From Saprospiraceae bacterium (GTDB lineage Bacteria; Bacteroidota; Bacteroidia; Chitinophagales; Saprospiraceae), in the NCBI GenBank assembly GCA_030729925.1, contig JANQWK010000012.1, forward strand, positions 63,552 to 127,551: a stretch of DNA of 64,000 nt, in the 5' to 3' direction. How positions within the stretch are numbered: the first letter of the stretch is position 1; every line of letters begins with the position of its first letter. The notes under the pieces are model-generated. The model did no database searches. It worked only from the letters and a program-made list of their open reading frames with translations, and was not told the origin of the DNA. Shown here in pieces: positions 1 to 64,000 of the stretch. The translations under genes and the position numbers were made by a program.

Positions 1-7
1 TCAGGAT

Positions 8-44
8 AAAAGGCTCAACTTTTGTACAAAAAGCTGAGCCTTTT
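8..44. terminator. Bidirectional intrinsic terminator
   Basis: AAAAGGCTCA (8-17) pairs perfectly with TGAGCCTTTT (35-44), followed by a T run on the plus strand and an A/T-rich end on the minus strand. It lies just downstream of the minus-strand DUF4293 gene. Confidence 0.75.
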
Positions 45-49
45 GTTTT

Positions 50-490
50 TTACCGAAGGCGATCCATAGATTTGACGAGGTTTTCGTCTTTCTTGATGTT
101 CCTGGAGGCAAAAAGGGAGAGGATCCAAAACAGCGGAGGCAAAATTAACCCCAGACCCGGCTGGAATCCCTCCGCCAGGGCTTCTTTTTCCCGAAGGAAT
201 AGCCATAAAAAGAGTGACGCATAGCCCAACAATACCGCCCAACGCGACCAACTGTTGAGCTTGAGCTGCAAGGGACGGTTGCGGTAGGTAAATATGCTGA
301 TGAGCGCGAGCAGGAGGGCGAGGCTGAACAAAACCATAAACAATATATGGTCGTGGATGTCAAAAATGCCATCGCGGAAAAAAACAGAGGCCTCCAGCGG
401 CTGGGCCAGCGAAAGAAACGGCGATACCGCCAGTGCACCCAGCGCCAGTACGGCAAGGATTAGAAACAGGGTTTGAATTCTTTGTAGCAT
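50..490 (-). CDS. DUF4293 family membrane protein
   Basis: 146-residue integral membrane protein with about four hydrophobic segments. The N-terminus MLQRIQTLFLILA and the overall length match the DUF4293 family, which is confined to Bacteroidota as far as I know and has no assigned function. The gene ends at a bidirectional terminator and is divergent from the FAD oxidoreductase gene, sharing a roughly 55-base upstream region. Family assignment is by recognition of sequence character; role unknown. Confidence 0.8.
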   Translation of the reverse strand: MLQRIQTLFLILAVLALGALAVSPFLSLAQPLEASVFFRDGIFDIHDHILFMVLFSLALLLALISIFTYRNRPLQLKLNSWSRWAVLLGYASLFLWLFLREKEALAEGFQPGLGLILPPLFWILSLFASRNIKKDENLVKSMDRLR

Positions 491-506
491 AGATTGATTA
501 AATTTG
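473..506 (+). promoter_or_regulatory. Possible Bacteroidota-type promoter for the FAD oxidoreductase gene
   Basis: TAAATTTG at 499-506 fits the TAnnTTTG -7 box. A TTG at 473-475 lies 23 bases upstream, the long end of the usual spacing. The gene starts at 547. Confidence 0.4.
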
Positions 507-546
507 TGAGCGTCGTAAATATACTTAAGTTCTCCAATTCTGAAGC

Positions 547-1698
547 ATGCAAAACAATAGCCTGAGTTTCTGGGAATACAATACTTGGTTCGACCATACC
601 GATGTGGCTATCGTGGGGGCAGGACTGGTGGGTTTGAGCGCGGCTATTGAACTGAAAGTCCGCGAGCCCCGCCTGAAAGTGGTGGTGCTGGAGCGTGGCC
701 CCCTGCCAAGTGGTGCGAGTACGAAGAATGCAGGTTTTGCCTGCTTCGGGAGTCCTACCGAGCTACTGGACGACCTGGATCAGGTGGGGGAAACCCTGAC
801 CTGGGAAACGGTAGAGATGCGCTGGAAGGGTTTGCAACGCCTCAGACAGTTACTCGGCGATGCAGCGATCCGCTACGAGGGACTCGGTGGCTATGAGGTG
901 TTTTGTGCCCCGGACCAGTCCCGCTATGAGACCGCCCGCGAACGATTGCCCCACCTGAACCGTATTTTGGCCGATTTGACCGGGGTACCCCAGGTTTTTC
1001 AAAGCGCCGATGCACAAATCGGCAAATTGGGATTCCAGGGGGTGGATCATTTGCTGCTGAATACCGCCGAAGGACAAATTGATACCGGATCCATGGTAAG
1101 GGCACTTACCCGCAAGGCACAGGAACTGGACGTTCTACTGGTCAATGGCATCGGGGTTTCGGGCTTCGATAGCGAGGGCGATAAGGGGATATGCCTGCTT
1201 ACCGACCAGGGCTGGCGAATCCCAACCCGAAAGGTACTGCTGTGCACCAATGGATTTACCCGGAGGTTTTTTCCCGACCTCGAGGTGTTTCCCGCCCGCA
1301 ACCAGGTCATGATTACCCGACCCATTCCCGGACTTCGCCTGAAAGGGTGCTTCCACTACGATCAGGGTTATTTTTACCTGCGCAATATCGGCGATCGGGT
1401 ACTGATTGGCGGAGGGCGACACCTGGCAGGGGAGGGCGAAGTGACCGATGGTTTTGGAACGACGCCTTTTATCCGCGAAACCTTACACCAGTTGCTGGAT
1501 TCCGTGTTTTTACCCGATACCGCATGGGAATCGGAATTTTGGTGGAGCGGTATCCTGGGCGTAGGGCCGAGTAAAAAACCGCTTACGGAGTGGGTGGAGG
1601 AACATATAGCTGTGGCCGTTCGAATGGGGGGCATGGGGGTAGCCATCGGAAGCCTGGTAGGCGCAAAAGGGGCGAATTTGATCTTGGAAGCTTTATAA
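547..1698 (+). CDS. FAD-dependent oxidoreductase, DAO family
   Basis: 383 residues. The N-terminal dinucleotide-binding motif VAIVGAGLVGLSAAIEL (about 20-36) followed by an acidic residue at the end of strand two (VVVLERG) marks a Rossmann FAD-binding domain. The SGASTKNAGFA stretch and the C-terminal GGMGVAIGS loop are typical of the D-amino-acid oxidase/glycine oxidase superfamily. No signal peptide is seen, so a cytoplasmic flavoenzyme oxidising an amine or amino acid is likely; the substrate cannot be read from sequence. Its stop overlaps the start of the LptA-like gene by one base (TAATG), implying translational coupling. Confidence 0.85.
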   Translation: MQNNSLSFWEYNTWFDHTDVAIVGAGLVGLSAAIELKVREPRLKVVVLERGPLPSGASTKNAGFACFGSPTELLDDLDQVGETLTWETVEMRWKGLQRLRQLLGDAAIRYEGLGGYEVFCAPDQSRYETARERLPHLNRILADLTGVPQVFQSADAQIGKLGFQGVDHLLLNTAEGQIDTGSMVRALTRKAQELDVLLVNGIGVSGFDSEGDKGICLLTDQGWRIPTRKVLLCTNGFTRRFFPDLEVFPARNQVMITRPIPGLRLKGCFHYDQGYFYLRNIGDRVLIGGGRHLAGEGEVTDGFGTTPFIRETLHQLLDSVFLPDTAWESEFWWSGILGVGPSKKPLTEWVEEHIAVAVRMGGMGVAIGSLVGAKGANLILEAL

Positions 1699-3593
1699 TG
1701 TTTGATATGAAAATATTCCGGTTTTTTATTTTTGCCTGGATGGCCATGGGGCTCCTTCCACTGCACGCTCAGCAAAACACAACCGATACGGTGTCACTGG
1801 TGCAAGTGGATCATGCCGATGTCTTGAGCTTTATCCAGCTGCCGGACAAATCTTACCTGCAGGTATTGTCGGGCTCGGTCGAGTTGCGACAGGACAGCAT
1901 CTTTATGTATTGTGATTCTGCTACCATCCGCAATGGCAACTATGTGGTGGCTAAGGGGAATGTGATCATCCAGCAGGGCGATTCTACCAGCATTTTCGCA
2001 GATTCCCTGATTTACGACGGCGAACTCGGTCTGGCAGAGTTTTTTGGGGAGGTGATCCTGACCAATGAAAAGCAACAGCTGTTTACCCGGAAACTCATGT
2101 ATAATGTCAATACCAAAATGGCCACCTATCTGGGGGGCGGAACCATGATCAGCGATAGCCTGCAGCTTTCCAGCCAGCGCGGATACTACTACGTGGATTC
2201 CAGCATGGCGTTGTTTCGGGAAGATGTGGTGCTCCTGGACACGGCTTTTACCCTGCTTTCAGATAGCTTGCAGTATTTTACCGCTACCACCCTTGCTCGC
2301 TTTTTCGGACCTACGAGCATCCGCAGGGACAGCACCCTGATCTATTGCGAAGCAGGCGAATACCAGACCGATACCCAGGTGGGAGCTTTCTATACCAATG
2401 CAGTGGTGGATCGGGGCGAGCAACTGGCCGAAGCAGATACGATCAATTTTGACGGCAAGCAGCGCAGTTATGTGCTCATCGGAAATGCCCGCTTCGCCGA
2501 TCCCGTCCGGAAAGCAAATGCCGACCGGATCAGTTACGACGAAACGACCGATGTGACCATCCTTACCGGCAATGCAAATTATGTTGGTGAGGAACAGCAA
2601 ATTACAGGCGACTACATCTATTACGATGCCGCTCGGGAGGTTTACCGAACCCGAGGCCGTTCGTTTGTGAGCAATCCTCCTCAGCTTCTGGAAGCGGATG
2701 CTATTGATTTCGAAGAACTTACTGGTCTGGGACAAGCCTTGGGCAATGTGATTTGGCGCGACACCTCGGCCAATTTGTCTATCACTTGCGCACAGGTGGA
2801 CTTTCTGGAAACCAACGACTATATCCGCGCCACCGGTGGCGCAAAGGGTCGCCCCCTGCTGAGCAGCATTGTCGAGGGCGACACGCTTTTCCTTACCGCC
2901 GATACCCTTTTGGCCTATCGGCCCGATACTACCGGATTGGACAGTTCCAGGGTGTTACTGGCTTATTACGATGTGCGGTTGTACAAAAGCAATTTGCAAG
3001 CCTTGGCGGATTCCCTCGTTTATCTGAGCACCGACTCCAGCTTTCAATTTTTTTATAGCCCCATCCTATGGTCGGACACCACTCAGTTCTTGGCAGATGC
3101 GATCACGGTTACCCTGAAAAATGATGCGGTGGATCAGATCCTTTTAGAAAACAACGGGCTGATTGTCAATTCACCCGATGAAATTTACTTCAACCAGATC
3201 AAAGGAAAAACCATTACCGCCTTTTTTGCCGAAGGCGAAATCCAACAGATGGACGTGTCCGGTAATGCCGAGTCGCTGTATTATGCCCTGGATGACGACC
3301 AGGCCTACATCGGACTCAACCAGACTGTTTGCAGCGAAATGCGCTTGTTTTTTGCGGAGAAGACCATAGACAGGATCTCCTTTTTTACCGAACCCAAGGG
3401 GTCTTTTCTGCCCATGAACCAGGTAGATCACGAGGCCGTGAAATTGCGGGGGTTTTGTTGGGAAACTGATGCCCGCCCACAAGGCCTGGGCGACCTGTAC
3501 GGCCCGCGCAAGGTGATCAAGTGCCCCCATGCTATGCAGGTCATGCAACGGGGAAGCACATCTTCGACGAAAGAACAACCTGTTCAGAATTAA
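1698..3593 (+). CDS. OstA/LptA-like exported protein
   Basis: 631 residues from the ATG that overlaps the previous stop codon; MKIFRFF nine bases further in is an alternative start. A signal peptide ends near LLPLHAQ. The body is a long series of short beta-strand repeats of the type 'ADSLIYDGELGLAEFFGEVIL' and 'A.NADRISYDETTDVTILTGNA', characteristic of the LptA/LptD N-terminal (OstA) fold that carries lipopolysaccharide across the periplasm. It is much longer than E. coli LptA (about 185 residues), as is usual for Bacteroidota OstA-like proteins. A role in LPS transport is inferred from the family. Confidence 0.8.
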   Translation: MFDMKIFRFFIFAWMAMGLLPLHAQQNTTDTVSLVQVDHADVLSFIQLPDKSYLQVLSGSVELRQDSIFMYCDSATIRNGNYVVAKGNVIIQQGDSTSIFADSLIYDGELGLAEFFGEVILTNEKQQLFTRKLMYNVNTKMATYLGGGTMISDSLQLSSQRGYYYVDSSMALFREDVVLLDTAFTLLSDSLQYFTATTLARFFGPTSIRRDSTLIYCEAGEYQTDTQVGAFYTNAVVDRGEQLAEADTINFDGKQRSYVLIGNARFADPVRKANADRISYDETTDVTILTGNANYVGEEQQITGDYIYYDAAREVYRTRGRSFVSNPPQLLEADAIDFEELTGLGQALGNVIWRDTSANLSITCAQVDFLETNDYIRATGGAKGRPLLSSIVEGDTLFLTADTLLAYRPDTTGLDSSRVLLAYYDVRLYKSNLQALADSLVYLSTDSSFQFFYSPILWSDTTQFLADAITVTLKNDAVDQILLENNGLIVNSPDEIYFNQIKGKTITAFFAEGEIQQMDVSGNAESLYYALDDDQAYIGLNQTVCSEMRLFFAEKTIDRISFFTEPKGSFLPMNQVDHEAVKLRGFCWETDARPQGLGDLYGPRKVIKCPHAMQVMQRGSTSSTKEQPVQN

Positions 3594-3612
3594 TACCATA
3601 AATCAAAGATCT

Positions 3613-4371
3613 ATGAAAAAAAACTGGATCGTTTGTTTGTTGCTGGCTCAGGCCACCTGGCTGAGCGCCGGGTCGGATTCCGGCAAATGGATGGAGGAAG
3701 CGATTACGGCCTATCAGCAGGCCGATTACGAAGGCGCAATTGCTTTGTACGAGTCGGTGCTGGCTTCCGGACAGCATAGCGCCGGGGTGTATTTCAACCT
3801 GGGCAATGCCTGCTACAAGGCAGGTCACTTGGGGAAAGCCGTATTGCACTACGAGCGGGCGCTGCTGCTGGATCCGTATAACAAGGAGGTAACAGAAAAC
3901 CTCAACTTTGTGCAACAGCAAATCGAGCCGACTGTGGAGGCTATTCCGCCTTTTTTCCTGCAAGCTTGGTGGGACAGCCTACGCTCGGTTTTCTCGTCCA
4001 CTTTGTGGGCCGTCATAGGACTGCTGCTCCTTTGGTTAGGCGCTGCTGGATCAAGTCTCTGGTTGATCGGCAAAACCCGAGAGCGCAGAAAAATGGGATT
4101 CAAACTGGCATTGGCCGGTTTTTTATTGTGCGTGTTGCCTCTGCTGCTGGCTTTCAGCCGTAAAAAAACAGAAACAGACAGCCCATTTGCCATTATTCTG
4201 ACCGATAACAGCATCCTGAGAGTGGCACCCAGTGAAGAAAGTGAGGAAAGGATGACCCTTAAGGAAGGGTGGAAGGTGGAATGTGTGGATGAATTGGCAA
4301 ATTGGTTTAAGGTCAAACTAGCCAACGGAGAAACGGGTTGGACTAAGATGACCAACCTCGAACAACTATAA
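3613..4371 (+). CDS. BatE-like TPR and SH3 domain membrane protein
   Basis: 252 residues starting at MKKNWIVCLLL, 19 bases after the LptA-like gene. Order of parts: signal peptide (1-22), tetratricopeptide repeats (about 30-100, including GVYFNLGNACYKAGHLGKAV), two hydrophobic segments (about 130-150 and 165-185), and a C-terminal bacterial SH3 domain (ILRVAPSEESEE to GETGWTKM). This is the architecture of BatE, which in Bacteroidota normally sits with batA-batD; those partners are absent here. An upstream in-frame start at 3529 would remove the signal peptide and was not used. Confidence 0.75.
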   Translation: MKKNWIVCLLLAQATWLSAGSDSGKWMEEAITAYQQADYEGAIALYESVLASGQHSAGVYFNLGNACYKAGHLGKAVLHYERALLLDPYNKEVTENLNFVQQQIEPTVEAIPPFFLQAWWDSLRSVFSSTLWAVIGLLLLWLGAAGSSLWLIGKTRERRKMGFKLALAGFLLCVLPLLLAFSRKKTETDSPFAIILTDNSILRVAPSEESEERMTLKEGWKVECVDELANWFKVKLANGETGWTKMTNLEQL

Positions 4372-4375
4372 AAAA

Positions 4376-4405
4376 AAGCGGCTCCGAATCCGGAGCCGCT
4401 TTTTT
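4376..4405. terminator. Bidirectional terminator between convergent genes
   Basis: AGCGGCTCCG (4377-4386) pairs with CGGAGCCGCT (4391-4400) around a four-base loop, with A7 before and T6 after. It serves both the BatE-like gene and the rplU-rpmA operon. Confidence 0.9.
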
Positions 4406-4412
4406 ATGCGAA

Positions 4413-5012
4413 TTATTCTACCTCTTTACCGCCTTTCAGCGCATCTTGGTAAGCTTCCAACGCTTCCCACTCGCCATCAACGGCCAGTTGCGCCTGCTTA
4501 GCCCAGGTAGCAGGATCGTGCATTTTGAAACTGCTGCCCGCTCCGTCCAAGATAGCTTGCAATTGTGCAACATCTGCACCCGCAAGGTCTGCCCAGGAAC
4601 GAATACCAGCATCGTGAAGCAATCCCTCAATCTTCGGGCCAACACCCTCGATTAACTTCAGATCATCAGCAGCTACTTTTTTGCCGGAAGGCAGGGTAAT
4701 CTTCTTACCAGTAGCAGCTTTCACTGGTGCTGGTGCAGGCATTTCTGCCACCGCTACCTCTGCAGGAAGCACACTCACAAAAGTGCGATCCATTTTCTTT
4801 TTCTTGAAAACCACTTTCCCGTCAACCGCTGCGTGCAGGGTGTAATCTTTTGCCAGATAAACATTTTCACCCGCGTGAAACTTTGTTCCGCGTTGACGTA
4901 CAATAATATTGCCGGCTTTGGCTGTTTGGCCGCCGAACAACTTGACACCAAGTCGCTTACTCTTACTGTCCCGGCCATTATCGGTACTACCTACCCCTTT
5001 CTTGTGAGCCAT
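4413..5012 (-). CDS. rpmA: Ribosomal protein L27 with C-terminal helix-hairpin-helix extension
   Basis: 199 residues, against about 85 for a typical L27. Residues 1-85 are canonical L27 ([21 protein letters not shown], the [11 protein letters not shown] core). A Lys/Ala/Pro-rich linker (85-105) leads to a helix-hairpin-helix segment with [18 protein letters not shown] (120-137) and a conserved tail containing [14 protein letters not shown] (164-177). In many Bacteroidota a very similar tail is attached to L21 rather than L27 (recalled family knowledge); here L21 is short and L27 carries it. Second gene of the rplU-rpmA operon, with a 32-base gap. Confidence 0.93.
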
Positions 5013-5044
5013 TGCTTAAATTTTTTTGATCCGTAAAAAAGGGA

Positions 5045-5356
5045 TTAACCCTTGATTGCTTCAATTCTGATTTTGGTAAATTGCTGGCGGTGACCATTTT
5101 TCTTGCGGTAACCTTTTCTCCTTTTCTTCTTGAAAACGATCACTTTGTTACCCTGCTGGCGGTTCAATACCGCTACTTCTACAGATCCGCCGGGAATAAA
5201 TGGTTTACCAAGCTGTACCTGACCGTCACGGTCAATGAGATGGACTTCATCGAAGGATACTTTATCTCCTTCTGATGCCCCCAGCTGGTGGACGAAGAGC
5301 TCCTGCCCTTCCTCAACTTTAAACTGTTGACCAGCTATAGTGACAATTGCAAACAT
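5045..5356 (-). CDS. rplU: 50S ribosomal protein L21
   Basis: 103 residues starting MFAIVTIAGQQFKV, the usual L21 start. The basic stretch VIVFKKKRRKGYRKKNGHRQ is the signature rRNA-binding segment. Longer in-frame extensions upstream run through the promoter and were rejected. First gene of the rplU-rpmA operon and of normal minimal length, without the helix-hairpin-helix tail that the neighbouring L27 carries. Confidence 0.97.
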   Translation of the reverse strand: MFAIVTIAGQQFKVEEGQELFVHQLGASEGDKVSFDEVHLIDRDGQVQLGKPFIPGGSVEVAVLNRQQGNKVIVFKKKRRKGYRKKNGHRQQFTKIRIEAIKG

Positions 5357-5390
5357 GATGCTTGTTTTGATGAATAAATGATTCGAGGGG

Positions 5391-5421
5391 CAAATATACA
5401 ATGGTTTTCCCTGAATTCCAA
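5391..5421 (-). promoter_or_regulatory. Promoter of rplU-rpmA
   Basis: On the minus strand, TTG (5419-5421) is followed after exactly 20 bases by TATATTTG (5391-5398), an excellent match to the Bacteroidota TTG-N17-23-TAnnTTTG promoter. It lies 35 bases before the L21 start. Confidence 0.8.
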
Positions 5422-5435
5422 GGTGGAAATGGTAA

Positions 5436-6674
5436 TTATATGAGATCCTGCAGGGTAAAAGCGAGTACCTGGACGTCCTGATTGCGCAGGATGCGGATTC
5501 GGATGGATTTTCCCGCTTTTTTTTTGAGTTTGTTATTGATATTATCGAGGCTGAGCAGGCGGCTGGGCCATCGGTTGATGGACAGGATTTGGTCGCCGGG
5601 CTGCAAGCCTGCGAGGGCGGCAGGACTTCCTTCAATCACGTCGAAGATGGTAAATTCATTGAGGTAGTCGCCGAAGGCGGCGACGTAGAGTCCGCTTTTG
5701 TCGTAATCAAAGTCTTTTTTGTGCCATTTGTTGGGGTGCAGGTAGAGTTCTTCGGTAATATAGTTGATGATGACGTCAAAGCGACTGAGGGTTTTGTTGC
5801 CCAGGATGCCATTGCGCTGGTTGAGGTAGGTGCTGTCCACGCCTACGGCGCTAATATCCTGAAAATTGGTGACTACTCCTCCGAGGGGGGTGTCGGCCAC
5901 GACAAGCTCTCCGACTCTCCCGAGAAATCCTTCCAGATAGCCGCCCAGACCCAGTCCGATGTTGCTTCGGATGACGTTTTGGGGTAGTTGGAGTTTGGGG
6001 TGGGTAGCGGTGTAAAGCAGCAGAGCCAGACTGGCTCCGGAATCAACAAGTAATTTGGCTTGTATGGTGGTATCGTTTTGCAGGGTTACGGGGACTTCTA
6101 CATAGGGTTTACTGCGGTGGAGTTCCAGGGGCAGGGTTTGGAATTTCTTCGGCACCTTAAAAGTGGAAGGATCGTGCAGGATAATTTTTTGTCGGGTGTA
6201 ATCAATTTCGACTACAAAACGCCGGAAGAAATCAGCTCCGAGGATCCCGTGAATTTTGAACCCGGAGATCTCATCAAATTTGAAGTAATCCTCGGCCAAT
6301 ACGAGGATAGAGCGGTTGACGGCCCGGAGATTGTTGAGCTGAAGTTTGACGCCCTGAGCCAGGTAAGCATAAAGTTCGGTTTGCAGATCCGCCCCGATCA
6401 GGGTGAAGGTTCGGCGGTAGTTGACTTGCAGGATGTCGGTAATTTCCCGCTTGGTCAGAATAGTGTGTTCGGCTCCGGTGTCGAAGATAAAAGTGAGGGG
6501 AAAAACATCATTGAAGAGCACTTCGATCAGGATGAAATCATTGACGTATTGAAAGGGGATTTCAAACTTGGAGGTGCCTTTTCGAACCTCAAGATCCGTG
6601 TTGGATACGCGCTGCCCGCTCAGGGATGCTGCGCAAAAAATCAGATATACCCATAAGAGACAGATTTTCTTCAT
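5436..6674 (-). CDS. Secreted retropepsin-like aspartic protease with PDZ domain
   Basis: 412 residues. Signal peptide 1-20 (CAASLSGQ). Two aspartyl-protease half-domains each keep a catalytic motif: FDTGAEHT (Asp65) and VDSGASLA (Asp211). A PDZ domain occupies about 330-410 (GSPAALAGLQPGDQILSIN). Retropepsin-like proteins with a C-terminal PDZ domain are common exported proteins in Bacteroidota, and two DTG/DSG motifs in one chain suggest a pseudo-symmetric active site within a monomer. Substrate unknown; periplasmic location inferred. Confidence 0.85.
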   Translation of the reverse strand: MKKICLLWVYLIFCAASLSGQRVSNTDLEVRKGTSKFEIPFQYVNDFILIEVLFNDVFPLTFIFDTGAEHTILTKREITDILQVNYRRTFTLIGADLQTELYAYLAQGVKLQLNNLRAVNRSILVLAEDYFKFDEISGFKIHGILGADFFRRFVVEIDYTRQKIILHDPSTFKVPKKFQTLPLELHRSKPYVEVPVTLQNDTTIQAKLLVDSGASLALLLYTATHPKLQLPQNVIRSNIGLGLGGYLEGFLGRVGELVVADTPLGGVVTNFQDISAVGVDSTYLNQRNGILGNKTLSRFDVIINYITEELYLHPNKWHKKDFDYDKSGLYVAAFGDYLNEFTIFDVIEGSPAALAGLQPGDQILSINRWPSRLLSLDNINNKLKKKAGKSIRIRILRNQDVQVLAFTLQDLI

Positions 6675-6806
6675 ATCCGGGACGATTTGATCGTCTGTTC
6701 AGTGGTTCTTTGTCAAAAAATGCCAAATAATAATTTAAATTACAAGGATTTTTTCAATAAGATAGTTCTGATTCGCCGCAATCCGCTATCGCAAACAAAA
6801 GAAGTC

Positions 6807-8129
6807 ATGACCGGGTTGAAAAAAAAGTTGAATGTATATGGGCTGACCATGATTGCGGTGGGCGGCTGTATTGGTTCCGGTATTTTTGTGACGCCTTATG
6901 AGATCGTCCGTGCGGTGCCGCATCACTTTTACATTATTTTGGTGTGGTTGATCGGGGGATTGATATCGCTGACCGGGGCACTCACCTTTGCCGAGCTGGG
7001 GGCGATGTTTCCCAAATCGGGCGGGGTGTATGTTTTTCTTAAAGAGGCTTTTGGCAGGCGGGTTGGTTTTTTGTATGGTTGGGTGATTTTGCTGATCATC
7101 AACACAGGAGCTTTGGCGGCGCTGGGGGTGGCTTTGGCCGAGTACCTGACATTTTTTTTCCCCCTCGGGGACACAGCGAAAAAGTTGGTGGCGATAAGCT
7201 TGATCGTGGGGCTGACCCTCTTCAATGTCCGGGGCGTCCGGGGCAGTCAGGTATTTGCGAGTTTGTTTACAACCCTGAAGTTACTGGCGATCCTGGGGAT
7301 CATCGTGGTGGGTTTTGTTTTCTACCAGCCGGAGAAGGTGGTATTAAATTTTGATGCAGGCACTGCGGTTCCCGACAACCTGCTGAGTGCCTTACTGGTT
7401 GCCCTGATCGGGGTATTGTGGTCGTTTGGGGGCTGGCACCACGCTTCCTACGTAGCCGGTGAGGCTATTAATGCCCAGAAGACGGTTCCCCGTGCCATGA
7501 TTTTGGGAACCCTGATTGTCACGGCGGCCTATGTGTTGGTCAATGTAGCGTATATGTTGTTGTTGCCTTTATCGGAGATCAGTCAGACCGCCAAGGTAGC
7601 GGGCGATGCCATTGGCTCTGTTTTTGCCTATGGCGGCAAAATGGTTACCCTGGCAATCAGCATTTCGATTTTGGGGACGATTGGCATTTACACGATGTCG
7701 GCACCGCGCATCTATTACGCCATGGCCGAAGACGGTATATTTTTCAGGCAACTGGCTCATATTCACCCCCGCTTCCACACCCCGGCCAATGCGATGATTG
7801 CCCAGGCATTTTGGGCGGTATTGCTGTTGCTGTTCTGGGGAACCTTCGAAAATCTGATCACGTATGTGACCTTCATGGACATTGTGTTTATGTGTCTGGC
7901 GGGGATGAGTTTGTTTGTGCTGCGCAAAAAACAACCCCATCGAGAAAGGCCTTACCGCGTCATTGGCTATCCGGTCATCCCGGGGATCTTTGTGGCGATC
8001 ACCCTGGCCTTTGTGGGTAATACCTTGCTGGAGCGACCGGTACAGGCGCTGGCAGGAATAGTGATTCTTGCTTCCGGACTCCTGGCATATTGGTTTTTTA
8101 CCCGCCGATATACCCACAGCGCATCCTGA
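6807..8129 (+). CDS. APC superfamily amino-acid permease
   Basis: 440 residues from MTGLKKKLNVYGLTMIAVGG; a longer reading from 6687 adds a polar, non-family N-terminus. The first helix carries the glycine-rich GSGIF motif (23-27) that binds the substrate carboxylate in LeuT-fold amino-acid transporters. About twelve hydrophobic segments follow, and the loop RIYYAMAEDGIFF before helix nine is typical of L-type and SteT-like exchangers. Likely an inner-membrane amino-acid antiporter or symporter. It ends 38 bases before the M20 peptidase gene, fitting joint import and deacylation of amino-acid derivatives (inference). Confidence 0.85.
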   Translation: MTGLKKKLNVYGLTMIAVGGCIGSGIFVTPYEIVRAVPHHFYIILVWLIGGLISLTGALTFAELGAMFPKSGGVYVFLKEAFGRRVGFLYGWVILLIINTGALAALGVALAEYLTFFFPLGDTAKKLVAISLIVGLTLFNVRGVRGSQVFASLFTTLKLLAILGIIVVGFVFYQPEKVVLNFDAGTAVPDNLLSALLVALIGVLWSFGGWHHASYVAGEAINAQKTVPRAMILGTLIVTAAYVLVNVAYMLLLPLSEISQTAKVAGDAIGSVFAYGGKMVTLAISISILGTIGIYTMSAPRIYYAMAEDGIFFRQLAHIHPRFHTPANAMIAQAFWAVLLLLFWGTFENLITYVTFMDIVFMCLAGMSLFVLRKKQPHRERPYRVIGYPVIPGIFVAITLAFVGNTLLERPVQALAGIVILASGLLAYWFFTRRYTHSAS

Positions 8130-8167
8130 TATGTCCGGGATTGCCTACTTTTGGAAAAAACCCTATT

Positions 8168-9349
8168 ATGTTGCAGGAAAACATCCGGGCATTAGCCCGA
8201 TCTTTCCATTCGGAGGTGGTGGATATCAGGCGGCATTTGCACCAACACCCTGAGCTGTCTTTTGAAGAGACCCAAACAGCGGCTTTTATCGCGAAAAAGC
8301 TCTACGATTGGGGCATTCCGTTTCAGTCGGGAGTCGCAGGCAATGGTCTGGTTGCCCTGATTGAGGGTAAGAACCCAAACACCGAGATCCGGGCTTTGCG
8401 GGCAGATATGGACGCCCTGCCCATTCAGGAAGCCAATGCGGTGAGCTATCGGTCGCAAGTGCCGGGCGTAATGCATGCCTGCGGTCACGATGTCCACACT
8501 GCATCTTTACTGGGTACGGCCAGGATTCTACAGGACCTGCGAGATCATTGGGAGGGCAGTGTCAAACTGATTTTTCAGCCGGGAGAAGAACGCCTTCCCG
8601 GAGGGGCTTCCCAGATGATCCGGGAGGGCGTGCTTGAAGACCCAGCTCCGAGTTATATATTAGGTCAACACGTAGAGCCCTTCATGGAAACGGGTAAGGT
8701 GGGCTTCTGCAGTGGACCGTATATGGCTTCGGCCGATGAAATTTATATCACCCTGCGGGGAAAAGGAGGCCATGCAGCCATGCCCCACCAGACCGTAGAT
8801 ACCATTTTGATGGCAGCCCAACTGATCAACCTGCTCCAACAGGTAATCTCTCGAAATACCCATCCGGCAACCCCCGCCGTGCTTAGTTTTGGAAAGATCT
8901 GGTCGGAAGGCGGGGCAACCAACATTATCCCGGACGAGGTCAAATTGATGGGAACCTTCCGAACGATGGACGAAAACTGGCGCTTCCAAGCCCACGAACT
9001 GATTCGCAGACAGTGTTTTCACCTCTGCGCCTCTATGGGCGGTACGGCCGAGGTGGACATCCAGGTTGGCTATCCGCCTTTGTACAACGACCCTGAACTT
9101 ACCCGGCAACGCAGACAGCTGGCCGTAAGTTATCTGGGGCAGGATAAGGTGCTCGACCTTCCCATCCGCATGACCTCCGAAGATTTTGCTTTTTACTCCC
9201 AACAAATTCCCGCCAGCTTTTATCGGCTCGGCACAGGTAATCCCGACAAGGGAATCTCCTCGGCCGTACATACGCCCACCTTCGATATTGATGAGGAAAG
9301 TTTGTACATCGGCAGCGGTCTTATGGCTTGGCTGGCGGTAGGACGTTAA
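8168..9349 (+). CDS. M20-family amidohydrolase (N-acyl amino acid / IAA-amino acid hydrolase type)
   Basis: 393 residues from MLQENIRALARSF. Metal-binding motifs of the M20D group are intact: RRHLHQHPELSFEE (21-34), RADMDALPI (78-86), HACGHDVH (103-110), QPGEE (137-141) and GQHVEP. The dimerisation domain begins near GKGGHAAMPH. Such enzymes hydrolyse N-acyl or conjugated amino acids using two metal ions; no signal peptide, so cytoplasmic. The permease immediately upstream on the same strand could supply the substrate. Confidence 0.88.
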   Translation: MLQENIRALARSFHSEVVDIRRHLHQHPELSFEETQTAAFIAKKLYDWGIPFQSGVAGNGLVALIEGKNPNTEIRALRADMDALPIQEANAVSYRSQVPGVMHACGHDVHTASLLGTARILQDLRDHWEGSVKLIFQPGEERLPGGASQMIREGVLEDPAPSYILGQHVEPFMETGKVGFCSGPYMASADEIYITLRGKGGHAAMPHQTVDTILMAAQLINLLQQVISRNTHPATPAVLSFGKIWSEGGATNIIPDEVKLMGTFRTMDENWRFQAHELIRRQCFHLCASMGGTAEVDIQVGYPPLYNDPELTRQRRQLAVSYLGQDKVLDLPIRMTSEDFAFYSQQIPASFYRLGTGNPDKGISSAVHTPTFDIDEESLYIGSGLMAWLAVGR

Positions 9350-9362
9350 AGATGCAAAAACG

Positions 9363-9394
9363 TTGTAACTTATAGCGATTTAAAGATATATTTG
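9363..9394 (+). promoter_or_regulatory. Promoter of the response-regulator gene
   Basis: TTG (9363-9365), 21-base spacer, TATATTTG (9387-9394), matching the Bacteroidota consensus. The start codon at 9462 leaves a leader of about 60 bases. Confidence 0.7.
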
Positions 9395-9461
9395 TCTTTT
9401 CTTAATACTTTAAACCCAAAATCTGATCCCTCGCTTTCCGGGAAAAGCCAAACCAAGCTTT

Positions 9462-10736
9462 ATGGCCAAGATACTGATTGTTGACGACGAAAAAAGCATC
9501 CGCAATACCCTGCGCGACATCCTCGAGTTTGAAAAGTATGAGGTGGACGAAGCTTCCGATGGGATGGAATGCCTGGTAAAGCTTAAGCAAAATAAATATG
9601 ATGTGCTGGTGATGGACATCAAAATGCCCAAAATGGACGGCATGGAGGCCCTTGAACGGATACAGCTGTTGTCTCCGGATACCCCCGTGGTGATGATATC
9701 CGGTCATGCGAATATTGATACTGCGGTAGAGGCGGTGAAGAAAGGGGCTTTTGATTTTATTTCGAAACCACCCGATCTCAATCGTCTGCTGATTACGATC
9801 CGCAATGCGATGGACAAATCGAGCCTGATTTCCGAGACCCGCGTATTAAAGAAAAAAGTGTCTCAGTCCAAGGTGCAGCAAATTATCGGCGATTCCGATC
9901 CGATTGACAAAATCAAGGAAACGATCGAACTGGTGGCTCCCACAGAGGCCAGGGTACTGGTTACGGGATCCAATGGTACCGGAAAGGAACTGGTAGCCCG
10001 CTGGATCCACGAGAAAAGCCCCAGGGCATCCCAGCCCATTGTAGAGGTCAATTGTGCCGCCATTCCTGCCGAACTGATAGAAAGCGAACTGTTTGGTCAC
10101 GAAAAGGGGGCTTTTACCTCGGCCATCAAGCAGCGGATCGGCAAATTTGAACAAGCCAACGGAGGAACCCTGTTTTTGGACGAAATCGGAGATATGGGAC
10201 TTTCCGCTCAGGCAAAGGTGCTGCGTGCTTTGCAGGAAAATAAGATCACCCGCGTGGGCGGGGAAAAAGAGATCAGCGTCAATGTGCGGATCATTGCGGC
10301 AACCAACAAAGACCTCCGCAAAGAGATCGAGGCCGGTAGGTTTAGGGAAGACCTTTACCATCGCCTGGCAGTGATCATCATTCAGGTGCCGGCGCTCAAC
10401 GACCGGCGCGAGGATATTCCCCAATTGGTCAGTCATTTTATCGAACGCATTTGTGAAGATTATGGGGTGCCCCCCAAAAAGATTGCTGCGGATGCGATGC
10501 GGGGATTGCAGGAGGTCAACTGGACCGGCAATATCCGCGAGCTGCGCAATGTGGTCGAACGACTGATCATCCTGAGCAAACAGGAAATAACCCTGGATGA
10601 AGTCAAACGATTTGTGCTGGCCGGTAATGTGGAAGAGGAAGCCAATCTGTCGCCCTTGTTCGATCGGTTTGAACAGGAGGCCGACTTGTTGGACTACGTG
10701 CGTACACAATTTCGGGCTTATCAAAAAAAACAGTAA
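9462..10736 (+). CDS. NtrC-family response regulator (receiver and sigma-54 AAA+ domains, no Fis domain)
   Basis: 424 residues. Receiver domain 1-118 with acidic pocket Asp8/Asp9, phospho-acceptor Asp52 (LVMDIKMP) and Lys102 (ISKPP). The AAA+ domain holds Walker A GSNGTGKE (169-176), Walker B TLFLDEIGD (236-244) and an Arg-rich sensor region. The sigma-54 contact loop reads GAFTSA (216-221) instead of GAFTGA. After the GNIRELRNVVERLI lid (357-370) only about 50 residues remain, with no recognisable Fis-type helix-turn-helix. No histidine kinase gene is adjacent. Known family role: phosphorylation-controlled activation of sigma-54 promoters; DNA targeting here is unclear. Confidence 0.85.
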   Translation: MAKILIVDDEKSIRNTLRDILEFEKYEVDEASDGMECLVKLKQNKYDVLVMDIKMPKMDGMEALERIQLLSPDTPVVMISGHANIDTAVEAVKKGAFDFISKPPDLNRLLITIRNAMDKSSLISETRVLKKKVSQSKVQQIIGDSDPIDKIKETIELVAPTEARVLVTGSNGTGKELVARWIHEKSPRASQPIVEVNCAAIPAELIESELFGHEKGAFTSAIKQRIGKFEQANGGTLFLDEIGDMGLSAQAKVLRALQENKITRVGGEKEISVNVRIIAATNKDLRKEIEAGRFREDLYHRLAVIIIQVPALNDRREDIPQLVSHFIERICEDYGVPPKKIAADAMRGLQEVNWTGNIRELRNVVERLIILSKQEITLDEVKRFVLAGNVEEEANLSPLFDRFEQEADLLDYVRTQFRAYQKKQ

Positions 10737-10868
10737 ATGGCTCAACGCGCTTTGCCTTCCTTAGTACACCTGCCAATATGCCACAAAGTAGGGTTTTAGA
10801 ATGGGTTTTTAGGGGAAAATAGTCGAATTTTTAGCAACTAATTTGTTGATTTTAAATAGTTTATAATT

Positions 10869-10946
10869 CAGGTGGAAGCCACCTTAAGGTGCCTTCCACC
10901 TGAATTACCCTTATTAATACCTTTTCCTCCCAAAAAGTAACCACCT
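10869..10946. repeat. Dispersed palindromic repeat, copy 1
   Basis: A 34-base near-perfect palindrome (10869-10902; arms of 17 with one mismatch) is followed by ATTACCCTTATTAATACCTTT (10904-10924) and a weaker conserved block (10931-10946). The same arrangement recurs at 34990-35067 in the same orientation, so this is a dispersed element of about 80 bases. Confidence 0.8.
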
Positions 10947-11066
10947 TCCTCAGCCATGTTCGGGGTTTGATGTCTTGTAGCTTATCTGGCAAGGAATGTG
11001 ATTTCTCATGTGGAAAATAACTGACTGCAGATCGAACCATAAACTCCCTAATCCCGAAGGGTATTG

Positions 11067-11415
11067 TATTGCGCCCTTTCAGGGCTGGCGATCTCTCTCC
11101 TTTTCGATGGGCGATGCCCATCGCTATGATATGGCACCCCTTCGGGGCTGATAATAACAGCTCCTCGCTTAGGACGTATCGCATACGCCCTAATGATAGT
11201 CAGGTATCCAATATTACCCGAAAAAACGGTATATATTCGACAAAGAATATTGGGCGTATGCAATACGCTCCTACGATAATATATTGATTATAAATATATT
11301 ATTCGAAAAAAAATAATCCTGCCTAACCAGACCGGTAATAACATCAGTGGTGTTTACGCACAAATAATATGATGAACAGTTACAAAGAATTTAACAGCCC
11401 TGAAGGGGCGCAATA
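11067..11415. repeat. Inverted-repeat-bounded non-coding module
   Basis: The 20-base arm at 11067-11086 (core GCGCCCTTTCAGGGCT) is the reverse complement of 11396-11415 with one mismatch, enclosing about 310 bases. Inside, the arm around GCATACGCCC (11172-11189) recurs inverted at 11254-11273. No transposase is encoded, so this could be a non-autonomous or degenerate element. Confidence 0.6.
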
Positions 11416-11634
11416 TGCCGGCGAGGCGGTGAAGCCCCTCGCTGCTTTGGTTTTGCCCGAATCTTAAATTTCGTATTTGATCAACAAATGCCATAGGAGA
11501 AACTGTTGGGGGGCTACCAATTCCTTAGATAAAGGAGCTGGCTTATGCAATCTTTTTGAAAGCTTAATTGTTATAAATAGTCTTATTTGGATGAGGCAAG
11601 TTTGTCTATTTTTTGTAAGAAAAAACAGCGTATT

Positions 11635-12357
11635 ATGGCGAAAACAGAACATACCCCGAATGGTAAGGTGCAGATGAGAACCTGGGAGAAAGAAGTCAAG
11701 GCAGAAAACTCCTGGACCATGTTCCGAGTCATCTCAGAATTTGTCCAGGGTTTCGAAACCCTGAACGCAATGGGCCCCTGCGTCTCCATTTTTGGCTCTG
11801 CCAGAACCAGACCCGACGACCCCGATTACAAAAAAGCGGTGGACATTGCCCGCCTGCTCACCGAAGCCGGATATGGGATCATTACTGGCGGAGGCCCCGG
11901 GATCATGGAGGCCGGCAACAAAGGCGCTTCGCTCTATGGCGGAAAATCGGTGGGTCTGAATATCGAAATCCCGATGGAGCAGTTTCACAATAGGTTTATT
12001 GACGACGATAAGTTGCTCAATTTCAAATATTTTTTCGTAAGAAAGGTGATGTTCGTCAAATATGCGCAGGCTTTTGTGATCCTGCCCGGCGGATTTGGAA
12101 CCATGGACGAACTTTTCGAAGTACTGACCTTGGTGCAGACCGAGAAGATAGACAAGGTTCCGGTGATCCTGGTAGGCAAATCGTTCTGGGCCGGTTTGGT
12201 GGATTGGCTGAAAACGGTGATGCTGGAACAAGAGGGCAATATTTCTCCCAAAGATCTCGATCTGTTGCCTTTAGTGGACGAACCGGAGGAAGTGGTCGAA
12301 ATCATCAATCAGTTCTATGCGAATGTCCGACCTTTGGGTATCAACTACGATTTGTAG
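11635..12357 (+). CDS. LOG family protein (nucleoside 5'-monophosphate phosphoribohydrolase-like)
   Basis: 240 residues starting MAKTEHTPNGK. The LOG signature is complete: SIFGSAR (51-57), TGGGPGIMEAGN (84-95), the FVRKVMF segment with the paired Arg-Lys (136-137) and the catalytic loop PGGFGTMDE (151-159). LOG proteins split nucleoside monophosphates into free base and ribose 5-phosphate; plant homologues make active cytokinins, while most bacterial homologues act in nucleotide salvage. Cytoplasmic. It follows a long non-coding repeat region and precedes the acyl-carrier-like gene. Confidence 0.88.
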   Translation: MAKTEHTPNGKVQMRTWEKEVKAENSWTMFRVISEFVQGFETLNAMGPCVSIFGSARTRPDDPDYKKAVDIARLLTEAGYGIITGGGPGIMEAGNKGASLYGGKSVGLNIEIPMEQFHNRFIDDDKLLNFKYFFVRKVMFVKYAQAFVILPGGFGTMDELFEVLTLVQTEKIDKVPVILVGKSFWAGLVDWLKTVMLEQEGNISPKDLDLLPLVDEPEEVVEIINQFYANVRPLGINYDL

Positions 12358-12484
12358 GGATCGTGCGAGCGTTGCCGCAAATTTGTTGGGAACCCCAGGC
12401 AACTAAGTTCGCAGCTCAAACGTTATGCAAAAACCAAATGCAAAACAATCTATTTTAAAGACCCGCTACAACCCATAATGACCT

Positions 12485-12730
12485 ATGGAACAAGATACTA
12501 CGAGGAAAGTAAGCGAACTGGTCAGCTTTATGCTGAATCTACCCGCCACGAAGGTGCATCCTTTTACGAGTTTGAAAGACGACCTGCTGCTCGATGCTAT
12601 TGATATTATGCTGCTCATTGCTGCACTGGAGAGCAAGTTCGATGTGTACCTAAGCCCCGAAGAAGCCGAATCTGTACAAACGATTGAAGAGATCGCCTTC
12701 CTGCTTCAAAAAAATGCCGTTGCGGCGTAA
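12485..12730 (+). CDS. Acyl-carrier-protein-like protein lacking the phosphopantetheine serine
   Basis: 81 residues with the size, acidity and four-helix pattern of an acyl carrier protein. The segment LLLDAIDIMLLIAALESKFDV (34-54) aligns with the DSLDxVELVMALEEEFD motif of ACPs, but the serine that receives 4'-phosphopantetheine is Ala38 (codon GCT). The acidic helix-two/three residues EEAES are kept. It therefore cannot be a conventional acyl carrier; a structural or regulatory role in a protein complex is possible. A long hairpin follows the stop codon. Standalone gene, function unknown. Confidence 0.7.
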   Translation: MEQDTTRKVSELVSFMLNLPATKVHPFTSLKDDLLLDAIDIMLLIAALESKFDVYLSPEEAESVQTIEEIAFLLQKNAVAA

Positions 12731-12754
12731 GTACTACCGGCAGCTTCCTTTCCT

Positions 12755-12796
12755 GACAGTTTCCGGCGATGCATTGCCGATGCGCCGGAAACTGTC
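12755..12796. terminator. Strong hairpin after the ACP-like gene
   Basis: GACAGTTTCCGGCG (12755-12768) pairs perfectly with CGCCGGAAACTGTC (12783-12796) around a 14-base loop. There is no true T tract (TATATTTATGG follows), so it is either a weak terminator or another RNA/DNA structure between this gene and the GNAT gene. Confidence 0.5.
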
Positions 12797-12846
12797 TATA
12801 TTTATGGTTTTGAAAGGCATTGCCGGGAGGCAGCAGCGGAGCGTCT

Positions 12847-13701
12847 ATGACAATTAGTATTCGCACCCTCGAAGGGGTACCCACAGCAGAAATTATCCAG
12901 GTGTTTAACCGCTCGTTCGGCGATTACCGGATCAAGATGCGCCTGAACCAGGAGCTGCTCCAGCACAAGATGCAGGTAGAGCAGATTCACCTTTCGTTTT
13001 CTGCCGGCGTGTTTGTGCAAGACAAGCTGGCCGGACTGATGCTGCACGCGATTGACGCTGTTGGAGACGAGATATGGGCCTATAACGGAGGCACAGGAGT
13101 GGTTCCGGAGTGGAGAGGTCAGGGTTTTTCTGCCCTCATGTACGAATACCTTTTCGGGCTGTTTCGCGACAACAACATCAGTCAATGCCTGCTGGAGGTC
13201 ATGGAAACCAATGAAAGTGCCTTACATGTGTACCGCAAACTCGGTTTTGAGCTGCGCCGCGAACTCGATTGTCTGCAGGGGGTGGTACATTTTCCCAAAC
13301 TCCCACCCTTAGCGCCTGGCCTGGAGTTGATACCGGTTTCCCCGGATGCATGGGATACCTTTTCCGCCTGTTGGGACTTTCAGCCAACCTGGCAAAACAC
13401 CACCCGGGTAATTGCCCGTGCTTACCCCGATTTTTCGGCCATCGGGCTCTATCACGAAGCAACCCTTGCAGGGTATATTCTGTCGAACCCCGAAACGGGT
13501 CGCATCGCACAATTTGGGGTTCATCCCCGCTACCGCAATAAAGGATACGGAACCCTGTTGTTTGCCTATCTATCGAAACTCACCACACCGCGCCTGAGCG
13601 TCATCAACGTGGACAAGGGCGATCGCGCCACCATGGCTTTTCTCCACAAGCTCGGCTTTAGAAGTTACGTGGCTCAATTAGAGATGCGAAAGATTATGTG
13701 A
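12847..13701 (+). CDS. Tandem-domain GNAT acetyltransferase
   Basis: 284 residues from MTISIRTLEG. Two GNAT halves are visible: the first with the acetyl-CoA loop RGQGFSALMYEYLF (90-103) and ALHVYRKLGFELRRE, the second with YRNKGYGTLLFAYL and AFLHKLGFRS near the C-terminus. Both retain the R/Q-x-x-G-x-G/A pyrophosphate-binding pattern. Two-domain GNATs include mycothiol synthase-like and various small-molecule acetyltransferases; the acceptor substrate here is not apparent. Cytoplasmic, on the same strand as and 82 bases before dnaE. Confidence 0.8.
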   Translation: MTISIRTLEGVPTAEIIQVFNRSFGDYRIKMRLNQELLQHKMQVEQIHLSFSAGVFVQDKLAGLMLHAIDAVGDEIWAYNGGTGVVPEWRGQGFSALMYEYLFGLFRDNNISQCLLEVMETNESALHVYRKLGFELRRELDCLQGVVHFPKLPPLAPGLELIPVSPDAWDTFSACWDFQPTWQNTTRVIARAYPDFSAIGLYHEATLAGYILSNPETGRIAQFGVHPRYRNKGYGTLLFAYLSKLTTPRLSVINVDKGDRATMAFLHKLGFRSYVAQLEMRKIM

Positions 13702-13783
13702 GTGTTTTGTGGAAAATTAAATTGGCAAATCCGCTCAGAATCTCGTTAATTTAAGGTCTTTCCAGACCAAAAAATTACCAGCC

Positions 13784-16700
13784 ATGCCCGAATTTGTTCA
13801 TTTGCACTGCCATACCCAATTTTCCTTGCTGGATGGTGCCTCAGATATTGGCACGATGATGGACAAAGCCAAAGCCGATGGGCAGAAAGGGGTGGCTCTG
13901 ACCGATCACGGCAATATGTTTGGGGCTTTTAAATTTGTGTCGGAAGCCAAAAAGCGCGATATCAAGCCCATTATCGGCTGTGAATTTTATTTGGTGGAGG
14001 ATCGCCACAAGAAGACTTTTTCCCGGGCACGGGGAGAACAGGATGTGCGCCACCATCAGTTGTTGCTCGCCAAAAATGCCAAAGGCTACGAAAACTTGTC
14101 TAAACTGTGTTCTTTGGGTTTTATCGAGGGATTTTACAGCAAGTATCCGCGCATTGACAAGGAACTGCTGGAAAAATACCACGAGGGCATTATCGCGACG
14201 AGTTGCTGTATCGGAGCGGAGATCCCCCAGGCGATCCTGAAGGGCGATCTCGCCGACGCAGAGCAAAAGCTGCAATGGTGGGTGGAGCGCTTTGGGGAGG
14301 ATTTTTATATCGAACTGCAGCGACACCGCGGCATGGAGAACATTGACGGACTGGGGGTGAGCCAGGAGGATGTGAACCAGGAGCTGCTCAAATTGGCGCG
14401 AAAATACAACCTAAAGGTCATTGCAACCAATGATTCCCATTATGTGGACGAGGAAGACTGGCAACCCCACGATATCCTGTTGAGCATCAATACGGGTAGT
14501 CTGCTCGACGATGAAAACCGGTTCAAGTTTCCCAGTTCGGATTTCTACTTCAAAACGCAGACCGAAATGGAGCGCTTGTTTGTGGATGTTCCGGAGTCAC
14601 TGGACAATACCATAGAGATTTTCGACAAGATTGATTCGCTTGATCTGGCTCGCGATGTCTTACTTCCCGCTTTTCCCATACCCGATGGCTTCACATCGCA
14701 GGATGATTACCTGCGCCACCTGACTTACGAGGGGGCCAAAAAACGATACGGCGATATCCCGCAAAATGTTCGCGAACGAATTGATTTTGAGTTGCATGTC
14801 ATTGCACAGTCGGGCTATCCGGGCTACTTCCTGATCGTACAGGATTTTACCAACACCGCCAGGCAGATGGGGGTGGCAGTAGGCCCCGGACGGGGTTCTG
14901 CAGCGGGTTCGGTGGTGGCATACTGCACCGGCATTACGAATGTGGATCCGATCAAGTACGATCTGCTGTTCGAGCGTTTTCTGAATCCCGAGCGGATCTC
15001 CATGCCGGATATTGATATTGATTTTGATGATGAGGGGCGGCAAAAGGTGATTGATTATGTGATCGAAAAATATGGCCGCAACCAGGTGGCTCAGATTGTG
15101 ACCTACGGTACGATGGCCGCAAAAATGTCTTTGCGGGATGTGGGTCGGGTGATGAATGTGCCGTTGTCAGAGGTAGATCGGGTAGCCAAAATTTTCCCCA
15201 CCAACCTGAAGGCTTCCCTCAAAAAGGTGCTGGGAAAGGACGGCATAGATCCCAAACTGAAAGATGCGATGAACGGGGAGGATATTGATAAGGCCAACCA
15301 GTTCCGGGCATTGGCAACCGGCGACTCCGATATTGCTCAGATGATCCGAACTGCCAAAAAATTGGAGGGTTCTGTCCGGAATACAGGGATCCATGCCTGT
15401 GGCGTGGTGATTACGCCGGACGAGATTACCCGCTATGTGCCCGTGAAGGTGGATAAGGATTCTAATATGCTGGTTACGCAGTTCGACAACAGCGTGGCCG
15501 AATCCGCCGGCTTGCTGAAAATGGACTTCCTCGGGCTAAAAACGCTTTCCATCATTAAGGACGCCGTAGCGTTGGTGCGAAAAACCCGCAACCTGGATAT
15601 TGATCCGGATGAGATTCCGCTGGAAGATCCAAAGACTTACGAGCTTTTCCAACGGGGCGATACGGTCGGGATTTTCCAGTACGAAAGTCCGGGTATGCAA
15701 AAGTATATGCGCGAACTGGCACCTACCGAGTTTGAGGATCTGATTGCCATGAATGCGCTTTACCGACCGGGCCCATTGGAGTACATCCCCAACTTTATTG
15801 CCCGAAAACACGGTCGGGAACCCATTACCTACGACCTTCCGGATATGAAGGAGTACCTGGAAACGACGTACGGGATTACCGTTTATCAGGAGCAGGTAAT
15901 GCTGCTGTCGCAAAAACTGGCCGGCTTTTCCAAAGGGGAGGCCGATATGCTCCGAAAGGGAATGGGTAAAAAACAGAAGTCTATCATTGATGCCCTCTAT
16001 CCCAAATTTATTGAAGGCGGGGCACAAAACAACCACCCCAAAGCGGTACTGGATAAGATTTGGAAAGACTGGGAGGCTTTTGCTTCCTACGCGTTCAATA
16101 AGTCGCACTCTACCTGCTACGCTTTTGTGGCTTTCCAGACGGCCTACCTGAAAGCCAATTATCCGGCAGCTTTTATGGCAGCTGTGTTGACCCACAACAA
16201 AAGCGATATTTCCAAGATTACCTTCTTTTTGCAGGAGTGTAAGCGCATCGGGATCAAAGTCCTGGGGCCGAATATCAATGAGAGTACTTCGGATTTTACC
16301 GTCAATGCCCGGGACGAAATTGTTTTTGGACTTTCGGCCTTAAAAGGGATCGGTGGGGGAGCGGTGGATATTATTTTGGAGGAGCGCGCGCGGGGTGGCG
16401 CTTTTGAAAGTATTTTCGACCTGATGCAGCGGGTCAATCTGCGGGCGATCAACAAAAAAGTGATGGAGGGACTGGCGCTGAGCGGTGCCTTCGATTGTTT
16501 TTCCGAGATCCATCGCGCACAGTATTTTGCGCCAACAGAAAAATACGATTCTTTTATCGAACACCTGCTGCGCTATGGCAACGCCTGCCAAAATGAGCAG
16601 TCCCAAAACCAAATTTCGCTGTTCGGAGAGGTGGGGACGGTGATGCTGGACGAACCCAAAGTACCAGATTGCAGACACTGGAGTTTGAAGGAAACCCTGA

Positions 16701-17317
16701 ACAAGGAAAAAGAGGTGACCGGCATTTTCCTCAGCGGACATCCCCTGGATGATTATCGCCTGGAAATGGAGCATTTTGTGTCCTGCCCTCTGGATCAGGT
16801 GGGCCAAATGAAGTCCAGATCCCAGTTGTTTTTGGCAGGAATGGTGAGTAGTGCCCGCCACATGGTGGGTAAACAGGGACTGGGTTGGGGGATTTTCGAA
16901 CTCGAGGATTTTCAGTCTTCGATGGAGTTCAAACTCTTCCGCGATGATTACCAAAAATTCAAACACCTCCTGGAGGAAGGAGCCGCCATTTTCATGAAAG
17001 CCAAATGGCAAAAAGGCTGGAACAGAGGGGAAGAGGAGCTTAAAATTTTGGAGATGCGCTTGCTCGATGGTATTGCCGAAGAAATGACCCAGGATGTGAC
17101 CCTCCGCATCCGGATGCGCCAACTGGATCATGATCTGGTGGATAAACTCGACGCACTTACCCGCTCCAATAAAGGCAAACACCGCCTGAAGCTGGAGTTG
17201 ATTGACGATGATCAACGCTTGTCGCTGAAAATGATTTCCTTCGAACACCGCATTGATGCAGCCAATGGTTTTTTGGATGAAATCCGCAATATGGGTATAA
17301 GTTTTCAGCTAAATTGA
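13784..17317 (+). CDS. dnaE: DNA polymerase III subunit alpha
   Basis: 1177 residues, the replicative polymerase. The N-terminal PHP domain begins with FVHLHCHTQFSLLDGA and keeps several His/Asp metal-type residues (LTDHGNMFG). The polymerase core has GPGRGSAAGS, the catalytic PDIDIDF motif (408-414, Asp409 and Asp411), and a later motif around SVRNTGIHACGVVI. A helix-hairpin-helix region (ALKGIGGGAVDIILEE) and a C-terminal OB-fold (FLAGMVSSARHMV) follow. Full length for the DnaE1 type. It acts in the replisome with clamp and proofreading subunits encoded elsewhere. The TlpA-like lipoprotein gene starts 38 bases after it. Confidence 0.97.
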   Translation: MPEFVHLHCHTQFSLLDGASDIGTMMDKAKADGQKGVALTDHGNMFGAFKFVSEAKKRDIKPIIGCEFYLVEDRHKKTFSRARGEQDVRHHQLLLAKNAKGYENLSKLCSLGFIEGFYSKYPRIDKELLEKYHEGIIATSCCIGAEIPQAILKGDLADAEQKLQWWVERFGEDFYIELQRHRGMENIDGLGVSQEDVNQELLKLARKYNLKVIATNDSHYVDEEDWQPHDILLSINTGSLLDDENRFKFPSSDFYFKTQTEMERLFVDVPESLDNTIEIFDKIDSLDLARDVLLPAFPIPDGFTSQDDYLRHLTYEGAKKRYGDIPQNVRERIDFELHVIAQSGYPGYFLIVQDFTNTARQMGVAVGPGRGSAAGSVVAYCTGITNVDPIKYDLLFERFLNPERISMPDIDIDFDDEGRQKVIDYVIEKYGRNQVAQIVTYGTMAAKMSLRDVGRVMNVPLSEVDRVAKIFPTNLKASLKKVLGKDGIDPKLKDAMNGEDIDKANQFRALATGDSDIAQMIRTAKKLEGSVRNTGIHACGVVITPDEITRYVPVKVDKDSNMLVTQFDNSVAESAGLLKMDFLGLKTLSIIKDAVALVRKTRNLDIDPDEIPLEDPKTYELFQRGDTVGIFQYESPGMQKYMRELAPTEFEDLIAMNALYRPGPLEYIPNFIARKHGREPITYDLPDMKEYLETTYGITVYQEQVMLLSQKLAGFSKGEADMLRKGMGKKQKSIIDALYPKFIEGGAQNNHPKAVLDKIWKDWEAFASYAFNKSHSTCYAFVAFQTAYLKANYPAAFMAAVLTHNKSDISKITFFLQECKRIGIKVLGPNINESTSDFTVNARDEIVFGLSALKGIGGGAVDIILEERARGGAFESIFDLMQRVNLRAINKKVMEGLALSGAFDCFSEIHRAQYFAPTEKYDSFIEHLLRYGNACQNEQSQNQISLFGEVGTVMLDEPKVPDCRHWSLKETLNKEKEVTGIFLSGHPLDDYRLEMEHFVSCPLDQVGQMKSRSQLFLAGMVSSARHMVGKQGLGWGIFELEDFQSSMEFKLFRDDYQKFKHLLEEGAAIFMKAKWQKGWNRGEEELKILEMRLLDGIAEEMTQDVTLRIRMRQLDHDLVDKLDALTRSNKGKHRLKLELIDDDQRLSLKMISFEHRIDAANGFLDEIRNMGISFQLN

Positions 17318-17355
17318 GCAACTTTAGGGATAGTTTTACCAATATCCCTATAGCT

Positions 17356-17862
17356 ATGATGAATCGTATGATGTTGCTGCTGCTCCTCGTTCTGCTGAGC
17401 TGCAACCGAAGTCCCGAGCCACCGAAACCGCTAAGCCTGGATCAAATCCCCGTTTTTGACGATTTCGAGGATATGGCCTACGTATTTGACCAACAGACCG
17501 ATTCTGTGTATGTGGTGAATTTCTGGGCTACCTGGTGCAAACCCTGTATCGCCGAAATGCCTTATTTCGAGCAGCTCGCCGGCGATATGCGCGGAAAAAA
17601 GGTGAAAATTGTGTTGGTAAGTCTGGATTTCGAGGAACACCTGGAGTCGAAATTGCTGCCTTTCCTGGAGAAAAATAAGATGCCCGGCGAGGTGCTGGTG
17701 CTTACCGATCCCGATGCCAACGATTGGATCAATAAGGTGCACCCCGACTGGGGAGGGGCGATCCCCGTAACGCTGATTTACCAAGGTAACCAGCGTTCCT
17801 TTGTCAACAAGGCTTTTGCCAATTATGAAGAACTTCGAGACGCCGTCTCTGCCATGCTCTAA
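17356..17862 (+). CDS. TlpA/ResA-like thioredoxin-fold lipoprotein
   Basis: 168 residues from MMNRMMLLLLL; an upstream TTG reading overlaps dnaE and lacks a sensible signal. A lipobox LLSC places the lipid-modified Cys at 16. The thioredoxin active site is FWATWCKPC (Cys61 and Cys64), with the cis-proline region near GAIPVTLIY. Such membrane-anchored periplasmic reductases serve cytochrome c maturation or general disulphide reduction. The serine-hydrolase lipoprotein gene starts 28 bases downstream, so the two are probably cotranscribed. Confidence 0.85.
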   Translation: MMNRMMLLLLLVLLSCNRSPEPPKPLSLDQIPVFDDFEDMAYVFDQQTDSVYVVNFWATWCKPCIAEMPYFEQLAGDMRGKKVKIVLVSLDFEEHLESKLLPFLEKNKMPGEVLVLTDPDANDWINKVHPDWGGAIPVTLIYQGNQRSFVNKAFANYEELRDAVSAML

Positions 17863-17890
17863 TACTTCACCTTCTTCAATCCTCCCGCTT

Positions 17891-18985
17891 ATGAGAACCC
17901 TGATATTTGCTTTCCTCGGATTTGTGCTGCTGGGCAGTACTGCTTGTAATCCAAAACCAGCCGCTCCGGTTTCACCGTATGCCACCGCCATTGACAGTTC
18001 CCGTACCTGGGTGCAGGATTTGGTGGCCTCAAAAAATTTTCCGGGAGCAGGGGTGGCAGTAAGTGTGGGCAGAGAACTGATTTGGAGCGAGGGTTTTGGC
18101 TACGCCGATATCGCCTCCGGCAAAACCATTGATCCCGCGAAAACCCTGTTCAGGGTGGGCAGTATTTCAAAACCCTACACGGCAGCAGGGTTGGCACGTT
18201 TGTACGAGGATGGCCGGATTGACCTCGATACTTCTGTTTATGTGTATGTTCCGGATTTTCCGAAAAAACCGTTTGATTTCAACTTGCGGCAATTGGGTGG
18301 ACACCTTGCCGGGATCCGCCATTACAAGGGCGATGAGTTTAGCATGAACCAATACTTCGCGACCGTAACCGAAGGACTCGATATTTTCAAAAACGATACC
18401 CTGCTGTTCGAGCCGGGTACACAATACACTTACAGCAGTTACGGCTGGAACCTGATCAGTGCAGCTATGGAGGCCGTCACCGATGAGCCTTTCCTGGATT
18501 ATATTCAGACAGCAGTTTTTGATCCGCTGGACATGAAACAAACTTTTCCGGAGTACAGCTCAAATACTTATCCCGAGCGGGTGAGTTTTTATATGCAGTC
18601 CGCCGACGGACAAAACGAGATTGCCCCCACAGTGGACAACAGCTACAAGTGGGCTGGCGGCGGATTTATCTCCACCCCGGAGGATGTGGTGAGGTTCGGT
18701 GAGGGACACCTGAGCGCCGGATACCTACAGGAGGCTACCCTGAGCATGTTTACGACCAGTCAGCGGACGGCGGACGGCGTACCCACTAACTATGGGATAG
18801 GTTGGCGCAGTGGTACAGACGATAAGGGCAGGTATTGGTATGGCCACAGTGGCGGATCGGTAGGCGGTACCAGCTGGATGGTCGTTTACCCCGAAGAAGA
18901 AGTGGTCGTTGTGGTGTTGGTCAACCTCTCCGGAGCAGACTTTGACGACATCCAGCTGAAAATTGCCGATGCCTTTATAAAGTAG
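17891..18985 (+). CDS. Serine hydrolase lipoprotein, beta-lactamase class C fold
   Basis: 364 residues from MRTLIFAFLG. Lipobox LGSTAC (Cys19). Active-site motifs of the class C/LACTB group: S-x-x-K as SISK (Ser91, Lys94), YSSYGWN as the second motif, and HSGGS as the third. LACTB-type family members are peptidases or esterases; antibiotic hydrolysis is not implied. The 3' end overlaps the convergent second serine hydrolase gene by 11 bases. Confidence 0.85.
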   Translation: MRTLIFAFLGFVLLGSTACNPKPAAPVSPYATAIDSSRTWVQDLVASKNFPGAGVAVSVGRELIWSEGFGYADIASGKTIDPAKTLFRVGSISKPYTAAGLARLYEDGRIDLDTSVYVYVPDFPKKPFDFNLRQLGGHLAGIRHYKGDEFSMNQYFATVTEGLDIFKNDTLLFEPGTQYTYSSYGWNLISAAMEAVTDEPFLDYIQTAVFDPLDMKQTFPEYSSNTYPERVSFYMQSADGQNEIAPTVDNSYKWAGGGFISTPEDVVRFGEGHLSAGYLQEATLSMFTTSQRTADGVPTNYGIGWRSGTDDKGRYWYGHSGGSVGGTSWMVVYPEEEVVVVVLVNLSGADFDDIQLKIADAFIK

Positions 18986-20078
18986 GCAATACCGTATCCA
19001 GTACTTTTGCGCGGTATTCGTCAGTGGGCTTTCGGGTATTGCACAAAATGGTATAAAACAGTTTTTCCGAAGGTACCCATACATAATCGGCCATAAAGCC
19101 GCCCTGATCTCCGGTATGAAAGATCAGATCCCGTCCTTTGTAGGTGCCGGTAAACCAAGAATAGCCGATAAAGGAAGGAATGGTATCGGACCAGTTGTCG
19201 GGTTGATAGGCCTTACGGGATGTTGCGATAGCTTCGGCAGACAGGAAACGGGCTTGCTGCAGCGCCAGTTCGTATTGGTACAAGTCTCGGACAGAACTCC
19301 ACACGCCCCCATTGCCGGCTGCGGGAAAAGTAGGTTCTTCGCCGTAGTCATCTTCGATGAAATTTTGTCCGTCGAAGACATAAGCATGGGCAACGCCCTC
19401 TTGAGGATAGGGGCCGTCTGTAATTTTGCTATCTTGAAGGCCTACCGGCTGGAAGATGCGTTCGATGATAAAATCCTGCCAGCGGTTGCCGGTCACCTGT
19501 TCGATGATTAGCGCCAGGGCATTATAAGCCGGGTTGGAATACTCAAATCGGGCACCCGGTTCGAAAGCCGTGCTATCGTTGGCCAGGATGGGTGCAAAAT
19601 TTTCCGCATCTTTGGCGGTCAGGTAAAACACGGAGTCTTCCTGTACTTTCCGACTGTCAATCAGTCCGGAAGAATGGTTGAGCAAATGGATAATGCTTAC
19701 TTTTTTGCCTATTTCCGGATTGCTGAAATTCGGAAAATACTTTTCCAGGGGGTCATCCAGGGAAAGTTTACCTTCTGCGGCCAGGATTAGGATCCCATTC
19801 ATCACGAAGGTTTTGGAAATAGAACCGGTATTGAACGAGGTATTGGGCGTAATTGCTTCCCGGGTAGTCAGATCGGCTACGCCGTAGCCTTTTTCCAGCA
19901 GCACTTGGCCATCTTTCACGACAAGTACCGCCGCACCGGGTTGGTCGGCCGGAAAAATAGCCGAGAAATAAGCATCGAGTGCATCACCGGGGTCGGTTGA
20001 TTCGGAGGACTGTGGCGAGCAGGAAAATACTGCCCATGCAAGGACGAGCAGGGTTGCGGAATACAAAACAGACTTCAT
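18975..20078 (-). CDS. Second serine hydrolase lipoprotein, beta-lactamase class C fold
   Basis: 367 residues. Signal peptide with lipobox VFSC (Cys20). Catalytic motifs SISK (Ser86, Lys89), YSNPAYN with the usual Tyr-x-Asn, and HTGDQGG. It is only distantly similar to its convergent neighbour, with which it shares 11 bases of tail overlap; the second motif differs (YSN against YSS), suggesting distinct subfamilies rather than a recent duplication. A palindrome with TetR-operator character lies 23 bases upstream of its start. Confidence 0.85.
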   Translation of the reverse strand: MKSVLYSATLLVLAWAVFSCSPQSSESTDPGDALDAYFSAIFPADQPGAAVLVVKDGQVLLEKGYGVADLTTREAITPNTSFNTGSISKTFVMNGILILAAEGKLSLDDPLEKYFPNFSNPEIGKKVSIIHLLNHSSGLIDSRKVQEDSVFYLTAKDAENFAPILANDSTAFEPGARFEYSNPAYNALALIIEQVTGNRWQDFIIERIFQPVGLQDSKITDGPYPQEGVAHAYVFDGQNFIEDDYGEEPTFPAAGNGGVWSSVRDLYQYELALQQARFLSAEAIATSRKAYQPDNWSDTIPSFIGYSWFTGTYKGRDLIFHTGDQGGFMADYVWVPSEKLFYTILCNTRKPTDEYRAKVLDTVLPTL

Positions 20079-20095
20079 AAGGGGGGAATTTAGAA

Positions 20096-20119
20096 GGGAC
20101 TGACCGGTCGGTCAGTCCC
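20096..20119. promoter_or_regulatory. Palindrome upstream of a serine hydrolase gene (operator-like)
   Basis: GGGACTGACC (20096-20105) and GGTCAGTCCC (20110-20119) flank GGTC. The core TGACCG-GT-CGGTCA resembles the short inverted repeats bound by TetR-family regulators. It lies 18-41 bases upstream of the minus-strand start at 20078 and has no T tract, so an operator seems likelier than a terminator for the desaturase gene. Confidence 0.45.
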
Positions 20120-20149
20120 CAAAGAAAAAGCAGTTTTTTCACCAGCCTA

Positions 20150-21262
20150 TCAGGCTTGTACCAATTTTTGATCTATGCTGCCGGTACCCAATTGGTAGAG
20201 CATTTTGAAGTGGCTGCTCAGCGCCTCCATAAAAGTCTCGTATTGGTGGTAAGGCAAGTTGAACTCCTTAGCCGTTTGTTCCACAATGGGCGACAACTTT
20301 TTGTAGTGGACATGGCAGATATTCGGAAACAAGTGGTGTTCGATCTGGTAATTGAGTCCTCCGATAAACCAAGAGAAAAACAAACTCTTCTTGCCAAAAT
20401 TGGCAGTCGTAAGCACTTGGTGGATCGCCCAGTTGTTTTCAAGGCTGCCCTCTTCATCCGGTGCGAAGAAGCTGGTTTGTTCGACCACGTGAGCGGTTTG
20501 GAACACCAGTGCCAGGAACAAACCACAGATCACGTGCATGATCACGAAGCCCAGTATGGTAATATACCAAGGCACATTGATCAACATCAGGGGTAGCACG
20601 AGGGTAAGCACATAGTACCAGATTTTGTGGAAAGCCACCTGAACCAAGGCTTTTCTCAGGGTAAGTCCCTGACCTTCGATCAATCCCTCTTTGTTGTATT
20701 TGGCCAGGTTGATAAAATCCTTGGCGGTCATCCAGTACAAGGTCATCAGACTATAGAAGAAAACCGCATAGAAAGCCTGGAAGCGGTGGAACTTCTTCCT
20801 GTCCTGATCGGGTGAAAGTCGGATCGCGAAGGTATCAATATCATCATCGTGACCGTGAACATTCGTAAAAGAGTGGTGGAGTACATTGTGCTGGATTTTC
20901 CAGGTAATGTGGTAGCCCCCCACGAAATTCACAATAAATCCGAGTAGCTGGTTGATCCGGGGATTTTGAGAATAAGCACCGTGATTGGCATCGTGCATGA
21001 TAGAAGTACCAATGCCCGACATTCCGAATCCCATAATGACCCACATCAGCAGTACTGGCGCTATACCGCTCACGGTATTGGTCAGCAGCAGGATCATCGG
21101 CACAAAATACAAGCTGATCATGACAACCGTTTTGATCACCATGTTGAGGTTGGCATGCTTGGAGATATTGTTGTCTTTGAAATACTGATTTACTCTTTTT
21201 CGTAGTTCTTTGACAAACTCGGGTTTGTCTTGCAAATTAAATTTTACTGCAGTAGTACTCAT
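20150..21262 (-). CDS. Membrane fatty-acid desaturase
   Basis: 370 residues from MSTTAVKFNL; the longer upstream reading crosses the intergenic inverted repeat. The three histidine boxes of diiron acyl desaturases are intact: HDANHG (90-95), HNVLHHSFTNVHGH (125-138) and QIEHHLFPNICHVHY near 310. Four or more hydrophobic segments surround them. The QIEHH form of box three is typical of front-end (delta-5/delta-6-type) or linoleoyl-CoA desaturase-like enzymes. It acts in the inner membrane, inserting a double bond into acyl-lipid or acyl-CoA chains; regiospecificity cannot be read. Confidence 0.88.
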   Translation of the reverse strand: MSTTAVKFNLQDKPEFVKELRKRVNQYFKDNNISKHANLNMVIKTVVMISLYFVPMILLLTNTVSGIAPVLLMWVIMGFGMSGIGTSIMHDANHGAYSQNPRINQLLGFIVNFVGGYHITWKIQHNVLHHSFTNVHGHDDDIDTFAIRLSPDQDRKKFHRFQAFYAVFFYSLMTLYWMTAKDFINLAKYNKEGLIEGQGLTLRKALVQVAFHKIWYYVLTLVLPLMLINVPWYITILGFVIMHVICGLFLALVFQTAHVVEQTSFFAPDEEGSLENNWAIHQVLTTANFGKKSLFFSWFIGGLNYQIEHHLFPNICHVHYKKLSPIVEQTAKEFNLPYHQYETFMEALSSHFKMLYQLGTGSIDQKLVQA

Positions 21263-21300
21263 GAAAAGTGTTGGTTTGATAAGCGTTAATTTAAAACATG

Positions 21301-21363
21301 ACAGTGGTAAAAGTACCGATAAATGCGCGTAAGAAAGCATGATTCCGATACTTTTACCGCTGT
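21301..21363. terminator. Long inverted repeat between sortilin-like gene and desaturase gene
   Basis: Arms 21301-21315 and 21349-21363 are reverse complements over 15 bases with one mismatch (core GGTAAAAGTA/TACTTTTACC), with a 33-base loop. On the minus strand the hairpin follows the large exported protein gene and is followed by CATGTTTTAAATT. It could be a terminator for that gene or a structured leader of the desaturase mRNA. Confidence 0.5.
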
Positions 21364-21401
21364 ATGACAATTCAAAGTTTCGAACCTGTTTGCGGTCCTG
21401 A

Positions 21402-24400
21402 TTATGCTTTTCCTGGCAACAAAATGGGTGCAATCCCTTTGGACTGGTACAGTTTGTTGAAAGCGGGAATTTTTTCGTTGACAATTTCCTGCATGGCCTG
21501 TTGAGATTCTGTCCACTCCTTCTGAACATCTTCCATACGTGCTTTGGTTCCCTGGGTCAATTTGGGGTCTGCGTCGCTTACCCTTCCGATCAGGCTGGCG
21601 ATTTCGGCGTTCAGCCTGTTGGGGAAGTTGATGACATCCTGGAAGGTCTGTTGTTTGGGTTGAATCAGGGCCTGTTCCCAGATTTCGATATTCTTGCTGA
21701 TCGCTTCGCCCTGTTCTACCAGCTCTTTCATGTCTGGTTTGTCCTTGAGCGGTTTGATGATCGCCAGAATCTGATCTTTGAGGGCGCGCATCTCATTGAC
21801 AGAAGTATGAATTTCGCGGAAGGTTCGCTCCAGTTGTTTGAGCAGGGCTTCCTGAGCGGCATAGTCTTCCAGAGACGCCTCGATGCGGGGATCGCCCAGC
21901 ACGATTGCGGTCGTTTCCATTTGCTGGGTTCCATCGGACAGGCGAACGGTATAAGTTCCCGGCATCACCTCTCCGCTGTTGTAATTACCCAACATAAACA
22001 CACCCTCTACGCCCGGGCCTGCTTCGCGGGTGAGATCCCAATTGAAGCGATTGATTCCTTTTTTATGGGGGATCACAGGTTCGGGTTGTGGGCCGCCCGT
22101 CCAGGTTTTGGCGTTGTTGTCCTTTTCGCTGGAATAGCTTCTCACCAGGTCACCGTTTTTGTCGAGGATATCGAGGGTAAGTTTGGTAGAATCCATATTC
22201 TCAGGCAGGTTGTAATAGATAACGACGCCATTGAGCGGATTTTGTCCTACGGTATTGGAGGGAGAAGTTCCGCCGCCGCTGTACTTGTAGGCTGGTTTAG
22301 GGGCATACAGGGCAATATTTTTATCCAGGGCGTCTATGCTGGCTTGTTGGATGGGACCGAGATCGTCCAAAATCCAGAAAGCCCTGCCCATTGTTGCAAT
22401 GACCATATCGTTGTCCTGGAAGGTGATGTCGTTAATGGGGCAAACGGGCAGGTTGAGCTGCATTTTTGTCCAATTTTTGCCGGCATCGAAGGAAACGTAC
22501 ATTCCTCTTTCCGTACCTGCATAGAGCAGGTCTTTTCGCTTCAAGTCCTCTCTGATCACCCTTACGAAAGCATCTTTTTCAATGCCATTGACGATTTTAG
22601 TCCAGGTTTTGCCGTAATTATTGGTTTTGTAAGCAATCGGGGTAAAATCGTTCATTTTGTAGCGGGTCACGGCAATGTAGGCGGTAGCGGGATCGTGTGG
22701 AGATACATCAATAGTATTGATCAGGGCCTCGCCGGCATCCGGTGGGGTAACATTGCTCCAGTTTTGACCGCCATCGCGGGTCACATAAACCAATCCGCAG
22801 TCGCTACCGGTCCAGATGACATTGGCATCGTGTTGAGAGCATTCGAGGTAGCTGATGGTATTATACACCTCACCTCCTGCGCCTTCGTTGGTATAAGGCC
22901 CGCCACCGTCAATCTGTTTGCTTTTCTCATTGCGGGTCAAATCCGGGCTGATTTCCGCCCAGGTAAGTCCGCCGTCGGTGGTTTTGAGCACCACGTTACC
23001 CGCATGGAACATCACTTTGGGATCTTGAGGGGAAGTCACGATGGGAGCATTCCAGTTGAACCGGTACTTCATTTCGGAAGGCGTCCAAGCCAGTACGGCT
23101 GTTGGGTAAGCCATAATATCCTTTTGGGTTTCGGTTCTGCGATCGTAGGCATTGATCTGTCCCTGGTAGCAACCGCCGTACACCACCACCGGATTGTCGG
23201 GGTCAAAAGCCAGGAATGCACTCTCGCAGCCTGCAGCCGCGTGCCAGTCTTTCCAGTCTATCCCTCTGCCATTGGTTCGGCTTTTGGTCGCCACGGAGGA
23301 ATTGTCCTGTTGGCCGGCATAGACGTAGTAGGGAAACTGATTATCCGTGATTACGCGATAAAACTGAGCGGTGGGTTGATTTTGCTGGCTGGACCAGGTT
23401 TCGCCCCCATTGAACGTAACGCAGGCGCCTCCGTCGTTGGAAAGGATAATATTTTGCGGGTTATCCGGGTTGATCCACATGTGGTGCTGGTCGCCATGAG
23501 GGTTGGGGATGCTTTTGAAAGACTTTCCGCCATCAATAGACTTCAGCATAGGTGCATTGAGCACGTAAACGGTTTCCTGATCCTGTGGATCGGCAAAAAT
23601 TTCGATATAATACCAAGCGCGGGTAATGGTCGTGCGGTCGCTGGTGGTTTGTCGCCAGGTATTACCGGCATCATCGGAGCGGTAAACGCCCCCTTTGCTG
23701 CCTTCGGCTTCGATATTGGCATAAACGATTTCGGAATTGGCCGGAGAAACATCCACGGCTGATTTGCCGAAATGGGGGGGAAGTCCTTTGCTGAGTTTTT
23801 CCCAGGTTTCGCCGCCGTCAACCGACTTATAGATCGCGGAGGTTTTATCGGCTCCGCCGCTGACCATCGTCCAGGGGTAGCGGATATGGTACCACATGCT
23901 GGCATACAGGATACGAGGATTGTGGGCATCCATGCTCAGGTCTGCTGCGCCGGTCTGGTCATCCACGTACAAGATCTTTTCCCAGGACTGTCCACCGTCC
24001 AGGGTGCGATATACGCCGCGATCCTCCGAGGGGCCATGCAAGGCACCCTGAACTGCCACGTAAGCCACATCCGGGTTATCGGGATGGACTCTGATTTCTG
24101 CTATTCTCTTGGAATTGGGCAACCCGATATTTTTCCAGGTTTTACCGGCATCCAGGGATCGGTAAACGCCATCGCCAGGGGCGGTCATCACGCCGCGCAC
24201 GGCATGTTCGCCGGTACCCACATAGACCACATTGGGATCAGAAGGTGCCACGGCAATTGCGCCGATCACGCCGGTGTTGAAATAGCCGTCGGAAATATTT
24301 TTCCAGGTAATACCGGCATCCGTAGTTTTCCAGAGGCCGCCGCCGATGGTACCCATGTAGTACACCAGTGGATTACCCGGCACTCCCTCAGAAGCCACGC

Positions 24401-24548
24401 TACGTCCGCCCCGGAAAGGACCGATATTGCGCCATTGCATGCCGTTGAATTGTTTGTCGAGGGAAGAGGGGGCTATTTTCTGTGCGTCGGCAAACTGGAA
24501 GCCGAGCAGGCACAGCAATAGCGGAACAAGTTGGAATAGGTTTTTCAT
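21402..24548 (-). CDS. Large secreted sortilin/BNR-repeat propeller protein
   Basis: 1048 residues. Signal peptide ends at QFADAQ. From about residue 35 to 720 there are recurrent Asp-box/BNR units such as GGGLWKTTDAGITWKNI, GVYRSLDAGKTWKNIGLP and GLVYVTRDGGQNWSNV, which build one or two beta-propellers of the sortilin/VPS10 type. The last 300 residues hold a fibronectin-like strand region and a helical tail (EALLKQLERTFREIHT). Proteins of this plan are abundant and mostly uncharacterised in Bacteroidota and are often labelled glycosyl hydrolases without proof. Probably periplasmic or outer-membrane associated. Confidence 0.82.
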   Translation of the reverse strand: MKNLFQLVPLLLCLLGFQFADAQKIAPSSLDKQFNGMQWRNIGPFRGGRSVASEGVPGNPLVYYMGTIGGGLWKTTDAGITWKNISDGYFNTGVIGAIAVAPSDPNVVYVGTGEHAVRGVMTAPGDGVYRSLDAGKTWKNIGLPNSKRIAEIRVHPDNPDVAYVAVQGALHGPSEDRGVYRTLDGGQSWEKILYVDDQTGAADLSMDAHNPRILYASMWYHIRYPWTMVSGGADKTSAIYKSVDGGETWEKLSKGLPPHFGKSAVDVSPANSEIVYANIEAEGSKGGVYRSDDAGNTWRQTTSDRTTITRAWYYIEIFADPQDQETVYVLNAPMLKSIDGGKSFKSIPNPHGDQHHMWINPDNPQNIILSNDGGACVTFNGGETWSSQQNQPTAQFYRVITDNQFPYYVYAGQQDNSSVATKSRTNGRGIDWKDWHAAAGCESAFLAFDPDNPVVVYGGCYQGQINAYDRRTETQKDIMAYPTAVLAWTPSEMKYRFNWNAPIVTSPQDPKVMFHAGNVVLKTTDGGLTWAEISPDLTRNEKSKQIDGGGPYTNEGAGGEVYNTISYLECSQHDANVIWTGSDCGLVYVTRDGGQNWSNVTPPDAGEALINTIDVSPHDPATAYIAVTRYKMNDFTPIAYKTNNYGKTWTKIVNGIEKDAFVRVIREDLKRKDLLYAGTERGMYVSFDAGKNWTKMQLNLPVCPINDITFQDNDMVIATMGRAFWILDDLGPIQQASIDALDKNIALYAPKPAYKYSGGGTSPSNTVGQNPLNGVVIYYNLPENMDSTKLTLDILDKNGDLVRSYSSEKDNNAKTWTGGPQPEPVIPHKKGINRFNWDLTREAGPGVEGVFMLGNYNSGEVMPGTYTVRLSDGTQQMETTAIVLGDPRIEASLEDYAAQEALLKQLERTFREIHTSVNEMRALKDQILAIIKPLKDKPDMKELVEQGEAISKNIEIWEQALIQPKQQTFQDVINFPNRLNAEIASLIGRVSDADPKLTQGTKARMEDVQKEWTESQQAMQEIVNEKIPAFNKLYQSKGIAPILLPGKA

Positions 24549-24652
24549 ATTGTTTTGGTTTGTGAATGGTAGTCAACATTGCTGCCGGGCAGCATACGAT
24601 CAAATATAATTATTTTACCTTTTTTTTAAAGCAGCCGGCGGACTTTTTACAC

Positions 24653-25285
24653 CTAACGAATGGCAACGCCGTACCCTTGCAAGGTAGTTTTGAGTTGCTC
24701 CGGCGACTGAAACACAAAAGCATGCCAGCCTGCCTGTTGAGCGGCGATGATATTTTTTTCGTTATCGTCAAAGAAGACCAATTTTTGGGGGTCGAGTTGG
24801 AACCTTTCCAGCAGAAGCTGGTAAATTTCCGGTTGGGGTTTCATCCTATTTTCCTGGCCGGACACCAGGATGCCGTCAAAAAGGTCAAAATAAGGAAAGC
24901 ATTTTCTGCCGCGCTCCCAGGTTTCTGCCGACCAGTTGGTGAGGGCATAGACGCGGTAATCGGGATGTTCGATGAGCTGGTGAAAAATATCGAGGGTTCC
25001 TTGTATGGATCCCTGAAACATCTCCTCCCAGCGATCGTAAAAACTGTGGATGGCTTCCTGGTATTCGGGGTATTGCCGACTGAGCAAAGCATTGGCCTCG
25101 GCGATGGTTCGCCCGCCGTCTTGTTGGGCATTCCACTCGGGGCTGCAGATGTGGGTCAGAAAAAAAGCCCGTTGTTCCGGATCCGGAAAAATCTTGCGGT
25201 AGAGGTACTCGGGGTTCCAGTCCACGAGTACGCCTCCCAGGTCAAAAACGATGGTATCAATGGGTGATGACGCCATTTTTTGCAT
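24653..25285 (-). CDS. HAD-superfamily phosphatase (YihX-like)
   Basis: 210 residues. Motif I VFDLGGVLVDW (Asp15 nucleophile), motif II ALTNWSAETW, the conserved Lys in ENRMKPQPEIYQ, and motif IV FFDDNEKNI are all present, in the order seen in YihX-like sugar-phosphate or nucleotide phosphatases. A helical cap lies between motifs I and II. MQKMASS and MASS are alternative starts nine bases apart. Either start lies inside the 3' end of the upstream transporter gene, so the two genes form an overlapping operon. Confidence 0.85.
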   Translation of the reverse strand: MQKMASSPIDTIVFDLGGVLVDWNPEYLYRKIFPDPEQRAFFLTHICSPEWNAQQDGGRTIAEANALLSRQYPEYQEAIHSFYDRWEEMFQGSIQGTLDIFHQLIEHPDYRVYALTNWSAETWERGRKCFPYFDLFDGILVSGQENRMKPQPEIYQLLLERFQLDPQKLVFFDDNEKNIIAAQQAGWHAFVFQSPEQLKTTLQGYGVAIR

Positions 25286-26567
25286 GTTTTATCTGGACAC
25301 CAACCAGAATAATCAGTCCCAGGATGAAAAAAAGCGCCATCAGCAGCACTCCGGTGCGCATGTCGCCTGTAATTTGTTCGATGGCGGCAAAAGAGAAAGT
25401 ACCAAACACGGTGGCTGTTTTTTCGAGGACATCGTAGAAGCTGAAATAAGAAGTCGTATCCACGGTTCCTTCGGGAATAATTTTGGAATAGGTGGAGCGC
25501 GACAGCGACTGGGTGCCCCCCATGACCACGCCTACCGAGCTCGCTACGATGTAAAACTGGAACTGGCTCTCGATGAAATAACCATACACGCAAATTCCTA
25601 CCCAGATGAGCAGCATGGTCATCAGGGAAAATTTGTTGCCTTTAAGTTTGGAGACACCGGCAAACACATAGGCACCGATGATGGCCACAATTTGTAAAAT
25701 CAGGATGATCAGGATCAACTCGGACGTCGCAAATTTTAATTCTTTTTCGGCGAAGGTCGAGGCCAGGTAGAGCACGGTCTGCACGCCTGCACTATAGCAG
25801 AAAAAAGAAATCAGAAACTTTTTGGTGTTGCGCTGGTGTTTGAGCGATCGCCAGACTTTGCGCAGTTCCTCGGCTCCCTTTTTCCGAAGGGCCTTCAAAG
25901 GCACGCCTCCCTGATCCTTGGGCAGTCGGCGGAAGGGGATGATCGAAAAGCCCAGCCACCACAATCCGACAAAGACAAAAGAGAGTCGAACGGGTATGCT
26001 GCTGTCCGCAGCAAAACCAAAGGTGCCGGGATTTTGGATTACCGCCAGGCAGAGCAAGAGAAGGATGACACTGCCGATAAAGCCCATGGCAAAGCCCCTG
26101 GCGCTGACCACATCGTACCGGTCTTCCGTGACGATCTCCGGGAGGTAGGAATTGTAAAAGACATAGCCCCCGCCAAACCCGATGATACCCAGCATAAATC
26201 CGATGGAACCCAACAAGAGGTTTTCCATCCCGGTAAAGAAAAACAGGGAAAGGCAGGCCAATCCACCTAAAATGGTGAACCCCTTCATGAAAAATTTCTT
26301 TTTTTTGCCGTAATCGGCGATCCCCGACAGCAGGGGAGAGAAGGCGGCCATGATCAGGTAGGAAAGCGACAACATGAAGGCATACAGGGCGCTATTGGAC
26401 ACCTCGTAGTTAAAAATGGAGATGTAATCGTCCGTGATACCTATAAAATAGATGGGGAATATGGCGACGGTGATGACAAGTGCAAACGCGGAATTGGCCC
26501 AGTCGAAAAACGTCCAGCCGCTGACAACACGTTTGTCGTTGAGCTGATGGGTAGGCGCTTGGTTCAT
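25257..26567 (-). CDS. MFS transporter, UMF1/Atg22-like
   Basis: 436 residues from MNQAPTHQLNDKRVVSGW (an ATG 36 bases upstream is possible). The opening WTFFDWANSAFALVITVAIFPIYF is the hallmark of the UMF1 family related to the yeast vacuolar amino-acid exporter Atg22. Eleven or twelve hydrophobic segments are visible, with the SGIADYGKKKKFFMK loop between helices two and three. Efflux of amino acids or similar metabolites is inferred from Atg22 only. Its 3' end overlaps the HAD phosphatase gene by 29 bases, and it is divergent from rimK. Confidence 0.85.
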   Translation of the reverse strand: MNQAPTHQLNDKRVVSGWTFFDWANSAFALVITVAIFPIYFIGITDDYISIFNYEVSNSALYAFMLSLSYLIMAAFSPLLSGIADYGKKKKFFMKGFTILGGLACLSLFFFTGMENLLLGSIGFMLGIIGFGGGYVFYNSYLPEIVTEDRYDVVSARGFAMGFIGSVILLLLCLAVIQNPGTFGFAADSSIPVRLSFVFVGLWWLGFSIIPFRRLPKDQGGVPLKALRKKGAEELRKVWRSLKHQRNTKKFLISFFCYSAGVQTVLYLASTFAEKELKFATSELILIILILQIVAIIGAYVFAGVSKLKGNKFSLMTMLLIWVGICVYGYFIESQFQFYIVASSVGVVMGGTQSLSRSTYSKIIPEGTVDTTSYFSFYDVLEKTATVFGTFSFAAIEQITGDMRTGVLLMALFFILGLIILVGVQIKHAKNGVITH

Positions 26568-26654
26568 GTATCGGGTGTTTTGTACATTTTTGACTAAATT
26601 CAATCCAAGATACTTATTTATCTGTATTTTAAGCCCCCGATAAATTTTTGTTAA

Positions 26655-27569
26655 ATGAATATTGGCATTTTATCCAGAGGTCCCCAGTTGTATTCTACCC
26701 AGAGCTTGCTGTCGGCAGGAGCGCGGCGCGGGCACGCGATGCAGGTGATCAATCACATGAATTGCGACCTTTTGATTGAAAAAGACGATCCCCACATCAT
26801 GTGCGAGGGCTACAGGCTGGATGATTTCGATGCTGTGATTCCCCGCATAGGTTCTTCGGTGACGATGGCAGGGGCTGCCGTGATCCGCCACTTTGAGATG
26901 ATGGAGGTGTTTACGACGGTGCGTGCGAGTGCGCTGTTGCAGTCGCGCAACAAGCTTCAGTCGCTCCAGATGCTGGCCCGTCACGGGGTGGATGTGCCGC
27001 GAACCATTTTTGCGCGGGTGGATTGTGATTTGGAGTACCTGATTGACTATGTGGGAGGTCTGCCCGTAGTCATCAAATTGCTGGAGAGCACCCACGGGAT
27101 CGGAGTGATTCTGGCCGATACGCGCAACCAGGCAGAGGCTACCATGGAAACCCTGCAGCGGCTGAGGGGCAATGTGTTGATGCAGGAGTACATTGCGGAG
27201 GCCAATGGTGCCGATATCCGCGCGATTGTGATTGACGGAAAGATTGTGGCGGCCATGGAGCGCAAAGCGCAAAAAGGGGAGTTTCGTTCCAATCTCCATA
27301 GGGGAGCTACGGCCAGAAAGGTCGAACTGACTCCTGAAGAAGCAGCTGTCGTGGTCACTGCTACTGAGATTATGGGTCTGGATATTGCGGGGGTTGACTT
27401 GCTGCGCTCGCGCAGAGGTCCTTTGATCATGGAGATCAATGCCTCGCCCGGGCTGGAGGGCATTGAAGCCACCACAGAGGTAGATGTGGCCGGCTTGATC
27501 ATTGAATTTATCGAAAAACAGGTGCAGCACCTTCGGCAAGCCCGCCGGGAAGCGAGCTTGTTTCCCTGA
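26655..27569 (+). CDS. rimK: RimK-type ATP-grasp ligase (ribosomal protein S6 glutamate ligase)
   Basis: 304 residues. N-terminal domain MNIGILSRGPQLYST with PRIGSS, then an ATP-grasp fold: KLLESTHGIGVILADT, MQEYIAEANGADIRAIVIDGKIVAAM, RSNLHRGATA and the metal-binding MEINASPGLEGIEATT near the C-terminus. Closely follows E. coli RimK in length and motifs. RimK adds glutamate residues to the C-terminus of ribosomal protein S6 and can make poly-glutamate. Divergent from the transporter gene; the downstream PepSY gene starts 19 bases after its stop. Confidence 0.93.
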   Translation: MNIGILSRGPQLYSTQSLLSAGARRGHAMQVINHMNCDLLIEKDDPHIMCEGYRLDDFDAVIPRIGSSVTMAGAAVIRHFEMMEVFTTVRASALLQSRNKLQSLQMLARHGVDVPRTIFARVDCDLEYLIDYVGGLPVVIKLLESTHGIGVILADTRNQAEATMETLQRLRGNVLMQEYIAEANGADIRAIVIDGKIVAAMERKAQKGEFRSNLHRGATARKVELTPEEAAVVVTATEIMGLDIAGVDLLRSRRGPLIMEINASPGLEGIEATTEVDVAGLIIEFIEKQVQHLRQARREASLFP

Positions 27570-27588
27570 TTATCATATAAGTTTTGAT

Positions 27589-28155
27589 ATGTCAAGTAAA
27601 TCATCCGGTTTAGTCGTCCTATCGCGCAAATTCAGGAGCTACCATACTTATGTGGGGCTAACCCTGGCCATTCTGATCTGCATCAGTGCCTTGACAGGCA
27701 TCTTGCTGGCGCTAAAAAAAGAATTTTCTGTATTGCAGACACCCACCCAGGAGGGTTCGACCCAGAACCTGTCCGAGTGGCTGCCCGTAGCTGATTTGGT
27801 GGAGCTGGCTACAGCTGCCCTGATCGCTGCACACCCGGAAGAGGAGGGGATGCTGACCATTGACCGACTGGATGTTCGGCCTTCCAACGGGGTCGTCAAA
27901 GTGCTGTTCAAAGAGCGCTGGTGGGAAGTCCAGGTGGACGGAAAAACCGGTGAGGTAAAGGCGATCTCCAAGCGCACCTCCGACTGGATAGAGGCCATAC
28001 ACGATGGTTCGATCATCAGCGACACCTTCAAACTGATCAGCATGAATGCCGTGGGCTGGGGACTGTTGTTCATGACCCTGAGCGGTATTTGGCTGTGGTA
28101 TGGCCCGAAAGTGATCCGCGCGCGGAAAAAGGGTGTTAAAACTACTTCTTGGTAG
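27589..28155 (+). CDS. PepSY-associated transmembrane protein
   Basis: 188 residues from MSSKSSGLVVLS. One helix near residues 20-42 (HTYVGLTLAILICISALTGILLALKK), a periplasmic PepSY-like domain (about 85-130, VKVLFKERWWEVQVDGKTGEV), and a second helix (AVGWGLLFMTLSGIWLWYGPKVI). This is the short two-helix form of the PepSY_TM family, whose longer relatives include ferric-siderophore reductases; no heme ligand set is obvious. Follows rimK closely and converges on the DUF2279 gene. Confidence 0.8.
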   Translation: MSSKSSGLVVLSRKFRSYHTYVGLTLAILICISALTGILLALKKEFSVLQTPTQEGSTQNLSEWLPVADLVELATAALIAAHPEEEGMLTIDRLDVRPSNGVVKVLFKERWWEVQVDGKTGEVKAISKRTSDWIEAIHDGSIISDTFKLISMNAVGWGLLFMTLSGIWLWYGPKVIRARKKGVKTTSW

Positions 28156-28166
28156 GGATATCCGCT

Positions 28167-29162
28167 CTACCAATGCCACAAATGTCCCTTGACGCCTCCC
28201 CGGGTGTTGATTTCCAGGGCAGGGGCGGGTATCTTGAGCCAGTTGAGGCTGTGAAGGAGGGTGCGGAGTGTCCGGTTGTTGACGGGGATGCGGCGGAGGT
28301 CCAGGTCGAGCGAGAGGTAGAACTGGCTGTAGCGGGGATAGTTTTGTGCTGATAGTTCGAATGCGGCACCGCTGTCGGAGGTCCAGGTGTTGTCGTGCCC
28401 CCCGTAGAGGTTACCTGCTCCGTACCCAAGGGCAATATTGAGCCAGGCGGGAAATTTTTTTGCCGAAGGCGTGGCCAAAAAGGAAGATGGGTTGATCGAA
28501 AGCCAAACGGTGGTGGCATTGTAGTTTTTGAGGAAGGTTTGCACCGCTCCCTGGCCGAAGAGGTCTTGTCCTCTTTCTTGCAGCGAGGTGGTGGATTGTC
28601 CGTCCGTAGAGGTGATCACGGCTTCGGGATAGCCGGGGTGCCAGGCAGAGCCTTTGATGCGGATGCGCTGTTCCTGCCAGTGGAGTTCCTGGGCGGCAAA
28701 CAGACCGGCACCGGCGATATTGAAGGCCATATCGGGCCAGGAAAAACCCCATTTTTGCGAGAAACCATCCATGATTTCGAGGGTGCTTTGGATGAGCATG
28801 CCTGTGCCGACGCCAAGCCAGACGGCCGAGTTTCGGCGAAATCCGACCCATTGGGCTACCCGGAAGGCGAGTTCGCTTTCGGCGTAAGTGGCGTAGAGGT
28901 GCCCGGCTTTGTCCATGCCCCGCCATTCTCCCCAGTCGTTGAAGGTGTGGAAGGGACCGAGTTCATAGTTTTTGTACCAAGTGTCGTAGAGCAGGTAAGT
29001 GGCTCCGCCGTAAGCTGGTATGCCCAGGCCGAGTACCCAGGTGAGTCTTTGCGGGTACAGGCTATCCGGGGTGGCTGATTGTTGTGCAAGAGCCTTTTGC
29101 AGACAGAGACAGAGCAATACCCACGCAGCAAATAGGCGCAGGGGACGTTTTCCGAGGATCAT
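28167..29162 (-). CDS. DUF2279 family outer-membrane/periplasmic protein
   Basis: 331 residues from MILGKRPLRLF. Signal peptide ends near KALAQQ. The region WYKNYELGPFHTFNDWGEWRGMDKAGHLYATY with later DGFSQKWGFSWPDMAFNIAGAG is the DUF2279 (YfiM-like) pattern of conserved Trp, His, Asp and Gly. The end is rich in alternating hydrophobic strands (QFYLSLDLDLRRI), hinting at a membrane-associated barrel. Its ATG overlaps the stop of the cyclodeaminase-like gene by four bases (ATGA), indicating translational coupling. Function unknown. Confidence 0.75.
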   Translation of the reverse strand: MILGKRPLRLFAAWVLLCLCLQKALAQQSATPDSLYPQRLTWVLGLGIPAYGGATYLLYDTWYKNYELGPFHTFNDWGEWRGMDKAGHLYATYAESELAFRVAQWVGFRRNSAVWLGVGTGMLIQSTLEIMDGFSQKWGFSWPDMAFNIAGAGLFAAQELHWQEQRIRIKGSAWHPGYPEAVITSTDGQSTTSLQERGQDLFGQGAVQTFLKNYNATTVWLSINPSSFLATPSAKKFPAWLNIALGYGAGNLYGGHDNTWTSDSGAAFELSAQNYPRYSQFYLSLDLDLRRIPVNNRTLRTLLHSLNWLKIPAPALEINTRGGVKGHLWHW

Positions 29163-30139
29163 AGTTCGATCTTGGTGCCGATATTTTTTGCAGCGGCATT
29201 TCTGAGGATCAGGTCGGCAGCCCAAAGATCCTGTGCGGTCATCCCGTGGGATTTATACACGGTAATTTGGGAGCCGTTGATTCTGGCCGGGATGGTTCCC
29301 GCGATGACCTGTCCGATTTCTCCGATGATCTGACTTTTTTCCATGCTGCCTTCTGCCAGAGGGATGAGTACATCGCCGCCTTCGCGGAAAAGGGAGTCCA
29401 GGGAGTCGGTATAGACGATGGCTTTTTGCATGAGGGCACTGTCCACTTCCCGGTTTTGGGCGGTATGGGCACCTACGATATTGATGTGGGTGCCGGCTTT
29501 TACCCAGTTGCCGGGTAAGATGGGGGTATGAGCAGCAGTTACGGTGCAGATAATCTCACAGTTGGCCGCTTCCCGGGGATCTTCGGTTACGGTGATCGTC
29601 GCTTTGCAGGTGGGCTGTAAGGTATCGGCCAGTGCCTGGGCTTTGTCTTGGTTCCTGCCCCAAATGACGATCTGCTCTATGGGTCTGACACAACAAATAG
29701 CTTCGATATGGGTCTCGGCCTGAACCCCGGTGCCCATAATGCCACAGGTGGTAGCCGCCGCCCGAGCCAGGTACTTGGAAGCCAGTCCGGATACAGCTGC
29801 AGTGCGGATGGCCGTCATGGAAGCACCATCCAGGATAGCGACCGGCGTACCGGTAAGGGTATCAAACAGGGCGACAAATCCCTGGATAAGGGGTAGTCCG
29901 CGCGCAGGGTTGTCGGGGTGCAGGCTAATGAGTTTGGTGCCATATACACTGAGCTTTTCACTGGAACCCGGCATGAGTCCGTAGGTGGCATTTTGTCCCA
30001 TGACCTGATGAAAAGATCGGGGCGGTATGGCCGTTTTGCCGGTACTGCTCATCAACATGGCTTCTTCCATAGCCTGGATGCAGGCCGACATGGGAAGCAG
30101 TTCTTTTACCTGGGTTGCGTTGATGATGGTTAGGGTCAT
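29159..30139 (-). CDS. Ornithine cyclodeaminase / mu-crystallin family protein
   Basis: 326 residues from MTLTIINATQVKELL. Substrate-side motifs PPRSFHQVMG and KLISLHPDNPARGLPLIQGFVALFD lead to DGASMTAIRTAAVSGLASKYLAR, then the Rossmann NAD-binding loop GIMGTGVQAETHIEA. Family members convert ornithine to proline, reduce cyclic imino acids, or synthesise unusual amino acids such as diaminopropionate precursors and opine-like compounds; which applies here is open. The YkvI-like membrane protein gene ends 14 bases before it. The bases around the start are a run of GGTTAGGGTT/ATGGTT-like micro-repeats. Confidence 0.85.
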   Translation of the reverse strand: MTLTIINATQVKELLPMSACIQAMEEAMLMSSTGKTAIPPRSFHQVMGQNATYGLMPGSSEKLSVYGTKLISLHPDNPARGLPLIQGFVALFDTLTGTPVAILDGASMTAIRTAAVSGLASKYLARAAATTCGIMGTGVQAETHIEAICCVRPIEQIVIWGRNQDKAQALADTLQPTCKATITVTEDPREAANCEIICTVTAAHTPILPGNWVKAGTHINIVGAHTAQNREVDSALMQKAIVYTDSLDSLFREGGDVLIPLAEGSMEKSQIIGEIGQVIAGTIPARINGSQITVYKSHGMTAQDLWAADLILRNAAAKNIGTKIEL

Positions 30140-30153
30140 GGTTAGGGTTATGG

Positions 30154-31251
30154 TTATGGTTTTGAACGGTAGAGTTGATATACGCCCAGGGTCAAAATGG
30201 GCAGGATATAGATTCCCAGCGAAAACCAGGCCAGGGAGCCATAGCCTTTGGCTACCAAGGCCACAATGCCGAGATTGGCCAGCAAGAGGCTGGTGAGGAC
30301 AGCTGCCGCCGCAATGATGCTGTGCAGCTCGGGTCGAAGGGGTTTTCCTTTTTGTTCTATCCACCAATTGTCGAGCCGCTCGTTGATTCCCTGGAGTACC
30401 CCGACCCCCGTCTGGGCAATGGTGCCAAAGAGAAATACAACATAGACCAGCAGGAGCCACTCCAGACCCATATCGCGCAGCAGCCAGTACGTGGGGATGG
30501 GCTGCTCCAGTACTCCCGGATAGCCGGCCATAAAGCTCAGGTGAAAAATGAGTCCGGGAAAGATGGCGAGAAAACCGCCAATCATGCCAGCCCCCCAGGC
30601 TTGGGCTCGGGTTTGGATGTGCTCGGCTGCATAAAGGGCCACCGGCACCAGGAAGATGTTGAACAGGAAAAACTGAAAGGCACTGGTGATCCAGCTACCG
30701 CCACCCTGGTCACTTGCAAAACTGGCTGCAATGGCATCGCCCCGCAAAATGAAGGTAGCCACCACAAACACCACCAACACCAAGCTCATGAGCAGCCCCC
30801 AGGTGGTGAGGGTTTGCGCTACCCATTGGCGACCAAAATAATTCAGCAGCACCACGATCAGGAGCATGAGCACAATCCCCGCATACGAGGGCAACCCAAA
30901 GGTATCCTTCAGGACTTCTCCCGCGGCAGAGCCGGTGACGGCCAATACCAGCAAGAGGGTAACCAGAAAGACGATCTCGTACAGGAACCACAGCGGGCCG
31001 AGGAGTTGCTTGAAAAAGGTGCGGTAATCCAGCGCCTTGAACTGGCGGGCGAAGTCAAAACTGACTGCCATGACCAGCCCCATCAACAGTCCAATGAGGA
31101 TGTTGGCGTAGAGCCCGTTCCAGGGACCGAAGCGGCTGATAAACTCTACCACTTCTCTTCCGGTGCCATAGCCGCCACCAACAATTACCGATTGGTACAC
31201 CGCGCCGGGAACCAACCAGATCTTTATCCAGGAATGAATTTGCTTTTTCAA
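30154..31251 (-). CDS. YkvI-like multi-pass membrane protein
   Basis: 365 residues with about ten hydrophobic segments. The start, WLVPGAVYQSVIVGGGYGTGREVVEFISRFGPWNG, has the glycine-rich broken first helix seen in LeuT-fold transporters and matches the YkvI family, which lacks assigned function. A second marker is LFGTIAQTGVGVLQGINERLDNW. First gene of an operon with the cyclodeaminase-like and DUF2279 genes, suggesting transport of the amino acid handled by that enzyme (inference). Confidence 0.75.
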   Translation of the reverse strand: MKKQIHSWIKIWLVPGAVYQSVIVGGGYGTGREVVEFISRFGPWNGLYANILIGLLMGLVMAVSFDFARQFKALDYRTFFKQLLGPLWFLYEIVFLVTLLLVLAVTGSAAGEVLKDTFGLPSYAGIVLMLLIVVLLNYFGRQWVAQTLTTWGLLMSLVLVVFVVATFILRGDAIAASFASDQGGGSWITSAFQFFLFNIFLVPVALYAAEHIQTRAQAWGAGMIGGFLAIFPGLIFHLSFMAGYPGVLEQPIPTYWLLRDMGLEWLLLVYVVFLFGTIAQTGVGVLQGINERLDNWWIEQKGKPLRPELHSIIAAAAVLTSLLLANLGIVALVAKGYGSLAWFSLGIYILPILTLGVYQLYRSKP

Positions 31252-31440
31252 GGGAGTAGCTTTAATCCGGCCGTTATAGGATGAAATTTATAGGGTTCAA
31301 CTAAAAACAGCTCAAAAGATAATGGCTTGCTTAAAATTATTAAAATGAAAAGTGGATAACTTATAAAGTTTCCTGCTTTTCGTTGGATTTTCCTAATTTG
31401 TTGGAAAATTGTTGCTTTTCACCAAACTATGCTTGTTGCC

Positions 31441-31905
31441 ATGCCAGAATTTCAATTGTCCGTCAATGGAGCGCGGTTTTCCGTAACCGCAGAAGCAGAT
31501 ACGCCCCTGTTGTGGGTGTTGCGGGATTACCTGGGGCTGACCGGCACCCGCTTTGGGTGTGGCCAGGGCCTGTGCGGGGCTTGCACCGTGCACCTCGATG
31601 GGATGCCTATGCGCTCCTGTAGCCTTCCCCTGAGTGCAGTGGGCACTCAGAAAATTACTACTATTGAAGGGATTTCCGCAGCGGGTCTGCACCGGGTTCA
31701 GGAAGCCTGGATCGCCGAACAGGTGCCGCAGTGCGGATATTGCCAGTCGGGACAGATCATGTCTGCCGTAGCCCTGCTGCGCGATTCCCCCAATCCCTCA
31801 GATGAAGAGATAGATGCGGCCATGCAGGGAAATATTTGCCGATGTGGTACCTACCAGCGGATTCGCAAGGCGATCAAACGGGCTGCCGAAATGCCCGGCG
31901 ATTAA
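31441..31905 (+). CDS. Molybdenum hydroxylase small subunit, [2Fe-2S] (IorA-like)
   Basis: 154 residues from [10 protein letters not shown]; a start 12 bases upstream is also possible. The N-terminal ferredoxin domain has Cys40, Cys45, Cys48 and Cys60 ([13 protein letters not shown]). The C-terminal helical domain has Cys98, Cys101, Cys133 and Cys135 ([16 protein letters not shown]). All eight cluster ligands are therefore present. The subunit passes electrons from the molybdopterin subunit encoded 22 bases downstream. Isoquinoline 1-oxidoreductase is the reference two-subunit enzyme, but the true substrate is unknown. Confidence 0.92.
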
Positions 31906-31927
31906 TTCACGCTTCAATTTACGGAAT

Positions 31928-34114
31928 ATGACTACAGGTTTAAATACGATCCAGCGCAGAACTTTTCTCAAACAGGCTGGACTGGCCGGTACCGCCCTGG
32001 TATTGGGGGTATATGCAAGCGCTTGTACTCCGACAGAACCGGAGGGCGAGATTCGGGCTTTTCGCCCGGGGATTGACGATATCCCCGAGGGTACGGCATT
32101 GGGGGCTTTTGTGATCATTGATGCCGATAACAGCGTTACCATTATGTCGCATCGCCCGGATATGGGGCAGGGCACTTTTTTCTCTGTACCGCTGATTATC
32201 GCGGAGGAATTGGGGGTTGACCCCAGTGCCATAACGATTAAAAAGGCTCCGGGCGATGAAAAATACGGCCCACAAGGGGTAGGGGGGAGCGCGAGCATTC
32301 GCTCCATGTGGGAACCCATGCGCAAGGTGGGGGCCACCGCCCGACAGTTGCTGCTCGAAGCGGCTGCTCAAACCTGGGGCGTGACGGCTTCGGCGTGCAG
32401 CGCGAAAGAGGGCTGGGTGTGGAAAACCGGAGGTACAGATAAGTTGTCTTTCGGCGAACTGGCTCCTCTGGCAGCTACCCTGCCGATTCCTGCACAGCCA
32501 ACATTAAAGGCTATAGCCGATTTTGCGTATATCGGCAAGTCGGTTCCGAACCCTTCCGTGCCTGCAAAGGTGACAGGGACAGCCGATTTTGCCATGGATA
32601 TCCAGCGCCCGGGAATGGTGTATGCCGTGGTGGAGCGCGCTCCTTTCGGGGCTACGCTTAAAACGCTGGACGACCAGGAGGCGAAAGCAGTGGTCGGGGT
32701 GGAACAGGTGCTGCAGGTGAGGCGGCCGGTGGACAAACATACCTTCGATGGGGTGGCCGTGGTGGCCAATAGTTATTGGGCTGCCCTGAAAGCCAGGAAG
32801 TTGCTTAAGATCGAGTGGGAGATGCCTGCGGCGACCCACGATTCGGATGCCGTCCTCGCGCGTTGCCACGAGGAGGCCATGAAAGGTACAGCGGCTCCTG
32901 TCATTCGTACAGGCGATGCGGGTAAAGCTTTTGCAGCAGCCAACCAGACCCTGGACTTGGTCTATGAGACGCCTTTTGCCGCGCACGCGGCTATGGAACC
33001 GCAAAATGTAGTGGTGGAAATTACCGATCAGGGCTGCGAGTTGTGGATAGGCAATCAGTTTCCCGACGATGTAAAAAAAGAGGCAGCCACGTTCCTGGGA
33101 TTGGATCCGACGCAGGTACAGGTGCACATGGCCTTCATGGGCGGAGGTTTTGGCCGGAAGTCACAGACAGATGTGGCCATGGAGGCACTCGCAGTGGCTA
33201 AAGCAGTGAACAAACCGGTAAAGCTGATCTGGACCCGGGAAGATGATATTCGACAGAGTGCCATGCGCCCTCCTACGGTCAACCGGCTGAAAGGGGCGCT
33301 GGATGAAAGGGGGAAGTTGGTTTCCCTGGAACATACGGTTGCCGCTCCTTCTCTGGCTTACGGCATCTGGGGCATGCACAGCCCCGACCGCATACCCGGC
33401 TTTTTGGTGGAACCAATGGGCGAACACGTGTATCTGGTTCCGAATTTACAGGCCAATTTTGCCTTGGTGGACGTGGATCCACTTCCGATTACCTGGTGGC
33501 GCTCGGTGTATGCTTCTACCAACGCCTTTGGACACGAGTGCTTCATTGACGAAATGGCTGCTTTGGCAGGCAAGGATCCTTTTGATTTTCGCATGGAGAT
33601 GATGACCCATAATCCACGTTTTATGCGCCTGATGGACAAATTGCGCAGCCTTTCGGGCTGGGATACGCCTATGGCAGAGGGCAAAGCCAGAGGGGTGGCC
33701 GTGGTGAAGAGCTTCGAATCTACGGTTGGACATGTAGTGGAGGTGTCCCGTCGGGAAAATGGGGAAGCGCGGGTGGACAAGGTGTATAGCGTGGTGGATT
33801 GCGGTCTGGCCATACACCCCGATACTGTGAAGGCACAGGTGGAAGGCAGTATTGTAATGGGATTGTCGGCTGCGGTCAAACCAGGATTGACGGTCAAGAA
33901 CAGCGCCGTGGTGGAGGGTAACTTCCACGACTATCCCGTATTGCGCATTCATGAGACCCCTACGATGGACATCCATATCCTGGAAAGTGAGGAAGATCCC
34001 ACGGGTATTGGCGAGCCTGCACTACCGCCATTGGCTCCGGCTCTGGCCAATGCCTTGTATGCACTCGGTGGCCAGCGGATCAGGAAATTGCCGATTGATT
34101 TGTCGGCCGTCTAA
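31928..34114 (+). CDS. Molybdopterin-binding hydroxylase large subunit (IorB-like)
   Basis: 728 residues from MTTGLNTIQRRTFLKQAG. RRTFLK (10-15) is a Tat export motif, and ASAC33 could act as a lipobox, so the folded enzyme is probably exported and perhaps lipid-anchored. Aldehyde oxidase-type motifs are present: GQGTFF, FMGGGFGRKSQTDVAMEA, and GIGEPALPPLAPALANA, whose Glu is the conserved active-site base. Single-chain IorB-type subunits fuse the two molybdopterin domains in this way. Downstream, the methyltransferase gene converges six bases away. No insertion chaperone (XdhC/CoxI-like) is nearby. Confidence 0.92.
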   Translation: MTTGLNTIQRRTFLKQAGLAGTALVLGVYASACTPTEPEGEIRAFRPGIDDIPEGTALGAFVIIDADNSVTIMSHRPDMGQGTFFSVPLIIAEELGVDPSAITIKKAPGDEKYGPQGVGGSASIRSMWEPMRKVGATARQLLLEAAAQTWGVTASACSAKEGWVWKTGGTDKLSFGELAPLAATLPIPAQPTLKAIADFAYIGKSVPNPSVPAKVTGTADFAMDIQRPGMVYAVVERAPFGATLKTLDDQEAKAVVGVEQVLQVRRPVDKHTFDGVAVVANSYWAALKARKLLKIEWEMPAATHDSDAVLARCHEEAMKGTAAPVIRTGDAGKAFAAANQTLDLVYETPFAAHAAMEPQNVVVEITDQGCELWIGNQFPDDVKKEAATFLGLDPTQVQVHMAFMGGGFGRKSQTDVAMEALAVAKAVNKPVKLIWTREDDIRQSAMRPPTVNRLKGALDERGKLVSLEHTVAAPSLAYGIWGMHSPDRIPGFLVEPMGEHVYLVPNLQANFALVDVDPLPITWWRSVYASTNAFGHECFIDEMAALAGKDPFDFRMEMMTHNPRFMRLMDKLRSLSGWDTPMAEGKARGVAVVKSFESTVGHVVEVSRRENGEARVDKVYSVVDCGLAIHPDTVKAQVEGSIVMGLSAAVKPGLTVKNSAVVEGNFHDYPVLRIHETPTMDIHILESEEDPTGIGEPALPPLAPALANALYALGGQRIRKLPIDLSAV

Positions 34115-34120
34115 ATCATT

Positions 34121-34948
34121 TTATTGTGGTTTTCGGCCTTCCGCATAGTTGAGCCCATACCACAGCGTCGCATCCGGCAGTTTGCGCCAGTCGTCGAGCA
34201 GCCGGATGCAATCCTCAAACAAACCAGCCGTAATCAATCCCTCGGAGACCATCCATTCCCGGGATCCCATGAGGATACCGAGGATGTTTTCGGCGACAAC
34301 CGGAAAAATGGATTGTCCGGCTGATCCGCCAAAGAAAATGAGTTTGGGTTCGATATGGACAAGCCCTTGCTGCTGCAGCAGGCTTACCAACCGGCGCCCC
34401 ACCAGCGGATCATTGCCCAGTCTTTCGTAAGAACGAAGATACGCCTCCCAAAGGATCGCAAATCCCGGAGGTTCGGGCCACAAGCGAAAGTTGGCGTGGT
34501 CGTCGTCCAGAAGCACCACGCTTCCCCCGGGTTTGACGGCAGCTGCCATCTGCCGGACAACCACTTCCGGCCGCCTGACGTGTTCGAGTACAAACCGGGT
34601 ATGTGCCAAGTCGAAACTACCCCATTCGGGATCTGATAGAGGAAGCTGTTCTGCCAATCCCTGTCGAAACTCCAGCTTCTGAGTAGCAGGATCTCCTGCA
34701 GCCAGGTTACGCGCTTTTTCCAGTTGTCGCGCATCGCGTTCGATACCAAGCACAAAAGCATCGTCGGGCAATACTCCGGCCATGGCGCGGGTAAACTGAC
34801 CCAGTCCGCTTCCCACATCCAGCACGCGATGCACCCGGCTATCCAAATTAAGAGCAGCCAGGCAGGATTGGTTGAGCCAGTCGTTGAGCCGGGAAAGCCG
34901 ATCCTGCTCTATCGGATCACTTCCGTGGATGTAGAGGGACTCTTCCAT
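34121..34948 (-). CDS. Class I SAM-dependent methyltransferase
   Basis: 275 residues. Motif I VLDVGSGLGQFT (42-53), acidic motif II GIERD, the motif around SFDLAHTRFVLEHVRRPE, and AAAVKPGGSVVLLDDD define a Rossmann methyltransferase of the UbiE/arsenite type. No substrate-specific region is recognised. It lies between the convergent molybdenum hydroxylase genes and the second copy of the palindromic repeat, which sits just upstream of its start. Confidence 0.82.
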   Translation of the reverse strand: MEESLYIHGSDPIEQDRLSRLNDWLNQSCLAALNLDSRVHRVLDVGSGLGQFTRAMAGVLPDDAFVLGIERDARQLEKARNLAAGDPATQKLEFRQGLAEQLPLSDPEWGSFDLAHTRFVLEHVRRPEVVVRQMAAAVKPGGSVVLLDDDHANFRLWPEPPGFAILWEAYLRSYERLGNDPLVGRRLVSLLQQQGLVHIEPKLIFFGGSAGQSIFPVVAENILGILMGSREWMVSEGLITAGLFEDCIRLLDDWRKLPDATLWYGLNYAEGRKPQ

Positions 34949-34989
34949 GTATTTTTATTCAAATTATTGGTTGTCAAAGAGTTAAATCA

Positions 34990-35067
34990 CAGGTGGAAGG
35001 CACCTTAAGGTGACTTCCACCTGATTACCCTTATTAATACCTTTAGGGATTAAAAGGTAACTCCTTA
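34990..35067. repeat. Dispersed palindromic repeat, copy 2
   Basis: Near-palindrome at 34990-35023 (17-base arms, one mismatch) with the right flank ATTACCCTTATTAATACCTTT at 35024-35044, same orientation as the copy at 10869. It lies between the methyltransferase start and the 3' end of the propeller-protein gene. The mismatch in the arms is at the same position in both copies but with different bases. Confidence 0.8.
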
Positions 35068-35967
35068 CCGCGTACCCACGATGGCAATTTTGTCTCCCGG
35101 ACTTACCGCCAGGCGGGTAATATTTCGGATGCCATAGAAGCGCAGGTCGGCAATTTCTCGCCACTCCTCATCAAAAAAGCGGTTATAGCGATAAATTTTG
35201 GATCCAAGTGCCATGATAAAAGACCCATCGCGGAGGATCTCGAAGTCTTCGCTACCGGGCAGGGTATTCACGATTTTTGACGGCACGGCATCCCTTCCGT
35301 AAGGATCCAGCGTTTTTTCCATGATGGCCCAGTCCCCAAAATTGTACTTCTGCACATAGGCGATACTGCCGGAGCGAAGAATTTTGAAATCGCGGCCAAC
35401 GCGGGTGGCGATTTCGGTCTGTTCATCGGTTCGGATATCTGCTACTACGAGCTTGTTGGGGGTATCCACCAGGAACAAGGCCACCTGGTTGGCATTGATC
35501 CATTGAAAATAGCCGATATTGTTGATGTACTTGAACAGGGGTTTGCCGGGCGACATGCGGTCTATCGGAAACTGCCACAATCGCTGTATGGTATCCCCGT
35601 TGATGAATTCCTGCCTGACGGCGGAAAAAAAATAATAATCGGGCATGCGTTTAGGGGAAAATTCTCCCTCGGGGGTCTCCGTCACCTGCACCAGGGTCTG
35701 GGCGCTCATATCCAGCGCGTAGATGTCGGTTTGGGTATCCGCTGCCTGGCGTACAGTCAGGTAAATCTCGTTATCGGAGAAAAACGAAGGCTGGTTGTTG
35801 TAGCCATCCGGATTAAATCCGCTCAGCAATTTGGGTTCGGAAAAGCGGTAAGTCGTATCGGAAGTCCGCAGGAGATCAAACAAATACACCTGGCTGCTGG
35901 TCTGCGCTTGCAGTACGGCGGTGCAGGTTGTCAGAAGGAGGCTTATCGGAATCAGAAGCTTGTTCAT
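35065..35967 (-). CDS. Secreted WD40/TolB-like propeller protein
   Basis: 300 residues. Signal peptide ends near AVLQAQ. Repeats such as NNQPSFFSDNEIYLTVRQAADTQTDIYALD and FSPKRMPDYYFFSAVRQ resemble PD40/TolB blades, giving roughly a six-bladed propeller. No catalytic residues are recognised. The alpha/beta hydrolase gene lies 13 bases upstream on the same strand, so they may be cotranscribed. Function unknown. Confidence 0.65.
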   Translation of the reverse strand: MNKLLIPISLLLTTCTAVLQAQTSSQVYLFDLLRTSDTTYRFSEPKLLSGFNPDGYNNQPSFFSDNEIYLTVRQAADTQTDIYALDMSAQTLVQVTETPEGEFSPKRMPDYYFFSAVRQEFINGDTIQRLWQFPIDRMSPGKPLFKYINNIGYFQWINANQVALFLVDTPNKLVVADIRTDEQTEIATRVGRDFKILRSGSIAYVQKYNFGDWAIMEKTLDPYGRDAVPSKIVNTLPGSEDFEILRDGSFIMALGSKIYRYNRFFDEEWREIADLRFYGIRNITRLAVSPGDKIAIVGTR

Positions 35968-35980
35968 AAGTAGTAATTTA

Positions 35981-36868
35981 TTAGGTATGGACGGCGGGGC
36001 TTAATTGGGTTTGCACCCATTCCTGAAGTGCGGGCAACAAAAACCCCGCCTCTTTAGCCCAGTTGAAATGGTCAATTTTTGCATGCGGCAGCATCGCCTG
36101 GGTATAGTGGAGGTGCACCACGTCCGACGCCGGGCCGTATTTCAAAGCAAGGTGTTCGGCTGCTTTGGGGGGAGCATAAAAATCCCCGGCCAGTGAAATG
36201 CTCAGGATCGGTTTTTCGGTGCGCAGCATCGCGCTCTCGTAGGACTTTCTGGCACCGCGGGGCTGGTAGTTGCCCGACCTCACGGTATCCGACCAGTCCA
36301 TCATCAGGGTTTTGCCCTGCCTGCCGGCAAAACCGAGGAGTTGCCCGGGAAAGTACCCAAACAATCGGCAGGTCAGCGGAAACACCAGCGAAGCAAACAC
36401 AATTTTGAGGCGCTCCACTCCCGACCAGTTGCGGTACCAAGGCGTACCCGCTCCGATATGGATCAGGCCATTGATCTTTTCCCGGCCTTTGGCCACGTAG
36501 ATCATGCTCAGTTGGGCACCCAGACTGTGTCCCAACAAAAAGATGGGATGCTCGGGAAACCGTTGCCGGATGGCTTCGAAAACGACCGGATAGTCTTTGG
36601 TCAGGACAGTCTCATACCCAAAATCCACGCCGCGCTTGGGACGGACAGACGAACTCCCCGTGCCCCGATGATCGAAACGAGCCGTGTGAAAACCCGACGA
36701 GCAGAGGGTCTGCGCCAGCGGTTCGTAGTACGAAGCCCGCACCCCCAAGGCCGGAAAAATCAGGATCACAGGCGCGTCTGCCTGTTCAGCCTCGCAGACC
36801 TGCAGCTCGAAACGGTGCCCGTCGGCGGTTTTAAGCGGGATACAGACAGAATTTTGCATGGATGCCAT
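35981..36868 (-). CDS. Alpha/beta hydrolase
   Basis: 295 residues. The fold is shown by LIFPALGVRASYYEPLAQTL, ARFDHRGTGSS and the nucleophile elbow LLGHSLGAQLS (Ser in GHSLG). A late Asp (SLAGDFYAPPKAAE) and His (KIDHFNW) complete a plausible triad. No signal peptide; cytoplasmic. Substrate cannot be assigned. It is divergent from the aromatic operon leader. Confidence 0.82.
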   Translation of the reverse strand: MASMQNSVCIPLKTADGHRFELQVCEAEQADAPVILIFPALGVRASYYEPLAQTLCSSGFHTARFDHRGTGSSSVRPKRGVDFGYETVLTKDYPVVFEAIRQRFPEHPIFLLGHSLGAQLSMIYVAKGREKINGLIHIGAGTPWYRNWSGVERLKIVFASLVFPLTCRLFGYFPGQLLGFAGRQGKTLMMDWSDTVRSGNYQPRGARKSYESAMLRTEKPILSISLAGDFYAPPKAAEHLALKYGPASDVVHLHYTQAMLPHAKIDHFNWAKEAGFLLPALQEWVQTQLSPAVHT

Positions 36869-36886
36869 AAAATTTACCGGTGAATA

Positions 36887-36917
36887 TTGTTTGACACAAA
36901 ATTAATCTTTACGTTTG
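36887..36917 (+). promoter_or_regulatory. Promoter of the aromatic amino-acid operon
   Basis: TTG (36887-36889), 20-base spacer, TACGTTTG (36910-36917) match the Bacteroidota consensus. Transcription would start near 36924, about 17 bases before the leader peptide. Confidence 0.65.
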
Positions 36918-36940
36918 TAATATCTTAAAACAAGATCAAT

Positions 36941-37003
36941 ATGTTGACAAGTGCACATCTTTATTCCTTCTATTTTAGCTTTTACTTTTATGGCCAACCA
37001 TAA
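36941..37003 (+). CDS. Phe/Tyr-rich leader peptide
   Basis: A 20-codon open frame, ATG at 36941 and TAA at 37001-37003. Residues 8-17 read YSFYFSFYFY: four Tyr and four Phe in ten codons. This composition, its position just after a promoter, and the pheA, aminotransferase, tyrA and DAHP synthase genes downstream identify it as an attenuation leader sensing charged tRNA-Phe and tRNA-Tyr, as in the pheL and trpL systems of Proteobacteria. No Trp codon is present, in line with the absence of trp genes from the operon. The peptide itself probably has no role beyond translation. Confidence 0.85.
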   Translation: MLTSAHLYSFYFSFYFYGQP

Positions 37004-37076
37004 AGGGTCGCTGATTTTTGGAATGCAGATGAAAAAATAAATTGGTGGCCCGGATTCGTTCGGGCCATTTTCGTTT
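36992..37076 (+). promoter_or_regulatory. Proximal attenuator switch
   Basis: Three segments compete. Segment 1, GGCCAACCA (36992-37000), the last leader codons, can pair with segment 2, TGGTGGCC (37043-37050), with one bulge. Segment 2 also forms part of GGCCCG (37047-37052), which pairs with segment 3, CGGGCC (37061-37066), followed by ATTTTCGTTT. A ribosome finishing the leader would cover segment 1 and allow the 2:3 terminator-like hairpin; stalling at the first Phe/Tyr codons would free segment 1. Mechanism inferred. Confidence 0.6.
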
Positions 37077-37156
37077 ATAACCGACAGTTTTTATGCTACC
37101 TGACCAAATTAACATCCAATACAGCTTTTTTTATTGCTTTTATTTTTACGAATAAA

Positions 37157-37219
37157 GGGACTTTTTGTTTGTGCTTGCAGCAAAAAAAAGTCCCGGTAGT
37201 TTACTGGGACTTTTTTTTT
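37157..37219 (+). terminator. Distal intrinsic terminator with competing strand upstream of pheA
   Basis: A8-GTCCC (37182-37194) pairs with GGGAC-T8 (37206-37218), and the stem continues inward to a three-base loop, an almost ideal intrinsic terminator 15 bases before the pheA start. A copy of the downstream arm, GGGACTTTTTG (37157-37167), lies 14 bases upstream of CAAAAAAAAGTCCC and can pair with it instead, giving a mutually exclusive antiterminator. Confidence 0.85.
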
Positions 37220-37233
37220 AAATCCTTACAATC

Positions 37234-38130
37234 ATGCATACAGAAAACGAATCCGCGGCGCTCGAACTCGAAATTTTATCGGATCATCCGATAAGAGTCG
37301 CTATTCAGGGCTTTGAAGGAGCCTTTCACGAGATTGCCGCCAGACATTTTTTTGCCCCACGGGCGGTACAGGTAGTACCCTGCGAGACCTTCGAAGACTT
37401 GGTCAGCGCCGTAGAAAGCGGAACCAGCGCAGATGTTGGCATTATGGCCATCGAAAATACCCTGGCAGGGAGCCTGATGGGCAATTACCAGCTTCTCAAT
37501 AAAAGCAGTGTGCGGATTAGCGGAGAGGTGTTTTTACGGGTGAAGCAAAATCTGATGGCACTGCCCGGTACCAGCATCGCCGATCTCAGAGAGGTGTATT
37601 CCCACCCGATCGCGATTGCACAGTGCACCGCGTTTTTTAGGAACTATCCCCACATCAAATTGATTGAAGGACTGGACACGGCATTGAGTGCCCGCGATGT
37701 GCGGGACAGTGGGGATCGCCACAGGGGAGCCATAGCGAGCGAACTGGCAGCCGGGTTGTACGGACTCGATATGCTGGCTCCCGGTATTGAAACGAATAAA
37801 AAGAACCATACCCGATTTTTGATCCTGGAACAACACCTGCCGATCGTTCCGCCACATGCCGAAAAGGAAAAAATTTCCTTGAGTTTTTCGGTGGATCACG
37901 AGATCGGGAGCTTGTACCAGGTGCTGGGCGTGCTGGCAGCTTATCAGGTCAACCTGACCAAAATACAGTCCACGCCGATTATCGGAAAGCCCTGGGAGTA
38001 TATGTTTTTTGTGGATTTTCTGGTGGAGGGCAAGTTTTCTTCGAACCAGGCCATTGATGCCATCCTGCCGCTGACACACGATTTGAAAGTGCTCGGGACT
38101 TACCCCGAGGGCAGACATTTTGATCACTGA
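37234..38130 (+). CDS. pheA: Prephenate dehydratase with ACT domain
   Basis: 298 residues. Converts prephenate to phenylpyruvate, the committed step of phenylalanine synthesis. Catalytic domain 18-200 with GFEGAFHEIAARHFF, GIMAIENTLAGS, SHPIAIAQC and the essential Thr in NHTRFLIL. The C-terminal ACT domain (about 212-290, ISLSFSVDHEIGSLYQVL) binds phenylalanine for feedback control; the usual ESRP motif is replaced by QSTP. There is no fused chorismate mutase, which is supplied by the DAHP synthase fusion downstream. First structural gene behind the leader attenuator. Confidence 0.95.
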   Translation: MHTENESAALELEILSDHPIRVAIQGFEGAFHEIAARHFFAPRAVQVVPCETFEDLVSAVESGTSADVGIMAIENTLAGSLMGNYQLLNKSSVRISGEVFLRVKQNLMALPGTSIADLREVYSHPIAIAQCTAFFRNYPHIKLIEGLDTALSARDVRDSGDRHRGAIASELAAGLYGLDMLAPGIETNKKNHTRFLILEQHLPIVPPHAEKEKISLSFSVDHEIGSLYQVLGVLAAYQVNLTKIQSTPIIGKPWEYMFFVDFLVEGKFSSNQAIDAILPLTHDLKVLGTYPEGRHFDH

Positions 38131-38148
38131 TTAATTTTTTACCCTATC

Positions 38149-39339
38149 ATGGATGCAGTGCAACAGCAAGTTCCGGTTATTCAACCCGCAAGTCGCTTCG
38201 GGGATGTGGCCGAGTATTATTTTTCCCGAAAACTGAGGGAGATCGCCCAAATGCAGCAGGAGGGCAAACAGGTGCTGAACCTGGGCATCGGCAGCCCCGA
38301 TTTGCCACCGGCTCCGGCAGTGATCGAAACCCTAAATGCCCATAGCCTTCGAGCCGATACGCATGCTTATCAGAGCTATTCGGGTATCCCGGAACTGCGG
38401 AAGGCCTTTGCAGATTGGTATCGCCAATGGATGCAGGTAGAACTCGACCCGCAGTCAGAGGTGCTTCCCCTGATGGGCTCGAAAGAGGGCATCATGCACA
38501 TTTCCATGACTTATCTGGAACCGGGCGACCAGGTGCTGGTGCCGGATCCGGGCTACCCCGCTTATGCTGCCGTGGGCAAACTTACCGGGGCCGAGGTGGT
38601 GACTTATACCCTGAAGGAGTCCTTGGGTTGGCAGGCTGACCTGGAGGAGCTGTCCCAACGGGATTTGAGTCGGGTGAAAATCATGTGGCTGAACTACCCC
38701 AACATGCCTACAGGCGCACAGGCCGACAGCAAGTACTTCGAACGGTTGGTTGCCTTGGCGCAACAACATCAGTTTTTGCTGGTCAACGACAACCCCTATA
38801 CTTTTATCCTCAACGATCAGCCACAAAGTATCTTGTCGGTGCCCGGAGCAAAAGCGGTGGCACTCGAACTCAATTCGCTGAGCAAGGCACACAACATGGC
38901 TGGCTGGCGCATCGGGATGGTCGCGGGAGCTTCCGCCTACCTGCAACAAATCCTGCGCTTCAAGAGCAATATGGATTCGGGAATGTTTAAGCCCATGCAA
39001 CTGGCTGCCGTTCAGGCACTCGGACAGCCCGCTTCCTGGTACGACTCCCTGAACGCGGTGTATCGGGAACGGAGGGTACTGGCAGAGGACATCCTTCGGA
39101 GTTTGGGTTGTAGTTTTGACCCGGCTCAGGTGGGGATGTTTGTGTGGGCAAAAACCCCGGATCGCTACCCGTCGGGTTACGAGCTGACCGATCAGGTGCT
39201 GGAAACCGCTCATGTGTTCCTGACACCGGGGGGGATTTTTGGCGAAGCCGGCAAACCGTATGTGCGGATTTCGCTGTGCAGTGATGTCAGTGTACTGAAG
39301 GAGGCAAAAGATCGCATTGAAAAAATGATTACCCCATGA
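38149..39339 (+). CDS. Class I/II PLP aminotransferase of the aromatic operon
   Basis: 396 residues, fold-type I. Landmarks are NLGIGSPDLPPAP, GSKEGIMHISMTYLEPGDQVLVPDPGYPAY, LVNDNPYTFI, the PLP-binding lysine in LNSLSKAHNMAGWRIG, and the C-terminal Arg region YVRISLCS. Its place between pheA and tyrA suggests transamination of phenylpyruvate and 4-hydroxyphenylpyruvate, or of prephenate. LL-diaminopimelate aminotransferase-like enzymes look similar, so the exact substrate is an inference. Its TGA overlaps the tyrA ATG (ATGA). Confidence 0.88.
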   Translation: MDAVQQQVPVIQPASRFGDVAEYYFSRKLREIAQMQQEGKQVLNLGIGSPDLPPAPAVIETLNAHSLRADTHAYQSYSGIPELRKAFADWYRQWMQVELDPQSEVLPLMGSKEGIMHISMTYLEPGDQVLVPDPGYPAYAAVGKLTGAEVVTYTLKESLGWQADLEELSQRDLSRVKIMWLNYPNMPTGAQADSKYFERLVALAQQHQFLLVNDNPYTFILNDQPQSILSVPGAKAVALELNSLSKAHNMAGWRIGMVAGASAYLQQILRFKSNMDSGMFKPMQLAAVQALGQPASWYDSLNAVYRERRVLAEDILRSLGCSFDPAQVGMFVWAKTPDRYPSGYELTDQVLETAHVFLTPGGIFGEAGKPYVRISLCSDVSVLKEAKDRIEKMITP

Positions 39340-40178
39340 ATATATGTATCGTTGGCGTGGGACTGATTGGAGGCTCCCTGGCCATTACCCTGAAAGAGAA
39401 TAAGTTTGCTTCCCATGTCATCGGCGTGGATGCGAGTCAGGAAAACCTGGACAAAGCCATTCGTCGAAGACTGATAGACGAGGATTTGCCCCTGGAGGCA
39501 GCGATCGGGCGGTCCGACCTGATCATCCTCTCCACCCCTGTGGACATCATGATAGGGTTGTTGCCCCGTATCCTGGACCAGGTATCTGGTCATCAGGTCG
39601 TGATGGATGTAGGTTCCACCAAAAAACGCCTGCTGGACAGTGTAGCAGACCATCCCATGCGGCATCGGTTTGTCTCCACCCACCCCATGGCAGGCACCGA
39701 GTATTCCGGGCCGGAGGCTGCCATCCCCAATTTGTTTGACCGAAAGTACACGGTTTTTTGCGAAGCAGAAAAAAGTGACCCGGAGGCGGTGGAGTTGGTC
39801 AGATCGCTGTATGCTTCTATCCCGATGCAAATGGCGTTTTTGGATGCTACCGCACACGATGTACACACAGCCTATGTATCGCATATCTCCCATATCAGTT
39901 CTTTTGCGCTTGCGCTGACCGTCCTGGAGAAGGAAAAAGACGAATCCAGGATATTTGAACTGGCCAGCAGCGGATTTAGCTCGACTGTCCGCCTGGCTAA
40001 AAGTTCGGCTGATATGTGGATTCCGATCTTCCGGCAAAACCGCGACAATGTTCTGGATGTTCTCGATGAGCACATCAACCAGCTCTCGCGGTTCAGGAGT
40101 TTGCTGATCAAACAGGATTTTGAAACTTTTTACCAGCTCATCAAGGAGGCAAACACCATCAAGCGGATGCTTTCTTGA
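39336..40178 (+). CDS. tyrA: Prephenate dehydrogenase
   Basis: 280 residues. NAD(P)-binding motif IVGVGLIGGSLA (4-15), then DVGSTKKRLLD and the catalytic His region THPMAGTEYSGPEAA, AHDVHTAYVSHISH. It oxidatively decarboxylates prephenate to 4-hydroxyphenylpyruvate for tyrosine. No ACT domain, so tyrosine feedback may rest on the leader and on the DAHP synthase fusion. Translation is coupled to the aminotransferase by a four-base overlap. Confidence 0.94.
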   Translation: MNICIVGVGLIGGSLAITLKENKFASHVIGVDASQENLDKAIRRRLIDEDLPLEAAIGRSDLIILSTPVDIMIGLLPRILDQVSGHQVVMDVGSTKKRLLDSVADHPMRHRFVSTHPMAGTEYSGPEAAIPNLFDRKYTVFCEAEKSDPEAVELVRSLYASIPMQMAFLDATAHDVHTAYVSHISHISSFALALTVLEKEKDESRIFELASSGFSSTVRLAKSSADMWIPIFRQNRDNVLDVLDEHINQLSRFRSLLIKQDFETFYQLIKEANTIKRMLS

Positions 40179-40230
40179 GGAAAGGCTGATGACGAAACTA
40201 TAAAATTAACTGACTTCCAAAACAGGTATC

Positions 40231-41307
40231 ATGGAAATGACATTCAAGTCCATTCTGGACACACCCAAATCGCACATCATCATTGCGGGGCCTTGCGCGG
40301 CGGAGTCCGAGGAGCAGGTGCTAAAAACAGCCAGAGACCTGGCTGCACTCGGAAACGTTGATTTGTTCCGGGCAGGGATCTGGAAACCCCGCACCCGACC
40401 CAATTCTTTTGAAGGGGTGGGCATTATCGGTTTGCCCTGGCTGAAAAAGGTCAAAGAAGAGACCGGCCTGAAAACGACCACCGAGGTGGCCAAAAGAGAC
40501 CACGTATTTGAGGCCCTGAAGTATGGCATTGATGTGCTGTGGCTGGGCGCCCGTACTACCGTGAATCCGTTTTCGGTACAAGAGGTAGCGGATGCCCTGC
40601 AAGGCGTGGATATCCCGGTGATGATCAAGAACCCGATCAATACCGATCTGAGTTTGTGGATCGGAGCGATCGAGCGGGTGTACAAGGCGGGCATTACCCG
40701 CGTTGCGGCCATCCACCGCGGTTTTTCCGTGCACGGAGACAACAAATACCGCAACACGCCCCGCTGGCAAATTCCTATCGAACTGAAGCGTTTGTTCCCG
40801 GATCTGCAGATCATCTGCGACAACAGCCATATCTGTGGCCGCCGCGATACCCTGCTGGAAGTGGCTCAAAACGCCATGGACTTGGATTTTGACGGGATCA
40901 TGACCGAAACGCACCCCGATCCGGACAATGCCTGGAGCGATGCGAAACAACAAATTACCCCCTTGCAGTTTGGCGACTTGTACAACAGCCTGCAATTCAG
41001 AAAGCGCACGACTGACGATGCCGCTTACAAAGACAGCATTGATCACCTCCGGCATGAAATTGACGAAATTGACGAAGAACTGCTCAACCTGCTGGGTCGC
41101 CGCATGAACCTTGCCCAGGAGATCGGCAGGTTTAAAAAGATGAACAATATCGCTATCTTGCAGTCTTCCAGGTGGAATGAAATCTTGGAAAAATCCGTTA
41201 AAAAAGGAAGCGCAGTGGGCTTGAGTGCAGAATTTGTGGAGAGTGTCCTGAAGTCCATCCACGAAGAATCCATCGGTCACCAGGAAAGAATCATGCGCCA
41301 GGGATAA
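40231..41307 (+). CDS. Bifunctional DAHP synthase-chorismate mutase
   Basis: 358 residues. Residues 1-255 form a KDO8P-like (type I-beta) 3-deoxy-7-phosphoheptulonate synthase with IIAGPCAAESEEQVL, FRAGIWKPRTRPNSFEG, the WLGARTTVNPF loop and DNSHICGRRD. Residues 270-355 form an AroQ-type chorismate mutase (HLRHEIDEIDEELLNLLGRR, FKKMNNIAI, ESIGHQERIM). Porphyromonas gingivalis has the same fusion order, in which the mutase domain mediates prephenate inhibition (family knowledge). It thus holds both the first reaction of the shikimate pathway and the branch-point reaction feeding pheA and tyrA. Confidence 0.94.
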   Translation: MEMTFKSILDTPKSHIIIAGPCAAESEEQVLKTARDLAALGNVDLFRAGIWKPRTRPNSFEGVGIIGLPWLKKVKEETGLKTTTEVAKRDHVFEALKYGIDVLWLGARTTVNPFSVQEVADALQGVDIPVMIKNPINTDLSLWIGAIERVYKAGITRVAAIHRGFSVHGDNKYRNTPRWQIPIELKRLFPDLQIICDNSHICGRRDTLLEVAQNAMDLDFDGIMTETHPDPDNAWSDAKQQITPLQFGDLYNSLQFRKRTTDDAAYKDSIDHLRHEIDEIDEELLNLLGRRMNLAQEIGRFKKMNNIAILQSSRWNEILEKSVKKGSAVGLSAEFVESVLKSIHEESIGHQERIMRQG

Positions 41308-41322
41308 GCAAAAACAACGTTC

Positions 41323-42105
41323 ATGCAATACGACAATCTGTTGGTAGAAGAAAGGGAGGGTATCATACTCCTCACCATTAATCGGGAGAAAGCCTTGAAT
41401 GCGCTGAATACGCAAACCATGCTGGAACTGTTTCAGTTCTTTAGTTCCGATTACCCCAAATCGGATCACATCAAGGGCATTGTGATCACCGGAGCCGGCG
41501 ACCGGGCATTTGTGGCCGGTGCCGATATCAAGGAATTTCTGGATTTGGATCCGAAAAAGGGCGCCGAAATGGCGAAAAGGGGGCATGATATTTTCTTTAT
41601 GATCGAGCAGTTTCCCAAGCCTGTCGTAGCCGCTATTCACGGATTTGCGCTGGGTGGCGGCTGCGAGTTGGCCATGGCTTGTCATCTGCGGGTAGCCACT
41701 CCGGAAGCCAGGTTTGGGCAGCCGGAGGTCAACCTGGGGATTGTGCCGGGCTATGGGGGTACTCAGCGTTTGATTCAGTATTTGGGTAAGACCAGAGCAC
41801 TGGAGTACCTGATGACGGCCGACTTGTTTGACGCTCATCAGGCATTGTCCTGGGGCTTGCTGAACCACGTCGTACCTCGGGAATCGCTGCTGGATACGGC
41901 CTTTGGGTTGATTCAGAAGATTGCGTCCAAGGGACCTGTGGCGATCAGCAAGATCATCGAGTTGGTGAATGTGTATTTTTCAAACCCTGGCGAGGGTTTC
42001 GCGCGGGAGTTGGAAGCCTTTGGCGCCACGACCGGAACCCGGGATTTTCGAGAGGGAGCCAGTGCGTTTATCGAAAAACGTCCGGCCAAGTTTACGGGTA
42101 AATAG
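41323..42105 (+). CDS. Enoyl-CoA hydratase/isomerase family protein
   Basis: 260 residues of crotonase fold. The oxyanion-hole segments are GADIKEFLDLD and GFALGGGCELAMACHLRVAT, and both catalytic glutamates appear present (GCELAMAC and FGQPEVNLGIVPGYGGTQRL). Full length for a short-chain enoyl-CoA hydratase of fatty-acid or amino-acid degradation. It begins 15 bases after the DAHP synthase-mutase gene and so probably belongs to the same transcript, though its reaction is unrelated to aromatic synthesis. Confidence 0.9.
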   Translation: MQYDNLLVEEREGIILLTINREKALNALNTQTMLELFQFFSSDYPKSDHIKGIVITGAGDRAFVAGADIKEFLDLDPKKGAEMAKRGHDIFFMIEQFPKPVVAAIHGFALGGGCELAMACHLRVATPEARFGQPEVNLGIVPGYGGTQRLIQYLGKTRALEYLMTADLFDAHQALSWGLLNHVVPRESLLDTAFGLIQKIASKGPVAISKIIELVNVYFSNPGEGFARELEAFGATTGTRDFREGASAFIEKRPAKFTGK

Positions 42106-42111
42106 GACAGT

Positions 42112-43248
42112 ATGAAAAAAATGTGGTTGGCTATGGGGTGGCTGTTACTGGGCGGTTTGGCCGCCTGTGCGGCCGCCCGTGGAGCCGGGGCGGGTGCTCC
42201 GGTTCGAGCGGAAGTAATCAGTCTGGGTACATTGGACTGCTTTGAAGCGGGTCTGACCGACACAGACGGCAAGCCCGTTTTTTGCGAAGGCTCTGCCGTT
42301 GTGCTGGTGGACGATCGCCTGGTCATTGCCAACGACAAATACATTCCGGGTGAGGGCAACAGCAATGTATTCAGTGTGCCTTTGTCGGAAATCAGAAACC
42401 CGGAAAGTTTGGGTGCGGGTCGCCTGCCTTACGGGGGTAATTTCTTCAACCAGCCTTCCAAAATCGAGTCCCTGACGGCTACTCCGGGCGGGGAGCTCTA
42501 TTTTGGGGCTACGGCATTTGATCGGATACAATCTGACTCCAAGGCATGGGACAGTTACAATATGTTGTTTTACTGGGAAAAAGACACCCCTGACCGGCCC
42601 AGGTTACTGTTTCAAACTGAAGATGAGGGCATTGTAAGTTCCAAAAGTCTGCGCTCCGCTTTCGAAAAAGTGTTGCGCACCCGCAACTACCCCAACGGGG
42701 TGGGTTATTTCAAAATAGAAGGACTGGTGGCCCTGCCCGATAACAGTCTGCTGTTTGGCATTCGCGAAATCGGCAGCGACTACACCCGTGCTGAGCAAAC
42801 CTTCCTATTGGTGCGCGCCAATTACCTCAAATCCTCCGCAGGTGTGATTGTAGATCCCGTACTCGAGCTCGTGTATGCCTACGACCCTCGGGAACTGTCG
42901 GAAATCAACAAGCCCCTGGGCGTAGCCGCTCTGGAATACCACGCCCCCTCAGAACAGATCTTGATTTCCACCACTTACGAACAAGAAGGACAGCCTTTTG
43001 AATCCTACTTTTGGAGTCTGTCACTGGAGCAGCTCCGCAAGCGACTGCCGCCCGTGCTGATCCGGGACAAACAGGGCAATCCCCTTACCCTTCCCCACAA
43101 AGCAGAAGGTCTGACCTTCCTCAACAAAAAAACAGCCTTTGTCATTTGCGACGAAGACAAAAATCTATCCCCGGTGGCCACCGGAAAAGGTCAACAAATC
43201 CGCCAGCCCCACCAGGCGGTGTATGCTGTACTGCGGTTTGATTGGTGA
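42112..43248 (+). CDS. Lipoprotein of unknown function, propeller-like
   Basis: 378 residues. Signal peptide with lipobox LAAC (Cys19). The body has repeated strand patterns (AVVLVDDRLVIANDKYIPG, SKIESLTATPGGELYFGATAFD, KIEGLVALPDNSLLFGIREIG, KAEGLTFLNKKTAFVICDED), suggesting a beta-propeller related to esterase-like or DUF3616-type proteins; assignment is tentative. No catalytic motif. Begins six bases after the enoyl-CoA hydratase gene and ends the operon, at the edge of the AT-rich island. Confidence 0.6.
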   Translation: MKKMWLAMGWLLLGGLAACAAARGAGAGAPVRAEVISLGTLDCFEAGLTDTDGKPVFCEGSAVVLVDDRLVIANDKYIPGEGNSNVFSVPLSEIRNPESLGAGRLPYGGNFFNQPSKIESLTATPGGELYFGATAFDRIQSDSKAWDSYNMLFYWEKDTPDRPRLLFQTEDEGIVSSKSLRSAFEKVLRTRNYPNGVGYFKIEGLVALPDNSLLFGIREIGSDYTRAEQTFLLVRANYLKSSAGVIVDPVLELVYAYDPRELSEINKPLGVAALEYHAPSEQILISTTYEQEGQPFESYFWSLSLEQLRKRLPPVLIRDKQGNPLTLPHKAEGLTFLNKKTAFVICDEDKNLSPVATGKGQQIRQPHQAVYAVLRFDW

Positions 43249-43511
43249 TCGGTTGTTGGCTGTTGGCTGCACTCCTGTCCACAGATGGACACAGATTAGA
43301 GGGGGGATGGCACGGAGCGGGTTCCATCATACCTTTAAGACATCGTGCTTTAGATGATTACCATTTCAACATAAAAATCGCTTTCGTATAGGGGGGTAGC
43401 GGGATAATTGCATCTTAGGCTGTAGTAAGTACGGTTCAAAATTTTAGATGGCGCCAAATATTTCCATATTCGGTGAAGGGAAGATCATTTGTAAATAAAA
43501 AAGAAGACGAT
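43249..43511. other. Left boundary of AT-rich island
   Basis: 263 bases without a gene. They hold a TTGGCTG direct repeat (43255-43270) and the near-repeat beginning TCCACAGATGGACACAGATT (43278-43300) that resembles 47053-47074 on the other side of the island. Composition shifts toward AT after about 43350. Confidence 0.5.
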
Positions 43512-44678
43512 ATGAAGTTGAAATTGGGATTCATTTTTGGGTTAACGCTATCTTATTTCCAAGCCTTTGCTCAGCCCATAGCAAGAGTTGAAAACGTAAA
43601 AATCCAATCAACCGCATTAAATCAGGAAAGGGAAATTTTGATCTATACACCCATAGATTACGATTGGAGGACAAACGAATATTTCAATGTCATTTATGTT
43701 TTTGATAGCCAAAACAGAGAATTTTTTGATTATACAAGTTCAATGATTTCTTTTTTGACCAACGGCGATAAATCTTTTATCGTTGTAGGGATAACTTCGC
43801 CTTATAATGAAAAAATTGACTATTCAAGGAACAATGATTTGTTGCCGTTTTTAGAAACTGAAAAATCAAGAAGCCGATACGGGAAATACCACGGAAATGC
43901 GGATGATTTTTTAAAATATGTGTCGCATGAAGTAGTTCCTTACATAAATGCTAACTATAGAACACTTGACCATAATACGGCAGTTGGACACTCCTTAAGC
44001 GCTTCATTTATCCTTTATTCATTAATTAAAAACCCAAGTTTGTTCAGCAATTACATCGCAATATCTCCGAATTTTGCTTATGACGATGAAGTGCTTGCAA
44101 AGCAACTTGTTGGGTTTGATTATTCCGGCGTAAAAGAGGTGAAATATTTGTTTTTAAGCCATGCAAACGAAGGCATTGAGTATTGGCAGGAATGGAAACC
44201 CGCAAGGGAAAAGGTGTATGCTTTTTTTAGTGAAGGTTTTGACAATCAAAAAATTTCAGTGAATATTTCAAGCTATCCGGAAAATAATCACTGGAATACT
44301 TTCCCTGTTGCGTTAAAAGATGCTGTTGAGTATTTTTTTGAAAATATTAGTGATGCACAAGGCAGTCAACTATCAGATGAACTGACCGAAGTAAACATAC
44401 GCATAAATGTACAAAATGAAAATGACACGATTTATATTTCTGGTAATCAGCCAAATTTGGGTGATTGGGATCCAGGCAAAATCCAGATGAAAAAAACTTC
44501 TGGTTTTGAAAGAGCGATAAATTTAAAAATAAAAAGCCCTGCAATGTTCAAATTCACCAAAGGAACTTGGGATACAGCATTACAAATTGTTGGCACTTAT
44601 GATCATGTGATCATAAAACCCAAAACAAAAACCGAGTATGAATTTGAGATGGTCAAAATTACAGACCAAGATCACTAG
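43512..44678 (+). CDS. Secreted esterase with C-terminal CBM20-like domain
   Basis: 388 residues from MKLKLGFIFG. Signal peptide ends at FQAFAQ. An alpha/beta-hydrolase esterase domain of the Fes/IroE type (about 20-280) has IYVFDSQNREFF, the nucleophile elbow AVGHSLSASF and a late His in PENNHWNTFP. The last 100 residues (VNIRINVQNENDTIYISGNQPNLGDWDPG) resemble a starch-binding CBM20 fold. Marked AT richness and A/T-ending codons contrast with neighbours, indicating acquisition by transfer. The natural substrate could be a sugar ester or siderophore ester; not decidable. Confidence 0.75.
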   Translation: MKLKLGFIFGLTLSYFQAFAQPIARVENVKIQSTALNQEREILIYTPIDYDWRTNEYFNVIYVFDSQNREFFDYTSSMISFLTNGDKSFIVVGITSPYNEKIDYSRNNDLLPFLETEKSRSRYGKYHGNADDFLKYVSHEVVPYINANYRTLDHNTAVGHSLSASFILYSLIKNPSLFSNYIAISPNFAYDDEVLAKQLVGFDYSGVKEVKYLFLSHANEGIEYWQEWKPAREKVYAFFSEGFDNQKISVNISSYPENNHWNTFPVALKDAVEYFFENISDAQGSQLSDELTEVNIRINVQNENDTIYISGNQPNLGDWDPGKIQMKKTSGFERAINLKIKSPAMFKFTKGTWDTALQIVGTYDHVIIKPKTKTEYEFEMVKITDQDH

Positions 44679-45002
44679 TACCCACTGATGGTATTTCCTG
44701 CAAACAAGACCTCCAAGGCATCAAATACCGGCTCAATAACAAATAGGATCCATTCATCATCAAGTTTAGCTATGTGTGTCATTTAGCCGGAAAAGACAAC
44801 CAGGATGTCAGACAAAATTTGTAGCTTAGGGAGGTGTATAATACCCCGACAAATTTAGACCACTATCTTAGTTGAAAAAAATAAACGAAGCACACATGAA
44901 AAGGCCAAAAAGGAAATTTTGAGCGGCCTTTAAGGCAAAAGTGGTAAACCCTTCCCATTTTTCGGATCATCATCAAATCTAATCGTATCAAATCGTATCA
45001 AA
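44679..45002. other. Intergenic region with IS remnant
   Basis: 324 bases between the esterase and first Fic gene. Apart from the IS3-like remnant (separate entry) it has a 10-base tandem duplication of AATCGTATCA at 44981-44990 and 44991-45000, directly before the Fic start codon. No other gene is seen. Confidence 0.6.
44818..44946 (+). pseudogene. Decayed IS3-family left end and transposase OrfA start
   Basis: Codons from ATG at 44896 read MKRPKRKF, stop, AAFKAKVV, which matches the usual IS3-type OrfA start (basic KKxRRKFSAxFKAKVALEAL) with the serine codon turned into TGA. The match ends at about 44946. The preceding 78 bases (from TGTAGCTTAGGGAGGTG) are where an IS3 terminal inverted repeat would lie. 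No downstream transposase remains, so this is a truncated, dead element. Confidence 0.6.
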
Positions 45003-46043
45003 ATGGGCAATCTGGTATATAATTTTAACCTGAGTATTGATTGGAAATTGATTAAGTTAATCAGTGAAATAGACCGTTTTGATGCAAATTGGACAGCCAT
45101 TGAACGAAAAGAAGGCCAAAGCCTCAAAGAATTGAAAAGCATTGCTACCGTTCGAAGTGTAGGAGCTTCGAACCGCATCGAAGGAAATAAAATGAGCGAT
45201 GAGGAAGTTGATGTATTGCTTCAGAATATTGACATTGCAAAACTTACAGACCGAGATTCGCAGGAAGTAGTCGGTTATTTTGAAGTATTGGATTTGATTG
45301 CGGCGTCTTACGAAAATATCAACCTTACCGAAAACCACATCAAAAATTTGCACAATATTTTGATGAAATATAGTGTCAAAGACGAATGGCATAAAGGTAA
45401 TTATAAGGTGCATAGCAATGCAGTTGAAGCTTCATTTCCTGACGGCACACGACAAATCATTTTTCAAACCACTGAAGCAGGATTTGCTACCGAAGATGCG
45501 ATAAGGCAGTTGTTTAATTGGTATGATTCCGAGACAGAAGTACACCCGTTAATCAAAGTAGCAGCTTTTGTCTATGATTTTTTGAGTGTTCACCCTTTCC
45601 AAGACGGCAATGGAAGGCTTAGCCGCTTGATGTCAACGCTTTTATTGCTCAAAAATGGATATAAATGGATACAATACGTGAGTTTTGAGCACGAAATAGA
45701 AAGCCGAAAAAACGAATATTATCAAGTTCTTAGAAGTTGTCAGGCACAACGCCCTAACGAAGATGTAACCGTTTGGATCCAGTTCTTTTTGAATTGCCTA
45801 TCAAATATTCAATCACAACTCATGAATAAGTTGCAAAAAAGCGGTTTGGAAACACAGCTTTCGCCAAAGGAAAAATCAATTTTTACAATTATTCAAAACC
45901 GTCCGAACATTCAGTCGGGGGAAATTGCCGAAAAATTGGCGATACCTGCACCAACTGTAAAGCGTATTTTGTCGGGGTTGCTCCATAAAGGATTGATTGA
46001 AAAACAAGGAAACGGACGAAATGTGAGTTATACGATAAAGTAA
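45003..46043 (+). CDS. Fic family protein with C-terminal winged helix
   Basis: 346 residues. The Fic core HPFQDGNGRLSR (197-208) is complete, so transfer of AMP or another nucleotide group to protein hydroxyls is plausible. The N-terminal helix holds the inhibitory motif S-x-x-x-E-G in ASNRIEGN (Ser56, Glu60, Gly61), making it a class II, self-inhibited Fic enzyme. Residues about 285-346 (SGEIAEKLAIPAPTVKRILSGLLHKGLIEKQG) form a winged helix likely to bind DNA, perhaps for autoregulation. AT-rich, part of the island, 93 bases before a second Fic gene. Confidence 0.9.
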   Translation: MGNLVYNFNLSIDWKLIKLISEIDRFDANWTAIERKEGQSLKELKSIATVRSVGASNRIEGNKMSDEEVDVLLQNIDIAKLTDRDSQEVVGYFEVLDLIAASYENINLTENHIKNLHNILMKYSVKDEWHKGNYKVHSNAVEASFPDGTRQIIFQTTEAGFATEDAIRQLFNWYDSETEVHPLIKVAAFVYDFLSVHPFQDGNGRLSRLMSTLLLLKNGYKWIQYVSFEHEIESRKNEYYQVLRSCQAQRPNEDVTVWIQFFLNCLSNIQSQLMNKLQKSGLETQLSPKEKSIFTIIQNRPNIQSGEIAEKLAIPAPTVKRILSGLLHKGLIEKQGNGRNVSYTIK

Positions 46044-46136
46044 CCATTAAATTTAATTAAAGCACAGATCCTTTAAGTTGGCGGACAAGTTTGAATTACA
46101 ACCCAATCAGTTCACCTCATAATCAAGTTCCAGACC

Positions 46137-47012
46137 GTGAGCAATAAAATATCCATACGATTTTTTGACGACCGCGAAGTACGGGCCCTATGGGACGAAG
46201 AAAATGCCAAGTGGTGGTTTTCGGTCTTGGATATTGTTGCCGTGCTTACCGATCAAAACGACTATAACAAAACCCGCAACTATTGGAAATACCTGAAAGC
46301 AAAACTAAAGAAAGAAGGCAATCAGTTGGGTAGTGGCACTACCCAACTGAAATTAACAGCGGCAGACGGCAAAAAGTATAAATCTGATATGCTTGACTAT
46401 AACGGGATTATTGCCCTGGGCAAAACATTTCCGGGAACAAAAGCCAACCGCTTTATCGAATGGTTTACCTACAGTGATGAAACCATTGACGGGAAAAGCA
46501 AAACCAAAGCGTATGCCTTATTCGATAGTTCTTTTATCAACAGCATAGAAGTAGGCACAACTAAAGGCTTGCAGCAAATACACGGATATTTATTTGGCGG
46601 TTTGTATGACTTTGCAGGGCAAATCAGACAGAAAAATATATCCAAAGGTGGTTTTCAATTTGCTGTTTCAGGCTTCCTTGAAGCAACCCTGAAACAAATA
46701 GATGCAATGCCTGAAAACACCTTTGATGATATTGTAGCCAAATATGTAGAGATGAATGTAGCCCATCCCTTTATGGAAGGTAATGGCAGAAGCACCCGAA
46801 TTTGGTTGGATTTGATCATGAAAAAACGCCTGAAAAAGTGTGTGGATTGGAGTAAAATAGGGAAGGCCGAATATATGAATGCCATGGTGAAAAGTCCTGT
46901 AAGCAGTGGTGCATTGAAAAAACTACTCAAAAACGCTTTAACCCCAGAAATTGACAGCAGAGAAATGTTTATGAAGGGAATTGATTATTCCTATTACTAC
47001 GAGGAAAATTAG
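46137..47012 (+). CDS. Bro-N-like/Fic fusion protein
   Basis: 291 residues from a GTG start. Residues 1-115 resemble Bro-N/antirepressor-type domains ([31 protein letters not shown]). Residues 125-291 are a Fic domain with a complete active-site loop [12 protein letters not shown] (210-221). The C-terminus SYYYEE (285-290) fits the class III S-x-x-x-E inhibitory pattern, with Glu in place of the usual final Gly/Asn. AT-rich like its neighbour. Such proteins occur as toxin or stress modules and phage-related genes; no separate antitoxin gene is visible. Confidence 0.85.
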
Positions 47013-47118
47013 AAATCATGAACGAGGCAGGTGAGTTTCGAGGGTATTTCAATCCACAGATTAGCACAGATAAAATCTGTGGTGAATAAGAAAAGTTATT
47101 CATTCAAACAATTTTTCA

Positions 47119-48348
47119 ATGCATTTATCGCTTCCTACCAGCTTCTTGATGGCCTTAGTGCTGAATACCTTGCCTTTGTTGACTGCCGCACAGCAACTGG
47201 ACGGTCTCTGGGAAGGGAAAGTGTTCCAGGAGGGGCTTCCGGATACGTTTGCCTATCGGCTGCTGTTGGAGGCTTCCGGTAGCGGGACCTTCCAGGGGCT
47301 GGCCGCTGCGCGCAAAATGAGTGGTCCGGATACGGCCGCGTTTGAGTGCTTGGCTTTTATGGACGGGGATCGCCTCGTCGTGCAGGACCTCACCCAGGTT
47401 TTTCCCCGAGAGGGGTTGCGATGGTGCCTGAAATACGCTACCCTGGAGCTTGAGGAGGCGGGTACGGTGCTGAAGGGAGCCTGGAAGGCGGAGGGCTGCG
47501 TAGCGGGTCGGATGGAATTGAAAAAGGTGATGACCGGGATACCGGATACGGTTTGGGAGGAACAAGCTGTTCCGTTTTCCCTGGAAGGGGCCTGGACAGG
47601 GGTGCTTTCGCAGTCGGATAGGGAATATGGTTTTTATTATGCGTTGCAGGTGCAACCGAATGGAAAGGGGAGTTCCTACATCGTGTCCGAGGATAATGGG
47701 GGCGATGCTACCCACGATTTGCAGTGGGAGTGGGAGCTGACAGATAGTTTGCTGAACCTGAATGAGGTAGCTGTCCTCCGGAAAACGGATCCCCGGTGGC
47801 GTTGGTGCATCAAGTCTGCCCGATTGCAACTTTACCGGGAGCCGCATCGGTATGTGCTGAAGGGAGACTGGTGGGGGCACCTGGAGGGCGATAGCAGTAC
47901 CTCGGGGGCTTGCGCTCCGGGTACCCTGATGCTTGAACGCCCCATCCTCTCGGAGCGCATCGCGCAGGTGGTGCAAAGCAGTGAGGAGGCTTATCGCCTG
48001 GATTATGACCGAAAAGTGAAGGTGACGCAGGTGCTGGAGGTGGCCAGCGATCAGCTCTATATCCGGGTGTGGGACAACGGAACGGTGGATGGGGATGTGA
48101 TTACGATTTTTCTCAATGGCAAGCGCATTGCCGATCGCTACCGGGTTACCAAGAGCAAGCGCAATTTTTCAGTGGTGTTGGATAAAGCCAATAATTTTTT
48201 GATCCTGCACGCAGATGACCTGGGTGAGGTTTCTCCCAATACGGTAGGCGTGGCGATAGACGACGGCCAGCGCGAACAGGTGATCATCATGAGTTCCAAC
48301 CTGTCCGAAAGCGGAGCCGTGCTGGTGCGCCAGATTCGGCGCAATTGA
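47119..48348 (+). CDS. Secreted protein of unknown function
   Basis: 409 residues. Signal peptide ends at LLTAAQQ. Two related segments (about 28-150 and 165-290) each begin with LxGxWxG/LEGAWTG and contain WCLKYATLELEEAG.VLKGAWKAEGC or WCIKSARLQLYREPHRYVLKGDWWG, so it is an internal duplication of a lipocalin-like beta unit. The last 100 residues (IRVWDNGTVDGDVITIFLNGKRI) match a domain common in exported Bacteroidota proteins. Composition returns to the core GC level. Converges on hldD. Confidence 0.65.
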   Translation: MHLSLPTSFLMALVLNTLPLLTAAQQLDGLWEGKVFQEGLPDTFAYRLLLEASGSGTFQGLAAARKMSGPDTAAFECLAFMDGDRLVVQDLTQVFPREGLRWCLKYATLELEEAGTVLKGAWKAEGCVAGRMELKKVMTGIPDTVWEEQAVPFSLEGAWTGVLSQSDREYGFYYALQVQPNGKGSSYIVSEDNGGDATHDLQWEWELTDSLLNLNEVAVLRKTDPRWRWCIKSARLQLYREPHRYVLKGDWWGHLEGDSSTSGACAPGTLMLERPILSERIAQVVQSSEEAYRLDYDRKVKVTQVLEVASDQLYIRVWDNGTVDGDVITIFLNGKRIADRYRVTKSKRNFSVVLDKANNFLILHADDLGEVSPNTVGVAIDDGQREQVIIMSSNLSESGAVLVRQIRRN

Positions 48349-48358
48349 CCTGCGCTGC

Positions 48359-49324
48359 TTACCAGATTTTCTCCCGACTCAGATACCGGGTCACGTATTC
48401 GTGAATGCCCCGTTCCAACGAGTAAAATTCCCGAGAATATCCCGCTCGCCGCAGTTTCTGCATGTCGGCCTCGGTAAAGTACTGGTAGGTATCCCGAATG
48501 TCTTCCGGGGTGTCAACAAAGAGGATCCGGGGTTCCCGCTGCATGGCTCTGAACGTGAGCGTGGCGAGATCGAGAAAAGTCCGTGCCTCGCCTGTACCTA
48601 CGTTGTACAACCCGGATTCGGGCTGGTGGCTGGCCAAAAACCTACAAATGGACACGACATCCTTGACATAGATGAAATCTCTGCTTTGTGCGCCGTCGGC
48701 AAAATCAGACCGGTGGGAACGGAAGAGCTTCATGGTTCCGGTGGACCTGATCTGCCGGAGCGTGTGGAAAATGACAGAGGCCATGCGCCCCTTGTGGTAT
48801 TCGTTGGGGCCATAGACGTTGAAAAATTTTAGTCCCGCCCAAAAAGGAGGGGCTTTTTCCTGCTGAAGCGCCCACTGGTCAAAGTCATTTTTGGAGACCC
48901 CGTAAGGATTGAGTGGCCGGAGGTGGTTGACCAGCGCGTGATCGTCCCGATACCCTCGCTCACCCGCGCCATAGGTGGCAGCACTGGAGGCATAAATGAG
49001 CGGAATCTCATAGCGGCTGCATTGTTCCCAGAGCTGCATGGAGTAATGCAGGTTCAGACGGTCGAAAATGCGGGTATCGGTTTCGGTTGTGTCTGTTCGC
49101 GCGCCCAGGTGGTAAATCAAATGGACTTCTTCATGGTGTTGATCCAGCCAGGCATGGAAATGATCGCGGCTGATGCAACTCTGAAACAACTTATCCCGGA
49201 AGTTCGGCTGTTTTTCGGGACGAAGCCAGTCATCTACCAGCACCAGCTGGTGCTCCCCCGACTCGAGGTAATTTTCCCACAGACAACTTCCAATAAAACC
49301 CGCAGCTCCTGTTATGACGATCAT
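48359..49324 (-). CDS. hldD: ADP-glyceromanno-heptose 6-epimerase
   Basis: 321 residues from MIVITGAAGFIGSCLW; longer upstream readings lack conservation. Extended short-chain dehydrogenase fold with GAAGFIGS (6-13), GARTDTTETD, the SSAATYG serine segment, the catalytic Tyr-x3-Lys YGVSK, and FFNVYGPNEYHKGRMASV, which is specific to HldD. It epimerises ADP-D-glycero-D-manno-heptose to the L form for the lipopolysaccharide inner core, matching the LptA-like LPS transport gene elsewhere in the window. Confidence 0.92.
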   Translation of the reverse strand: MIVITGAAGFIGSCLWENYLESGEHQLVLVDDWLRPEKQPNFRDKLFQSCISRDHFHAWLDQHHEEVHLIYHLGARTDTTETDTRIFDRLNLHYSMQLWEQCSRYEIPLIYASSAATYGAGERGYRDDHALVNHLRPLNPYGVSKNDFDQWALQQEKAPPFWAGLKFFNVYGPNEYHKGRMASVIFHTLRQIRSTGTMKLFRSHRSDFADGAQSRDFIYVKDVVSICRFLASHQPESGLYNVGTGEARTFLDLATLTFRAMQREPRILFVDTPEDIRDTYQYFTEADMQKLRRAGYSREFYSLERGIHEYVTRYLSREKIW

Positions 49325-49452
49325 CTTATAATGGTCTTTATCGTTATGCAAACTTAAACATCCGCCACAAATATACACCAACACGCCCGAATTCACTATT
49401 GGCATACCTAATTGACGGTAGGTCAACCCCAGCTTTTCCCCAATTTTAGGTA

Positions 49453-49505
49453 TTGGGCACCTGTCGGGAAAACTTTATGTTTGCCTTTGTTTAAAGTTAG
49501 TCTAA
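49453..49505 (+). promoter_or_regulatory. Promoter and possible iron-regulator site before the TonB receptor
   Basis: TTG (49453-49455), 20-base spacer and TATGTTTG (49476-49483) give a consensus promoter. TTAGTCTAA (49497-49505), just after the expected start site, matches the core of DtxR/IdeR operators (TTAGxCTAA); the outer half-sites are poorly kept, so this is tentative. Confidence 0.5.
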
Positions 49506-49532
49506 ATAGCGATAAAAAAACAAGTATAAAAT

Positions 49533-51989
49533 ATGCGTCATATCTACGGTGTGGGGATGTTTCTTTTGTTGTGTTGGGGGCTGCCGCTGCACGCCCAGGT
49601 ACTCATGCAGGGTAAAGTGGTGGATGCGGTGAGTGGGGAGGTATTGGTGGGGGTGCACGTCCGGATGGAAGGTATGTTGACCGGGGCGATTACGGATTAC
49701 CGGGGGGCGTTCGAGCTGGAGTTGGAAAAGGCGGGACAGCAGACCCTGTTGATCTCGGGTATCGGGTACCAGGAGTTGCGAGAACTGGTGGACATACAGC
49801 CCACAGCAAATGAAGGACTGGTTTTTGCCCTGGCTCCGGATATTGCCCTGTTGCCTTCGGTGGAGATCTTGGCGACCAGTTTGACCGGTGGTCTGGGTGG
49901 GAGGTACGATCTACCCGGCTTGGGACATTATGTTCCTGCCGCGGTACTGCGCAAGTTTAGCCATACCGACATCCACAAAATCCTGCAAAATGTCCCGGGG
50001 GTGTATTTCCAGGAGGAAGACGGTTTTGGCCTCAGGCCGAATATCGGTCTGCGGGGAACCAGCACCGAGCGCAGTTCTAAAATCAGCATCATGGAAGACG
50101 GCATCCTGGCTGCCCCGGCACCCTATGCTGCTTCGGCGGCTTATTATTTCCCTACGGCGGGTCGGATGCACGGCGTGGAGGTGTTGAAGGGAAGCAGTCA
50201 GATCAAATTTGGCCCTTTTACAACGGGGGGAGCGATCAACTTGCTTTCTACTCCGATTCCGGATGGTTTTGCCGGAAGGCTTAACCTGAGTACAGGGAGT
50301 TTTAACAACCAAAACCTGCACAGTTGGGTGGGCTACAGCAACGATCATGTGGGCTTGCTGGCGGAGACGTTTCAGTACAATGCCGACGGGTTCAAGACCC
50401 TGCCTACGGGCGATCCAACCGGTTTCGATAAGCAGGACTACCTGCTCAAGTTCCGCCTGAATACCGGCCCCAATGCGAAGGTCTATCAGGCCTTGACGGT
50501 CAAACACGGTTGGGCTTCAGAGACCTCCAACGAGACGTATCTGGGTTTGGCGTATGCCGACTACCAACAAGATCCCTACCAGCGCTACACGGCTTCGCAA
50601 AAAGACTTGATGGAGACGGAGCACAGCCAGCTTTCTCTGAAATACACGATTCAGCCCGTTTCCAACCTGCAGGTCAACCTCACCGCCTATGAAAATGTGT
50701 TTTCCCGCAATTGGTACAAGCTCGACAAGGTACGGGCGGTAGCCGGCGGCCCCTTGTATGCGATCGCAGATGTGTTGGACAACCCGGACAATTTCCAGGC
50801 TGCTTATGAAATCCTGAAGAGCGGGGTAGCTGATTTTGAAGATCCCCTCTGGCTGAAGGCCAACAACCGGGTTTATACGAGCAGGGGATTGCAGTTGCTG
50901 ACCGAGTGGAAACACAATGGGGAGAAAGCGGACCACCACTTACTTTTTGGGCTACGCCGACACTACGACGAGGAAGATCGCTTCCAATACAATGATACCT
51001 ATACTTACACATCCGGCGAAATGGCACTTACCCATGCCGGTGCTCCCGGGTCGGAGAGCAACCGGGTGGAATCTGCCAACGCTTTTGCAGGTTTCCTGCA
51101 ATATACCCTGAAATTTGAGCGATTCCGACTGGTGCCGGGGCTGCGCTATGAAGAAATAACCATCAGCAGGGCCGATTACGGCAAAGCAGACCCCGAACGC
51201 AGCGGGGCACAACTCAAAACCCGCAGCAACGAAGTTGCCGTTTTTATCCCCGGGCTGGGTTTTCACGTGGATGTAACGGACAAACTCAACCTTTTCGGGG
51301 GTGTCCATAAAGGGTTTTCGCCGCCAGGCTCAAGTCCGGGATCGGAGGCAGAGGAAAGCATCAACTACGAATTGGGAACACTGATAGAAACGGGTGCCTG
51401 GAAATCCAACATCGCGTTTTTCCTGAATGATTTCAGCAACTTGCTGGGTTCTGACCTGGCCGCGACGGGCGGACTGGGCGACGGGGATCTGTACAATGCG
51501 GGTGAAGTACGTTCGAGAGGAATAGAAGCCAATATACAATATCTCGGTATTCGGGGCACAAACGGCCGCTGGCAGTTGCCCCTGCAGTTGAATTACAACT
51601 ACTTCAGATCTACCTTCGCAAATAGTTTCGACAGCGACTTTGAGGCTTGGGGACAGGTAACAGCAGGCGACGAGTTGCCTTATGTACCCACCCAACAGGC
51701 AAGTTTCAGCATCAATTTCAACCACGACAGGTTGGATGTTTTTGTACAGAGCCAGTGGATCAGCGCCATGCGCACCACTGCGGGCAGCGGAGCAATAGCC
51801 GAAAATTCCGGTATCCCCGAGCAATTTACCCTGGACGCCGGTGTTCACGTGCACCTCAACTCCCGGCTCTCGCTCTACGCAACTGTCCTGAACCTCAACA
51901 ATGCCGATTTTTGGGTAGCCAGCAGACCTGCCGGGTTGCGACCCATTGCGCCCAGACGTTTGCGCGTGGGCTTGACGGCGAATTTTTAG
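49533..51989 (+). CDS. TonB-dependent outer-membrane receptor, FecA-like
   Basis: 818 residues. Signal peptide ends at LPLHAQ. A carboxypeptidase-regulatory-like domain (22-105, GKVVDAVSGEVLVGVHVRMEG) precedes the plug (about 130-240, RKFSHTDIHKILQNVPGVYF, IGLRGTSTERSSKISIMEDG) and a 22-strand barrel ending in the usual aromatic residue (LRVGLTANF). The plug most resembles ferric dicitrate receptors. It imports a metal chelate or similar ligand with TonB energy. No SusD partner or FecR/FecI pair is adjacent; a perfect terminator separates it from gcvP. Confidence 0.88.
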   Translation: MRHIYGVGMFLLLCWGLPLHAQVLMQGKVVDAVSGEVLVGVHVRMEGMLTGAITDYRGAFELELEKAGQQTLLISGIGYQELRELVDIQPTANEGLVFALAPDIALLPSVEILATSLTGGLGGRYDLPGLGHYVPAAVLRKFSHTDIHKILQNVPGVYFQEEDGFGLRPNIGLRGTSTERSSKISIMEDGILAAPAPYAASAAYYFPTAGRMHGVEVLKGSSQIKFGPFTTGGAINLLSTPIPDGFAGRLNLSTGSFNNQNLHSWVGYSNDHVGLLAETFQYNADGFKTLPTGDPTGFDKQDYLLKFRLNTGPNAKVYQALTVKHGWASETSNETYLGLAYADYQQDPYQRYTASQKDLMETEHSQLSLKYTIQPVSNLQVNLTAYENVFSRNWYKLDKVRAVAGGPLYAIADVLDNPDNFQAAYEILKSGVADFEDPLWLKANNRVYTSRGLQLLTEWKHNGEKADHHLLFGLRRHYDEEDRFQYNDTYTYTSGEMALTHAGAPGSESNRVESANAFAGFLQYTLKFERFRLVPGLRYEEITISRADYGKADPERSGAQLKTRSNEVAVFIPGLGFHVDVTDKLNLFGGVHKGFSPPGSSPGSEAEESINYELGTLIETGAWKSNIAFFLNDFSNLLGSDLAATGGLGDGDLYNAGEVRSRGIEANIQYLGIRGTNGRWQLPLQLNYNYFRSTFANSFDSDFEAWGQVTAGDELPYVPTQQASFSINFNHDRLDVFVQSQWISAMRTTAGSGAIAENSGIPEQFTLDAGVHVHLNSRLSLYATVLNLNNADFWVASRPAGLRPIAPRRLRVGLTANF

Positions 51990-52012
51990 AAGTCGAAACA
52001 AAAAGAAAAACA

Positions 52013-52043
52013 AAAGCCCCGGATGACCAGCATCCGGGGCTTT
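52013..52043. terminator. Bidirectional terminator between TonB receptor and gcvP
   Basis: AAAGCCCCGGATG (52013-52025) pairs perfectly with CATCCGGGGCTTT (52031-52043) around a five-base loop. Confidence 0.92.
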
Positions 52044-52068
52044 ACTGTTTTATAGAAATCGGGAAAAT

Positions 52069-54954
52069 TTAATCTTCCTGTCTTTCATACATCTCCATAG
52101 GCGGGCAGGTACACACCAGGTGTCGGTCGCCATACGCATTGTTAATTCTGCTGATGGAAGGCCAGAACTTGTGTCCGTGTCTCAACCAAGGCAGTGGATA
52201 TGCCGCCTTTTCCCGGCTGTAGGGATACTGCCAGTCGTCAGCGGTAACAATCTGCACCGTATGAGGTGCATTCTTGAGCACATTGGATTCCGGATCCCCT
52301 TCGCCGCGGGCAACTTCGTCAATTTCGTGTCTGATTTGGATCATCGCTTCGCAAAAACGATCCAGCTCGTCTTTCGCTTCGCTCTCTGTAGGCTCGATCA
52401 TGATCGTATCGGGTACCGGCCAGGAAAGCGTTGGCGCGTGGAAACCGTAGTCCATCAGTCGCTTGGCTACATCTTCTGCCCCGGCGATAGGTTTGAACGG
52501 ACGAATATCCACGATCAACTCGTGGGCAGATCTTCCGTTGGCACCTACATACAGCACATTGTAGTACTTTTCCAGTTTGGATTTGATGTAGTTCGCATTC
52601 AAGATAGCGTATTTGGTCGCATTGGTCACCCCGTCGGCTCCCAGCATTCGGATATAAGCATAGGAAATCAGCAGGATGCTGGCACTGCCCCAAGGGGCTG
52701 CAGAAACAGCCGGAATACCCTGTTCGCCTCCAACCTCTACCAGTGGGTGTTTGGGCAGGAAGGGAGCCAGGCTATCGTTCACGCAGATAGGCCCCATACC
52801 CGGACCGCCGCCACCGTGTGGAATGGCAAAAGTCTTGTGTAGGTTCAGGTGACACACATCTGCATGAATAGCACCCGGGCTGGTCAAGCCCACCTGTGCA
52901 TTCATATTGGCGCCGTCCATATACACCTTACCGCCATACTCATGAATCACATCACAAATTTCGCGGATGGCAATTTCAAAAACGCCGTGGGTGGAAGGAT
53001 AAGTCACCATCAGGCAGGAGAGCGTCTCCCGGTATTTTTCTGCCTTGCTTTTCAAATCCTCGAAGTCAATATTCCCCTGGTCGTCGCACTGAACCACCAC
53101 CACTTCCATACCGGCCATAACGGCGCTTGCGGGATTCGTTCCGTGAGCAGAAGAAGGGATCAGGGCAACATTGCGGTGATGATCGCCCCTTGACTCGTGG
53201 TAAGCCCGGATGGTCATCAAACCTGCATATTCACCCTGTGCACCGGAATTGGGTTGCAGGGAGCAGGCGGTAAAGCCGGTCACTTCGCAGAGGTATTGTT
53301 CCAATTCCAGGAAGATCTTCTGGTAGCCTTTGGCCTGATCTACCGGCACGAAGGGGTGCAGGTTGGCAAAAGCGGGCCAGCTCACGGGGATCAGTTCCGT
53401 AGCAGCATTCAGTTTCATGGTACAAGATCCCAGCGGGATCATCGCGTGCATGAGCGAAAGGTCTTTATTTTCCAACTGCTTGATATACCGCATCATTTTA
53501 GACTCGGTATGATAGCTGTTGAACACCGGGTGCGTCAGGAACTCGGAAGTCCTGCGCAACTCGGCCGGGATAGCAGCCTGGTGGAGGTGTTGTGGATCGG
53601 GCGTAACGCTTTTGGCGACAGCCTGGGCAAAAACCTGCACCAGTTCGGTCAAATCCTTCCAGCTCAGGGTCTCATCGAGGGTCAACTGCACGGTATCCTC
53701 GGTATAGTGGAAGTTGATGCCATTATCGAGTGCCAGGGTTCTGATGTTTTCCCGAACGGGGGGCGTCACCACTACCGACAAGGTATCGAAGTAGCTTTGA
53801 TTTTTGAGTGAATAGCCCAGTTGTTCCAGGTGGGCAGCCAGGTTGGCGGTCATTTTATGCACCCGGACGGCAATCGCGCGGATACCATCGGGGCCGTGAT
53901 ACACTGCGTACATGCTCGCCATGATAGCCAGCAGGGCCTGTGCCGTACAAATATTGGAAGTCGCCTTTTCCCGGCGGATATGCTGCTCGCGCGTCTGAAG
54001 CGCCATGCGAAGCGCTCTTTTCTCATGCGCGTCCACAGAAACCCCGATGATCCGGCCGGGGATCAATCGTTTGAAGTCTTCGCGGGTCGCGAAAAACGCT
54101 GCGTGGGGACCACCGTAGCCCATGGGAACGCCAAAGCGCTGGGTATTGCCCACCACGGCATCTGCGCCCCACTCGCCCGGAGGCGTAAGCAGTGCCAGGC
54201 TCAGGATATCGGCGGCAACAATGACGTAGATTCCTTTTTCTCTGGCCTTTTCGACGGTCGCACGGAAATCCTCTACGCGACCATCCATGCCGGGATACTG
54301 CAGCAGCATCGCAAAGACCTTGTCATTGTCGAGGTCAAAACCGTGCCAATCCTGCACTTTTACCTCGATATCCAAGGGCGCTGAGCGGGTGTGGAGCACA
54401 TCAATCGTCTGTGGAAAAACATTGCTGTCCACCAGCAGCACGTTGGCGACATCAGCCTTAGCCCGTTTGTTGCGCAACGCAAAAAACAAGTGCATGGCCT
54501 CTGCGGCAGAAGTGCCCTCGTCGAGCAGGGAAGCATTGGCAATCGGCAGACCGGTAAGATCGCTCACCATGGTCTGAAAATTGAGCAATGCCTCGAGGCG
54601 ACCCTGTGCAATTTCAGCCTGATAAGGCGTGTATTGGGTGTACCAGCCCGGATTTTGGAAGATATTGCGCAGAATCACGGAAGGCGTGATGGTGCCGTAG
54701 TAGCCCAGGCCGATATACGATCGGTACAATTTGTTCAGGGCAGCGGTCTCCTGCAGTTCATGCAGAAAATCGAACTCTGACTGGGCATCCGGAAGGTTGA
54801 GCTTCTCGTGTACCCGGATATTGGCCGGAACCGTCTCATCTATGAGTTGGTCCAGGCTATCGGCCCCAATCACTTGGAGCATGGCATGTAGCTCCTCGGG
54901 ATTGGGACCTATATGTCTTGTTTCAAAACGATCGAATCTCTCGAAATGGCTCAT
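52069..54954 (-). CDS. gcvP: Glycine dehydrogenase (decarboxylating), P protein
   Basis: 961 residues, full length. The N-terminal half starts FETRHIGPNPEELHAML and the C-terminal half carries the PLP-lysine segment HLNLHKTFAIPHGGGGPGMGPI. Other landmarks are GYYGTITPSVILRNI and NSGAQGEYAGLMTIRAYH. The P protein decarboxylates glycine and passes the aminomethyl group to the lipoyl H protein of the glycine cleavage system; gcvT and gcvH are not in this window. Monocistronic, ending at a strong terminator. Confidence 0.97.
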   Translation of the reverse strand: MSHFERFDRFETRHIGPNPEELHAMLQVIGADSLDQLIDETVPANIRVHEKLNLPDAQSEFDFLHELQETAALNKLYRSYIGLGYYGTITPSVILRNIFQNPGWYTQYTPYQAEIAQGRLEALLNFQTMVSDLTGLPIANASLLDEGTSAAEAMHLFFALRNKRAKADVANVLLVDSNVFPQTIDVLHTRSAPLDIEVKVQDWHGFDLDNDKVFAMLLQYPGMDGRVEDFRATVEKAREKGIYVIVAADILSLALLTPPGEWGADAVVGNTQRFGVPMGYGGPHAAFFATREDFKRLIPGRIIGVSVDAHEKRALRMALQTREQHIRREKATSNICTAQALLAIMASMYAVYHGPDGIRAIAVRVHKMTANLAAHLEQLGYSLKNQSYFDTLSVVVTPPVRENIRTLALDNGINFHYTEDTVQLTLDETLSWKDLTELVQVFAQAVAKSVTPDPQHLHQAAIPAELRRTSEFLTHPVFNSYHTESKMMRYIKQLENKDLSLMHAMIPLGSCTMKLNAATELIPVSWPAFANLHPFVPVDQAKGYQKIFLELEQYLCEVTGFTACSLQPNSGAQGEYAGLMTIRAYHESRGDHHRNVALIPSSAHGTNPASAVMAGMEVVVVQCDDQGNIDFEDLKSKAEKYRETLSCLMVTYPSTHGVFEIAIREICDVIHEYGGKVYMDGANMNAQVGLTSPGAIHADVCHLNLHKTFAIPHGGGGPGMGPICVNDSLAPFLPKHPLVEVGGEQGIPAVSAAPWGSASILLISYAYIRMLGADGVTNATKYAILNANYIKSKLEKYYNVLYVGANGRSAHELIVDIRPFKPIAGAEDVAKRLMDYGFHAPTLSWPVPDTIMIEPTESEAKDELDRFCEAMIQIRHEIDEVARGEGDPESNVLKNAPHTVQIVTADDWQYPYSREKAAYPLPWLRHGHKFWPSISRINNAYGDRHLVCTCPPMEMYERQED

Positions 54955-55058
54955 AAGTTTTGTCCGACAAATTTGATTAGGAAATAAATTTCAGCAAATT
55001 TATAACAAATTGATATCGGATTAACACATAAACTCAGCCTTGGTTGTTATTTTTATTG

Positions 55059-56234
55059 CTAAACCCGCTCAATGACCATCGCCGAGGCACCTCCGCCTCC
55101 GTTACAGAGTGTCGCCAGTCCATAGCGACCCTCCTGTTGGAGGATATGCGTGAGGGTTACCAAAATTCGTGCTCCTGAAGCTCCCAGCGGGTGACCCAGA
55201 CTAACCGCTCCTCCTCTGACATTGATTTTATCTTCCGGAACCCCGAGGACATCGCGGAAAGCCAGGGCTACCACCGCAAAAGCCTCATTGACTTCGAAAA
55301 CATCCACATCCTGCAAGCCCAGTCCTGCGCTCTTCAGCGCTTTGGGTGCAGCCAGGGTAGGAGCTGTGGTAAACCAGGCGGGTTCCTGTGCCGCATCGGC
55401 AAAAGAAACAATGCGCGCCAGGGGCGTAAGTCCGAGGGCCTCCATTTTTTCCCGGCTGACCAGGATCAGAGCCGCTGCTCCATCATTGATCGTAGAGGCA
55501 TTAGCGGCTGTAACGGTTCCCGTTTTGGTAAATGCGGGAGCCAGTCCGGGCATTTTATCGAAATTGACTCGGGTAAACTCTTCGTCCACCGACACCATCA
55601 GCGGGTCGCCCTTGCGCTGAGGAATCACAACCGGTGTGATCTCCTTCGCAAAGTGACCCTTTTCGGTAGCGGCAGCTGCCAGTTGGTACGAACGGATGGC
55701 ATAGCGATCCTGCTCTTCCCTGCTGATCCCATATTTTTCGGCCGTGCGATCGGCAAAAACCCCCATCGCTTCGTGATCGTAGGCATCCAGTAAACCATCT
55801 CTCGACAGACCGTCCACCAGCTGAACATCCCCGTATTTAGCTCCCCAGCGGTTTTTCGTAGCATAATATGGAATATTGGACATGCTCTCCATGCCGCCGC
55901 AAACCACCACCTCGTTGTGCCCCAGTTGAATACTCTGTGCAGCGAGCATGGTCGCCTTCAAGCCGGACGAACACACCTTATTGACGGTCGTACAAGGCAC
56001 CTCGTATCCGATGCCCGCACCCAGGGCTGCCTGTCGAGCAGGAGCTTGACCCAGGTTGGACGACACCACGTTGCCAAAATACACCTCATCCACCTCAGCA
56101 GGATCCAGTCCGCATTGTCCCAGTGCTCCCCGAATAGCCGTACTGCCCAGTTCAACGGCACTCACGCTTGCAAGGCACCCGCCAAAACTTCCCAGTGGGG
56201 TGCGGGTGGCAGCTACAATAAAAACTTCTCTCAT
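55059..56234 (-). CDS. Acetyl-CoA acetyltransferase (thiolase)
   Basis: 391 residues from MREVFIVAATRTPLGSFGG, the standard thiolase start; the frame extends upstream without conservation. Acyl-accepting Cys in NKVCSSGLKA, NEAFAVVALAF, the His in GGAVSLGHPLGASGAR, and the second Cys in LCNGGGGASAMVIE are all present. Condenses two acetyl-CoA or cleaves acetoacetyl-CoA. Monocistronic by spacing. Biosynthetic against degradative role cannot be decided. Confidence 0.92.
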   Translation of the reverse strand: MREVFIVAATRTPLGSFGGCLASVSAVELGSTAIRGALGQCGLDPAEVDEVYFGNVVSSNLGQAPARQAALGAGIGYEVPCTTVNKVCSSGLKATMLAAQSIQLGHNEVVVCGGMESMSNIPYYATKNRWGAKYGDVQLVDGLSRDGLLDAYDHEAMGVFADRTAEKYGISREEQDRYAIRSYQLAAAATEKGHFAKEITPVVIPQRKGDPLMVSVDEEFTRVNFDKMPGLAPAFTKTGTVTAANASTINDGAAALILVSREKMEALGLTPLARIVSFADAAQEPAWFTTAPTLAAPKALKSAGLGLQDVDVFEVNEAFAVVALAFRDVLGVPEDKINVRGGAVSLGHPLGASGARILVTLTHILQQEGRYGLATLCNGGGGASAMVIERV

Positions 56235-56580
56235 GATTTGGTTTTGATTGGTTTTTGCAAATATAAGATTCTGCGGGCAAATCTGGCACCCGCCATAACC
56301 CCTATCTCCACCCAACCATTTTTAACCCCTATGGACTTTGCATCGCCAAAAACATGTGCTCGGGATCATTTTTTTTCAATTGCTCGAAATGTTGTTTTTA
56401 ACAATTTTAAACTTCTCAATTTCAATGACTAACAAGGCTGTCTAACGACCCGGGTAACCCTGTCCGATCAATTTATTCCGGGTTGACCTTCGGTAAAAAA
56501 CCATTTTTTCAGGCTTAGCACTTGCTATTACACAAAAACCACCTTATATTTGCATTCCATTCACAAATTGAATGTCACAT
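56235..56580. other. Intergenic region between thiolase and tRNA-fMet
   Basis: 346 bases. TATATTTG on the minus strand (56258-56265) is a possible -7 box for the thiolase gene, but no TTG lies at the right distance. The tRNA promoter lies at 56522-56552. No small gene of recognisable character is seen. Confidence 0.5.
56522..56552 (+). promoter_or_regulatory. Promoter of tRNA-fMet
   Basis: TTG (56522-56524), 20-base spacer, TATATTTG (56545-56552), 28 bases before the mature tRNA end. Confidence 0.75.
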
Positions 56581-56653
<73 letters not shown>

Positions 56654-56657
56654 CTAC

Positions 56658-56687
56658 AAAAGGTCAGTCTTAGGACTGGCCTTTTTT
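56658..56687 (+). terminator. Terminator of tRNA-fMet
   Basis: AAAAGGTCAGTC (56658-56669) pairs with GACTGGCCTTTT (56674-56685, one G-T pair) around a four-base loop, then T6. Confidence 0.88.
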
Positions 56688-56707
56688 GTTTTGCTCAAAA
56701 AAAAATT

Positions 56708-57367
56708 ATGGGTTTCCAGGTAAAAGTAAAAATCTGCTGTATCGCTTCCCCTCAGGAAGCGCGTTTGGCTATAGACTTTGGGGCGGATGCCTTGGGATTG
56801 GTGGGAGAGATGCCTTCCGGTCCGGGCGTGATTTCGGATGTTCGGATTCGGGAAATTGCCGAATGGGTTGCTCCGCCGGTAGCCACCTTTTTGTTGAGCA
56901 GTCAGGTGACGGCAAGGGGAATCTGTGATCATTATGGAAGGGTCCACACTTCTGCCATTCAGTTGGTGGATCAGCCTGATCCTGATGCCTATAGCGTCAT
57001 TCGCGAGACATTTCCGCATCTTAAGCTGGTTCAGGTGATTCACGTGCTGGATGAAAAGAGTGTTGAAGAGGCGATAACAGCGGCGCCTCAGGTAGATGTG
57101 TTGCTGTTGGACAGTGGAAACCCCAACTTGCAGGTGAAAGAATTGGGCGGAACGGGACGCGTCCACAATTGGGCACTCAGCCGCTTGATCCGCGAATCCG
57201 TTGATATTCCCGTTTTTTTGGCCGGAGGCCTGCACGCGGGCAATGTCCGGGCAGCGATTGATGCCGTACAGCCTTTCGGGGTAGATCTTTGCAGTGGGGT
57301 GAGAACTGGCGGACAATTGGATCCGCACAAACTCGAGGCTTTTTTTAGCAGTCTGGACAAGGGGTGA
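56708..57367 (+). CDS. trpF: Phosphoribosylanthranilate isomerase-like protein
   Basis: 219 residues of TIM-barrel type. Motifs match TrpF: KVKICCIASPQEARLA with the catalytic Cys10 (the following Gly of the usual KICG is Cys11), GADALGLVGEMPSGPG, VDVLLLDSGNP with the catalytic-type Asp, GTGRVHNWAL and VFLAGGLHAGNV, then GVDLCSGVR. Catalyses the third step of tryptophan synthesis. It stands alone, with no other trp gene nearby, so it may be a dispersed pathway gene or a diverged paralogue with another sugar-phosphate substrate. Confidence 0.8.
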   Translation: MGFQVKVKICCIASPQEARLAIDFGADALGLVGEMPSGPGVISDVRIREIAEWVAPPVATFLLSSQVTARGICDHYGRVHTSAIQLVDQPDPDAYSVIRETFPHLKLVQVIHVLDEKSVEEAITAAPQVDVLLLDSGNPNLQVKELGGTGRVHNWALSRLIRESVDIPVFLAGGLHAGNVRAAIDAVQPFGVDLCSGVRTGGQLDPHKLEAFFSSLDKG

Positions 57368-57424
57368 ATCTGGAGACAAAGCTGTACCTTGCACGGCTAA
57401 GCCAGACCAAAAAAACCTTGTGCC

Positions 57425-58510
57425 ATGCCCAAATACGAACTGCTCGAAACCATCCGAAAGTCGGAAAGACAAAGAATTGCCCGCCGCCTGTTGGATTTGA
57501 AGGAAGGGCTAAAGACACAGGTACCTGCCAAAACCCTGGACAACCTGCTGTTGGCCACTTGGAATATCCGCGAATTTGATTCGGGGAGTTTTGGCTCCCG
57601 CTCCGACGAGGCGATGTTGTATATCGCTGAAATCATTGACCATTTCGATCTGGTAGCTGTACAAGAAGTGCGGGACAATCTCGACGGCCTTTACCGACTC
57701 AAGGAAGTCCTGGGGCGCTGGTGGGACGTGATCTTCACCGATGTAACCGAAGGAACGGCGGGTAATAACGAGCGCATGGCCTTTTTGTTTGACTCCAGGA
57801 AAGTGCGCTTCGGGGGACTCTCCGGCGAGGTGGTGCTCCCGGAAGAAAAAGACGAAAATGGGCTGCTGCAGCCTGTCCGACAGTTGGTCAGAACTCCCAT
57901 GATGGTGGGCTTTAAAGCCGGCTGGTACGACTTTGTGATGGTCACCGTACATCTTATCTACGGGGAGGACAAGGCCGATGCCCCGGAGCGGGTTCGGGAA
58001 GCAGCGCTGCTGTCCGACTTTCTCGCCAAAAGAGCTGACGACCCCACCGCCTGGTCGAAAAACATGGTCCTATTGGGCGACTTCAACATCTTCCGCCCCG
58101 ATAACCTCACCTTCGAAAAGATAGCAGCCAACTTTTATATCCCGGAAGCCTTGCAAAAGCTTCCTTCCAATGTGCCTCAGGACAAACACTACGACCAGAT
58201 CGCTTTTCGATCCCCCTTCGTCAAAGAATTCAGAGACAGAATTGACTCGGGCGAACTGCACGTCCATGCAGGGGTATTCAATTGCTTCGACTTTATTTTT
58301 CGCGAAAGCGACGAACGCATCAAAACCTACCAAAACGAAATGGGGGCAGCCTACCTCACCAAGTCCAATGGAAAAATCCGCACCGAGGCAGAACGCAGCA
58401 CTTACTACAAAACCTATTGGCGCACCCACCAGATTTCTGACCACCTACCCATGTGGATCGAGATCCCCATCAACAGAAGTGTTCCCTATTTGCAAGAACT
58501 GCTAAAATGA
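57425..58510 (+). CDS. Endonuclease/exonuclease/phosphatase-fold protein
   Basis: 361 residues. EEP-fold motifs: LLLATWNIREFDSGSFG (Asn), VAVQEVRDNLDGL (metal-binding Glu), MVTVHLIYGED (His), MVLLGDFNIFRP (Asp and Asn) and ISDHLPMWIEI (terminal Asp-His). All catalytic residues of the DNase I-like superfamily are retained. Substrate could be nucleic acid, phosphoinositide-like lipid or nucleotide; no signal peptide, so cytoplasmic. Starts 57 bases after the TrpF-like gene. Confidence 0.88.
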   Translation: MPKYELLETIRKSERQRIARRLLDLKEGLKTQVPAKTLDNLLLATWNIREFDSGSFGSRSDEAMLYIAEIIDHFDLVAVQEVRDNLDGLYRLKEVLGRWWDVIFTDVTEGTAGNNERMAFLFDSRKVRFGGLSGEVVLPEEKDENGLLQPVRQLVRTPMMVGFKAGWYDFVMVTVHLIYGEDKADAPERVREAALLSDFLAKRADDPTAWSKNMVLLGDFNIFRPDNLTFEKIAANFYIPEALQKLPSNVPQDKHYDQIAFRSPFVKEFRDRIDSGELHVHAGVFNCFDFIFRESDERIKTYQNEMGAAYLTKSNGKIRTEAERSTYYKTYWRTHQISDHLPMWIEIPINRSVPYLQELLK

Positions 58511-58641
58511 CCCCCTTTTTTAACTGAATTTTAATTTTTTACCGTATTTGAAGTTAAAATTGCTAAAAACTTGAATTTCTTGTTATACTTCCGTATCTTA
58601 GTTTGGTATTTAAACTAACTTTTAATCACAAACCATAAGAT

Positions 58642-58926
58642 ATGCCAAGTTTTGAAATCAAACGCTATCGCGTGAGCAGGGAGGAAAGTTCCTCGCCGTA
58701 TGCTTACATTGTATTGACCGGGGACTCCTGGTTCAAAGCAAAAATTAATTTCGGCAAACAGCCGGCACCGGTTCGTCCGACGCAGGCCGTTGATGACCGC
58801 GGTTTTGTAGAGTTTTCCATGGATTACAAGGATCTGGAGCAGGTAGAGCGCAAGTTGAAAAGTGAAAACGGACTGAATTTGCGCTGGGGCTCCGGTGCTG
58901 GTAAACCTTTTGAACTAAGCCACTAG
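58642..58926 (+). CDS. Small conserved-looking hypothetical protein
   Basis: 94 residues, basic, no signal peptide or membrane helix. Beta-rich first half (FEIKRYRVSREESSSPYAYIVLTGDSWFKAKINFG) and a helical segment (YKDLEQVERKLKSEN). Good codon character and an A-rich ribosome-binding region support a real gene. Family not recognised. Confidence 0.6.
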   Translation: MPSFEIKRYRVSREESSSPYAYIVLTGDSWFKAKINFGKQPAPVRPTQAVDDRGFVEFSMDYKDLEQVERKLKSENGLNLRWGSGAGKPFELSH

Positions 58927-58973
58927 GCTACCGATTTTGTCAGGCAACGACTAACCCTCACATCCCTTGTGAT

Positions 58974-58996
58974 CATTCTCCGGTGATACCGGAATG
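58974..58996 (+). terminator. Possible weak terminator
   Basis: CATTC-T-CCGGT pairs with ACCGGAATG around GAT, one bulge, followed by TTTCGCGTTT. It lies 48 bases after the 94-residue gene. Confidence 0.35.
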
Positions 58997-59070
58997 TTTC
59001 GCGTTTCCCGCTCTCGACTGACCCCTACTGCCTGCAAACACGCAAATATTTGCGCAACAATAATTCCGAT

Positions 59071-59098
59071 TTGTGACCGACTTTCATAGCTATTTTTG
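59071..59098 (+). promoter_or_regulatory. Promoter of the amidohydrolase-bshB1 operon
   Basis: TTG (59071-59073), 17-base spacer, TATTTTTG (59091-59098), 48 bases before the amidohydrolase start. Confidence 0.65.
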
Positions 59099-59145
59099 TA
59101 GCTTGGTGATTGCATATTGTTTCACCTCAAATAATTCGGGAACTG

Positions 59146-60849
59146 ATGAATCGCGCATGGTTATTTTTGTTGCTGCTTATCCTGACGGCTGCTTGTCAGC
59201 AGGCCGAACAGGCGGATGTTGTTTTTACCAACGGAAAAATTTATACGGTTAATTCGGATCAGCCCTGGGTGGAGGCGCTGGCGGTCAAAGATGAGCGCAT
59301 TGTGGCCATTGGCACAGCTGATGAGGTAGCCGCCTGGCAGGGAGATGGAACAGAAGTAGTAGATCTGCAGGGGGCATTTGCGATGCCTGGTTTTATAGAG
59401 GGTCATGGTCATTTTTTGGGTCTGGGCGAGAGTTTGATGAACCTCAACTTTTTGAGATCGCGCAGCTGGCAGGAAATCATTGATGCGGTGGCGGCGGAGG
59501 TGCAGCAAAAAAAGCCGGGTGAGTGGATTACCGGTCGGGGTTGGCACCAGGAAAAATGGCAGGAGATTGTAGAGAATACGGTTTTGGGGTATCCATATCA
59601 TCACGAGTTGAGTGCAGTATCCCCTGACAATCCGGTAATTTTGCGGCACGCGAGCGGTCATGGTTCTTTTGCGAATGCCAAAGCCATGGAAATTGCAGGA
59701 GTGTCGCGTGAAACGCCGAATCCTTCCGGAGGGGAGATTGTGCGGGACTCGAGGGGAGAGGTGATCGGGATGTTTGAGGAGACTGCCCAGCGCCTGATTA
59801 CCCGTGCCTATAGTGAGTACCTGGATTCCCTTTCTGAGGACGAGCGCGAGGAGCGATGGATGCGGGCGGTGACTTTGGCCGAGGAGGAGTGTCTGAAAAA
59901 CGGGATTACTTCTTTTCAGGATGCGGGGACTGCCTTGGAGGACATTCTGAAACTGAGGGATTTGGCAGAGAAAGGAGAACTGGATGTCCGACTTTGGGCG
60001 ATGATTCGCAATTCCAGTGAGTTCCTGCAGGACAAACTGGATGGTTTTCCGATTATCAATGCAGGTAACCACTATTTCACCTCCCGTGCCATGAAGGTTT
60101 CCATAGACGGCGCACTTGGGCCTTTCGGGGCTTGGTTGCTGGAGTCCTATGCCGACAAGCCCAATTTTGTAGGACAAAATACCACCCCCGTTCCGGAGGT
60201 AGAAAATTTGGCCAAATTGGCCATGGCGCATGGCATGCAGTTTTGTGCCCATGCCATTGGCGACCGGGCCAACCGGGAGGTATTGGATATTTTCGAACGA
60301 AATTTCAAGGAAAATTCCGATAAAAAAGATCTTCGCTGGCGTATTGAGCACGCCCAGCATTTGCACCCCGATGATATTCCGCGTTTTGGCCAGCTGGGCG
60401 TGATTGCGTCCATGCAGGGCATTCACTGTACCTCCGATGCCCCTTTTGTAGAAAAGCGATTGGGTTATGAGCGAGCCGTCGAGGGCGCTTATGTGTGGCG
60501 CTCGCTACTCGAGACAGGCGCCGTGGTGACCAATGGTACAGATGCTCCGGTGGAGGAAGTCAATCCTTTTGAGAGTCTGTATGCTACGGTTACCCGCAAG
60601 CGATCCGATACGGGTTTTGAGTTTTTTCCCGACCAAAAACTGACCCGTGAGGAGGGGATCTACTCCTACACGATGGCCTGTGCTTACTCGGCTTTCGAGG
60701 AAAAGGACAAGGGATCTCTGGAGTTGGGCAAATTAGCGGATATGGTGGTCCTCAGCAAGGATTTGCTGGCTTGTACCGATGAAGAGATCTTGGACACGGA
60801 GGTGCTGATGACGATCGTAGGGGGCAACATCAAATACGCAAAGGAATAA
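59146..60849 (+). CDS. Amidohydrolase family 3 lipoprotein (YtcJ-like)
   Basis: 567 residues from MNRAWLFLLLL. Lipobox LTAAC (Cys17). Metal-dependent hydrolase motifs: GFIEGHGHFLGLG (His-x-His), ISVDGALGPFGAWL-type segment (KVSIDGALGPFGA), CAHAIGDRANREVLD, WRIEHAQHLHPDDI, and GTDAPVEEVNPFESLYATVTR with the late Asp. This is the long-chain amidohydrolase group containing N-substituted formamide deformylases and YtcJ; substrate unknown. Probably periplasmic and membrane-anchored. bshB1 starts two bases after its stop. Confidence 0.87.
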   Translation: MNRAWLFLLLLILTAACQQAEQADVVFTNGKIYTVNSDQPWVEALAVKDERIVAIGTADEVAAWQGDGTEVVDLQGAFAMPGFIEGHGHFLGLGESLMNLNFLRSRSWQEIIDAVAAEVQQKKPGEWITGRGWHQEKWQEIVENTVLGYPYHHELSAVSPDNPVILRHASGHGSFANAKAMEIAGVSRETPNPSGGEIVRDSRGEVIGMFEETAQRLITRAYSEYLDSLSEDEREERWMRAVTLAEEECLKNGITSFQDAGTALEDILKLRDLAEKGELDVRLWAMIRNSSEFLQDKLDGFPIINAGNHYFTSRAMKVSIDGALGPFGAWLLESYADKPNFVGQNTTPVPEVENLAKLAMAHGMQFCAHAIGDRANREVLDIFERNFKENSDKKDLRWRIEHAQHLHPDDIPRFGQLGVIASMQGIHCTSDAPFVEKRLGYERAVEGAYVWRSLLETGAVVTNGTDAPVEEVNPFESLYATVTRKRSDTGFEFFPDQKLTREEGIYSYTMACAYSAFEEKDKGSLELGKLADMVVLSKDLLACTDEEILDTEVLMTIVGGNIKYAKE

Positions 60850-60851
60850 CC

Positions 60852-61583
60852 ATGAAGGTGGACATATTGGCCGTTGGAGTACATCCGGATGATGTGGAAT
60901 TGAGTTGCAGTGGTACGCTGCTGCGCCATATTGCAGGGGGTAAGTCTGTGGGTTTGTTGGATTTGACCCGCGGAGAACTGGGGACCCGGGGCAATGCCGA
61001 GATCCGAACCCGGGAGGCCATGCACGCTGCCGAACTGATGGGTGCTGCCTTCCGATGGAACCTCGATATGGCAGACGGCTTTTTTACCCCAAGCGAGGAA
61101 AACTTGCGCAAGATCATTGGGGCTGTCCGAGCGGCTCGCCCCACAGTGGTCTTGGCCAACGCATTGGAAGACCGGCATCCGGATCATGGTCGTGCTGCCA
61201 AATTGGTTAGGGAGGCTTGTTTTTACGCCGGACTGGCAAAAATTGAGACCTTAGGAGCAGATGGGGTGTCCCAGGCACACTGGAGGCCGCAGGCCGTGTA
61301 TCACTACATCCAGGACTACGACCTGAAGCCCGATTTCGTGGTGGACATTGAGCCCTATATCGAGCGAAAATTTGAATTGATACGGGCGTTTAGTTCGCAG
61401 TTTTATGTACCTGAGGTAGCGGATTATGCCGGCGAACTATCTTCGCCCATTTCGGGCAGAGATTTTATGGAATTTTTGCGGGGGAAAGCCCGTGCGCTGG
61501 GTCGCCCTGCCGGATATGAATTTGCCGAAGGCTTTAACACTGCGAGAAGTCCGGGAGTCTCGGATCTGTTCGACTTGGTTTAG
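60852..61583 (+). CDS. bshB1: Bacillithiol biosynthesis deacetylase BshB1
   Basis: 243 residues, PIG-L/LmbE deacetylase fold. Zinc motif VGVHPDDVELSCSGTL (9-24) and EDRHPDHGRAAKLVREACFYAGL are close to characterised BshB1 proteins, as is SQFYVPEVADYAGELSSPISGRDFMEFL. It removes the acetyl group from GlcNAc-malate to give GlcN-malate in bacillithiol synthesis, a thiol pathway known in Bacillota, Deinococcota and many Bacteroidota. bshA and bshC are not in the window. Ends with a four-base convergent overlap with the next gene. Confidence 0.93.
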   Translation: MKVDILAVGVHPDDVELSCSGTLLRHIAGGKSVGLLDLTRGELGTRGNAEIRTREAMHAAELMGAAFRWNLDMADGFFTPSEENLRKIIGAVRAARPTVVLANALEDRHPDHGRAAKLVREACFYAGLAKIETLGADGVSQAHWRPQAVYHYIQDYDLKPDFVVDIEPYIERKFELIRAFSSQFYVPEVADYAGELSSPISGRDFMEFLRGKARALGRPAGYEFAEGFNTARSPGVSDLFDLV

Positions 61584-61960
61584 GGGTAGTTGTATTTACC
61601 TTCCAGTCTTTCGACATATTGAACTTCCCCCAGTCTTATTTTGATGGGGATGCGGGTGCGTTTTTCCAATTGCACCTCCACCTTGCAGAAAAAGCCCAGA
61701 TCCTCATAGGCATATACCAGGGGAATGTGTGGTCTTTGGCGGGTAGTTTCCTGCTGCCATCCGATTGTCGGAAGTGCCAGGCGGAACGGAAGCACAGAAA
61801 GTGCAGGGAGAATTTCTTTTTTCCGCAGCGCGGGGATAGACCTGCCTTGAATCAAATAGCTGTCCTGCTGAGCCTGGAGTGGAATGCCCCAAACAACCAT
61901 AGCGAAGACAAAAAGCTTATGCCGGTTCTGCCGGAGGAGCCTGTTTTTTGCTGCCAGCAT
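61580..61960 (-). CDS. Small exported hypothetical protein
   Basis: 126 residues from MLAAKNRLLRQNRHKLFVFA. A signal sequence ends near VWGIPLQAQ. The mature part is basic and beta-like (YLIQGRSIPALRKKEILP, VEVQLEKRTRIPIKIRLGEVQYVERLEGKYNYP). The last motif, GEVQYVxxLEGK, recurs in small Bacteroidota exported proteins, but I cannot name a family. The chosen start overlaps the 3' end of the methyltransferase gene by 44 bases; a start inside MVVWG is possible. Confidence 0.55.
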   Translation of the reverse strand: MLAAKNRLLRQNRHKLFVFAMVVWGIPLQAQQDSYLIQGRSIPALRKKEILPALSVLPFRLALPTIGWQQETTRQRPHIPLVYAYEDLGFFCKVEVQLEKRTRIPIKIRLGEVQYVERLEGKYNYP

Positions 61961-63071
61961 ACAAATTGAATTTAAAAAACTTACATTCCAGGGGGCCATT
62001 GAACAAGTGCAATCTTCGCGAAGATTTCAATCCCACCTGTTTGAGGGCGTCGAGGTTGGACGAAATCACCCAGGCCTCATAACCGGCATAAGCCTGTTTG
62101 AAGCGATCGCCGATCTGCTTGTACATCGCCGCACTATCCTCTATGGGAAGCCGCTCATCGTAAGGCGGATTCATGATCAGCATACCGGATTCCGGGTGAC
62201 CGGCAGCCGTGAAAAAATTGCGCTGCAGGATTTCGATCTCTTCGGAGAAGCCGGCGGTAGCCACATTTTTGCGGGCAACCTGGACAGCTGTCGCTTCAAT
62301 ATCATATCCGATAATGGGCACTTGGAGTTCTCTCACCTGTTCCAGTGCATCTTCCCTCACAGACTCCCAGAGTTGGGGATCGTAATCAATCCAGTTCATA
62401 AAACCGAATCGCCGGCGAAGCTGCTGGGGGGGAATATTTTTGGCAATCATAGCGGCCTCAACGAGGAACGTGCCGGAGCCGCACATTGGATCCAGCAGGG
62501 GGGTGTCGCCTTTCCATCCGGTCAGGAGAATCATACCGGCTGCCAGCACCTCGTTGATAGGCGCTTCCACCTTTTCGAAGCGGTATTTCCGTTTGTGCAG
62601 GGAATCGCCTGAACTATCCAGCAGGATGGTGCATTGGTCGTGTGCAATATGCAGGTGGATGCGCAGATCCGGATTCTTGACATCCACGCTTGGGCGCTGA
62701 CCGAAGCGATCGCGGAAATGATCTGCAATGGCATCTTTGACCTTCAGGGCAGCGTATTTGGAGTGGGTGTGCAGCTCCGAGTGCACCACTGCATCAATGG
62801 CGAAAGTCCTTTTGGGGTCCAGAAACTGCTTCCAATTGAAATCGTAAGCTGCCTGGTACAGCTCCTTGTCTGTGGCAGCGCGAAACTCATGGATCGGTGC
62901 AAAGATGCGCAGGGCAGTGCGCAGTTGGTAGTTAGCGCGGTAGAGCAGGGCTTTATCGCCGGTAAACGAAACCGCTCTCTTCAAAGGTTTGACGTCCGTA
63001 GCTCCTAAGGCTTCCAGTTCCTGGCAGAGCACCGGTTCAAGTCCGGCCATGGTTTTGGCGATAAAGGGCAT
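61917..63071 (-). CDS. THUMP-domain class I RNA methyltransferase (RlmL N-terminal-like)
   Basis: 384 residues from MPFIAKTMAGLEPVLCQELEALG. N-terminal ferredoxin-like and THUMP RNA-binding regions (about 1-155) precede a Rossmann methyltransferase with LLDPMCGSGTFLVEAAMIAKNIPP and the N-methylating NPPY motif (IMNPPYDERLP). Matches the 23S rRNA m2G methyltransferase half of RlmL, often annotated as an N6-adenine DNA methylase. The tiny membrane-protein gene ends seven bases upstream. Confidence 0.88.
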   Translation of the reverse strand: MPFIAKTMAGLEPVLCQELEALGATDVKPLKRAVSFTGDKALLYRANYQLRTALRIFAPIHEFRAATDKELYQAAYDFNWKQFLDPKRTFAIDAVVHSELHTHSKYAALKVKDAIADHFRDRFGQRPSVDVKNPDLRIHLHIAHDQCTILLDSSGDSLHKRKYRFEKVEAPINEVLAAGMILLTGWKGDTPLLDPMCGSGTFLVEAAMIAKNIPPQQLRRRFGFMNWIDYDPQLWESVREDALEQVRELQVPIIGYDIEATAVQVARKNVATAGFSEEIEILQRNFFTAAGHPESGMLIMNPPYDERLPIEDSAAMYKQIGDRFKQAYAGYEAWVISSNLDALKQVGLKSSRRLHLFNGPLECKFFKFNLYAGSKKQAPPAEPA

Positions 63072-63078
63072 AATAGGT

Positions 63079-63207
63079 TTATTGTACAGCGCATTTGCCC
63101 ACACCCACCAAGATGGCGATCCAGACTAAGCCTTTGATAAAGAAAAACATAAATCCGGCGATGCCAAAGCGTTTGAGCCATTTGAGGCGCGCGGGTTGTT
63201 CTTTCAT
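63079..63207 (-). CDS. 42-residue single-span membrane protein
   Basis: ATG at 63207 (complement), TAA at 63079-63081. The sequence starts MKEQPARLKWLKRFGIAGF and continues FFFIKGLVWIAILVGVG: a positively charged N-terminus followed by one transmembrane helix, then Lys-Cys near the end. Short WLKRFG...FFxIKGLxW proteins of this type recur in Bacteroidota, to my recollection. The coding frame is clean and the gene is spaced like an operon member before the THUMP methyltransferase. Function unknown. Confidence 0.6.
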   Translation of the reverse strand: MKEQPARLKWLKRFGIAGFMFFFIKGLVWIAILVGVGKCAVQ

Positions 63208-63264
63208 AGCGTTTGATTCATTAATTATGGTACAAAAATAGGTATTGTCGGGCAAAAAAGGTGT

Positions 63265-64000
63265 TTAGGTTTGAATGACGCCCGGATTAAACACTTCCAC
63301 CGGGGCATGGCTGGCCGCTTCTATGCCGGTGGCAATGAATTTTCGGGTAGCAGTGGGGTCAATAATAGCATCTATCCAAAGCCGGGCAGCAGCATAGTAG
63401 GGGCTGGTTTGGTGATCATAATTTTCCTTGATCGCCTGGATCAGTTTTTCCTGTTGTTCCGGGTCGGGCGAATCCCCCTTTGCCTTCATGGCCGACACCT
63501 GGATTTGTGCCAAGACTTTAGCAGCCTGGTCGCCTCCCATGACGGCTATTTTTGCCGTAGGCCAGGCGGCGATCAATCGCGGATCATAGGCTTTGCCGCA
63601 CATCGCATAATTGCCGGCGCCATAAGAATTTCCCATAACGATCGTGAACTTTGGGACGGTGCTATTGGCCACAGCATTGACCATCTTGGCGCCGTCTTTG
63701 ATGATGCCGCCGTGTTCGGAGCGTTTGCCCACCATAAAGCCGGTCACATCGTGCAGGAACACGAGGGGGATTTTTTTCTGGTTGCAATTCATGACAAATC
63801 GGGCGGCTTTATCGGCGCTGTCGGAATAAATCACGCCGCCGAACTGCATTTCGCCCTGGGCATTCTTGACGATTTGGCGGTTGTTGGCTACAATGCCGAC
63901 GGCCCATCCTTCTATGCGGGCGTAGGCGCAAACGATGGTTTTGCCGTAATCTTCTTTATAATAAATCAGGCTGTCGCGATCTGCAATGCGCTTGAGTATT
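63265..64000 (-). CDS. Acyl-CoA carboxylase carboxyltransferase (beta) subunit, partial
   Basis: C-terminal 244 residues; the frame stays open to the window edge, so the N-terminus lies outside. Crotonase-fold carboxyltransferase motifs include GWAVGIVANNRQI, GGVIYSDSADKAARFV, PLVFLHDVTGFMVG, GNSYGAGNYAMCGKAYDPR and AKIAVMGGDQAAKVL. The pattern is closest to methylcrotonyl-CoA or propionyl-CoA carboxylase beta chains, which move carboxyl from biotin to an acyl-CoA. The biotin carboxylase partner is not visible. Confidence 0.92.
   Translation of the reverse strand, partial: ILKRIADRDSLIYYKEDYGKTIVCAYARIEGWAVGIVANNRQIVKNAQGEMQFGGVIYSDSADKAARFVMNCNQKKIPLVFLHDVTGFMVGKRSEHGGIIKDGAKMVNAVANSTVPKFTIVMGNSYGAGNYAMCGKAYDPRLIAAWPTAKIAVMGGDQAAKVLAQIQVSAMKAKGDSPDPEQQEKLIQAIKENYDHQTSPYYAAARLWIDAIIDPTATRKFIATGIEAASHAPVEVFNPGVIQT

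Follow-up and report, generated by a model that had tools for sequence, protein, structure and literature searches.

Two putative Phe/Tyr leader-peptide attenuators in series upstream of the pheA operon of a Saprospiraceae bacterium

How is an operon for aromatic amino acid synthesis controlled in a bacterium of the Saprospiraceae, and does its leader read the amino acids that the operon makes? The question was addressed in a window of 64,000 nucleotides (contig JANQWK010000012.1, positions 63,552 to 127,551), which is the whole stretch of DNA analysed and gives the numbering used here. Four genes on the + strand follow the leader: pheA, encoding a prephenate dehydratase with an ACT domain (37234..38130; PF00800, PF01842), a class I/II aminotransferase gene (38149..39339; PF00155), tyrA, encoding a prephenate dehydrogenase (39336..40178; NF006307 above its cut-off, PF02153 and PF20463), and a gene for a DAHP synthase fused to chorismate mutase (40231..41307; PF00793, PF01817). 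These Pfam and NF006307 matches bore out the operon as given in the original prediction, which had been made from the DNA letters. Between the -7 box (36910-36917) and pheA (37234), the + strand leader contained two units of one design, and the amino acids counted in both, Phe and Tyr, are the products of the genes 3' of them. It is highly probable that the pheA-aminotransferase-tyrA-DAHP synthase operon is gated by two ribosome-mediated transcription attenuators that follow one another on a single transcript.

A scan of the window, tiled on both strands for short frames with at least six Phe/Tyr/Trp per 10 codons and a terminator within 110 nt, returned two units only, at 36941-37069 and, adjacent to it, at 37093-37218. 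The region 36890-37250 had no match in a plasmid collection. The neighbour 5' of the leader is an alpha/beta hydrolase gene (35981..36868, - strand; ORF list and Pfam), and because it is divergent, the pheA transcript, rather than that of the upstream gene, is the most likely target of the terminators of the two units.

The first unit opens with leader ORF 1 (36941..37003, + strand), which encodes MLTSAHLYSFYFSFYFYGQP before its stop codon and has corresponding frames in relatives; it agrees with the predicted 20-codon frame with eight Phe/Tyr codons at residues 8-17. The last Phe/Tyr codons are paired across the stop codon in a hairpin, named 1:2 (36985..37006; 36985-36993 with 36998-37006), with a fold of -9.1 kcal/mol and with covariation and wobble coupling described below. 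Region 2 of the antiterminator (37005..37015), directly 3' of the stop codon, forms a duplex of -15.6 kcal/mol with region 3 (37041..37051), a pairing that permutation and swap tests also favoured, and region 3 overlaps the left arm of intrinsic terminator 1 (3:4, 37044..37069, tail TTCGTTTAT), where the GC-rich hairpin with a T-rich tail had indeed been expected. A simple terminator scan of 36850-37260 gave two matches, this one on the + strand and its - strand counterpart, where shuffles averaged 0.3, and the leader RNA 36920-37085 folded far below its shuffles (z -4.38). The antiterminator itself had to be revised: the pairing of 36992-37000 with 37043-37050 first proposed is possible (-12.9 kcal/mol), but that of 37005-37015 with 37041-37051 is stronger, and in the congener L002 the former drops to -6.3 while the latter reaches -17.3 kcal/mol, so that it was replaced.

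A second unit, which the original prediction had missed, stands between terminator 1 and pheA. Its leader ORF 2 (37093..37155, + strand) encodes MLPDQINIQYSFFYCFYFYE before the stop codon, around which a weak 1:2 hairpin (37137..37158) folds at -5.0 kcal/mol. Region 2 (37157..37172, beginning GGGACTTTTTG) pairs at -17.9 kcal/mol with region 3 (37180..37194), which overlaps the left arm of intrinsic terminator 2 (37182..37218), a structure ending 15 bases before the pheA start codon. This terminator was seen only by a script that lets the T run join the stem, whereas the simple scan lists terminator 1 only. The RNA of the second unit folded moderately below shuffles (z -2.71). In both units an intrinsic terminator lies between the leader frame and the first gene, and eight of the 10 codons in the densest run are of the Phe/Tyr type, their translation being predicted.

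Upstream of the first unit, a putative promoter (36886..36917, + strand) comprises a TTG-type -33 region near 36886-36893 (approximate) and the box TACGTTTG at 36910-36917, a -7 box of the Bacteroidota type. The "consensus promoter" first reported therefore holds for the Bacteroidota consensus but not for that of E. coli, since a scan of 36850-37260 for E. coli-type promoters found none on the + strand. The motif TAnnTTTG was present within 90 nt 5' of the first leader in 72/101 loci as against 8% of shuffles, which supports a promoter in this position in relatives as in the window. Before the second copy it occurred in one of 32 loci, and this difference between the two places suggests that a single transcript probably carries both units, one behind the other.

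In the mechanism that we propose, a ribosome would translate the short Phe/Tyr-packed frame of each unit while trailing RNA polymerase. If charged tRNA-Phe or tRNA-Tyr were scarce, it would stall in the run and mask region 1, the 5' strand of the hairpin around the stop codon; region 2 would then be free to pair with region 3, the terminator's left arm, and the polymerase would continue. If both charged tRNAs were plentiful, the ribosome would come to the stop codon and cover region 2, its footprint extending as far as about 12 nt beyond that codon, so that the terminator could form. The switch would thus probably turn the genes on if either Phe or Tyr ran short, and both gates would have to be passed before the polymerase reached pheA, so that the two units would multiply their effects.

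A simple ribosome model of 133 units assumed a footprint reaching 12 nt beyond the A-site codon and scored the pairing of region 3 before region 4 exists; the 12 nt figure is that given for a ribosome at the stop codon in the available text of its source (PMC4833913). The mean probability of upstream pairing by region 3 was 0.96 when the A site lay 13-15 codons ahead of the stop, 0.85 at eight codons, 0.72 at four codons and 0.23 at the stop itself, a modelled curve that has the shape of an attenuation switch. With the ribosome at the stop codon, region 3 of the first window unit stayed paired at 0.88, with no clean release, and that of the second at 0.37. Without a ribosome, most units were predicted to form 2:3 (mean 0.79), unlike the textbook case, the values for the window being 0.31 for the first unit and 1.0 for the second. 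In the equilibrium fold the terminator prevailed on average wherever the ribosome stood (mean 0.73-0.94), and antitermination would for this reason have to be kinetic.

Covariation supports the two helices, which would be mutually exclusive: the stop-codon hairpin (1:2) and the pairing of the post-stop stretch with the left arm of the terminator (2:3), the latter being a candidate antiterminator on computational grounds. For 2:3, the mean energy of a leader's own arms was -11.0 kcal/mol against -7.85 for permuted ones (z -17), and in tandem loci the own arms beat those swapped between the two units in 29/32 cases (Wilcoxon 3e-6) and in 23/26 with one locus per genus. The corresponding values for the 1:2 hairpin were -9.58 and -7.33 kcal/mol, with the own arms better in 31/32 loci and in 25/26 by genus; the genus labels for both collapses were transcribed by hand from tables. 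Since the swap compares two units inside one genome, it removes base composition; the genomes are still related, and for that reason the P values overstate independence.

The 1:2 helix was also followed in an alignment of 47 leaders (45 distinct) picked by their peptide ending. The cells of the paired positions were complementary in 93.3% of cases compared with 88.2% in shuffles, and double changes were found in six of nine pairs, against 3.1 in shuffles, with 2/500 shuffles reaching six. When the partner was slid along, pairing dropped to 43-68%. The commonest double change, U-A to C-G (11 sequences), links the wobble base of a Tyr/Phe codon with the one in the last codon: among [FY]GxP leaders the Tyr/Phe and the Pro codon had matching wobble bases in 34/34 (29 T:A, five C:G, none mixed), and among all 79 leaders with TAN or TTN at that place there were 39 T:A, 18 C:G, four T:G, two C:A and 16 with other bases. 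This coupling accounts, through RNA structure, for the recurrent YGxP-stop ending. A search of 100 genomes of the family with the stop-codon hairpin pattern listed 50 matches in 30 genomes, in 15 of which the pheA leader was matched; over whole genomes a reversed-pattern control matched at least as often (55 on the forward strand alone), so that the pattern is not enriched genome-wide.

Comparison of relatives recovered the frames, their codon bias, the terminators and the position of the predicted promoter, besides the covariation of both helices. The main set consisted of 125 pheA upstream regions; as control, 123 regions were dinucleotide-shuffled 20 times each, giving 2460 shuffles. With the threshold of six aromatic codons in 10, which was chosen after the first loci had been seen, an aromatic-rich frame was present in 116/125 loci and 111/2460 shuffles, and a frame together with a terminator in 101/125 loci and 1/2460 shuffles. 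The unit was incomplete in 24/125 loci, nine of them with no detected leader. Three loci from other families of the order, which had no Phe/Tyr frame (L013, L017 and L019), were excluded from the 125; L104-L106 are duplicates of L051, L071 and L072; and L031 and L099, with fewer than 150 bases upstream, were scored as misses. Also scored as misses were L049 and L057, where a terminator accompanied a short frame less rich in aromatic codons (about MKNSFFVNFIFICIYEPS in L049, by eye).

Within the window's own family, for which 100 of the 104 matches were examined (all but G055, G102, G142 and G155), the 101 pheA loci comprised 93 with a leader, 83 with frame and terminator, and 32 with two units. 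Conservation in relatives had been named as one of the checks that could refute the idea, and the prediction of a Phe/Tyr leader-peptide attenuator of an aromatic operon came through it, as the frames were kept and compensatory changes were found in the stems.

Outside the family, 258 genomes matched, among which 30 listed loci (25 new to the set) and 40 picked ones, one to three per family, were examined, so that the coverage of the phylum is a sample and not a census. A leader was found in 23/24 of the closest loci and in 10/40 of the further ones (30/40 without). Its presence in the 64 outside-family loci followed the type of PheA, judged from sequence: 32/39 loci whose PheA has the motif (I/V/L)(A/S/T)IQG in its starting segment had a leader, as against 1/25 without the motif. 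Named relatives were represented by the best 80 of at least 586 matches, 75 of which had enough upstream sequence; a leader was present in 67 of these, a unit in 59 and two units in six, and the genera with a leader included Phaeodactylibacter, Neolewinella, Portibacter, Parabacteroides, Bacteroides, Chitinophaga, Filimonas and Dysgonomonas. Taken with the family loci, these sequence data indicate that the attenuator is not peculiar to the source genome and is frequent in Bacteroidota.

Two Chitinophaga loci, L236 and L249, carried two units each outside the window's family, and the duplication may accordingly be older or recurrent. A leader was also present in five genomes outside the class and inside the phylum (L108, L111, L117, L132 and L137), although L138, L143, L151 and L152, members of three families of those carriers, had none; horizontal transfer of pheA with its attenuator is a possible origin of the out-of-class leaders. 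Two contigs from MAGs, titled Lentisphaerae and Planctomycetaceae (L189 and L219), encoded a PheA resembling closely that of the Bacteroidota query; L219 also had a terminator and a frame rich in aromatic codons, and L189 had neither. These would be either misassigned bins or cases of transfer.

The codon content of the 133 leaders (2673 residues) amounted to 23.6% Phe, 16.8% Tyr and 1.5% Trp. Both Phe and Tyr were found in 133/133 leaders and at least two of each in 131/133. Trp, present in 36/133 leaders, was considered as a third general signal and is unsupported at this frequency. A different specialisation of the two copies was likewise dropped, the Phe:Tyr ratios of 1.51 in first and 1.24 in second copies being too alike for such a claim. 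The first copy often ended in a SFYFYGxP-like sequence.

That ending might be read as a sign that the leader peptides act as proteins, or through nascent-peptide arrest, instead of through codon-dependent stalling. We regard this as very improbable, because the peptides vary widely while the density of Phe/Tyr and the RNA pairings persist, and because the RNA hairpin explains the YGxP ending, its wobble bases covarying with the protein unchanged. More remote still is the idea of ordinary terminators or processing sites at the hairpins, with frames that arose by chance in T-rich DNA. The region is T-rich, and a leader-like frame did appear in 111/2460 shuffles; the combination of frame and terminator separates the real loci from the shuffles (101/125 against 1/2460), and an ordinary terminator would fit neither the covariation of the helices nor an upstream neighbour encoded on the other strand. 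A T-box or a riboswitch, with a tRNA- or metabolite-binding RNA in control and the frames incidental, would share the antiterminator/terminator architecture, but no such family was matched in Rfam at the gathering score and the conserved sensor part consists of aromatic codon runs, which leaves it with scarcely any probability.

A less distant alternative, which we nevertheless judge unlikely, is that a single unit is functional, whether the one next to pheA or the first, and that the other is a decaying duplicate. It would suit the weak stop-codon hairpin of the second window unit (-5.0 kcal/mol), the poor pairing of some second copies (-2.2 kcal/mol in L012, -1.1 in L050 and -2.2 in L073) and relatives such as L008 and L043, in which a full unit occupied the upstream place only. 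Decay is harder to reconcile with two window units that both have full frames, terminators and strong 2:3 pairings (-15.6 and -17.9 kcal/mol), with own arms that beat swapped ones in 29/32 tandem loci, and with the retention of two units in 32/101 family loci. Two attenuators acting in series remain the reading that we prefer.

The kind of regulation is classical. In enterobacteria, pheL and pheM consist of a Phe-rich leader peptide, alternative hairpins and an intrinsic terminator before pheA or pheST, and pheL senses Phe alone through a single unit. The leaders thrL, ilvL and ilvB read more than one amino acid, and in this, one leader for several amino acids, those of the window resemble them. 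The two units of the mgtCBR leader read different signals. A literature search in which subscription journals were thinly covered found no Phe/Tyr dual leaders and no tandem same-signal leader attenuators. Earlier predictions for Bacteroidetes may also be given in the comparative survey of Lopatovskaya and others (2010). The enterobacterial Phe leader (RF01859) follows the same logic as the window units, which differ from it in their alternation of Phe and Tyr, in having the stop codon within the 1:2 hairpin and in their arrangement as two units in series; against the Rfam model Phe_leader they scored 26.7 and 21.8 bits, below its gathering score of 55. Searched with Rfam 15 at gathering scores, the whole window contained only a distant tRNA gene (56581-56653) and no T-box or riboswitch.

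The Salmonella mgtCBR leader is tandem too, with two short ORFs in one leader that are expected to control transcription into the operon according to the available part of PMC3641672, but in the window both units carry the same Phe/Tyr run. The nearest prior art is in the Flavobacteriaceae, of the same phylum: the accessible text of PMC9723704 describes structured 5' elements before pheA and hisG, the pheA element being from Flavobacterium psychrophilum, present in other genera and without an Rfam hit, and it reports strong indications that amino acid operons are preceded by attenuators of the leader-peptide type. The statement that no RNA family had been named for such leaders in Bacteroidota accordingly stands as regards Rfam matches at the gathering score, and gives way to that published pheA element as regards a structured RNA; the general idea is anticipated there, and the anatomy, codon content, covariation, tandem units and spread beyond the Flavobacteriaceae are, in relation to the part of that paper available, given here. 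Bacteroid-trp (RF01692), which takes its name from trp and is listed in the portion seen of PMC2864571 as a predicted cis-regulatory RNA of Bacteroidetes, was not among the Rfam matches in the leader region. Short leader-peptide-like frames in long 5' UTRs are reported for Bacteroides thetaiotaomicron in PMC7366714, as available, with pheA absent from its main text; the accessible text of PMC8632094 describes a uORF motif that codes for Phe, lies ahead of aroF and has hosts that include Acholeplasma; and for Actinobacteria PMC1262725, in the section available, states that no such structures were found for Phe or Tyr operons. Against this background the tandem same-signal arrangement, the dual codon run, the breadth and the anatomy look new.

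A wider proposal, which we hold tentatively and with somewhat less than even confidence, is that these leaders form a phylum-level family of aromatic attenuators, in which one codon run would respond to Phe or Tyr and in which Saprospiraceae-like bacteria have stacked gates for the same signal; readthrough would then be the product of two responses and give a sharper switch than a single attenuator, and AACCA near the start codon would perhaps be part of the coupling. Such breadth, if true, would imply close ribosome-polymerase coupling on these leaders throughout Bacteroidota. As attenuation needs a ribosome that keeps pace with RNA polymerase, conservation from Saprospiraceae to Bacteroides makes this coupling directly testable. 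With the tandem units one could also ask, in a natural setting, if a response becomes sharper when it passes two identical gates in succession. The leaders provide a concrete candidate regulator of aromatic amino acid synthesis in many Bacteroidota.

The motif AACCA stood no more than 30 nt from the start codon in 23/32 second copies and 6/32 first copies of the tandem loci (19% and 7% in shuffles), and in the window at 37093-37110; in L012 it precedes the start codon, so that it may be conserved as nucleotides.

Elsewhere in the source genome (L252), a His-rich frame, MFNNHPYHFHHHHAHSCMPVADL followed by its stop codon, and a terminator were found before hisG, by sequence a probable His attenuator, and leader attenuation is therefore probably not a single case in this genome. 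About 13 bases 5' of the start of the His-rich frame lies a tRNA-Phe(GAA) gene of like orientation, with which the frame is perhaps co-transcribed.
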